From Candidatus Nanoarchaeia archaeon (GTDB taxonomy: Archaea > Nanobdellota > Nanobdellia > Pacearchaeales > GW2011-AR1), in assembly GCA_028713045.1 (NCBI GenBank), contig JAQTOY010000004.1, positions 1-39,199 on the forward strand: a stretch of DNA of 39,199 nt. The letters run 5' to 3'. Of the stretch, positions 1-39,199 are shown in pieces (position 1 is the first letter of the stretch; each line of letters begins with the position of its first letter). Position numbers and translations under genes: made by a program. The notes beneath the pieces were generated by a model. It saw nothing but the letters and a program-made list of their open reading frames with translations. It was not told the origin of the DNA and did not search any database.

Positions 1-203
1 CTGATGAAATTATTGAACTTGTTCGGGAGAATAATGAGGTTGAAATTCCCCAACCAACTGTTGAGGAAAAATTAAAATCTGATTTAGTAGTAAGGGTCAT
101 GTTAAGTTTTGTTTTATTGGCAGTAATTTTTTATCTAATCTTTTCTATCTGGAAGAAAATGGGTAAGGGAAAAGCAAAGTCAAAAAAGCATTTATCACTA
201 TAA
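1..203 (+). CDS. C-terminal fragment of a membrane-anchored protein (truncated by window start)
   Basis: Frame starting at base 3 is open to TAA at 201-203: ...DEIIELVRENNEVEIPQPTVEEKLKSDLVVRVMLSFVLLAVIFYLIFSIWKKMGKGKAKSKKHLSL*, one TM helix plus basic tail. Confidence 0.6.
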   Translation, partial: DEIIELVRENNEVEIPQPTVEEKLKSDLVVRVMLSFVLLAVIFYLIFSIWKKMGKGKAKSKKHLSL

Positions 204-345
204 AGTTTTATGACACCACTTCAAAGTTCATTGGTATTTAAATAAAATTATTTCTTATTGATTATTTCATTTTACAGCATTGTATATAAACTAAATTTTA
301 ATTAATTTTTAACTCCACTTTGAAAAATTTGGATAGAGGTGATAC

Positions 346-519
346 ATGGAAAATCATATTAATTCTAAGCAAGAAGAAGTTGTCATGAATCTAGACAGGG
401 AACTAATTTCCAAGTTTGGAAATGCTGTTTTTCACTGCCCCGAAACTGTTTCCATAATAATGAAGATTGATTTTAAAGATGGAAGCTCGGTCTGTTATCA
501 GAGGGAGAAAGAAGAGTGA
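346..519 (+). CDS. small hypothetical protein (57 aa)
   Basis: ATG at 346 after GAGGTGATAC; MENHINSKQEEVVMNLDRELISKFGNAVFHCPETVSIIMKIDFKDGSSVCYQREKEE*; below the ORF track cutoff. Confidence 0.5.
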   Translation: MENHINSKQEEVVMNLDRELISKFGNAVFHCPETVSIIMKIDFKDGSSVCYQREKEE

Positions 520-528
520 GGAAACTTT

Positions 529-795
529 TTATAATTCAAACTCATCAATGAAGTCTATTATTGTCCGGTATTTTTCTAGAAATTTAAATCCCTTCTCATT
601 TAATGAAAGAAATTTTTCTCCATTGTGATTTATTTCTTTAACAAAACCTTTTTTTTCAAGTTCAGAAAAATATTCCTTAAATCTTGAAGTTGAAAGATTG
701 GACTTTCTTAGTAATGGAGTGGCTTTTATTGAATTGTTGTTTTCTTGAATGGTTTTTAGCAAGTCCTTGATTATCTCTAATTTTCCTCTTTTCAT
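529..795 (-). CDS. winged-helix DNA-binding protein
   Basis: 88 aa with helix-turn-helix/wing pattern (LLRKSNLSTSRFKEYFSELEKKGFVKEINHNGEKFLSLNEKGFKFLEKY). Confidence 0.65.
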   Translation of the reverse strand: MKRGKLEIIKDLLKTIQENNNSIKATPLLRKSNLSTSRFKEYFSELEKKGFVKEINHNGEKFLSLNEKGFKFLEKYRTIIDFIDEFEL

Positions 796-796
796 T

Positions 797-1516
797 TCAA
801 TTACCTGCCCTTTTTAATACCTTATAAAGGATGTATAAGAAAATTCCAGTTGAAGAAAGATAAATTGCTAATTGATAAGTTTGAAGAAACTTTGGTATGA
901 GGATATCTATGATATTTAATATCCAAAAAACTAGCAATAGAATGTAAACTATGTAAAGGCCACCTTTTTTGTTTAACGAATGTTTATGTGAAACATAGGC
1001 AATTATACTAAAAATAATCAAAAAAATTAGATTGATTGAAAGATGAATTAGGGGATTTGGAAACAATATGCTAATGATAGCGATTATTAATGCAATCATA
1101 TGAAATAGGTAGATTACCTTAGAATTTCCCTCCCATTTTTTATACATTACACTATAAAGCAAATAAAATATGGCCATTGAACTAAAATATACAAATATCA
1201 GGAGAGTTATTTGTCCAAATGCAAAACCAAACTCTCTTTGGGAAATGTCCAAAATTGCACTAACATTAAAATAATTAACTACAAATTTTATAAAGGATCT
1301 AAAAAAATAAGCTATTGCAAAAAATAAAAATGCTTCTCTGAAATATTTTATCCCCTTATAATTTCTTAATTCATAAAGTTCTTTTGTCCCAAAATAAATC
1401 ATTAAACTGCAGATAATTATAACAAAAGAATAAATTATTTCTGCTCCAAATCCTAAATTATTAAAATTTCTTAAAAAAAATTCTCCTGATATGGTGTTTC
1501 CATTCATTGGCGGCAT
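797..1516 (-). CDS. multi-pass membrane protein, unknown function
   Basis: 239 aa with about seven hydrophobic segments; adjacent to the wHTH gene on the same strand. Confidence 0.6.
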   Translation of the reverse strand: MPPMNGNTISGEFFLRNFNNLGFGAEIIYSFVIIICSLMIYFGTKELYELRNYKGIKYFREAFLFFAIAYFFRSFIKFVVNYFNVSAILDISQREFGFAFGQITLLIFVYFSSMAIFYLLYSVMYKKWEGNSKVIYLFHMIALIIAIISILFPNPLIHLSINLIFLIIFSIIAYVSHKHSLNKKGGLYIVYILLLVFWILNIIDILIPKFLQTYQLAIYLSSTGIFLYILYKVLKRAGN

Positions 1517-1551
1517 TTTATATCTGAGAGGGTTTTTGCCTTATATTCTCT

Positions 1552-1568
1552 ATGGATTTTAAATCCAT
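1552..1568. promoter_or_regulatory. 17-nt near-perfect palindrome ATGGATTTTAAATCCAT in a divergent intergenic region
   Basis: Read directly; lies between the minus gene starting at 1516 and the plus gene starting at 1635. Confidence 0.4.
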
Positions 1569-1634
1569 TTCCTTTAAAAACTGTTCTTTTTTATTTTAAT
1601 TATGAAAAATAAAATTTTGAAAGGAGGTATAAAA

Positions 1635-2081
1635 ATGGAACAAAAATATATTTACGGACTAATAGCTTTATCTCTGGCCACAATTCTTGGAGTTGGCTTT
1701 ATTTCCGCTTTTGGACCTGGGTATGGTTTTATGAACTCTCAGTTATCAGATGATGAAAAAAATTTGATGCAGGAGCAAAGACAGGCAATGGAAAATGCCA
1801 TAGAAACAAAGGATTATTCGGCATGGAAAACGTTGATGGAACAGGAAATTGCAAGAATGCAGTCTCAGATAACTCAGGAGAATTTTAATGAGATTGTTGA
1901 AAACCATGCAAAAATGTCTGAATTAAGAGAAGCAATGAAAGATGCAAAGGAGTCAGGAGATTTTTCAAAAGTACAGGAATTAAAAGAAAATTTAGGGATA
2001 GATGGAAAAGCACAAGGTAATGGAAAAGGCATGGGCATGGGAAAAATGTCCAAGGGAATGTGCAACTCTGACTTAGATTAA
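1635..2081 (+). CDS. small exported/membrane-anchored helical protein with Met/Gly-rich C-terminus
   Basis: Preferred start at 1635 after AAAGGAGGTATAAAA rather than 1602; N-terminal signal/TM (YIYGLIALSLATILGVGFISA), charged helical body, GKGMGMGKMSKGMC tail. Confidence 0.65.
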   Translation: MEQKYIYGLIALSLATILGVGFISAFGPGYGFMNSQLSDDEKNLMQEQRQAMENAIETKDYSAWKTLMEQEIARMQSQITQENFNEIVENHAKMSELREAMKDAKESGDFSKVQELKENLGIDGKAQGNGKGMGMGKMSKGMCNSDLD

Positions 2082-2101
2082 TTATTTTTTTTACTTCTTA
2101 A

Positions 2102-2118
2102 ATGGACTTCAAGTCCAT
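2102..2118 (+). terminator. hairpin ATGGACTTCAAGTCCAT followed by a T-run
   Basis: Perfect 8-bp stem just downstream of the 2081 stop, followed by ATTTTTTATA. Confidence 0.55.
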
Positions 2119-2279
2119 ATTTTTTATAAATATAAATTATATCCTTGATTCGTGAAGAGAGAAGGGTAAAAATCTAAAGATTAGGATAATGCTACACATT
2201 TGAAATATCTCTGGTTTTAAAAATAAAGATTTTAATAATTTTTGAAAAACTTTTTAAATCTTATTTTTCTTTATTTGAT

Positions 2280-3614
2280 ATGGTTCAAGAGGTGATTACA
2301 GCGTTCGCAGTCATAGCCGGAATAATTCTTATTGGATTTTTAGCTGAATTGTTATTTAAAAAAACTAGAATTCCAGATGTTATTTTTCTTATACTTATTG
2401 GAATATGCATAGGGCCTATTTTTCATTTAGTTGATAAAACTGATTTTGGTTTTGGCTCCAATCTTTTTACAACTTTTACTCTTCTTTTTTTATTGTTTCA
2501 AGGGGCTTTGAATATAGATTTTAAAAATCTATTCAGATCTTTAAAAGGGGCAATGATGCTTACTTTAACAAGTTTCTTTTTTACAATCTTAGTAACTTCC
2601 TTAATATGTGTCTTACTTTTGAGATATCCTTGGGATTTGTCAGTCCTTATAGGAATCATACTTGGAGGGACTTCTTCTGCTGTTGTCATTCCTTTTGTTA
2701 ATAATCTTCCTATTGATAAGAAATACGGTTATATTCTTACCTTAGAATCTGCAATAACAGATGTGTTATGCATTGTTGGTGCAATAACAATGTTTGCTAT
2801 TATTCTAGGGGGGGATTTTTCTGCTTCAGGAATTATAAGGTCAATATTGTCTTCTTTTTTCCTTGCAATAGTCGTAGGGGTGATAGGAGCAATGATATGG
2901 ATATTTTTATTGTCAAAATCAATGATTCTAATGGAAACTCATCTAGTTACAATAGCATTTGTTTTACTCATCTATACGGTTGTTGAAAGTTCTTTTGTTG
3001 GTGCAAGCGGGGCAATTGCAGCCCTGTCTTTTGGTTTGATTCTTGGAAATTCCAAACCAATCCTGAGGTTTTATTCTTGGATATCAAGAAAAGATTCTCC
3101 ATTACATAATGGATTTTTAGAACAAAATGTTCTTTCAGACAAAGCAAAAAGTTTTTATTCTGAAATATCTTTTTTTGTGAAAGTTTTCTTTTTTGTTTAT
3201 CTTGGAATCTTATTTGATTTTTCAAAACCAATAATTTTTATTTTCGGAGCTTTGATAACGATTGGAATATTTTTAATAAGAATTCCCGCTGTTAAAATTT
3301 CTTTTTTTAAAGAACCTATCGATAATAACACAAAGAGCATCTTAAAAGTAATGGTGCCTAAAGGGCTTGCCGCTGCTGTTTTGGCAGAATTAGCCATTCA
3401 AAATAAAATTCCTGGTGCTTCAGACATACTTAGCCTAGTCTTTTCAGTAATTCTTTTAAGTATTATTGCAACTTCTTTTTTGGTTTTTATAACACAAAGA
3501 AAAAGTCAAAGATCAATTCCATTAAAATCCGCGTCTCTAAATAAACCGGACATAAAAAATCCAATATTTCTAGATAAGAAGCCAAAACAAAAAAACCCGC
3601 CCACCAAACCCTGA
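2280..3614 (+). CDS. cation:proton antiporter (CPA family, Na+/H+ exchanger type)
   Basis: 444 aa, about 12 TM segments; RIPDVIFLILIGICIGP, LLFLLFQGALNIDFKNL and LGGTSSAVVIPFV are typical of the Na_H_Exchanger family. Confidence 0.8.
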   Translation: MVQEVITAFAVIAGIILIGFLAELLFKKTRIPDVIFLILIGICIGPIFHLVDKTDFGFGSNLFTTFTLLFLLFQGALNIDFKNLFRSLKGAMMLTLTSFFFTILVTSLICVLLLRYPWDLSVLIGIILGGTSSAVVIPFVNNLPIDKKYGYILTLESAITDVLCIVGAITMFAIILGGDFSASGIIRSILSSFFLAIVVGVIGAMIWIFLLSKSMILMETHLVTIAFVLLIYTVVESSFVGASGAIAALSFGLILGNSKPILRFYSWISRKDSPLHNGFLEQNVLSDKAKSFYSEISFFVKVFFFVYLGILFDFSKPIIFIFGALITIGIFLIRIPAVKISFFKEPIDNNTKSILKVMVPKGLAAAVLAELAIQNKIPGASDILSLVFSVILLSIIATSFLVFITQRKSQRSIPLKSASLNKPDIKNPIFLDKKPKQKNPPTKP

Positions 3615-3649
3615 AAAAAAATTTAAAATCCAATAAAATTACAGTTTAT

Positions 3650-3772
3650 TTATTGGCTTGCTGATTCTTCAGTAGATTCCTCAGAAACTTCTTTTTGTTC
3701 TTCATCCGAAGCATTATCAGCTTGAGAAGTTTCTTTTTCTTGAGGAGTCTCTTGACTTGTTTCTTCAGTCAT
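3650..3772 (-). CDS. small highly acidic Glu/Ser/Thr-rich protein (40 aa)
   Basis: Minus frame after AGGAGAATATA: MTEETSQETPQEKETSQADNASDEEQKEVSEESTEESASQ*; not in ORF track. Confidence 0.4.
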   Translation of the reverse strand: MTEETSQETPQEKETSQADNASDEEQKEVSEESTEESASQ

Positions 3773-3917
3773 TATATTCTCCTAGATTTAATAATTAAAA
3801 AAAGAAATTTTGGTTTAAAAAGTTTTGGGTAATTATAATTTTGAGTATTTTTTATCTTTAAGAGTATCTTTGTTGTTTAAAAAACATTTTTCTCTTTTAT
3901 GATGTCAGAAAAATAAA

Positions 3918-4033
3918 CTGCACCTTTTAAGGTGCAGAACAGCAGTTCGACTGCTGGATTTTCCTGAGCATCCAAAAATCGAGCGCCTGTGTCAAACCAA
4001 CGACTTTAGTCTTGGGTGGTGCACCGATTTTTT
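3918..4033 (+). ncRNA. candidate structured non-coding RNA
   Basis: Consecutive hairpins CTGCACCTTTTAAGGTGCAG, CAGCAGTTCGACTGCTG and GGAT..ATCC, then AAAAATCG..CGATTTTT closing stem around GCGCC..GGTGC and GACTTTAGTC; ends in a T-run; no ORF. Confidence 0.45.
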
Positions 4034-4049
4034 GATATCTTATCACCAT

Positions 4050-4081
4050 ATTCTTTAAAAACTCTTTATTTTATTGTTTTT
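4050..4081 (+). repeat. 32-bp direct repeat copy 1 (promoter region of paralog 1)
   Basis: ATTCTTTAAAAACTCTTTATTTTATTGTTTTT, identical to 4540-4571. Confidence 0.8.
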
Positions 4082-4082
4082 T

Positions 4083-4508
4083 ATGGTTTTTACACTTGCA
4101 GATATTGGAACAACAGCCGGAAGATTTTTGGGAGTTTTAGATAGAGAGGAAGTCCGAAGTCTTGATGATATGAGGACAAGAGTTGGAAGAACTTTTGAAA
4201 CCGGTTATGTAGGGCAGGTTCTTTTTGATAGAAAAGAACATAAGTTTGCAAAACCTGTTTCAACTAGTTATATCGCAAGTTATGTAATGGGAAGCGCTGG
4301 AATTCCTATAGAGGTAAGAGTCAATGATTCAGGATTCGCGATTGTTATATTAAAAGCCGAAAGACTTGTTGAAGGATATGGCCATCTTTTTCCAGGTAGA
4401 CCCTTTTCAGATAATTTTGGAAATCTTTATCAAAATGTAGAAAACAGAAATGCCGGATTTGATTGGGTAGTTGAGGAATTGCAGAAGCTTAAAAGATTAG
4501 CTGGTTGA
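4083..4508 (+). CDS. hypothetical protein, tandem paralog 1
   Basis: Start MVFTLADIGTTAGRFLGVLD aligns with MRFTLDDIRRIAGNFVEALD of the next ORF; shared blocks IPIEVRVND, KAERLVEGY..FP, FDWVVEEL. Confidence 0.6.
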   Translation: MVFTLADIGTTAGRFLGVLDREEVRSLDDMRTRVGRTFETGYVGQVLFDRKEHKFAKPVSTSYIASYVMGSAGIPIEVRVNDSGFAIVILKAERLVEGYGHLFPGRPFSDNFGNLYQNVENRNAGFDWVVEELQKLKRLAG

Positions 4509-4539
4509 AAAGATTTTTAATGTTATTTTTGAGAATAAC

Positions 4540-4571
4540 ATTCTTTAAAAACTCTTTATTTTATTGTTTTT
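4540..4571 (+). repeat. 32-bp direct repeat copy 2 (promoter region of paralog 2)
   Basis: Identical to 4050-4081. Confidence 0.8.
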
Positions 4572-4573
4572 AT

Positions 4574-5098
4574 ATGAGATTTACACTTGATGATATTAGA
4601 AGAATTGCAGGAAACTTTGTTGAGGCTTTGGATAAAGTAGGAATAGAAACGCTTGATGATGTTGCAGACAGATCCGGTTCCAGAAAAGGCAAAGCTTTCA
4701 GAGTCGGTGAGGATAGAATCACTTTCAGGTACGAAGAACTTCAATCAGAATTTCCTTTTGCTAATGGAGACTGCTATAGTGTATGTTATGTAATTGGTGA
4801 GGGAAAGTGGAAGTCAATACCCATTGAATTGAGAGTAAATGATGAGCCAGGGGTTGCTATGGTTTTTTTAAGGGCAGATAGACTTGTTGATGGATATCAG
4901 CCGATTTTTCCATATAAACAATTCGTTGATACAGATGAAAATATTTATCAAATGAGTGTTAAAGATGATAATGGGACTTTTAATTGGGCGCTTGATAGAT
5001 TGAGGGGGTTGTCTATTGGAGTTAATAATTATCATGGAAGGAAAAATGCAAAAACTAGTGGCGGTGGAAGTTCTAGAGGAAGAAAGGGGAGAAGATAA
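4574..5098 (+). CDS. hypothetical protein, tandem paralog 2 with basic Gly/Arg tail
   Basis: Preferred start 4574 (MRFTLDDI..) by alignment with paralog 1; C-terminal GRKNAKTSGGGSSRGRKGRR. Confidence 0.6.
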   Translation: MRFTLDDIRRIAGNFVEALDKVGIETLDDVADRSGSRKGKAFRVGEDRITFRYEELQSEFPFANGDCYSVCYVIGEGKWKSIPIELRVNDEPGVAMVFLRADRLVDGYQPIFPYKQFVDTDENIYQMSVKDDNGTFNWALDRLRGLSIGVNNYHGRKNAKTSGGGSSRGRKGRR

Positions 5099-5160
5099 TT
5101 GACGAGATTTTCTATTGGGATGAAATTAAGAGATAATTATTGTTTATGCTTCTAAAATAT

Positions 5161-5210
5161 CATTAGTGTTATGCAGAATTTAATGTGTAAGCAAAGAGTT
5201 TGTTTTGTTT
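5161..5210 (+). repeat. dispersed intergenic family TTAATGTTTATGCAGRATTT, copy A
   Basis: CATTAGTGTTATGCAGAATTTAATGTGTAAGCAAAGAGTTTGTTTTG. Confidence 0.45.
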
Positions 5211-5270
5211 TGGTGTGCAATTATCTAATGGACTTAAAAAATTAGATAAGTTAGTAAATTAATTTCACGT

Positions 5271-5489
5271 CTACCCCTTCCGCTTTCTCCCGCGGGTCTG
5301 CCTGGAGAATATATCAACTAATGCATCATCGCATGATGCTTTTGGCGATGATGCGGACTTCTTGAAATTGATGCAAGATCTTCTGACGATGTCTTCAACT
5401 TGCTGTTTTAGTTGAAGATAATTCTTCTTGCCTCGCTTGTTTAGGATTTTGACTTCTTCTTCTGTTAAATCAATTGTTATTGTTGTCAT
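5271..5489 (-). CDS. small basic protein with RHH-like N-terminus
   Basis: 72 aa: MTTITIDLTEEEVKILNKRGKKNYLQLKQQVEDIVRRSC..TRGRKRKG. Confidence 0.5.
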   Translation of the reverse strand: MTTITIDLTEEEVKILNKRGKKNYLQLKQQVEDIVRRSCINFKKSASSPKASCDDALVDIFSRQTRGRKRKG

Positions 5490-5490
5490 A

Positions 5491-5658
5491 TTAATTTATT
5501 TTCATGCCTTTCTTTTTTATTTCTTCTAGTAATTTCTTTGGAAATCCTGGTCTGCATGAACAGTGCTTGTTATGTTCTTTATGCCATTGGACTCTTTCTT
5601 CAAAAGTTGCATTTTTTGGCATCTTGTTATTCAGATGCCATTCTTTGTTTATTGCCAT
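5491..5658 (-). CDS. small conserved-type protein with CSC motif (55 aa)
   Basis: Minus frame MAINKEWHLNNKMPKNATFEERVQWHKEHNKHCSCRPGFPKKLLEEIKKKGMKIN*; more coding-like than the plus-strand ORF 5504-5725. Confidence 0.65.
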   Translation of the reverse strand: MAINKEWHLNNKMPKNATFEERVQWHKEHNKHCSCRPGFPKKLLEEIKKKGMKIN

Positions 5659-5721
5659 ATTTGATACCGGCTACTCACCCCTTTTGTCATTTATCACACT
5701 AATGACAAGCTGTATTAATAT

Positions 5722-6222
5722 TTAATTTTGCTTTATCTTTTCGCAAAATTCATTTATCTTATTCTTATGAATATCGGTTTTTAGTTCGGGGTCATTGATT
5801 ATCATTGTTGCTAGAGGTTTTCCGCAGAGCTGTTCAAAATCTTTAAGAATCTTCTCGCCACCACTGCCTCCTTGGAGGCAAAAATAAGCAGGGCTGATGA
5901 ATTCCCTTCCCTCAATAAAGGTTCTTACTGGAGAAGCCATTGCACTGCCCCAATTTGGGGTTCCTATTATAATTGTATCATAATTATCTGGATTCTTACT
6001 GAATCTTATCAAAGGTTTTTTCTTCTTAACAGCTTGATATCCTGCTTTAATATATCCTAAAATTCCATTGTAATGTTGACTTTCAATCTCGCAAATATCT
6101 GCATTAAGAATTGAAGCAATTTCATTTCCAACATTTTTTGTATTTCCGCTTCTTGAATAAAAAACAACTAGAATTCTCTTTTTTTTATTTTCTGATTTTT
6201 TGGGTTTAGTTTTCTTTTTCAT
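5722..6222 (-). CDS. flavodoxin-family protein
   Basis: ILVVFYSRSGNTKNVGNEIASILNADICEIE phosphate-binding loop; IIIGTPNWGSAMASPVRTFIE. Confidence 0.85.
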   Translation of the reverse strand: MKKKTKPKKSENKKKRILVVFYSRSGNTKNVGNEIASILNADICEIESQHYNGILGYIKAGYQAVKKKKPLIRFSKNPDNYDTIIIGTPNWGSAMASPVRTFIEGREFISPAYFCLQGGSGGEKILKDFEQLCGKPLATMIINDPELKTDIHKNKINEFCEKIKQN

Positions 6223-6264
6223 GTTTTAATCTTTTTATTATCTATATACTATTAAATCATAATC

Positions 6265-6284
6265 TTATTTAAAAGTTTGCGAAC
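6265..6284 (-). promoter_or_regulatory. TATA/BRE-type promoter of the flavodoxin gene
   Basis: Minus strand GTTCGCAAACTTTTAAATAA, identical at 7006-7025, about 45 bp upstream of the ATG. Confidence 0.55.
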
Positions 6285-6322
6285 TTATTTTTGACAAGAA
6301 AAAATCTTCTGGAACCATTTAG

Positions 6323-6370
6323 TTAATGCTTATGCAGGATTTTAAGAGTAAGTAAGGTTGTTTTGTTTGG
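6323..6370 (+). repeat. dispersed intergenic family, copy B
   Basis: TTAATGCTTATGCAGGATTTTAAGAGTAAGTAAGGTTGTTTTG. Confidence 0.45.
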
Positions 6371-6466
6371 GTGGAAGAACTAACTAAGTAATAAAAATAA
6401 CTGCCCCTAAAAATCTCCGAAGACATAAATTATAATTTTACATGCTAATGATACTTGTAGGGTTCT

Positions 6467-6970
6467 TCAATATAAATTAATTATTGTCAAATAATTAAGA
6501 ACTCCTGCGAAGCAGGTCCATAGCAGATATGGCACTAACAAATACGAAGCTCGTTTATCTATCTTGTAAGTTAGAATTATCAATAGGATTATCGAGACGA
6601 TTAGAAAAATCAAATCAATGAATGCGAACATTGGAGCATGCATTGTGAAATAAAAATAGCTCCATAATATGTTGAATACAAAGTTAAATGTGAAAAGGAC
6701 AATGATGTCGAGCTTCCATTTTCTATTTGAGTTTACCCATGCAAAATACATTGATGCTGCAATCAATGCAAAAAGAATGGTCCACGCAATTGGAAACACA
6801 TAATTTGGGGGGGTTATTGATGGTTTGACTGAATCATACCAGGAATCAATCTTTGTAAACCTGCTTCCGATAAATGCAACTGCAACAACAATCACAAAAC
6901 ATGAAATAAAAACTTTTATGTTGCATTTTGGTTTCATCCATTGGTTTTTGTTCTTGGTTCTAGTTTTCAT
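6467..6970 (-). CDS. tspO: TspO/MBR family protein
   Basis: FTKIDSWYDSVKPSITPPNYVFPIAWTILFALIAASMYFAW is characteristic; start placed at the internal Met after AAAGAGGCAGT. Confidence 0.85.
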   Translation of the reverse strand: MKTRTKNKNQWMKPKCNIKVFISCFVIVVAVAFIGSRFTKIDSWYDSVKPSITPPNYVFPIAWTILFALIAASMYFAWVNSNRKWKLDIIVLFTFNFVFNILWSYFYFTMHAPMFAFIDLIFLIVSIILLIILTYKIDKRASYLLVPYLLWTCFAGVLNYLTIINLY

Positions 6971-7005
6971 ACTGCCTCTTTTTGTATAAATATTAATGAA
7001 TTTCA

Positions 7006-7025
7006 TTATTTAAAAGTTTGCGAAC
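7006..7025 (-). promoter_or_regulatory. TATA/BRE-type promoter of tspO
   Basis: Identical 20 bp to 6265-6284; 36 bp upstream of the preferred tspO start. Confidence 0.55.
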
Positions 7026-7043
7026 CCTGAAACGATATCATTA

Positions 7044-7163
7044 ACACTAAAAAACTTTCAGAAGTTTTTTGTGCCTCGAAAATCTTATGAGAGATTTTCT
7101 CAGTGTTAAAATCCTTTATTGATAAATTAATCAATAGATTAATTTCCGAGTGTTTTTTAGTGT
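7044..7163. other. nested inverted-repeat (multi-stem) element 1
   Basis: ACACTAAAAAAC (7044) / GTTTTTTAGTGT (7152) perfect 12 bp; inside AAAAAACTT/AAGTTTTTT, GAAAATCT/AGATTTTC, AAATTAATC/GATTAATTT. Confidence 0.55.
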
Positions 7164-7266
7164 GAGGGACAATCTGTGGGATAAAAAGGAATTATAAATC
7201 AAACCATCTGCTCTTGCCTAACCATAAATCCTGTCCTGCATAAAAATTACCTAAATTTAGAGGGGG

Positions 7267-7566
7267 TCATTTCCTCTTTGACTTGCTTACGTAAACTTTT
7301 TCTGATTTGAATGACTTATATATGCCTTCAAGGATATCTGAGCCTGCGTAGCCTGCGAGCAGGCTTAATCTATAATCAAAATTAAAAATCAATCCGGTAA
7401 ATGTTCCAATGATTACTGCAATAACAACTGTTATTGCATAATAACCCCATAAAATCTTTCGTCTTAGAGATATTGCTTTCAATAATCCAATGAATCCCCT
7501 TGTCAGTCCCCCAACTCCTCCAAGCAAAGCTGGAAGAAATAACTCATTTAGAAATATCGGATCCAT
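7267..7566 (-). CDS. small membrane protein, unknown
   Basis: 99 aa, hydrophobic segments and basic C-terminus. Confidence 0.55.
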   Translation of the reverse strand: MDPIFLNELFLPALLGGVGGLTRGFIGLLKAISLRRKILWGYYAITVVIAVIIGTFTGLIFNFDYRLSLLAGYAGSDILEGIYKSFKSEKVYVSKSKRK

Positions 7567-7635
7567 ATCGTGCCTCTTTTATTTATATATAAATAATTCC
7601 CAGATATATTTAAATCTTCCCAAGGAGGATTTTAT

Positions 7636-7914
7636 CTAGTAAGGATGATACTCATTTAGGAATTGTTCAACTCCTGATCTGCCCTCAGGATCTGCTCTTA
7701 GATTAATGTAAGCAATAAACGTTCTATAATTCGCTCTTAGTCTTAGACATCTGCTTGTTTCGTCGTAATATTGAATTTTTGCAGCGAATTCTTTAGATTT
7801 TCTCTCTCTTAATATTCTTAGTTTGATAACTTCTTCACCCGTTAAATCTTTTAACCTATCTAAAAGATCGTACATGCATCTCGGTTCTCCTCGGGGCATT
7901 GTTGTTTCTTTCAT
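7636..7914 (-). CDS. hypothetical protein
   Basis: 92 aa ORF, no recognised family. Confidence 0.45.
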   Translation of the reverse strand: MKETTMPRGEPRCMYDLLDRLKDLTGEEVIKLRILRERKSKEFAAKIQYYDETSRCLRLRANYRTFIAYINLRADPEGRSGVEQFLNEYHPY

Positions 7915-7987
7915 TTTACTTGAAATTATTTTTGGTTTATATATTTACTAATAATTATTGGATTGCCAGTAATAATTTTAAAAGAAT

Positions 7988-10609
7988 TTATTTAGCCTTT
8001 CTTCTTGGCTTTCTTCTTGTCAAAAGAATGATTATTAGAATAATTGCGATTAATGCAATTAGTCCTGTGATTGCATAAAGAATATAATTGATATTCCAGT
8101 TCAATCTTGATTGAATTAGATTGTTTAGATTTTGTGTTTGTGATGATTGGTTTGTCTGTGTTCTTGATGAATATATTTCTGGTTCATAATTCATAGTTGT
8201 TCTTCTTGTTTGTGTCTGTTCATTTATTGTATCACAATCAATCTCATCTCCATCTTCATCATAGCAGATTTCATTATCTGATGAAGAATCGCTTGATGAT
8301 TTGCATACTGCTTCACCATCATCAATCTTGCATCCATGTTCGCATTCTTCATCCAATTCGTAAGTTATCCTGTTTTCGCATTTGTTTGTTGATGTTAGAT
8401 TATCAAATACACATTTTGGAGTTGTTATCTTTTCTGTCACATCGCCATTTCTGCATATGAATTCAGAGGAAGCATTTCCGCAATTTGAATCATTTTGACA
8501 AACTTGCTGATTGCAGACTCCATTAGAGCATCCGTTTGTACAGCTCTGGATTAAACGATCAGTTTCATTGTTTGTGCAAGTGCTTTGAGTTGTATTTGGA
8601 TTATTGCAGGTGAAGTCCTTATATTTTTGATAAACATTTCCATCTGCTTTGCAGAACCTTTCTCCAATATAACTATCGGTTCCACAATTGGAATCTTGGA
8701 CGCAGGTTATTTGTTGACCATTGCAGGTATTTGTAGTTGTATTGCATCCATTTGCACAGGTCTGGAATAATTCTTGGGTTGTTGTTTCAAAACAAGAACC
8801 AAGAGAACATCCGAAATTATGCAAATCTTTGTAAATATTATCATTTTCACAGTAAGCATTTGAGTAATAATTATCTGGGCAGGTTTCCATTAGGAATGGC
8901 CAAAGATGGTCGGAGCAATAAGCTTCTTTTGTTCCGGGATTATGACAAGTAAATATTATAAAATCCTGGAAGATTTGGTCTCCAATGCAGTAATTTGGAT
9001 CTCCTGCGCAACCATCTGTTCCGCAATCAGAATTATTAGAACAAACTGGAGGAACACAAATATTATCTACACAAAATTCTCCTTGCGGACATTCATCATC
9101 ATCAGTGCATTCTGGTTGATTGCATTCTCCGTTTTCGCATCCATATTCACAATCATCTACTTTTCTTTCTTCTATTGAGAATGTGCAGGTGCTTTGAGAA
9201 GTGTCTGGATTATTGCAAGTGAATGTCTTATAATTTTGATAAACATTTCCATCTGCTTTGCAGAACCTTTCTCCAACATAACCGTCTGTTCCACATTCAG
9301 AATTATCTGAGCATAAAGAGATGCATGCATGATTAACACATCCATTTGCGCATTCTTCAACAAGCTGTTTTGTTACATGCTCAAAGCAAGAACCTAAAGC
9401 GCAACCAAAATCATGAAAGTCTTTGTAAAGATTATCTCCTTCACAATAGTTTGCTGTTTCAGAATCTTCTGGACAAGTTTCCATTAAGAAGGGGCTAGTT
9501 TGATTTGAACAATAGGATTGTTCTGTTCCTGGATTATTACAAGTAAAATAAATAAAATCCTGGAAGATTTGGTCTCCAATGCAGTAATTTGGATCTCCTG
9601 CGCAACCATCTGTTCCGCAATCAGAATTAGTGTCGCAGACTATCTGATGATCGCATTGTCCATTAGTGCATGTGCTTGAACATTCTTCAACAAGTTCTTT
9701 TGTTATTATTTCGCCACAAATTCCGTTATCACATACTGGCTGATGCTTGTCTCTATAAACATTATCATTTTCGCAGTAATTATCAGAATAATGAACTGTT
9801 CCGCAATCAGACGCTTCATCACATTCAGGTTCTTCAGGAATTATTAATATTTCCTGCTTTGAATCCTGATTAAACGAAAGACATTTTGGCTCATTATTTA
9901 CTGTTGTATAAATTTTTATTATGTAAGTTCCTGGTTCGGTTATGTTTGGAACTGAGAATGTCAAATCTTTTAATTCAGAAGGCAAAAAGTTCAGAGATCT
10001 TGTTTCAGTATAGATAGTCTCATTGTCTTTTTCTATTCTAAGAGTTGTCTGTGCATTTGCAGAATAGATTGTAATTAATTCTGTTGGAAGATAGTCCAAA
10101 GGTCCTGCACTTGAAACAGGAGCCCTAACTTGTGTGTCAACATAGATTATATTATTTAGATAATCAAAATCCATTGACATCACTTTTGAAGTGCAGACTT
10201 CTTTTCTAGTTAAATAATCATTATAAGGACCAACAGGGTCATTTGGATTTGTTCCCCACCAGTCTGCTGCGATTTCATATGGAATATAACCCTCTTTATA
10301 GACATAAACTCCATAACCATATTGGGATTGAAGGGTTGTTGGATAGACCAGTCTCATAAAATCGCTGGTTGATGTAAGTATGTTTGGCCATAATCTTCCT
10401 GAAACTGTCTGGCAGTTATCAGAAGAGCAGACAAATCCTATAACATTAACATTTGTTATTGGAGTGTTTGTTGTAACCAAAGTTCCATCTGGTTTTATTG
10501 TTCCATATCTAAAATAATTATCTTCATATCTCTGAGCTGAGATTGCAGGTAAAACTAAAGTTGCTAATATTATTGAAAATGCAAGTATTGAAAATAATTT
10601 TTGTTTCAT
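7988..10609 (-). CDS. large secreted Cys-rich repeat surface protein with C-terminal TM anchor
   Basis: Signal peptide (LFSILAFSIILATLVLPAISA), many C-x-x-x-S-x-CGTD repeats, Ser/Gln-rich linker, then TM and RRKPRRKAK. Confidence 0.8.
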   Translation of the reverse strand: MKQKLFSILAFSIILATLVLPAISAQRYEDNYFRYGTIKPDGTLVTTNTPITNVNVIGFVCSSDNCQTVSGRLWPNILTSTSDFMRLVYPTTLQSQYGYGVYVYKEGYIPYEIAADWWGTNPNDPVGPYNDYLTRKEVCTSKVMSMDFDYLNNIIYVDTQVRAPVSSAGPLDYLPTELITIYSANAQTTLRIEKDNETIYTETRSLNFLPSELKDLTFSVPNITEPGTYIIKIYTTVNNEPKCLSFNQDSKQEILIIPEEPECDEASDCGTVHYSDNYCENDNVYRDKHQPVCDNGICGEIITKELVEECSSTCTNGQCDHQIVCDTNSDCGTDGCAGDPNYCIGDQIFQDFIYFTCNNPGTEQSYCSNQTSPFLMETCPEDSETANYCEGDNLYKDFHDFGCALGSCFEHVTKQLVEECANGCVNHACISLCSDNSECGTDGYVGERFCKADGNVYQNYKTFTCNNPDTSQSTCTFSIEERKVDDCEYGCENGECNQPECTDDDECPQGEFCVDNICVPPVCSNNSDCGTDGCAGDPNYCIGDQIFQDFIIFTCHNPGTKEAYCSDHLWPFLMETCPDNYYSNAYCENDNIYKDLHNFGCSLGSCFETTTQELFQTCANGCNTTTNTCNGQQITCVQDSNCGTDSYIGERFCKADGNVYQKYKDFTCNNPNTTQSTCTNNETDRLIQSCTNGCSNGVCNQQVCQNDSNCGNASSEFICRNGDVTEKITTPKCVFDNLTSTNKCENRITYELDEECEHGCKIDDGEAVCKSSSDSSSDNEICYDEDGDEIDCDTINEQTQTRRTTMNYEPEIYSSRTQTNQSSQTQNLNNLIQSRLNWNINYILYAITGLIALIAIILIIILLTRRKPRRKAK

Positions 10610-10615
10610 TTTAAT

Positions 10616-11860
10616 TTAATCAGAGCCTACTCCTCTTCCACCTCCAAAACTATCTAATCCTCCGCCTTCTCCTCCTCTATCTCCTCCGCTGAAAGAATCT
10701 TCACCTGGACCTCCGTTTCTTCCTCCTCCTGAAGTGTATGTTTTTGTTGTTGTTTTTTTAACAACAACTGGGACAAATCTTGACCATCCTCTTAAAAGAT
10801 GCAACAATTCGCTGCCTCTGTCCTTGCTTGTGCAAAAACTTGCAAAATTAGGGCCTACGCAAAAGCCATAAGCCGCATTATCTAAGAAAACAACTCCTTG
10901 TCCGCTAGGTCTGTTGCATCCATCAAATAATGGTACAAAAGCAAGTTGGCTGCTTCTAGTCCTTGCTGAATTATCTAAAACTGATGTTGTTAAAGCCTGA
11001 TGTCTTGGAAGTGAAGTTATTAAAGTAGTATCTGTTGAGAATAGTGCATCTTTCGGAGCTTTTTTTCCTTCTACATAAGCAACCAATCCATCAACACCAT
11101 CAACTGCAACAGCTACTGCAGGAGTTACATATCCATAAGGTCCTGCGAAAAAAGCTGTTGATGCAAAAAGCCCATCTAAACCAGTATCTAATAAATATCT
11201 TAAATCTTTTCTTCTTTTTTCTGCTCTGAATTCAGGCTGATTAAAATCTATTTCAATATAATAATCATCTTTTCTTCTAAGATTTTTTGTAACTTTAGAA
11301 GCTTCTTTTACACGTATTACGAAATTACGGTTTTCAGAGTTTGAATAAGCCTGCACAAGATATAATCCATCATCCCTTGATAATTTGTTGCCAGGGGTTC
11401 TTGGTGAAAGAGTATCTTCCCTGCTTGCAGTTCCTAAATCATAAGTTGTAGTTCTTGCATCTTCTGGAACCTGAGTCATTAATTGCTGCATTACGTATAA
11501 ACTGATATCATTTCCTCTTGCATTAAAAGGTCCGCTTGTATCAAGAGTTCTTTCAAAAGTTGCTTGAGTATTTCCAGGTTCTTGATATACAAAAGATATT
11601 CTTTGAGGGGCTAAATTTCCATTATAAGTATCATATAATCTTCTTGATTCATCCAGAGGAAGATGTTCTCCTGAATCAAGAGAGACTGGTGCTGCTGGCT
11701 GATTTGCCATTGATTCTAATATTCTGACATTTGCATTTGGAACTCTTCCATTTACTTTTGCAGCATTATAATTTGCAGTTACGCATCCTGCGCTTGACAA
11801 TCCTGCTACTCCAAATAATGCTGCTGCGCCGTATGCTAAAAATTGTCTTCTTGTGTTCAT
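10616..11860 (-). CDS. Tat-exported putative lipoprotein, unknown function
   Basis: MNTRRQFLAYGAAALFGVAGLSSAGC: twin-arginine motif and lipobox-like SSAGC; Gly-rich C-terminus. Confidence 0.65.
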   Translation of the reverse strand: MNTRRQFLAYGAAALFGVAGLSSAGCVTANYNAAKVNGRVPNANVRILESMANQPAAPVSLDSGEHLPLDESRRLYDTYNGNLAPQRISFVYQEPGNTQATFERTLDTSGPFNARGNDISLYVMQQLMTQVPEDARTTTYDLGTASREDTLSPRTPGNKLSRDDGLYLVQAYSNSENRNFVIRVKEASKVTKNLRRKDDYYIEIDFNQPEFRAEKRRKDLRYLLDTGLDGLFASTAFFAGPYGYVTPAVAVAVDGVDGLVAYVEGKKAPKDALFSTDTTLITSLPRHQALTTSVLDNSARTRSSQLAFVPLFDGCNRPSGQGVVFLDNAAYGFCVGPNFASFCTSKDRGSELLHLLRGWSRFVPVVVKKTTTKTYTSGGGRNGGPGEDSFSGGDRGGEGGGLDSFGGGRGVGSD

Positions 11861-11861
11861 T

Positions 11862-12548
11862 TTATCTTATTTTTTCTTTTAATTGTTTAATTGAACCAGT
11901 ATGTCCAGTCACATGTAGATGATTATCAGGAGTCTGATAAGCAACAACTCCTGGAAAATTTTTGTAAGGTATTTTAAGAGAAAGTTGATATTGTCTTGCA
12001 AATTGAGCAAGAATATCGAGCTGAGTTGGTTGGTTAGGATCTCTTGTATTTTCCAACCATCTTGCAAAATCTTCAGGAACTCCTGCAAATACAGCCAAAT
12101 CATCAAAAGCACTTGGGTCAACAAATTTTGGTTGATAGCATGTTGCAATTCCTCGTGCAAGAGCGTATAGTTCGTCTCTTGTATCTATAAAACCCATTCC
12201 AGAAGCTGGAAGGAATTCAGCACCTTCAATCCTTGCAATAGGACTGCCTTTTTTATAACCAAGAAATCCTTTTTTTCCTTGAGTGATGCATGCAGTTGAT
12301 AATGGAAATTGAGGAAAATTAAGCATTCCAACTAAATTATGAATTTGTTGAGCTTCATATTTTCTATCTTGCTGATATTGATTATTAGTTGCAGCTCTTG
12401 GATTTAGAGTTGCTATAGGAGCAGTAACTGCAAAAGGTGATGCAGGAAGTAAGCTCTGCACCTCTAATTCTTGAGCACCAGCATAATCAGCTGCAATCAT
12501 TGTCGCTAATCCTGCAAATCCGGTTATTAATTTTTTTCTTAAAGTCAT
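11862..12548 (-). CDS. secreted hypothetical protein
   Basis: Internal start MTLRKKLITGFAGLATMIAADYAGAQ gives a signal peptide; gene abuts the 10616-11860 ORF. Confidence 0.6.
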   Translation of the reverse strand: MTLRKKLITGFAGLATMIAADYAGAQELEVQSLLPASPFAVTAPIATLNPRAATNNQYQQDRKYEAQQIHNLVGMLNFPQFPLSTACITQGKKGFLGYKKGSPIARIEGAEFLPASGMGFIDTRDELYALARGIATCYQPKFVDPSAFDDLAVFAGVPEDFARWLENTRDPNQPTQLDILAQFARQYQLSLKIPYKNFPGVVAYQTPDNHLHVTGHTGSIKQLKEKIR

Positions 12549-12683
12549 TTGTTGCTTCCTATCACCTTGTCTAAGTAGCAAATAAACGTAAAAAAGACCC
12601 TTTAAAAATAAATTGATAATTCAAAATATATTATGATAAGGATAAAAAAAATTGTCACTGATTGGGGAGTCAAAATTTTATCC

Positions 12684-12836
12684 AGAGCAAAAAAGAAAAC
12701 TACATCATTTATGATGCAGTTTAGATTACTTACTCTTTTTAGCTCAGTCTCACCAAATCCAATACAAACTCTACAGTTTACATTTGAGAATGCAAATATT
12801 TCTGACAGGTAAATTATAAATCCGAAGGATTTGGTG
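12684..12836. other. nested inverted-repeat element 2 (two tandem units)
   Basis: GAGCaAAAAAGA/TCTTTTTaGCTC enclosing AAACTaCATCA-TTTA-TGATGcAGTTT; CACCAAATCC/GGATTTGGTG enclosing AAACTCTACAGTTT. Confidence 0.5.
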
Positions 12837-12919
12837 ATTCTAATTTATTGAATAATTTTTATCACTATCCCAAGGTAATTTAGGATAACATTTAAATAGC
12901 CACTTTTTTTAAGATTTAT

Positions 12920-14728
12920 ATGGCAACTGAAAAACATAACACTTCTGAAAAATCAAATTTTGAAGCAACTCTTGATGACAGGAAATATCAGAGTCCCGAT
13001 ATCAAGGGAAAAATTCCCGGAGTGACTCCTGAACAGGAAAAAGAAATGGAAAAATCAAGAGCGGAAATTGAGGAATTAAAAAATTACATTCTTGAAAAAG
13101 TTAAATCAACAAGTGCAATTGGAATAATTCCGCCTCAGGCTGCAGTAATTTTTGATGATGAGAATGAATTGACAGAGGAAGAGAGGAAAAGAAAGCCTAT
13201 GCATCTACTCGTCCTGCTTCCTGATGACAAGGAAAAAGAATTTAATTCAATAAGAAATGATATTGTAAAAAAAATTGCAGATAACAAGCAGAATATCTGG
13301 TTGAATCTTTTTTTGGAAAAAGATTTGTGGGAAATCTGTCTGGATTCAAAATATGATGTTGTTGAAGCCATTGGAATGAGCTTTCCTTTGTTTGATAAGG
13401 GTGTTTTAGGTGGACTCCGAGTTGCTCAGATACATAAATCTCTTTGCTTGAAAAAATTTGAGAAATATGTTTATTCTTATGTTGTCTGGGGAAGCATGCC
13501 TAGAGGAAACATGACAAAGACAAGCGACATTGATGTTGGAATAATAATTGATGACACGGATGTAAAAAGAATGCCGCGTTTGGAATTAAAGGAAAAATTA
13601 AGGAATATAATCTATTCTTATGTAATGCAAGCAGAGGAAATGGCTGCCGTCAAGAACAAATTATCTCCTAATATTTATTTACTGACTGAATTCTGGGAAG
13701 GTGTAAAAGATGCAAATCCAATCTTCTATACTTTTTTAAGAGATGGTTTTCCAATATATGACCGAGGAGGATTTTTGCCATGGAAACTTTTATTGAAAAT
13801 GGGAAAAATAAAACCAACTCCAGAATCAATAGATATGTTCATGAGTTATGGGGACAAGACAAAAGAAATTGTAAAAAGAAGATTATTAGATATGGTAATT
13901 GGAGATATTTATTGGGGGGTTCTCACTCCGGCTCAAGCAATGCTTATGCTATATGGACTTCCTCCAACCACTCATAAAGAGACTCCTGCAGAATTCAGAA
14001 GAATCTTTGTTGAAAAAGAAAAGATGATTGAGAAAAAATATGCAGATATATTAGAGGAAATTGTTATCAAATATTACAAAGGATATGAACATGGAAAGAT
14101 AAAAGAAGTTGATGGCAAGACTGTTGATAGATTATTGAAGGATTCAGAAGATTTCCTTGAAAGATTAAGGAAATTAAGAGAGGATATTGAAAAGGAAATC
14201 CAGAAAAAGAATTTTGAGGAAATCTATTCAAATGTTTTTAAGATGCTTAAATCCTTGTTTGGAGAGAAAGCAGAAAATTCATTGATAAATGATTTTGAGA
14301 AAGAGATTGTTGCAAAAGGCAAGGGAAACCCAAAATATATTCATACTTTGAATGAATTATTGCATCTTAAAAAAGAATTAAAGACAAAGAAAATGCCTGG
14401 AAAATACGAGTTTGAAAACCTTAGGAAAGATTCTGTTTATTTGATTGAAGATCTTATTGAATACGCACAAAGAAAGGAACTTGGATTATTGGAAAAAACA
14501 AAAATTATTCTTACTTTCAAAGATAAGCATGCTGAATTATATTTAACAAAACCTGCATTTTTGGTTATTGGCGATAAAGTAAAGAAAATAACAGATAAGA
14601 TTGAAGGTTCTGACTTAAATGAATTAGACAGGGCCCTTGCAGAGCATAAAGGACAGAGATACAAGATTGATAATCATATGATGGATTTATTGAGGGCAGA
14701 GTTAGGTGATTTCGATATAAATCTCTAG
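12920..14728 (+). CDS. nucleotidyltransferase-domain protein with helical C-terminal region
   Basis: VVWGSMPRGNMTKTSDIDVGIIIDD matches GS..RG...SDID-type NTase (pol beta superfamily) motif; 602 aa. Confidence 0.75.
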   Translation: MATEKHNTSEKSNFEATLDDRKYQSPDIKGKIPGVTPEQEKEMEKSRAEIEELKNYILEKVKSTSAIGIIPPQAAVIFDDENELTEEERKRKPMHLLVLLPDDKEKEFNSIRNDIVKKIADNKQNIWLNLFLEKDLWEICLDSKYDVVEAIGMSFPLFDKGVLGGLRVAQIHKSLCLKKFEKYVYSYVVWGSMPRGNMTKTSDIDVGIIIDDTDVKRMPRLELKEKLRNIIYSYVMQAEEMAAVKNKLSPNIYLLTEFWEGVKDANPIFYTFLRDGFPIYDRGGFLPWKLLLKMGKIKPTPESIDMFMSYGDKTKEIVKRRLLDMVIGDIYWGVLTPAQAMLMLYGLPPTTHKETPAEFRRIFVEKEKMIEKKYADILEEIVIKYYKGYEHGKIKEVDGKTVDRLLKDSEDFLERLRKLREDIEKEIQKKNFEEIYSNVFKMLKSLFGEKAENSLINDFEKEIVAKGKGNPKYIHTLNELLHLKKELKTKKMPGKYEFENLRKDSVYLIEDLIEYAQRKELGLLEKTKIILTFKDKHAELYLTKPAFLVIGDKVKKITDKIEGSDLNELDRALAEHKGQRYKIDNHMMDLLRAELGDFDINL

Positions 14729-14856
14729 ATTTATATCGAACATTAAAAAACCTCTGAATGTTTTTTAATACTTTGATATTAACTTGTAATTAGAATCATA
14801 TAGATTTTAACTAAATTTCTTGCCTGTTTCATTAACTTTCAAAATTATTATTTATT

Positions 14857-14890
14857 ATTAATGTTATTCAGAATAAGTAAGGCGTGTTTG
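14857..14890 (+). repeat. dispersed intergenic family, copy C (degenerate)
   Basis: TTAATGTTATTCAGAATAAGTAAGGCGTGTTTG. Confidence 0.3.
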
Positions 14891-14933
14891 ATAATGTTTG
14901 TTGTTAAAACAAATAACTTAATTTTGTATACTT

Positions 14934-15491
14934 TTATCTATTAATGGCGACAGTTTGCCTTTGCAAAGAATTTCCCGTGCAATAATCATAAGCTCTTGAA
15001 AGAATATTCTTTCCAGGAGGGATATCATCTGCCCGCATGATGTAAAAAGATAAGGCTCTTAAACCATTACCAAAAGCTACTGAATAACTGCCTAATGAAC
15101 CTAATTCTTGCTTGGCATTATATACTTCTGAAGATGGATGAGACATATTGGCAGCTAACAAATTACTTAAAGAACAAAAACTAAAAAAATGACCATAGAC
15201 AACATTTTCAAGATCATATCCATAATTTCTTCTTGCTCTTGCATTTCTCGCTCTCCCTTCATCTGCTTCTTGATCTTTAAAAGAGTTCCAGTTTATTTGA
15301 GTTAATTTTGTAGAGACTGCAATCATTATGGCACCTAGAATAGGAGTCATACAAAACCCTCCGCTTACTTCAAAAATAGGTGCAGTTCCATTAAGAATCC
15401 TCGCCAAGTCTGTTTTAGTTCCTCCAGTTAAGTAATTCCAAGAATAAACTAGTCCATTGATGCCTCTCATTAGAAAATCATCAAGTCCCAT
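14934..15491 (-). CDS. hypothetical protein
   Basis: 185 aa, one candidate TM (FCMTPILGAIMIAVST); 11 bp downstream of the 15503-15916 gene. Confidence 0.5.
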   Translation of the reverse strand: MGLDDFLMRGINGLVYSWNYLTGGTKTDLARILNGTAPIFEVSGGFCMTPILGAIMIAVSTKLTQINWNSFKDQEADEGRARNARARRNYGYDLENVVYGHFFSFCSLSNLLAANMSHPSSEVYNAKQELGSLGSYSVAFGNGLRALSFYIMRADDIPPGKNILSRAYDYCTGNSLQRQTVAINR

Positions 15492-15502
15492 TTTTATAGA
15501 AA

Positions 15503-15916
15503 TCAGTTACTTTTTGGTTTAGCTTGTGCTTCTTTTGTCCTTTTTGCTCTTTCAGATTCTATTCTTGTTTCAATATCTACTCGTCTTGAACGCCAATCAT
15601 TTTTTTTATTTTGCAGATCTAATTCTTCCAACGTCCTTACACTTCTAAAAGAAGTTCCCTCTTGATTATCTGCGCTTAAAAGTTCAGTCCTTCCATCGCT
15701 CATTGTTGCTCTTGCAACAGGATTTTCACCATAATCACTCATATTGTAAATCTGTACTGAAGTTGGATAAGGAGGTAAATCTATTTTTTCTACAGAATCA
15801 CGGCGTCCACAACTGGAAAAAATTGCCCCTCCAACTAAGAAAGAAGCTACGCCAGTAATTATATGCGCTTTATAATCCTCTAAACTTCCCAATAAACCTC
15901 TATAAGCTTTAGCCAT
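15503..15916 (-). CDS. membrane-anchored hypothetical protein
   Basis: 137 aa with TM/lipobox-like IITGVASFLVGGAIFSSCG. Confidence 0.5.
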   Translation of the reverse strand: MAKAYRGLLGSLEDYKAHIITGVASFLVGGAIFSSCGRRDSVEKIDLPPYPTSVQIYNMSDYGENPVARATMSDGRTELLSADNQEGTSFRSVRTLEELDLQNKKNDWRSRRVDIETRIESERAKRTKEAQAKPKSN

Positions 15917-15963
15917 ATTATTTTTGATTTATATTTGTTTAAAAATATTATTATAATTAAGTA

Positions 15964-16011
15964 TCATTAATGTTTATGCAGAATTTGTTGTTAGGACAAG
16001 ATTTTTGAGCG
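15964..16011 (+). repeat. dispersed intergenic family, copy D
   Basis: CATTAATGTTTATGCAGAATTTGTTGTTAGGACAAGATTTTTG. Confidence 0.45.
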
Positions 16012-16118
16012 AGTATTAAAAATTTTATTGCTATCTTCTTAACTTAACTTGTATAACATTTATTAACGAATTAATATTGGACGAAAAGATTTTAATATAC
16101 AATTCTTTTAATTAATCT

Positions 16119-17135
16119 ATGAAAAAGAAAAGAGGAACTCCAAAAAGAACAAATTGGAAAAGAAGTCTTGGAATTGTATTATTATTTGTTGGAATTGGAT
16201 TTAGTTTCACAAGCAAAACCCTTACTGGAGCAGTCATTGGTTTAAGTGCTTTGAATCTCTTGGGAGTTTTTGGAATCTTAAGTTTTATTGCAGGTTTGAT
16301 TATTTTGTATTCGGCTACTCTTGAAGAAAGGACCGAGGGGATTGATGAAATTGTTGGAGAGGCGGAACATCTAATAAATGAGCAGAGACAAAAATTTAGA
16401 GCAAATCCTGCGTATGTTATCGGATTAGAGGATATTGAAAGAAAGTTATATGCTGATGTTGATGAGTATCATAGAGTTGAAACAAAGGGTGATAGCGGAT
16501 TGAGAAAAAAAATGTTAAAGAGATTAAGAAGAAGAGTAGATGGATTGAGAAGACGAGCTGAAACTTTTTTTGAACTTCCCAGACATGTTAAACATGATAA
16601 ACAAACTCATGAATCTCTTGTTGTTGATCTTCCAGATCAGTCTTTGTATGAATATGTTCCATTACAAGGTAAAAAAACCAAGATGGTTGAATTAGATGTT
16701 GTTCATTATACAGATAATCCTGCTTATTCTAATATAAAACGGGCTTTTGAAAGAGGCGAAGATGATGTAATGAAAAATGATCTCTCTGGATGGACTTATT
16801 TTGTTGCAGAGTCTCTTCCAGAAGGTTTGCCTATAAAGGAAGCCCGAAGAATTTTGGGAACTGGATTGCAGGACTATAGTGGAAAACAACAGGTTAGAAA
16901 CCCTAAGTATGAGATTAGATTTAAGATAAAAGTTCCAAAAGAAAGAGTTTTATTAAAAGATGAAAAATATACCCTCTGGGGTCATGGTCCCTTACCAGTA
17001 TTACCCGTAAGAAAATATGCTATTGCTGGAGGGATATCAAGAAAAGATATAGTTAGTGTTCCTGATGGAAGAAAGTACTTTTTTAAGGGCGCAGAATATG
17101 CTTCTTCTGGAGAAGAAAGATGGGCAAAATCTTAA
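16119..17135 (+). CDS. membrane protein with C-terminal HYD1-like (putative ADP-ribosyltransferase fold) domain
   Basis: Two N-terminal TM helices, charged linker, then VVHYTDNPAYSNIKRAF..GWTYFVAESLPEGLPIKEARRILGTGLQDY..YEIRFKIKVPKERVLL. Confidence 0.5.
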   Translation: MKKKRGTPKRTNWKRSLGIVLLFVGIGFSFTSKTLTGAVIGLSALNLLGVFGILSFIAGLIILYSATLEERTEGIDEIVGEAEHLINEQRQKFRANPAYVIGLEDIERKLYADVDEYHRVETKGDSGLRKKMLKRLRRRVDGLRRRAETFFELPRHVKHDKQTHESLVVDLPDQSLYEYVPLQGKKTKMVELDVVHYTDNPAYSNIKRAFERGEDDVMKNDLSGWTYFVAESLPEGLPIKEARRILGTGLQDYSGKQQVRNPKYEIRFKIKVPKERVLLKDEKYTLWGHGPLPVLPVRKYAIAGGISRKDIVSVPDGRKYFFKGAEYASSGEERWAKS

Positions 17136-17932
17136 TGTTCTTCAATAAATTCTCTTAAACGAATTCTTGCATTAGGATTTGTTGCTTCAGAGGCTAGAAT
17201 TTCTGCTTCTCGAATCATCCTTTCTCTTTCAGAATCGGTTCTTAAATCTCTGCTATATTCTTTTAATGCTGCTACAACTTCATCACCAGATTGATAGGAA
17301 GGGGAATCAAGCAGAGCAGTTAATTCTTGTGAAATTCTTGGTTGGCTTCTTGGATGATAAAGATGGTCTTTTTTTCCTGGAAAGGTTTGCTTTACTGGAA
17401 AAGTTAAAGAACCTTGTTCCAAAGTTTGAACATAATGTAGAGTTCTTGGAGGAATTCTTAAGATCTGTCCGGGAGAAAGTTCAACAATCTGGTAATTCGT
17501 ATCCTCTTCAACAGGCCTTAAATTAACAAAACTACTTCCACCTAATTGAACAATAGATTCCTCTGTTGTATGATAATGTTCATAAGTCCTCTCTCCAGAT
17601 GGCAAATATTGAACAAGGGCTACATGATTTAATCCATTTGCAAGAAAAAATGTTTTAGCAAAATTTTTTGTGCCGGATTCTGGCTCTAGTTTTCTAGGAT
17701 TATTTCTACCTCTAAAAAAATTCGGATTTAAAAAAACAGTTCCTCTTAAATCATCTTCTGCAAGAGCAACACTTCTCGTAAGTACCTCTCTTCCACAAGA
17801 AGTTAAATCTCTACGTGTATAGGCTACTAATTCAAAATCTCCTAGGCCCAATACTCGTAATCCCTTTTTATTTTCAGTGTATAATGAATCATGCAAAGAG
17901 GTATCAAGTGATATCGAAGGTAAACTTCTCAT
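17132..17932 (-). CDS. cupin-fold protein
   Basis: EHYHTTEESIVQLGGSSFVNLRP and LSPGQILRIPPRTLHYVQ match the two cupin motifs. Confidence 0.7.
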   Translation of the reverse strand: MRSLPSISLDTSLHDSLYTENKKGLRVLGLGDFELVAYTRRDLTSCGREVLTRSVALAEDDLRGTVFLNPNFFRGRNNPRKLEPESGTKNFAKTFFLANGLNHVALVQYLPSGERTYEHYHTTEESIVQLGGSSFVNLRPVEEDTNYQIVELSPGQILRIPPRTLHYVQTLEQGSLTFPVKQTFPGKKDHLYHPRSQPRISQELTALLDSPSYQSGDEVVAALKEYSRDLRTDSERERMIREAEILASEATNPNARIRLREFIEEH

Positions 17933-18122
17933 AAAGATATTTCAAAAATCTTCTTATTTAAACATTCTTTTAAATATTATTTATTGGACAGTGACTAAAA
18001 TAAATATATTATAAAATACCTAGTAATTTAATATAGATATTAAAAATCTTGCCGAATTTTTTTAGATTTTATTCTTCGATAGCTTTTTAAAGGTATTTTT
18101 CTAAGAGATTTAAAGCTTATAG

Positions 18123-18170
18123 CATTAATGTGATGTTATAATTTAAGAGTAAGAAGGTTCTTACTGCTTT
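18123..18170 (+). repeat. dispersed intergenic family, copy E
   Basis: CATTAATGTGATGTTATAATTTAAGAGTAAGAAGGTTCTTACTG. Confidence 0.35.
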
Positions 18171-18199
18171 TAAAATTAATAATAAATTAATACTGGACT

Positions 18200-18217
18200 G
18201 ATGAATTTAAATTCATC
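18200..18217. promoter_or_regulatory. palindrome GATGAATTTAAATTCATC in the L35Ae upstream region
   Basis: Perfect 18-nt palindrome; followed by hairpin GATAAAACATAAAGTTTTATC. Confidence 0.4.
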
Positions 18218-18265
18218 GGTAAATCTCATTTGGATAAAACATAAAGTTTTATCTATATACCAACC

Positions 18266-18523
18266 ATGAAAGGAAAAGTTATTCAATTTAGAAGAAGTTT
18301 GAAAAGAATACATGAAAAGCATTTCATCTTAGATGTGGATGCAGATTCAAAAGAAAAAGCTGCAAAATTTGCAGGAAAAGAGGTCATCTGGACTTCGCCT
18401 GCTGGAAAGAAGATTCATGGAAAAATTTCAGCTTCACATGGAAACAAAGGGCTTGTAAGAGCAATATTTGAAAAAGGTTTGCCTGGGCAGGCAAGAAATA
18501 CTGAGGTGGAAATAAAAAATTAA
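18266..18523 (+). CDS. rpl35ae: archaeal/eukaryotic-type ribosomal protein L35Ae
   Basis: MKGKVIQFRRSLKRIHEKHFILDVD..AGKEVIWTSPAGKKIHGKISASHGNKGLVRAIFEKGLPGQA. Confidence 0.85.
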   Translation: MKGKVIQFRRSLKRIHEKHFILDVDADSKEKAAKFAGKEVIWTSPAGKKIHGKISASHGNKGLVRAIFEKGLPGQARNTEVEIKN

Positions 18524-18550
18524 ATTAAATAAATATGGAGGAAAAATAAA

Positions 18551-18709
18551 ATGAAAGATTATGAAAATTTAGTAACGCCTTATGGAACTTTATCCTATCT
18601 TGGTAAAAGCAGCACAAGGCCTGATTTAGGATTATTCGAACATAAAGGGACTGGTGAAATTTATGAATTAAATCCCCGATTAGTTGAACCATTCATGGAT
18701 TTTAAATAG
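18551..18709 (+). CDS. small hypothetical protein between two r-protein genes (52 aa)
   Basis: ATGGAGGAAAAATAAA-ATG; MKDYENLVTPYGTLSYLGKSSTRPDLGLFEHKGTGEIYELNPRLVEPFMDFK*; not in ORF track. Confidence 0.55.
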   Translation: MKDYENLVTPYGTLSYLGKSSTRPDLGLFEHKGTGEIYELNPRLVEPFMDFK

Positions 18710-18735
18710 GATAAAAAATAAATGAATAAGATAAA

Positions 18736-19287
18736 ATGGTAGTTGTAAGAAAAGCATTGGCATATTCGAAAAGAAAACCTGTTGTAAATACTCGAAGGTC
18801 TAAGATTCAGCAATTGAGCTATGTAAAGATGGTTCCATCGCAAAAAATTGTCAAATTTTTTATGGGAGACATAAAGGGTTTTAATGATGGAAAATACAAT
18901 ATAAGGATTGACATCATAAGCCTGGAAAATGTCCAAATAAGAGATTTATCTTTGGAAGCTACAAGACAATCTTTGCACAAGGATTTTTCAGTTGATTTTC
19001 CAAATAGCAGTTATTATCTCAGATGCAATGCCTATCCTCATAATATTTTAAGAAACAACAGAGTTTATTCTGGAGGAAGCAAAGGAGAAAGAATCCAGAC
19101 AGGAATGTCAAAAAGTTTTGGAAGTCCTGAAGGAAGGGCTGCAGTAATTAAAGCAGGAAAATCTGTTTTCACTGCATATTTCAATGGAGAGAATAATATT
19201 CCAAAAGCAAGGGCTATCTGCAAGAAAACAACTCCAAAACTGCCTTGTGCAACAAAGATTGTTGCCACAATCCTAAAGAAAGCTTAG
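18736..19287 (+). CDS. rpl10e: ribosomal protein L10e (L16/uL16 family)
   Basis: YYLRCNAYPHNILRNNRVYSGGSKGERIQTGMSKSFGSPEGRAAVIKAGKSVFTA matches archaeal L10e. Confidence 0.85.
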   Translation: MVVVRKALAYSKRKPVVNTRRSKIQQLSYVKMVPSQKIVKFFMGDIKGFNDGKYNIRIDIISLENVQIRDLSLEATRQSLHKDFSVDFPNSSYYLRCNAYPHNILRNNRVYSGGSKGERIQTGMSKSFGSPEGRAAVIKAGKSVFTAYFNGENNIPKARAICKKTTPKLPCATKIVATILKKA

Positions 19288-19335
19288 TTCTTTTATCATA
19301 ATAAACTTTAAATAGAAAAAGTTGCTGGTTCTTAG

Positions 19336-22300
19336 ATGGAAAAAAATGGTGAGAAGAAAGATAGCGATGCATATATAAAATGGTTTTCTGAGCTTTCTAA
19401 CCAGGATATTAAGATTGCTGGAGGCAAGGGTGCAAGTCTTGCTGAAATGTATAATCATAAATTTCCAGTTCCACCTGGTTTTGTTATAACTGCACAGGCC
19501 TTTGATTATTTCTTAAAAAAAAATAAGATAAACGAAAAAATAAGGGAAATCATAGAAAGCATTGAAACTGAGGACACTTCGGAATTGGATAAGAAATCTA
19601 AGGAGATAAGATCCTTGGTTGAAAGTCAGGAAATGCCTGAGGATTTAAAAAGAGAAGTTCTTGAAAATTATCATATTTTAGGAACTGAAAAAATAGATAA
19701 AACTGGAATTTCTAAAGATGCTTTGAGTCTTTTAAAAAATTCTTATGAACCGGTATTTGTTTCTGTAAGGAGTTCCGCAACAGCAGAAGATTTGGCAGAT
19801 GCAAGTTTTGCAGGACAGCAGGAAAGTTTTCTTAATGTCAAAGGGGACAGAAGCCTTATGGAGAATATTAAGAGATGTTTTTCTTCTTTGTTTACTCCGA
19901 GGGCGATTTATTACAGGCATAAAAAAGGTTTTGACAAGACAAATGTTCTTTTGGCGGTTGTCATCCAAAGAATGGTTGATTCTGAAAAATCTGGAGTCAT
20001 CTTTTCAAAAGATCCCACAAATCAGACTAAGAACATCATAATAGAAGCAGTTTATGGCTTGGGAGAAGGAATTGTTTCTGGAAGGATAAATCCCGACAAT
20101 TATTCAATTTCCAATGATCTGGAAATAAAAAATGTAAAAATTGGGGATAAAAAAATAGCAATCACAAGAGATTCTTCTGGAAGAAATACGATTGTTAAAT
20201 TAAATCCTGAGAAGAGCAAGTCAAGGGTTCTCACCAATGGGAAACTTATAGAATTGGCTAACTATGCTTTAAGACTAGAAGAGCATTATAAAAAACCACA
20301 GGACATTGAATTTGCAATTGAAGAAGACAAGATTTATATTGTTCAATCAAGGCCTATAACAACTCTTGGTGAAAAGAAGGTACAACGGGAGATTTCTGGA
20401 AAAGTTTTGTTAGAGGGGCAGGGTGCAAGTCCTGGCATTGGAGTTGGTGTTGTAAGAATAATAAAAGATTTGAAGGACTTAGATAAAATAAGAAAAGGGG
20501 ATGTTCTTGTGACTGAGATGACGAACCCTGACATGGTTGTTAGCATGCAAAAATCAGCAGCTATTGTAACAGATGAAGGAGGATTGACTTCGCATGCTGC
20601 AATTGTTTCAAGAGAAATGGGAATCCCTGCTGTAATCGGAACTGGAACTGCGACTGCGGTTCTGCAAGATGGAGTTAAGATTACTGTTGATGGTTCAAAT
20701 GGAAAAGTTTACGAAGGAGAAGTCGCTGAAGTCAAGTTAGCTGAAGTCAAGCCTATTGTCAAAACAGAAAAAATCAAAATAAAACTTATCCTGGATTTGC
20801 CGGAATTTGTTGAAAGAGCAGCTCAGTCTGAAGCAGATTCTGTTGGATTATTAAGATTAGAAGGTATAATCGCCAGTTCGGGAACACATCCTCTTGGATA
20901 TGAAAAAGAAAACAAACTTCAGGAGTATGAAGAACTTTTAAGAAAAGGTGTTGAAAAAATTGCATCTCATTTTGATTCCATTTGGGTAAGGACCAGCGAT
21001 ATAAGAACTGATGAATTTGATTTATTGAAAGGAGCCCCTGAGAAAGAACTTAATCCGATGCTTGGCTTTCATGGAATAAGATTTTCACTTAAACATCCAA
21101 AGATTTTAGAAGCGGAGTTAATGGCTATCTCTAAAGTTGCTGAAAAACATCCACATAAAAAATTCGGTGTAATGGTTCCTCAGCTCATTTCAATTGAAGA
21201 GGTTGTTGAAGCAAAAAAACATTTTGAAAAGCATAAAACGCACAACATGGTATTTGGAGTTATGATAGAAACTCCTTCTTCTGTACAGATTATTGAAGAT
21301 ATCTGCAAAGAGGGGGTAAATTTTATCTCCTTTGGGACGAATGATTTGACTCAATTCACCTTGGCCTTGGATAGGGGTAATGAACATGTTCAATATCTTT
21401 ATAATGAGATGCATCCTGCGATTTTTTCACAGATAAAAAAAGTTATTGAAACATGTAAAAAATATGGCGTTGAAACAAGCATATGCGGACAGGCAGGAAG
21501 TAAAAAGGAAATGGCTGAATTCTTGTTCAAGAATGGAATAAGTTCAATTTCTGTTAATGCAGATGCTGCCCATGATATTTCTATATTGATTAAACAACTG
21601 GAAGAACAAACTTTGGAAGAGGATAGGTTGAAAGATGAGGAAAGATTAAAAGAGGAAGAAAGGATGGAAAAATCAAGATTAAAAGAAGAGGAGGAAGAAA
21701 GAGAAAGGTTAAGAGAATTGGAAGTAAAGAGATTAAGAGAAGAAGAAAGATTAAGTGATGAGCAAAGGAGAAAGAAAGAGAGATTTCAAGAAGAAATGTT
21801 GAGAGAAGAGGAAAAATTCAAAGAAGAGAAGGAAAAAAGAGAGCAAGAACGGTTAGAATATGAAAGAATAAAAGAGGAAAGAAGAAAAGAAAGAGAAAGA
21901 TTTGAAGAAGAAGAAAGAATTGAGAGAGAAAGATTAAAGGAATTGGAAAAAGAAAGAGAAAGATTAGAGAAATTAAAGTTTGAAAAAGAACAGGCTCTAG
22001 ATGACAGCGATTCTATAGAGGAGATTAATGAAGATAAAAATAGTTTCATTAATGAAGATTCCCATGAATTCGAATCTGACAATTATGTTGAATATGATGA
22101 TGGAAAAATTTTAGACAAAGAGAATATAAAGATTATCGCAGAATTAGAAGAGGAGACAAGCTTATCTTCTGATGAGAATTCAATAATTGCTAGATTTGAT
22201 AATCTAGATGACATTAAAGAAAAATCAGAGAAAATCCAGCATGAGGTTTGGCATGAAAATCAGAAAGAATTGGAAAGAGAAAGAAAAATTGAAGAAGGGA

Positions 22301-22467
22301 TTGAGGTTGAAGAAATTGATAGTTTCGATGGTGAAGATGATCAATCTGCAAACAAATTTATCAATATCTTTGATGAAGGTAAGGGTAAATCAGACAATAA
22401 ACCTGAAGAATCCAAGAGAAAGGATTCTAAAAAAGATTATAGTTGGTATGATAATGAATATGGGTAG
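19336..22467 (+). CDS. ppsA: phosphoenolpyruvate synthase with about 280-aa charged C-terminal extension
   Basis: PPDK N-terminal GGKGASLAEM, swivelling TSHAAIVSREMGIPAVIG, C-terminal SFGTNDLTQFTLALDRGN and SICGQAG; then E/R/K-rich helix. Confidence 0.9.
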   Translation: MEKNGEKKDSDAYIKWFSELSNQDIKIAGGKGASLAEMYNHKFPVPPGFVITAQAFDYFLKKNKINEKIREIIESIETEDTSELDKKSKEIRSLVESQEMPEDLKREVLENYHILGTEKIDKTGISKDALSLLKNSYEPVFVSVRSSATAEDLADASFAGQQESFLNVKGDRSLMENIKRCFSSLFTPRAIYYRHKKGFDKTNVLLAVVIQRMVDSEKSGVIFSKDPTNQTKNIIIEAVYGLGEGIVSGRINPDNYSISNDLEIKNVKIGDKKIAITRDSSGRNTIVKLNPEKSKSRVLTNGKLIELANYALRLEEHYKKPQDIEFAIEEDKIYIVQSRPITTLGEKKVQREISGKVLLEGQGASPGIGVGVVRIIKDLKDLDKIRKGDVLVTEMTNPDMVVSMQKSAAIVTDEGGLTSHAAIVSREMGIPAVIGTGTATAVLQDGVKITVDGSNGKVYEGEVAEVKLAEVKPIVKTEKIKIKLILDLPEFVERAAQSEADSVGLLRLEGIIASSGTHPLGYEKENKLQEYEELLRKGVEKIASHFDSIWVRTSDIRTDEFDLLKGAPEKELNPMLGFHGIRFSLKHPKILEAELMAISKVAEKHPHKKFGVMVPQLISIEEVVEAKKHFEKHKTHNMVFGVMIETPSSVQIIEDICKEGVNFISFGTNDLTQFTLALDRGNEHVQYLYNEMHPAIFSQIKKVIETCKKYGVETSICGQAGSKKEMAEFLFKNGISSISVNADAAHDISILIKQLEEQTLEEDRLKDEERLKEEERMEKSRLKEEEEERERLRELEVKRLREEERLSDEQRRKKERFQEEMLREEEKFKEEKEKREQERLEYERIKEERRKERERFEEEERIERERLKELEKERERLEKLKFEKEQALDDSDSIEEINEDKNSFINEDSHEFESDNYVEYDDGKILDKENIKIIAELEEETSLSSDENSIIARFDNLDDIKEKSEKIQHEVWHENQKELERERKIEEGIEVEEIDSFDGEDDQSANKFINIFDEGKGKSDNKPEESKRKDSKKDYSWYDNEYG

Positions 22468-22544
22468 TTTTTGTAACCCCTGTGTAATGATTACAAAATA
22501 GAAAGATTTATAAAGTATAAAATTCTTAGATAATCAATAATAAC

Positions 22545-23255
22545 ATGGCAACACCAACACTTGAAACTTACATATATGGTGCAGCAGCTGAAAAATTTGT
22601 ACAGGATAAAAGACCTGAATTAGCTGGCTATGTAATGACGCAGAAGTACTTTACTCTTGCAGATAATCCTATTCTTGCTCAAGCTTTTGTTGATTTTCAT
22701 AATGCAGTAATGAGCGGAAGCAATCCTTTAAACACTTCTGTTGGAAGAAGGATTACAACTGAAGGAACAAAGTATCAAGATATGCTTGGAGGAATGACTT
22801 TAAAGGACATAGCTGATTCATGTTTAGGAACTGGTATTGGAAGTGCAGTTAGAACTGAATTAATTGCAAAAGACGGAACTGTAAACTTCGGAGATGCAAG
22901 AAAAACTGTTTTAGATTATAATGATGATGTTGAAGGCGCTCAAAGAAAATTTAGAAGAAAACAAAACGATCTTGATACTGAATATCAGGCAGCTTTAGCT
23001 AAAGCTTATACTGATGATGAAGTGAGAGATGTAGAAGAGGATTTTGCTGGTAAAATGAGAAAATTACAGAAATCTATTCATGATAAAATGAAAGACCTTG
23101 AAACTTCATACAGCATAAAAGATGCACAAAGAAGATTCGGATCTGTAAGAGCAATGGAAGATGCTCAATTCGCAATCATAGGAAGAGATGCAGTATTGAA
23201 TAATGCTTACTTCCCTGTAAAAATAGAAGATCTTAGAAAAACTTCTCAAAATTAA
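22545..23255 (+). CDS. hypothetical protein with coiled-coil centre
   Basis: 236 aa ORF; charged helical segment around DDVEGAQRKFRRKQNDLDTEYQ. Confidence 0.55.
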   Translation: MATPTLETYIYGAAAEKFVQDKRPELAGYVMTQKYFTLADNPILAQAFVDFHNAVMSGSNPLNTSVGRRITTEGTKYQDMLGGMTLKDIADSCLGTGIGSAVRTELIAKDGTVNFGDARKTVLDYNDDVEGAQRKFRRKQNDLDTEYQAALAKAYTDDEVRDVEEDFAGKMRKLQKSIHDKMKDLETSYSIKDAQRRFGSVRAMEDAQFAIIGRDAVLNNAYFPVKIEDLRKTSQN

Positions 23256-23261
23256 TTGAAA

Positions 23262-23498
23262 ATGAGTTTTGGTTTATTTGATAATGACTATAATCAGAGA
23301 TTATTAGACCGGACTTTTTATGCCTGCCGGACAGTTTTAGGAGAGGGTTCTCTTTCAGATCCTGAGGCTATAACTGCTGTTTCTAGATGCAGTCATTTGC
23401 CTTCTGAATCAGTCAGAAAGTATATGGAAAAATTATCTTTTAGCGGAGTCATTTTTCATAGAGATGGAAGATTCGCTATGTATAAATCTTTGGCTTAA
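23262..23498 (+). CDS. small wHTH-like protein
   Basis: Start at internal ATG; SDPEAITAVSRCSHLPSESVRKYMEKLSFSGVIFHRDGRFAMYK resembles a winged helix. Confidence 0.5.
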   Translation: MSFGLFDNDYNQRLLDRTFYACRTVLGEGSLSDPEAITAVSRCSHLPSESVRKYMEKLSFSGVIFHRDGRFAMYKSLA

Positions 23499-23812
23499 TT
23501 TTTTATGATTTTTTAATGTATAATTAAAGTTATGCAAATACTTTGTTTTTATATAATTGGTGTAAATCCAAACTAACTTTTTTACTTTTTAATTGACCTC
23601 TAAAACTTTTATATATTATTAACATTAATAATTTGTTTAACAATTAATTCGCAAACATACTTTTTATTTAATAATTAATCCTTGTAAAGTCTATTTGCTC
23701 ACATGCAATTGTTTTTATATTTATAATCGGCAAGGTGTGCTTAATGCGAGTTATAAGTTTTCATCCAGCACTAAAATACTATATCCATTTGGAAAATTGT
23801 TAACTAGAAAAA

Positions 23813-24655
23813 TTAAACTATTTCTTTAATAATTTTCATTGCAATGTTGAAGAATTCTTCAGCTTTATCCTGCCACATGTCAATAAGGTTCCCATTTATA
23901 TCTCTTATTTCTCCGTGCATTACTTTTTTATGAAGCTGATGCAAAGCTACGAAATCATCAACATATCTCATTTTTAGCAATTTTTTATCAACAAAATGCT
24001 CTTTAAGCATATCGGGTATATGTTCTGTGCTTGGAGGAAGCACTTTTATTGTCATAAGCAATGCCTGCGCAGAATCAACCATTGCCCAGAAACAGCCTTC
24101 AATAGAGCCTAATTCAGAGGATTTGCTATGAAGTATATGTGCTGGAACCCTGTTAAGGCAGGTGTATATTGCCTCAGGTGTTGGTTTTATTCTTCCTTGT
24201 TCAAGAAGAATTTTTAAGGGATTAAAAAATCCTCCAAAATCGATTAACGTTTCTCCGTATCTTATCACATTTATTACAGTAGGATCTCCCATGTAAAGAT
24301 CACTCCACCATGTAGTTAATTTTACAGTATTTATATGAAAATCTTTCTGATAGGGATTCTCTCTAAGGATTTTTGCAAGCTCCTCCCGATACCAAAGAAC
24401 CAAGGTCTCATCAAATTTTATTGATGCATCGTCGATTATTATTATCAGGTCAATGTCTGAACCAAGAGTATTGGTATGTTTTGCAGAAGATCCGAATAAG
24501 ACTATTGATTTAATCATCTTATCAAAGGTTTTATAGACTTTAGTTGCAAAGTCCATTGCAATATCCCTTTCACTTTTTAATAATAAAGTTGGATATTTTT
24601 TTAGGTCTGTTTTTTTAGATTTAAGACTGTTATTAGAATTTTTCACTTTTATCAC
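23813..24655 (-). CDS. nucleotidyltransferase-domain protein, related to 12920-14728
   Basis: IVLFGSSAKHTNTLGSDIDLIIIIDDAS; also GGFFNPLKILLEQGRIKPTPEAI vs GGFLPWKLLLKMGKIKPTPESI in the other NTase; GTG start likely. Confidence 0.75.
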   Translation of the reverse strand: MIKVKNSNNSLKSKKTDLKKYPTLLLKSERDIAMDFATKVYKTFDKMIKSIVLFGSSAKHTNTLGSDIDLIIIIDDASIKFDETLVLWYREELAKILRENPYQKDFHINTVKLTTWWSDLYMGDPTVINVIRYGETLIDFGGFFNPLKILLEQGRIKPTPEAIYTCLNRVPAHILHSKSSELGSIEGCFWAMVDSAQALLMTIKVLPPSTEHIPDMLKEHFVDKKLLKMRYVDDFVALHQLHKKVMHGEIRDINGNLIDMWQDKAEEFFNIAMKIIKEIV

Positions 24656-24710
24656 CCTTTTGTATATAATCTAAAAGATATGTTTGTTTTTAAATTTATT
24701 TGTTAACTTA

Positions 24711-25430
24711 TCAAGAATACCCGGTTAATTTTCCTATTATAAAACCTACCAATGCCGCAGCCATTCCAATTATTGCCAATTGAAATCCTTTTTTAACCCA
24801 ATTACCGACGGTTAATCTTCCTTCAACTGCTCCTGTTATGAACAAAGCAATTGCAGAAATTATCAAAGAAGAGATTACTGCCAGGTTGATTGGAAGGAAG
24901 AAAAAAGAAGTTAATGGAATAAAAGAACCAATTAAAGAAGCAAGAAAAACAATTATCGCGCTTTTTACAGGATGCGCAAATTCCTTTGCAAGTCCTAATT
25001 CCTCTTTCATCATTATATCTTTCCACATTTTTTTATTTGAGGTTATTCTATTGACAATGTCCTGAAGAAGTTTTCCCCTGAAACCTTTTTTATAATAAAT
25101 ATCTTTTATTTCAATTCTTTCTATTTCTGGAACATTTTCAATTTCAATTTCTTCTTTTTGTTCCTGAGATCTGTAATAATCTACAAGGGCTTTTGATGAC
25201 GTGAATGCTACTGCGCCCATTGAAACGCTTTCAGCGAAGGTAGCGGATAAACCTGCAATGATTACAAGCCTGGAATCATTGGTTGCAACAGCCATACCTA
25301 GGATGATTCCTAGAACATTCACAAGTCCGTCTTGTCCTCCAAGAATGAAATCTTTGAACCATTCAGCACCGGAGTTGTGCTGTTCAACATGCTTCATCAT
25401 CTCTTTTCTTTTATACAGGCTCTTTTTCAT
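24711..25430 (-). CDS. VIT1/CCC1-family (Fe2+/Mn2+) transporter-like membrane protein
   Basis: EWFKDFILGGQDGLVNVLGIILGMAVATNDSRLVIIAGLSATFAESVSMGA..YYRSQEQKE. Confidence 0.8.
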   Translation of the reverse strand: MKKSLYKRKEMMKHVEQHNSGAEWFKDFILGGQDGLVNVLGIILGMAVATNDSRLVIIAGLSATFAESVSMGAVAFTSSKALVDYYRSQEQKEEIEIENVPEIERIEIKDIYYKKGFRGKLLQDIVNRITSNKKMWKDIMMKEELGLAKEFAHPVKSAIIVFLASLIGSFIPLTSFFFLPINLAVISSLIISAIALFITGAVEGRLTVGNWVKKGFQLAIIGMAAALVGFIIGKLTGYS

Positions 25431-25811
25431 TGATATAAAATAATGAATGGAGGTATAAAAAGGTTGGGGGTGTTTTTTGAGAATTTATTTTTATTTTTTT
25501 ATTCATAGAATCCCCTTTTTTATAGAATCAATTTAACTTTATCTTGATTTATATATAATTCTGCATAAAAAATAACTGATTAAAAACATTTCATAAAAAA
25601 CAATTCTGTTTTTAAACTAATGAACTGAGAAGTGGTAATTCTATTAATATTTAAAAAGATTAGAAATGATAAGTAGTGCAGGATTTTAGACCTGATTGCT
25701 TATACACTTCTTTGTTTCTTTAAAGAACATGAAATTATTTTTAATTTGTAATTATCTTAAATTGTTTTTATCTTTAATCTTAATTGAGAATTATTTTTAC
25801 TTTTGTCTTTT

Positions 25812-27338
25812 CTAATATCTTCTGTTTCTTCCACCACCAAAACTTCTGCTACTGCTTCTTCCTCTGCTTGAGCTTCTTCCATAACTTCCACTGCTTCTTC
25901 TGTCATGACTTCTGTCTCTATCCCTGTTTCCGCTCCAGCTTCTGCTTCTGCCTGTTTCTCCTCTGCTTCCGCCTGTATCTCTGTCACGGCTTCTTGGATT
26001 ATCAAATGAACCTGTTCTGCTAGGTTTGCCTGATGATGAATAATGTGAATCTCTATATGGACTTCTTGATTTTCCTCTGTCTCCTCCACTTCTTCCTCTT
26101 CCGCCAAATCCGCCTCTGCTTCCTCTATCTCTTCCACCGAATCTTCCTCTTCTTTCAGGCATCCAGCCTAATCTTGCTCTTTCTATAAATGGAGTTTGTT
26201 CGTTCTTGATTTGAATTTCACCTTTATCAACTATGTTGCTGAAATTCTCATAATCTCTGCTTGTTACAATGTTTATGACTTTTCCCTCTTCTCCTGCTCT
26301 TGCAGTTCTTCCAATCCTATGAACATATTCTTTTGGATCTGCAGGAATATCATAATTATAGACATGAGAAACCCCTTTGATATCCAAACCTCTTGCAGCA
26401 ACATCTGTACAAACGAGAATCTTAGCTGTATGAGCATGGAATCTATCCATTATTTTGTTTCTTTTATCCTGAGAAAAACCGCCATGGATTGGCAAAACAT
26501 CCAAGTTGTTTGCTTTAAGGTTGTTTGCAACAAAATCAACGTTTCTTCTTGTGTTGCAGAAAACCATAACTAATTTGGCTTCTTCTTTTGTCAGTAAATG
26601 ATTCAATAAAGAGAATTTTAAATTATCTTCTACATCATAGTAAATTTGAGTCAATTTAGTAGGGTCAACGTATTGTTCTGCTGAAACTTCAATAGGATTG
26701 TTCATATATTTTTGAGCCAATCTTATAATATCTTCTGACATTGTTGCCGAGAACAAAAGAGTCTGTCTTTTTTTAGGGCATTGGCTGATTATTTTTTCAA
26801 CATCATCCCTGAATCCCATGTCTAACATCCTGTCCGCTTCATCTAAAACAAGAATTTTCAATTGTTTTAAATCAATAGTCTCTCTTTGAAGATGATCTAA
26901 GATTCTTCCCGGTGTTCCAACAACAACTTCTGCACTTTCTAAATCTTCTATTTGAGGGTTTATTGAAACCCCGCCATAAACAGAGATTATGTTCAAAGGC
27001 TTGTGTTTTGAAAACTTATTCAAGGCTTTATTGTTTTGTTCTGCTAATTCTCTTGTTGGTGTTAAAATCAAGGCCTGTATTCCAAAGTCTTTTTTAACAT
27101 CCTGAAAAATAACAGAGCCAAAAGCCAAAGTTTTTCCAGAGCCTGTTGAAGCTCTTGCTATAACATCCTTGCCTTCAAGAACATGAGGAATTGATTTCTC
27201 CTGTATCTCACTAGGTGTTTCAAATTTTTCTTCTTCAATAGCTTTTAAGACATGTTCAGAAATTCCTAGTTTCTTGAACTTGTGAGAGCATGAAGTTTTT
27301 TCAGGCTCTAAAGCTACTTGTATTGTTTCAGTTTCCAT
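25812..27338 (-). CDS. DEAD-box ATP-dependent RNA helicase with RG/RS-rich C-terminal tail
   Basis: ASTGSGKT, PTRELAEQ, VLDEADRMLDMGF, LLFSATM, ARGLDIKGVSHVYNYDIP, HRIGRTARAG; then GRGG/RS-rich tail. Confidence 0.92.
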   Translation of the reverse strand: METETIQVALEPEKTSCSHKFKKLGISEHVLKAIEEEKFETPSEIQEKSIPHVLEGKDVIARASTGSGKTLAFGSVIFQDVKKDFGIQALILTPTRELAEQNNKALNKFSKHKPLNIISVYGGVSINPQIEDLESAEVVVGTPGRILDHLQRETIDLKQLKILVLDEADRMLDMGFRDDVEKIISQCPKKRQTLLFSATMSEDIIRLAQKYMNNPIEVSAEQYVDPTKLTQIYYDVEDNLKFSLLNHLLTKEEAKLVMVFCNTRRNVDFVANNLKANNLDVLPIHGGFSQDKRNKIMDRFHAHTAKILVCTDVAARGLDIKGVSHVYNYDIPADPKEYVHRIGRTARAGEEGKVINIVTSRDYENFSNIVDKGEIQIKNEQTPFIERARLGWMPERRGRFGGRDRGSRGGFGGRGRSGGDRGKSRSPYRDSHYSSSGKPSRTGSFDNPRSRDRDTGGSRGETGRSRSWSGNRDRDRSHDRRSSGSYGRSSSRGRSSSRSFGGGRNRRY

Positions 27339-27507
27339 TTTAGGTTAAACTATTTAATTAATAAAATCCATTAATCGTCTTGTTTAAAAACCTTGTACAG
27401 GTTTGAGTAAGAAAAAGTCGCGCTTTGTTAAGCTATGCTTTTTCTTTAACAGTTAATAATCGATGTTATTATTATGTTTTTATGTATATAGCTAATTAGA
27501 AGGTGGT

Positions 27508-27867
27508 TTATAAATCTGTTGGTTGTTGTGATTTTGCCCAGTTTGCAATAAATATTATGCCTATGACGGCTATTGCAGTAACTGCACTTGCAGTGTATAA
27601 ATTTGCAAGAAGAGGATAATTTTCCAAAAAGCTCGGAGCAGTTATTGATGGCAGGATGGCATTTACAACATCTTTCCAAACTAACGCAATCACTAAACCT
27701 AGTGCAGTCATTATTGCAGTTGAAACTTGTTTTTTATACTCATTTTTTAATGTTGAAGCTTTTTCCAGAACCTTTTCATGCGCTTTTTTCTTTAATTCTT
27801 CCTTTACTTCTTTTATTTCTTCTTTAACTTCTTTTATTTGTTTTTTATTTGATTTTTCTTCATCCAT
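27508..27867 (-). CDS. DUF5654-like small membrane protein with N-terminal coiled coil
   Basis: KKQVSTAIMTALGLVIALVWKDVVNAILP..LYTASAVTAIAVIGIIFIANWA resembles the 35615-35845 product. Confidence 0.6.
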   Translation of the reverse strand: MDEEKSNKKQIKEVKEEIKEVKEELKKKAHEKVLEKASTLKNEYKKQVSTAIMTALGLVIALVWKDVVNAILPSITAPSFLENYPLLANLYTASAVTAIAVIGIIFIANWAKSQQPTDL

Positions 27868-27930
27868 ATGATTTATTTTAAATAAGATTTTATATAGATT
27901 TCTCTTTTTGCAAGATTATTACTAGAAAGC

Positions 27931-28689
27931 TTAATTCTTAATTTTCATGCAAGTATCATTGAACAGGACTTCATTGCTCTTGCATTTTTTTATGCATGAG
28001 CCATCAGTATAAACCTGATTTCCATTGCATTTCTTTTCACATTTGTTATTTACTAAAATTTCATTATCTTTGCATTTTTTTATGCATTTGTTGTTTGTTG
28101 TCAATATCTCATTGTCCTTGCATTTTTTCATGCAAGTATTATTTATAAGAATTTCACTGCCATGACATTTTTCTATGCAGATATCATTGGCAAAAATCTG
28201 ATTGCTTTTGCATTTTTTTACACACTTGTTGTTTAGGAATATTTCATTATCTTTGCATTTAAACTGTCTGCAGTATTCTTTTCCCTGCTTAAAATTTTCC
28301 TTGCAGGATTCTAATGAAGATTTATAATCTGCCCTACAGTCTCTTTTCAAATCCAATATTTCAGTATTATTAATTGTCTGGTTAGTTTCATTCAAGGTTC
28401 TTGTCAAGTTTGTTATATCCTTTCTGCATAATTTATAAATTTCCTGTGCAGTTTTATAACATACTTTCTTTTCTTTTGTTAGATTAGAAACACATCGGCC
28501 ATAATTTATCTTATAAGAGATTGTTGGTGTTGTCTGATTGTTGTTTGTTTCATTGCCGGTATAATTTGATTCTGTGTGATTAGATGGATTATCTGATGAC
28601 GTATTGTTTTCTTCTGCAATTGCGAAAGAAAGCGCAAGAAGCAGAACTACGCTCATTATCAAGATTAGGACCAGATTTTTTGATTTCAT
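27931..28689 (-). CDS. secreted Cys-repeat protein
   Basis: Signal peptide, N-glycosylation-type NxT/S stretch, then about seven repeats of KKCKDNEILxNNKCxKKC, about 18 aa each. Confidence 0.7.
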   Translation of the reverse strand: MKSKNLVLILIMSVVLLLALSFAIAEENNTSSDNPSNHTESNYTGNETNNNQTTPTISYKINYGRCVSNLTKEKKVCYKTAQEIYKLCRKDITNLTRTLNETNQTINNTEILDLKRDCRADYKSSLESCKENFKQGKEYCRQFKCKDNEIFLNNKCVKKCKSNQIFANDICIEKCHGSEILINNTCMKKCKDNEILTTNNKCIKKCKDNEILVNNKCEKKCNGNQVYTDGSCIKKCKSNEVLFNDTCMKIKN

Positions 28690-28751
28690 AACTTTTATCA
28701 GAAATAATTCTTTATAAGCATTATTTTATTGAAAATATTGTCTTGTAATCT

Positions 28752-28970
28752 CTATTTTCTATTGTTGCGTTTTAACATCAGTCCGATTATCAATCCAGCA
28801 ACTGAACCCAAGGCAAATATTGGGATTATAAGAAAGATACCAAGCTCCAATACTTGAATCAATTTGTTTGGAGGTTCTTGAGCAGTTGTTGTGAAGAATA
28901 AATATATCAAATAGATTATCAAAAGACAAATTCCTGCCAATCCCCCCTTTAACCAAGATGGAAATTTCAT
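28752..28970 (-). CDS. small two-TM membrane protein
   Basis: 72 aa, two hydrophobic helices. Confidence 0.5.
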   Translation of the reverse strand: MKFPSWLKGGLAGICLLIIYLIYLFFTTTAQEPPNKLIQVLELGIFLIIPIFALGSVAGLIIGLMLKRNNRK

Positions 28971-29138
28971 TATAAATTATTAATATAATATAAATGGGTT
29001 ATTTTATAAATCTTACCAGAAATTCAATAAAAAACTTTCGTTAAAATATCCTTTTTGAAATAAATAAATTTATATATCCCCCTTCATTGATATACTCATA
29101 TTTGATTAAACAATAAAAAAGAAAGGAGGTAAAAAAAT

Positions 29139-29285
29139 ATGGCAAAATGGACAGGCTGGGTTGCAGCTCTTGGAGGTCTTTTGGCATTGATAGGCCAATA
29201 TGTACCTAGCATTGCTTCTTGGGCAATTCCACTTGGAGCAGTAGTTGCAATAATATTTGGAGCTTGGGCTGCTTTAGCAAAATAA
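29139..29285 (+). CDS. 48-aa hydrophobic Trp/Gly/Ala-rich membrane peptide
   Basis: GAAAGGAGGTAAAAAAAT-ATG; MAKWTGWVAALGGLLALIGQYVPSIASWAIPLGAVVAIIFGAWAALAK*; not in ORF track. Confidence 0.75.
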   Translation: MAKWTGWVAALGGLLALIGQYVPSIASWAIPLGAVVAIIFGAWAALAK

Positions 29286-29388
29286 ACTGAATTTTTATTT
29301 TTATTTTTTTGTTTATTTATTATTTTTATTTGAATCTGAAATTAATCTTTTTTATAGATTAATTTATAAATCTTCTACATTAAGAATT

Positions 29389-29634
29389 ATGATGGAACTT
29401 AGACATTTGCAATTGCTAATTCCTGGCTGGAATTTTTATTATGCATTTAGATTAGGTTTAGGATGGTGTCAAGATTTAAGACAATTGGAAATAAATTCTC
29501 AAGAGGATAGAACAATTGTTGGAAGTTATGTATTTCAAAGACATAGGGCTTTGGCTTCTGGAAATCCAGATCTTGCTGATGAATTTGAGTCTAGAATTGT
29601 AGATATTGCAAGAGATTATGTTCGGTTGATTTGA
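29389..29634 (+). CDS. small hypothetical protein
   Basis: 81 aa ORF; alternative start one codon downstream. Confidence 0.45.
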   Translation: MMELRHLQLLIPGWNFYYAFRLGLGWCQDLRQLEINSQEDRTIVGSYVFQRHRALASGNPDLADEFESRIVDIARDYVRLI

Positions 29635-29640
29635 GACTGA

Positions 29641-29746
29641 GAAAATCTTTTTTTCGCACCCTCTGGGTTTTAACCCGAGTAAGAAAAAAGATTTTCGAGG
29701 TGATAAAGAACTCGAAAACACTCGGCGTTTTAACGCCGAGTTCTTT
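29641..29746. other. nested inverted-repeat element 3 (two tandem units)
   Basis: GAAAATCTTTTTTTC/GAAAAAAGATTTTC enclosing GGGTTTTAACCC; AAAGAACTCG/CGAGTTCTTT enclosing CTCGGCGTTTTAACGCCGAG. Confidence 0.6.
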
Positions 29747-29800
29747 ACATTTTAATTTCTTTGGATAAACCACCTAACCTGTTCTTAAATTAATTAAGGA

Positions 29801-30145
29801 TTATCCTAATCCCAAACTTATTTTTATAGCTAAATCTACTTTATTCATAGTATAAAAATCCAGGGGACTGATTTTTTTAATTACTCTGGATTTGTCTATT
29901 GTTCTAATTTGATTCAACATAATTGTTGAGTCTTTATCCAGATGAGAATTTTGTTTAGGAATAAAAACATTAGTTGGATATTCTTTTTCAGGAACTTTTG
30001 AAGTAATTGCGGCTACAATTGTAACTGGTGAAAATCTATTAGAAATCTCATTTTGAATTACTAGGCAAGGTCTGATTCCCCCTTGCTCACTTCCTTTAAC
30101 GGGTTCAAAATCAACTAGAAGAATTTCCCCTCGTTTTATTTCCAT
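29801..30145 (-). CDS. MazF/PemK-family toxin (endoribonuclease-like)
   Basis: MEIKRGEILLVDFEPVKGSEQGGIRPCLVIQNEISNRFSPVTIVAAITSKV..LDKDSTIMLNQIRTIDKSRV. Confidence 0.85.
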   Translation of the reverse strand: MEIKRGEILLVDFEPVKGSEQGGIRPCLVIQNEISNRFSPVTIVAAITSKVPEKEYPTNVFIPKQNSHLDKDSTIMLNQIRTIDKSRVIKKISPLDFYTMNKVDLAIKISLGLG

Positions 30146-30422
30146 TATTAGCTCTTTTTATATCTTTAAGATATTTTTTCGGAACTAAGTCATTACATTC
30201 CCAGTCTTTAAAATCTTCTATGGCTTCAAATTCCTTAGTAATTTTCAAACTTTCTTCTGCCATGACTTTACAACCCTCAATTAATAATTGTTCCTGTTCT
30301 CTTTTGCATTTTTCAGCAATTTTCATTAAACTTAAAATAACCTCTTCATAAGTTTCTTTGTTAGATTTTAATCTGTCTAAGGCACTTTTCACGTTTTCAT
30401 TTAGCTGAATTGTTGTTACCAT
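30111..30422 (-). CDS. cognate antitoxin-like protein (RHH-type N-terminus)
   Basis: MVTTIQLNENVKSALDRLKSNKETYEEVILSLMK upstream of and overlapping the toxin. Confidence 0.65.
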   Translation of the reverse strand: MVTTIQLNENVKSALDRLKSNKETYEEVILSLMKIAEKCKREQEQLLIEGCKVMAEESLKITKEFEAIEDFKDWECNDLVPKKYLKDIKRANNGNKTRGNSSS

Positions 30423-30505
30423 TAGTCTATAGAATAACTATAGTTTATATAGATTTTGGTTTTACTAAATTAAATCTAAAGAGAAAGCACAACCTTAGGT
30501 AACAC

Positions 30506-30629
30506 GCCCCCACGATGATTCGAACTCAGGTCTTTTCCTTTTCGCGAATCCATTTTTTTGTAAATATTTTCAGTTACTAAAATGGATATCTCTCACCGCA
30601 AGGAAAAATTCTATCCAACTCGCAAAAGC
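30506..30629 (-). pseudogene. degenerate, possibly intron-bearing tRNA-Arg(GCG)-like sequence
   Basis: Minus strand shares GGATAGAAT D-arm and TTGCGG anticodon-loop sequence with the intact tRNA; GAGTTCGAATC T-loop; TTTTCC/GGAAAA stem split by about 56 nt; D and T stems eroded, acceptor mostly G-U. Confidence 0.35.
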
Positions 30630-30640
30630 ATTTCTTATAC

Positions 30641-30713
30641 GGGCAAACAGGGATTTGAACCCTGGTCACAGATTCCGCAAACCTGTATTCTATCCAAGCT
30701 GAACTATTCGCCC
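30641..30713 (-). tRNA. tRNA-Arg (anticodon GCG)
   Basis: GGGCGAA-TA-GTTC-AGCTTGGATA-GAAT-A-CAGGT-TTGCGGA-ATCTG-TGAC-CAGGG-TTCAAAT-CCCTG-TTTGCCC folds as a full cloverleaf. Confidence 0.92.
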
Positions 30714-30790
30714 AAATGCTTATTGCTTAGGGGGAGCATTATAAGTTTATAAAAAAATAGGTTTATAAATCATTTATTTTAATTGACTGA

Positions 30791-31189
30791 ATGAGTGTAT
30801 ATTCATTGGAGCTTGGATTTAGGCAGAGACCTAGAGACTTAAAAAAATTATTACTCTATTGGGGGTTTGTAAGAAATACGGATTTAGAAGTAAGGGATCT
30901 GAGTTTAATAATGCATGAACGAGAAATGGCTGCTAGGAATGGTGTGGATTATAGGCCAACAAAAGTTTATAGTTTTGGAAGTGGAGCTATTCAAGCAAAA
31001 CGAATATTTGTTATGGATCCGGAAAGTTCTTTGCTAAAAATAGACCCTGAAATCTCTTCGGAGTTAGGTCTAGAAATTTGGAATATGAGATATTTGCGAA
31101 AGATGTTTTTAATGGCCAGGACAATAAGAGACCGATATCCTGATACGCTTTTGTACGATGCTAACTATGGGCGAGTCGTTAGAGATTAG
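30791..31189 (+). CDS. hypothetical protein
   Basis: 132 aa ORF, no recognised family. Confidence 0.45.
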   Translation: MSVYSLELGFRQRPRDLKKLLLYWGFVRNTDLEVRDLSLIMHEREMAARNGVDYRPTKVYSFGSGAIQAKRIFVMDPESSLLKIDPEISSELGLEIWNMRYLRKMFLMARTIRDRYPDTLLYDANYGRVVRD

Positions 31190-31355
31190 GGAATGTAATA
31201 AATTCTTTTGATATCGGTTAGGTTAAATAGTTCTTAATATATATTTTGAATGATAATTGTATTTATAATTCATTCATCGATTAAAAGTAGTAAGAAAGAT
31301 ATTTAAAGAAATTTTAGATTTTAAGACATTAAGATAGAGAATAAAAAAGAGGAAC

Positions 31356-32510
31356 ATGAAAAATTATTTTATCACATCAGAATCTGTGACTGAGGGACAT
31401 CCTGACAAAATATGCGACAATATTTCAGATGCGATTCTTGATAATCTTTTGGTTCAGGATCCTTTTTCAAAAGTTGGTGTTGAAACTTTGGTTACAACTG
31501 GAAGCGTTCATATTGCAGGAGAAGTTTCAACAAGAGGTTTTTTGGATGTTCAGACAGTTGCTGGAAGAGTGTTAAAAGAAATAGGATACACAGACCCAAA
31601 ATTTGGGATTGATGCAGACGATGCTGGAATATGGATTTCGATACATTCTCAAAGTTCAGATATTGCTATGGGAGTCAATGAGGCAAACGGCAAGGAACAG
31701 GGTGCAGGAGACCAGGGTATGATGTATGGATATGCCTGCAATGAGACTCCGGAGCTAATGCCTATGCCAATTATTATTGCACATAAGCTAACTAAAAAAT
31801 TGGCAGAAGTAAGGAAAACTAATTCAATAAAACATCTCGGTCCTGATGGAAAATCACAAGTTACAATAGAGTACGAAGATGACAGACCAAAAAGAATTGA
31901 TGCAATTGTTATTGCCCAGCAGCATAAAGAAGAAATTTCAGAAGATGAAGTTAAATTAGAAATTTATGAAAAAGTAATAAAACCTATTTGCGGGAAATTG
32001 ATGGATGAAAAGACAAAGATCCATATTAATGCAACTGGAAGATTTGTTATTGGAGGGCCTGAAGGAGATACTGGAGTCACTGGAAGAAAAATAATTGTGG
32101 ATAGTTATGGGGGAGTTGGAAGGCATGGAGGAGGATGTTTTTCAGGAAAAGATCCGTCAAAAGTTGATAGAAGCGGTTCATACATGGCAAGATATATTGC
32201 CAAAAACATTGTAGCAGCAGAACTTGCTGAAAAATGCGAAATACAATTAAGCTATGCAATTGGTATTTCTCAGCCAATCTCAGTTAATGTTAATTGTTTC
32301 GGAACAAACAGAATTCCTGAAGAAGAAATAATGAAGCTGATATTCAGAAATTTTGATATGCGTCCAAAGGCAATTATTGAACATCTTGATTTGAGAAGGC
32401 CAATCTACAAAAAAACAGCATCTTATGGACATTTTGGAAGGAATGACGAAGATTTTACATGGGAACGAACTGACAAAGTGGATGTTCTTAGACAGCAAGC
32501 AGGGATTTAA
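31356..32510 (+). CDS. metK: S-adenosylmethionine synthetase, bacterial/eukaryotic type
   Basis: [64 protein letters not shown]. Confidence 0.95.
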
Positions 32511-32692
32511 AAAAGAAATTTGATTTCAATTTTTTAGATTTATAGATAATCTTGGTAATAAAATACTGGTATTAAACCACAATAACACTTTTTTTAAATA
32601 GATATTAATTTTATAAAAATACGTAAATAATTATTTAATGATTAATATAAATCAATAAATTTAAATAGAATATAGATTTTATTGTTAAAAAG

Positions 32693-33652
32693 ATGGTGAA
32701 AAGAATAAAAAAATTTAAGAATAATTATCTAAAATTTAAAAAAAATAATTCATTAAAAATCTTAGGTTTTATTATTTTGTTTTTATTGTTGATAGTTATA
32801 TTTAATCTATCATTAAAACCAATAAATAAAAATACAGATAAAAATCCCGGATTTTTGAATAGTATCTCTTATTTAGTTTCTAATCCTGTATATACTTCTC
32901 CTTCACCTTATCCTTCATCTACTCCAACACCTTATCCCTCTAGCACTCCATTTCCAACGCCATCAAGTACTCCTGGAACATGCTTGTATGATTCTGAATG
33001 TCCTGCAGATATTGAAGAAATTCCTGGTAGTAATAGATGCGGGCAGGATATAGGGGAGATACCTGTTTGTGATAATCAGGTATGGCATGATAAAGAAGAT
33101 AACTATTGTGATAAAACTGATTTTACTTGTAAAAAAAAGATTTTACAAGTTTCAGAGGTTTGCCTTCCTTGGCAAAGATGCAGTTATAATACCTGTATGA
33201 CTATAATGGGCGGATGTGAAAAAGATTCGGATTGTAAAGAGACTAAATGTTATAAAGAATCCGGGGAAACCTCTTCAGAGGACGTATATGATATAACCTA
33301 TAGTTGTGAAAATTGCCATTGTAATTATGGGGGATATTCAATAAAAAATAAAGTCAAAATAGAAGATTGCGGTGAAAATACTCTTGATCCTCCTACATAT
33401 AAATGCGATAGTGCTCATGAAACAATTTCAATTCAGACAATAGAAGAAACAATAAAATATTGTGATTCAGAAGATCTAAAATGTAAATCAAAAATTGAAT
33501 TGCATGAAACCGAAATAGAATGTTTTCCTGATAGATGCGATACTGCAACCGGAAACTGCCCTATAAAAACTAATCCCTCTACAACGCCGACCCCATATCC
33601 TTCATCTACTCCAACACCTTATCCTTCACCAACATATACTCCAAGACCTTAA
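32693..33652 (+). CDS. membrane-anchored extracellular Cys-rich protein with Pro/Ser/Thr repeats at both ends
   Basis: N-terminal TM; PYPSSTPTPYPSSTPFPTPSSTP and C-terminal TPTPYPSSTPTPYPSPTYTPRP; many Cys. Confidence 0.65.
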   Translation: MVKRIKKFKNNYLKFKKNNSLKILGFIILFLLLIVIFNLSLKPINKNTDKNPGFLNSISYLVSNPVYTSPSPYPSSTPTPYPSSTPFPTPSSTPGTCLYDSECPADIEEIPGSNRCGQDIGEIPVCDNQVWHDKEDNYCDKTDFTCKKKILQVSEVCLPWQRCSYNTCMTIMGGCEKDSDCKETKCYKESGETSSEDVYDITYSCENCHCNYGGYSIKNKVKIEDCGENTLDPPTYKCDSAHETISIQTIEETIKYCDSEDLKCKSKIELHETEIECFPDRCDTATGNCPIKTNPSTTPTPYPSSTPTPYPSPTYTPRP

Positions 33653-33721
33653 TTTTTAATTAACTTCAATTATTTTTGAACCAATGGAAAGTTTTATAAA
33701 AGACCTTTTTTTGATTTTATC

Positions 33722-35587
33722 ATGAATAAAAAAATCTTTGGATTATTTTTTATATTTTTATTGTTTGGAATTGGATTTATTTCTGCAGAATGCGTTGACA
33801 GTGATGGACTAAATTATTATCTAAAAGGAAAAACAACTAATAATCTTAATAATGAAAACTATAATGATGCCTGCGTTTATAGGCTTGAGTCAACAAATGC
33901 ACAGTATTATGCAAAAGTAGGAGATACTCTATATGATATTTTGCAAAGCTGTTCAGGGGACAATTGTTATGTTGCAGAAGCAACATGTTCTGATGATGAA
34001 GTAATCTGGAACCAATGGGATGTTGAACAATGCCCCTTTGGCTGTAATGATGGAGCTTGTCTAGGAAATACTTCGTCTCCAGTTAAATGCGGAAAATTGA
34101 TTTATTTTTGTTCAGAGAATAGTCCCTATTGCGATAGAACTGCTCCTGAAATTGATAAATATATTCAAAATTCAGGATGTGTTGAAGTAACTAAACATAT
34201 TATCTCTGATTTTAGGGACTTGGATAAAGATGCTTTAGCAATAAAATATAATGTTTTAGCAGTACCGTCTTTTATATTCATTGATGAAAATGGCTGCTGG
34301 GCGAGTATTGGAAAAGCTGGAAATACTAAATTTGAGGATATTCAGAATGATATCAATAATTTTAAATGTTCTAATGTTTGCAAACCTAAATTTAAATGTG
34401 AAAATGGTTACATTCCTGTTTGTAAATTGATTAATGGAGAATGTTCATGCGAATCCTGCCCAGGAATTCCTGATGATATGAATTCTTGTCTTAATAATCC
34501 TAATAATTATTGGGATCAAGAAACAAACAGCTGCCATGCAGGTTTTAGCAAGGATATTATAAAATATACTTGTTCAGATAATGATGGTGGTAGAAATTAT
34601 TTTGAAGGGGCTCATACTTTTGGATTCAGAAGCTACTCTAGTTCTAGTGAACCTAGTAAAGATTTAAGAATAAGGACCGGAGGAAAAGATTCCTGTTATA
34701 ATGGAATACTAACAGAGCATTATTGTGATGAAAATGGGTTTATTCAAACAGAATCTTTTACTTGTCCTAATGGCTGCGGGGACAAAGATGCTTGTCTAAA
34801 GGGAGAACAAATTTCTGAAAAAATAACTTGTAAATTTGAAAATACTGAACAAGAACAAAAATGTTATTTGGCTGGTCAATTTGGACCTGAAGATGAAGGG
34901 ACTAAATTTTGCATTGCAAATGCAGAATCTGGTTTTTCTTGTTCGGTTACATATTCAGCCCCTAAGGGAGAAAAAACTACATGGAAATCTAGTTGCGGGG
35001 GTTATATGTATACAACTCAGGATGGAACTGATGAAATGATTTATTGGACTGGATGTAAAAGCGGAGAAAGTGATATCGGTGAAGTAAATAACAAAGGATT
35101 TAGATATGCTTATTGGCAATGCTATGATGGATATGAGAATAAAGCTGGAGATGGGGTTTCTTGTTATCCATCAGAGAATTTTGCTGCAAAGGCAAAAGAA
35201 GATTGTCAGAATCATTGCTATAGTGATGGAAGCAAATGCGGAGTGAATAGTTTTGCAGTTAATGTTGAATGCTATAGTGATGAAATATCTTCAAACGAAA
35301 TTTTTTCTGAAACAGGAGTTGTTATAAAACCATCGGAGCAGGTTTTAACCTCTGAAAGTATTATTTGTAAGGATTCATGCCCCTTGGATAATAAATGCTA
35401 TCCATTTGGATACAGAAAATCTGGAGAATACTGCTCAGATAACGGGGCTTTTGTTGAACAATTAAACTCAGATTCTACTTGTGATAATAATTTTGAATGT
35501 TCATCAAATGTATGTGTTTCTGGAAAATGCATTGATGAAGGATTTTTAAATAAAATAATAAACTGGTTCAAAAAATTATTCGGTTAA
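33722..35587 (+). CDS. large secreted Cys-rich protein with internal thioredoxin-like domain
   Basis: Signal peptide; GKLIYFCSENSPYCDRTAPEIDKYI..YNVLAVPSFIFIDENGCWASIGKAG resembles a thioredoxin fold incl. cis-Pro; two C-DxDGxNYY modules. Confidence 0.65.
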   Translation: MNKKIFGLFFIFLLFGIGFISAECVDSDGLNYYLKGKTTNNLNNENYNDACVYRLESTNAQYYAKVGDTLYDILQSCSGDNCYVAEATCSDDEVIWNQWDVEQCPFGCNDGACLGNTSSPVKCGKLIYFCSENSPYCDRTAPEIDKYIQNSGCVEVTKHIISDFRDLDKDALAIKYNVLAVPSFIFIDENGCWASIGKAGNTKFEDIQNDINNFKCSNVCKPKFKCENGYIPVCKLINGECSCESCPGIPDDMNSCLNNPNNYWDQETNSCHAGFSKDIIKYTCSDNDGGRNYFEGAHTFGFRSYSSSSEPSKDLRIRTGGKDSCYNGILTEHYCDENGFIQTESFTCPNGCGDKDACLKGEQISEKITCKFENTEQEQKCYLAGQFGPEDEGTKFCIANAESGFSCSVTYSAPKGEKTTWKSSCGGYMYTTQDGTDEMIYWTGCKSGESDIGEVNNKGFRYAYWQCYDGYENKAGDGVSCYPSENFAAKAKEDCQNHCYSDGSKCGVNSFAVNVECYSDEISSNEIFSETGVVIKPSEQVLTSESIICKDSCPLDNKCYPFGYRKSGEYCSDNGAFVEQLNSDSTCDNNFECSSNVCVSGKCIDEGFLNKIINWFKKLFG

Positions 35588-35614
35588 AAATAATTCTCCT
35601 TAATCGGAATATTA

Positions 35615-35845
35615 TCATTCTTTAGATTTAGTCAATCTTTCGGAAACTTTTCCAATCTGCATTGTTACAACTACTGCAATTATCGTAATAACAATCGCGT
35701 AAATAAGCATTGCAGAAATAGAATCTGCGGTTCCAAAAACTGCTTTAAAAATTGCCTGAATTGCGCCGTTCCATGCTAGTGCTGCAACCAAACCAAAAGC
35801 AGCAGCAGATAATGCGCCGATTTGTTTTACTATTTCGCTTTTCAT
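35615..35845 (-). CDS. DUF5654-like small membrane protein
   Basis: QIGALSAAAFGLVAALAWNGAIQAIF..AMLIYAIVITIIAVVVTMQIGKVSERL; strong SD AAAAAGGAGGCAAA. Confidence 0.65.
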   Translation of the reverse strand: MKSEIVKQIGALSAAAFGLVAALAWNGAIQAIFKAVFGTADSISAMLIYAIVITIIAVVVTMQIGKVSERLTKSKE

Positions 35846-35871
35846 TTTGCCTCCTTTTTGTTTGAATTTAA

Positions 35872-36705
35872 CTATAGATTAAAGACTCTTTTGGCATTAT
35901 TATACATTATGTCTTCTTTATCATTTTCGGATAGCATTAATTCATCCAAAATACCTTTTTGTTCTTTTAAAATATGTTCTCTATATCCATCTGGAAAAAT
36001 TCTAGTGTCTGAACCGAATATTATGTTTTTGGGACCAAAAACTTTAATTGTTTTTTTAAAAACTTCTTTTAATGAAAAAACATTATCCTGATAATCAATC
36101 CAATTATTTGTTCCAGAGGTATCAACAAATAAATTATCCTGCTTGTATTTTAGCATGAGCAGTTCCCTGAAAAAACCTGCTCCAAAATGGGCTATTGTGA
36201 AGTTAATATCTGGAAAATCCCTCAAGACTCTTGAAAGCATAACCGGATTTCCATGAAAAAGATCGGACTTTCCTCCAATAGTCATACCAAAATGTATAAC
36301 TATCGGTAGCCTCATTTTTTCACAGTATTCATAAATAGGATTACAATCACAGCTTACATCAAAGCCATCATTGGTTGCATATAATTTAACTCCGCGCATT
36401 CCATTGCTATACTCGGTCTTAAGTATATTTAACGCATCTGGAAGAAGAGGATTAATTCTCGCAAATCCTACAAACCTGCTGCTTGAATTTATAAATTGTG
36501 TAAACTCCTCATTCAAATGTGCTGTTGCCATGAATATGGTTTTTTCTATTTCATTTTTATTCATTGCATAAAGCCAAGATTCTACATGTTCTTTAACAGA
36601 ATGTTTAGTCCATTCTTGATTTGTATACTTAAGAATATGAGGACTTATCTTCATGCTTTTGGCAATTGATTCTGTAATCATGTGAGCATGTCCATCGATT
36701 ATCAT
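35872..36705 (-). CDS. amidohydrolase-family TIM-barrel metal-dependent hydrolase
   Basis: IIDGHAHM N-terminal HxH, VIHFGMT, FTIAHFGAG, IIFGSDTR. Confidence 0.8.
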   Translation of the reverse strand: MIIDGHAHMITESIAKSMKISPHILKYTNQEWTKHSVKEHVESWLYAMNKNEIEKTIFMATAHLNEEFTQFINSSSRFVGFARINPLLPDALNILKTEYSNGMRGVKLYATNDGFDVSCDCNPIYEYCEKMRLPIVIHFGMTIGGKSDLFHGNPVMLSRVLRDFPDINFTIAHFGAGFFRELLMLKYKQDNLFVDTSGTNNWIDYQDNVFSLKEVFKKTIKVFGPKNIIFGSDTRIFPDGYREHILKEQKGILDELMLSENDKEDIMYNNAKRVFNL

Positions 36706-36712
36706 TTTATTC

Positions 36713-37024
36713 TTAATAAGAACTATATTCTTTATATAATTTTTCTATCTCTGATGCAATAAGAAAATCAAGATCTGTAACCTTTCCTCCAACATCAAAC
36801 CTCTGCAATTCGAAGATAACTTTTGAATAAAAAATATGTATATTCGGGTGATGATCTTTCATTTCAAATATTGAAGCCAGACCAACTATAAATTTTAAAG
36901 AATCCATAAAATCTTTGAATTTAAATTCTTTCATTATTTTGTTGTCTTTATAGTTCCAACCAGGCAAGTCTTTTAATCTTTTATAAATTTCATCAGCATC
37001 TAAAATATGAATATTATTCTTCAT
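36713..37024 (-). CDS. pterin-4a-carbinolamine dehydratase (PCD/DCoH)
   Basis: LPGWNYKDNKIMKEFKFKDF and FEMKDHHPNIHIFYSKV active-site motif. Confidence 0.9.
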   Translation of the reverse strand: MKNNIHILDADEIYKRLKDLPGWNYKDNKIMKEFKFKDFMDSLKFIVGLASIFEMKDHHPNIHIFYSKVIFELQRFDVGGKVTDLDFLIASEIEKLYKEYSSY

Positions 37025-37039
37025 TATTAATTATAAATA

Positions 37040-37189
37040 TTATAATACGTAACTGCCAATTATTTCAAACAATCCATATACTAATAACCATATTGCAATA
37101 GCATAATTAAGAGATTTTGGCCAGATAAGGATTATTATTCCAAATATTACTGCTAAAATTGCAGAAGTTATTACAAATGTGAATGCCAT
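37040..37189 (-). CDS. DUF3096-like small two-TM protein (49 aa)
   Basis: Internal start with SD AAAGGAGGTATGTAAAA: MAFTFVITSAILAVIFGIIILIWPKSLNYAIAIWLLVYGLFEIIGSYVL*. Confidence 0.65.
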   Translation of the reverse strand: MAFTFVITSAILAVIFGIIILIWPKSLNYAIAIWLLVYGLFEIIGSYVL

Positions 37190-37267
37190 TTTTACATACC
37201 TCCTTTTATTATTATAAATAAAATACCTATAATTGTTTATGCTTTTCTCTAAAAAATAAAAATGCAC

Positions 37268-37422
37268 AAAAATCGGATTTTTATTTTCCGATTTTTGGCT
37301 TAAAAATAATTAACCCTCGTGAAAATCTCCATTCTTTAGAATGGAGTAGATTTTCCCGGGTCTCACAAAACCTCAAACAAACTCCACACTTTAGTGCGGA
37401 GTATAAAACCGAAGGTTTTGTG
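37268..37422. other. nested inverted-repeat element 4 (three units)
   Basis: AAAAATCGG/CCGATTTTT; GAAAATCT/AGATTTTC enclosing CTCCATTC-TTTA-GAATGGAG; CACAAAACCT/AGGTTTTGTG enclosing ACTCCaCACTTTAGTGcGGAGT. Confidence 0.6.
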
Positions 37423-37429
37423 ATTTAAT

Positions 37430-37585
37430 TTAACATTCTCTTTCAAGTTCAGTTATTTCTTCATCCACTTCTCTCACTTCATTTGCCAATGATTCTCTAT
37501 ATCTCCTAAGATTGTTAATTCTGTCTTCTGTAGTTAATTCTGATGATGTGTTACAACACGTTGTTTCGACTTCACAAATTTCCAT
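37430..37585 (-). CDS. 51-aa Cys-containing coiled-coil peptide
   Basis: SD GTAAGGAGGCAATTAAAG-ATG; MEICEVETTCCNTSSELTTEDRINNLRRYRESLANEVREVDEEITELEREC*; not in ORF track. Confidence 0.6.
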   Translation of the reverse strand: MEICEVETTCCNTSSELTTEDRINNLRRYRESLANEVREVDEEITELEREC

Positions 37586-37722
37586 CTTTAATTGCCTCCT
37601 TACATTTATTTAAATGGCCAGATAAAGAAAATTTCCTAAAAATTTTCTGTCTTTTCAAATTCGCAGCAAAAGATTATATTAAACCCAAATTTGAAAATAA
37701 GTCTTGGAGTAGGAAAAGAAAA

Positions 37723-38187
37723 TTATTTAATAATTACTTCTTCAATCCTATTAAGAATCTTTAATTTTTCTTTTTCAGATATCTCTTCATCTATTTTTGG
37801 ATAAAAGAAATCATCTTCAAATCTTGAATGGGCTCTTAACAATAGTTTAATTTCAGATATGTCTGATTTTTTATTATCTAATAAGTCTTCTTCTATCTCG
37901 TTTAAAAGACGAAATATTTTTTCATGTTCCATTAACAGCTTATTGATATATTCATTTTCTTCATCAATGATAGATAAGTATACGCTGAATATTATTTTTT
38001 CCTCAACAAAAAAATGCTTTTCTAGAATCCATCTTAATCTGTTGAATGTGTTTTTAGATTTTTCAAAATCTTCTGAAATTTCTTTTTCAAATTTATTAAG
38101 AAGATTGTGTATTATAAGATGATCTTTGTCCATCGCTTTTTTTAATGAGTTGATAGATTCACCATCTTTATATGATTTATTTATCAT
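37723..38187 (-). CDS. hemerythrin-like (HHE cation-binding) protein
   Basis: MDKDHLIIHNLL, LEKHFFVEEKIIFS, LLMEHEKIFRLL, LLRAHSRFEDDFFYPKID. Confidence 0.75.
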   Translation of the reverse strand: MINKSYKDGESINSLKKAMDKDHLIIHNLLNKFEKEISEDFEKSKNTFNRLRWILEKHFFVEEKIIFSVYLSIIDEENEYINKLLMEHEKIFRLLNEIEEDLLDNKKSDISEIKLLLRAHSRFEDDFFYPKIDEEISEKEKLKILNRIEEVIIK

Positions 38188-38260
38188 ATGAATTATAATT
38201 CATACAAGTATATAAATCTTGCGAAGGTTATATAATTATTTAAGAGTAGTTAAAATAAAC

Positions 38261-39199
38261 TTAAGCATTAGGGGTTCCTGCAAACCTGCTCTGTCCGCCT
38301 CCAGCTTCTCCACCTAATTCTAATGGCAAGGTTTGAAATCTTGAACCATATAAAGAATGATGTATTGATGGATTCATCGCGCCTCTTTCAGAAAAATAAG
38401 GAGCTTGAAGCCCGTAAACTTGTCCAAAATAAGGACTCCCCTCAAAAAATCCTCCAGATGTTGATTCTAGAACATAAGGAAAGGGGGAGGTCTGAAAATG
38501 CTGGAAAAATTGTCCGCCTTCAAAAATTTTCTTTGCATTTTTACTTCCTTTTTCTAATTCCTTAAGTACATCTTTTACTGGAACGCTTCCCATTCCAGGC
38601 GGCAAATCCGTATGTGTTGTTCCAAAATTATCATTAAAGTGAACATGTTTTACAAATGGAGCTATTTCTTTTGTTTCTTTTGTTATTTTTTCAGGACCAA
38701 ATCCCTGTTTTCTTATCATTGAAATATGGGAAGTGTCCCAAGTGGCCCCTATTAATTTTTCAGCAGCATTTTCAGCTTCCTTTCTTGAAAGGTTATGTTC
38801 CTTCATTAATTTTTCTGCAAATTTTCCTCTTGTTGTTTCAACCAAACTTTTTAATTCCTTTCCAGAAGACATTGCCTGGCCATAGGGAGGGTTTTCAATT
38901 GAGATTATTGGAGATTTTTCTCCAAATTTATCATAGGCTTTTAATGCTACATTGCTTAATGTTTCGCTGGTCTTTTCTTTTGCAAACTCTTCAACTGGCT
39001 TATATTTTTCAGGAATTTTCCATGGACCTACATTCTCTTTACCCCAGATACCTCTCTCAGCAATATGCGAATCAGTTATAATTTGCATGTTTTCAATAAG
39101 ACTTTGCAGAGCTTTTGAAAGTGCATTAGTATTTCCAGGTTCGTGTGTATATCTATCAATACTCTTAGAGTAATCTTCTGCAGCTTTTCTTAAGAGCTC
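38261..39199 (-). CDS. sugar phosphate isomerase/epimerase-like TIM-barrel protein (5' end beyond window)
   Basis: Minus frame is open past the listed Met at 39088 to the window edge (ELLRKAAEDYSKSIDRYTHEPGNTNALSKALQSLIENMQIITDS..); ATWDTSHISMIRKQG, VKHVHFNDNFGTTHTDLPPGMGSVPVKDVL. Confidence 0.65.
   Translation of the reverse strand, partial: ELLRKAAEDYSKSIDRYTHEPGNTNALSKALQSLIENMQIITDSHIAERGIWGKENVGPWKIPEKYKPVEEFAKEKTSETLSNVALKAYDKFGEKSPIISIENPPYGQAMSSGKELKSLVETTRGKFAEKLMKEHNLSRKEAENAAEKLIGATWDTSHISMIRKQGFGPEKITKETKEIAPFVKHVHFNDNFGTTHTDLPPGMGSVPVKDVLKELEKGSKNAKKIFEGGQFFQHFQTSPFPYVLESTSGGFFEGSPYFGQVYGLQAPYFSERGAMNPSIHHSLYGSRFQTLPLELGGEAGGGQSRFAGTPNA

What the first reader, a model, noticed from the sequence alone, without database searches (positions are those of the whole stretch)
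16119..17135. Membrane-anchored protein with a HYD1-type ADP-ribosyltransferase-like domain
Seen: two N-terminal TM helices, a basic/charged linker, then VVHYTDNPAYSNIKRAF..WTYFVAESLPEG..ARRILGTGLQDY..YEIRFKIKVPKERVLL..HGPLPVLPVRKYAI. Established: predicted ART-HYD1 toxin domains have an N-terminal HY[D/T], a middle 'G-x-YF/YLT-D-LPPG..RRLFGTG' and a C-terminal 'YYIEID(V)..P' block in the same order. Inference: the product may be a membrane-tethered effector or a domesticated toxin in an archaeon. No obvious immunity gene is visible; the neighbour is a convergent cupin gene whose stop codon overlaps (TTAA).
Basis: partly seen in the sequence, partly recalled or inferred. Interest (0 to 1): 0.62.

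Follow-up and report, generated by a model that had tools for sequence, protein, structure and literature searches.

The report
Membrane-anchored swappable toxin, convergent partner gene
This archaeal gene looks like one interchangeable member of a family of membrane-anchored toxin-like proteins, each paired tail-to-tail with its own protective-looking gene on the opposite DNA strand, which would be an unrecognised weapon-and-immunity system in tiny, poorly studied archaea.

Summary
ORF 16119-17135 encodes 338 aa: a two-helix N-terminal anchor, a charged linker and a C-terminal domain with the quoted motifs; its stop overlaps that of a convergent cupin gene (TTAA, 17132-17135). The ART-HYD1 label is not confirmed: no profile hit and no confident fold, although residue order fits. 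The missed point is the context. The anchor (KR..GI....ITGAVIG....) recurs in 66 of 181 genomes of the same family, fused to unrelated C-termini: PIN-like, HicA-like, YoeB-like, DUF4258-like, SLT, DUF218. Of 41 such genes, 23 have a convergent gene whose stop lies within -60..+10 nt, against 12.5% of 297 control genes (p=2e-9). Homologous C-termini often carry homologous partners; unrelated ones do not (one explained exception). The only other homologue of the window's domain found, in another taxonomic family, also has a convergent cupin (36% identity, E 3e-36). In the nearest relative the block between flanking genes (85-88% DNA identity) is replaced by a PIN-like gene plus another convergent partner, exchanged up to the partner's start codon. 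Best reading: a polymorphic, membrane-anchored toxin/immunity-like system with tail-to-tail partner genes; the cupin is the candidate immunity gene. Function is untested.

The parts
16119..17135 (+). 338-aa membrane-anchored protein with ART-like C-terminal domain (the finding)
16152..16331 (+). two-TM N-terminal module with the TLTGAVIG motif between the helices (profile A1)
   Evidence: E 4e-21 to A1 (a seed member, so circular); non-seed members reach 1.9e-15, 3.7e-14 and 4e-13
16332..16571 (+). charged helical linker
16572..17132 (+). ART-like C-terminal domain (residues 152-338); H196-Y197-T198, R208, W225, Y227, L246-G-T-G249, K269-I-K-V-P, D310 shared with (or, R208, similar in) L128
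17132..17135 (.). TTAA: overlapping stop codons of the convergent pair
17132..17932 (-). 266-aa cupin-like protein, candidate cognate immunity/partner; homologue is also convergent to the ART-like gene in L128
14729..17928 (.). exchanged block: no DNA similarity to the nearest relative (L158, G013), where a PIN-like gene and an unrelated convergent partner stand instead
17929..18047 (.). conserved region upstream of the partner gene, 78% identical to the region upstream of the unrelated partner in L158; right boundary of the exchange at the partner's start codon
12920..14728 (+). 602-aa nucleotidyltransferase-domain protein, constant left flank (85% DNA identity in L158)
18266..18523 (+). ribosomal protein L35Ae, constant right flank
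18736..19287 (+). ribosomal protein L10e/L16, constant right flank
19336..22467 (+). PEP synthase-like protein, constant right flank

Best explanation
The gene is one allele of a polymorphic, membrane-anchored toxin/immunity-like system of small-genome archaea. Shown: a conserved two-helix N-terminal anchor is fused to many unrelated C-terminal domains; the partner gene lies convergently, usually with overlapping or abutting stops; partner family follows C-terminal family; the pair is exchanged as a block at a constant chromosomal site while the region upstream of the partner is kept. Inferred: the C-terminal domain is a toxin, here probably of ADP-ribosyltransferase type, held at the inner face of the membrane (the charge pattern favours N-in/C-in); the cupin protein, made from its own promoter on the opposite strand, neutralises or reverses it, so protection does not depend on toxin transcription; the anchored toxin acts on other cells, most likely close kin or the partner organism, by contact or membrane transfer. 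Delivery is a guess; a membrane-tethered toxin-antitoxin unit that acts only in the producer is the main alternative.
For: Anchor in 66/181 genomes of the family, 7/137 others across the phylum. Diverse C-termini: DUF218 4e-17, SLT 1.3e-14, PIN_4 4.4e-4, YoeB in PDB 2.6e-4, DUF4258 0.0066, HicA 0.03. Convergent partner within -60..+10 nt: 23/41 anchored genes against 37/297 control genes (p 2e-9), and 24/41 against 1/18 for proteins with the module at the C-terminus (p 1.3e-4). Of homologous C-terminal pairs with partners, 10 of 25 have detectably homologous partners, against 1 of 275 non-homologous pairs; that one is a shared chromosomal neighbour. Partner folds include HEPN 1e-6, RlaP nucleotidyltransferase 6e-24 and metallophosphatase 2e-10. 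Window pair repeated in L128: ART-like plus convergent cupin, E 3e-36; each gene has a strong match in only these two of 371 phylum genomes. Block exchange against G013, ending at the partner's start codon. Charge pattern.
Against: No toxicity or immunity data. ART fold unconfirmed. About half the anchored genes lack a close convergent gene, including SLT, DUF218, PRTase-like and most YoeB-like types. The control rate of close convergent neighbours is not negligible (12.5%), so some of the 23 are chance (L072, L119, and L106 or L080). No secretion machinery identified. I know of no immunity role for a cupin. The L128 ORF runs off its contig, so its anchor is unseen; its gap to the cupin is 40 nt.
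Confidence: 0.6

Rival explanations
1. A membrane-tethered toxin-antitoxin or abortive-infection unit: the toxin domain faces the producer's own cytoplasm and is released from the cupin when the membrane or cell is disturbed, for instance by a virus; nothing is delivered to other cells.
For: C-termini resemble TA RNases (PIN, HicA, YoeB); predicted C-in topology; no secretion signal; patchy distribution.
Against: Partners are not operonic and those with hits are not DNA-binding (HEPN, NTase, phosphatase, cupin); the SLT member fits TA poorly; no significant PADLOC hit.
Confidence: 0.27
2. The C-terminal domain is not an ART but another alpha+beta enzyme or a binding domain; HYT and LGTG are family-specific motifs without ADP-ribosylation activity, and the cupin is a partner of another kind. 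(This concerns the domain only and is compatible with the system-level reading.)
For: No profile hit for either homologue; poor model and no significant fold match; no acidic residue just before the YAI strand where many ARTs carry one (inference).
Against: H,[RK],[FY],[DE] order is traceable in both homologues; predicted strand order agrees with an ART core at low confidence; two ART-fold proteins (RNA 2'-phosphotransferase, PARP domain) are among the top 12 viral structure matches, though not significant.
Confidence: 0.45
3. A housekeeping membrane protein family; convergent overlaps reflect compact genomes only.
For: Short stand-alone two-TM proteins exist (L004, L006, L007, L029); the motif also ends ordinary secreted proteins (L033, L040); compact genomes show 12.5% close convergent neighbours.
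Against: Four-fold excess over controls, co-variation of partner and C-terminus, repeated ART-like/cupin pair across families, allele exchange at a fixed site.
Confidence: 0.08

Closest known systems
Bacterial polymorphic toxin systems (Zhang et al. 2012, PMC3482391)
   Same: Constant N-terminal module, interchangeable C-terminal toxin-like domains, adjacent co-varying partner genes, exchange at a fixed site.
   Different: Partner is convergent on the opposite strand, not downstream on the same strand; N-terminus is a short two-TM anchor without any family hit, not a known trafficking module; archaeal. The 2012 screen counted only unidirectional same-strand genes as one operon, so this layout would have been passed over.
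Bacteriocins with immunity genes on the opposite strand (some pyocins, PMC5358913; pore-forming colicins from general knowledge)
   Same: Immunity gene downstream on the opposite strand, free of toxin regulation.
   Different: No sequence relation found; those are released toxins, and partners here look soluble, several of them enzyme-like.
Tox-ART-HYD1 (PF15633)
   Different: No profile match; partner is a cupin, not Imm-My6CBD; no known secretion-linked N-terminus.
Type II toxin-antitoxin modules (VapC/PIN, HicA, YoeB)
   Same: Some C-terminal domains of the family resemble these toxins.
   Different: Membrane anchor, convergent partner, no antitoxin-type DNA-binding partner seen.
Archaeal polymorphic toxins (Makarova et al. 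2019, mBio 10:e00715-19)
   Same: Predicted conflict systems in archaea.
   Different: The paper was not available here, so overlap with the systems it describes is untested.

Membership tests
Tox-ART-HYD1 (PF15633) | profile match | tested here: not met
   no hit for P0001 or P0004 up to E 10, nor for the core alone up to E 1; none in own genome
Tox-ART-HYD1 (PF15633) | ART split beta-barrel fold | tested here: inconclusive
   pLDDT 38.5; no significant Foldseek match
Tox-ART-HYD1 (PF15633) | signature H,[RK],[FY],[DE] | tested here: inconclusive
   H196, R208/K, Y227, D310 in order in both homologues, but only two sequences
Tox-ART-HYD1 (PF15633) | Imm-My6CBD immunity partner | tested here: not met
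   partner is a cupin-like protein
Tox-ART-HYD1 (PF15633) | ADP-ribosylation activity | not testable with these tools
   needs biochemistry
Polymorphic toxin system | constant N-terminus with variable toxin C-terminus | tested here: met
   (the toxin nature of several C-termini rests on weak profiles)
Polymorphic toxin system | adjacent partner family that follows C-terminal type | tested here: met
Polymorphic toxin system | same-strand toxin-immunity gene order | tested here: not met
   convergent
Polymorphic toxin system | known secretion or trafficking module | tested here: not met
   only a two-TM module without family hit
Polymorphic toxin system | toxicity neutralised by the partner | not testable with these tools
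   needs expression assay
Type II toxin-antitoxin | two-gene operon with autoregulating DNA-binding antitoxin | tested here: not met
   partner on opposite strand; Pfam hits of partners are not DNA-binding

The most novel reading that the evidence does not exclude
Small-genome (DPANN-type) archaea carry a previously unrecognised polymorphic toxin/immunity system: a two-TM ITGAVIG anchor presents interchangeable toxins, and immunity genes lie tail-to-tail with overlapping stop codons and their own retained promoter, so that toxin and immunity are swapped together as one cassette; some immunity proteins are enzymes (cupin, RlaP-type nucleotidyltransferase, phosphatase) rather than simple inhibitors.
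Probability: 0.5. Interest if true: 0.87.

Novelty: new variant of a known kind. Interest (0 to 1): 0.72.

Why it matters
How ultra-small archaea compete with kin or act on their partner organisms is largely unknown, and a large share of their proteins is unannotated. A shared anchor and a tail-to-tail partner rule give a simple way to find candidate toxin and immunity pairs in these genomes, pairs that same-strand operon searches would miss, and each pair can be tested by co-expression.

Tried and rejected
Profile searches of Pfam, NCBIfam, PHROGs and PADLOC for the window protein: nothing above noise. Scans of genome contigs, viral contigs, plasmids and phages for the C-terminal domain: no real relative. 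The weaker hits were inspected where printed (L129-L133, L135, L142, L143) and dropped as chance; L017 is a synthetase-like protein. AlphaFold with one or two sequences is too poor to use; Foldseek gave no significant match. PF15633 in the phylum gave two sub-threshold hits; L019 is a giant protein with an ART-like stretch, not a relative. Profiles of the HicA-like and PIN-like groups against PDB were weak. In one search query 10 was mis-entered and query 6 slightly altered; neither is used. Makarova 2019 could not be read.

Full report
OBSERVATION. The ORF 16119-17135 is as described: 338 aa, two N-terminal hydrophobic helices, a charged helical linker and a C-terminal domain (residues 152-338) with the quoted motifs. 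Its stop codon overlaps that of the minus-strand ORF 17132-17932 in the palindrome TTAA. L35Ae, an L10e-type protein and a PEP synthase follow downstream, an archaeal gene context.

IS THE C-TERMINUS AN ART? Not shown. No Pfam, NCBIfam, PHROG or PADLOC profile matches, and PF15633 finds nothing in this genome. One real homologue was found among 371 phylum genomes: P0004 in L128, in a genome of another taxonomic family (36% identity in alignment A3; phmmer E 8e-17). The pair shares H196-Y197-T198, W225, Y227, L246-G-T-G249, K269-I-K-V-P and D310, and R208 aligns with K, so the published signature of Tox-ART-HYD1, 'H,[RK],[FY],[DE]' (PMC3482391), can be traced in order. Two sequences cannot make this strong. 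The two-sequence AlphaFold model is poor (pLDDT 38.5) though its strand order resembles an ART core; Foldseek gives nothing significant, with two ART-fold proteins among the top 12 viral matches. I put the ART reading at about 0.5.

THE CONVERGENT CUPIN TRAVELS WITH IT. In L128 the homologue of the ART-like domain is followed, 40 nt after its stop, by a convergent gene whose product is 36% identical to the window's cupin (E 3e-36). Among 371 genomes, strong matches to the cupin occur only in these two genomes, the same two that hold the ART-like domain. The L128 ORF begins at the contig end, so whether it has the anchor is unknown.

THE ANCHOR IS SHARED BY A POLYMORPHIC FAMILY. A profile of the N-terminal module (A1, 62 positions) matches 66 of 181 genomes of the family at E<=1e-5, including many sequences not used to build it (down to 1.9e-15), and 7 of 137 other genomes across the phylum. 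The motif between the helices is mostly [IL]TG[AN]V[IV]G. Downstream of it the proteins differ completely: DUF218 (4e-17), SLT transglycosylase (1.3e-14), PIN-like (4.4e-4, with three invariant aspartates in A5), YoeB-like (profile against PDB 2.6e-4), DUF4258-like (0.0066), HicA-like (0.03), PRTase-like by eye, and unknown types. Several of these assignments are weak one by one. The same motif plus helix also stands at the C-terminus of other proteins, including secreted ones (L033, L040). The window's genome holds a single copy of the module.

TAIL-TO-TAIL PARTNERS. With one gene-finding rule, 23 of 41 N-terminally anchored genes have a convergent gene with its stop within -60..+10 nt, many at exactly -4 nt, against 37 of 297 other genes in the same loci (Fisher p 2e-9). 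By the looser first count it is 24 of 41 against 1 of 18 for proteins with the module at the C-terminus (p 1.3e-4). Homologous partners go with homologous C-termini: HicA-like L092/L104/L108/L118; TPSD-type L087/L103/L121; L076/L110; PIN-like L109/L114; window/L128. Counting pairs of loci, 10 of 25 homologous C-terminal pairs share detectable partner homology against 1 of 275 others; the exception, L072/L119, is a common chromosomal neighbour present in several other loci. L102, which looked partnerless, has the TPSD-type partner about 370 nt further on, still convergent. The pairs are not phylogenetically independent, so the p-values are indicative.

EXCHANGE AT A FIXED SITE. Around the window's gene the order is nucleotidyltransferase protein - variable block - L35Ae - L10e - PEP synthase. 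In the nearest relative (G013, L158) the first three flanking genes are 85-88% identical in DNA, yet the block holds a PIN-like anchored gene and an unrelated 175-aa convergent partner. DNA similarity stops at the end of the nucleotidyltransferase gene (14727) and resumes at 17929, at the partner's start codon; the 119 bp there and upstream of the two unrelated partner genes are 78% identical. So the pair is swapped while the partner's upstream region is kept. Other genomes carry anchored genes near L10e or PEP synthase (G002, G009, G010, G011, G029, G048, G222), so this is a preferred site.

HOW IT PROBABLY WORKS. Mean charges (positive before helix 1, few K/R in the loop, many K/R after helix 2) favour N-in/C-in, with the motif outside and the C-terminal domain in the cytoplasm. 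A toxin held there needs constant protection; a partner gene with its own promoter on the opposite strand gives that. There is precedent for opposite-strand immunity genes in some bacteriocins (PMC5358913). Enzyme-like partners (cupin, RlaP nucleotidyltransferase, HEPN, metallophosphatase) suggest reversal or repair rather than only binding. Delivery to other cells by contact or membrane transfer is a guess; a purely internal, membrane-tethered toxin-antitoxin or abortive-infection role is the main rival.

NOVELTY. The main catalogue of polymorphic toxins required same-strand genes (PMC3482391), so this layout would have been missed. I found no paper in the held library that contains the motif string or describes such a system, but the key archaeal survey (mBio 2019) could not be read. 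I rate it a new variant of a known kind.

Noticed in passing
L033, L040 and L014, L041-L045, several of L069-L100 (C-terminal ends): The same [IL]TG[AN]V[IV]G motif followed by a helix and basic residues stands at the C-terminus of secreted and cytoplasmic proteins; it could be a sorting or anchoring signal of this archaeal group.
   Followed up: partly
L084:1957-2940: An anchored protein with a lytic transglycosylase (SLT) domain (E 1.3e-14) in an archaeon that should lack peptidoglycan; it may act on bacteria.
   Followed up: partly
L089:2337-3080 (minus): An ART-PolyVal-like domain (E 0.0016) joined to the C-terminal form of the module: another ART-like member of the wider set.
   Followed up: no
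L059, L063, L072, L086, L092, L118, L119, L172: A conserved ~465-aa gene neighbours anchored genes of several different C-terminal types: a probable second exchange site.
   Followed up: partly
window 12920-14728: A 602-aa nucleotidyltransferase-domain protein conserved as the left flank; it may belong to the DPANN MNT-HEPN cluster reported in PMC6393860.
   Followed up: partly
window 14934-15491 and 15503-15916 (minus): Two unassigned genes, one with a lipoprotein-like or membrane N-terminus, inside the exchanged block and absent from the same place in G013; possible further cargo.
   Followed up: no
L101:3501-4100 and its convergent partner: A DUF4258-like anchored protein paired with an RlaP-type nucleotidyltransferase (E 6e-24): RNA cleavage opposed by RNA repair would be a testable idea.
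   Followed up: no
L031, L090, L100: JAB/MPN-like N-terminal domains (by eye; no Pfam hit for L100) joined to the C-terminal form of the anchor.
   Followed up: no
L019 (G329:C61): A 2840-aa open frame with a sub-threshold PF15633 match (E 0.004): a giant protein with an ART-like stretch in an archaeon.
   Followed up: partly
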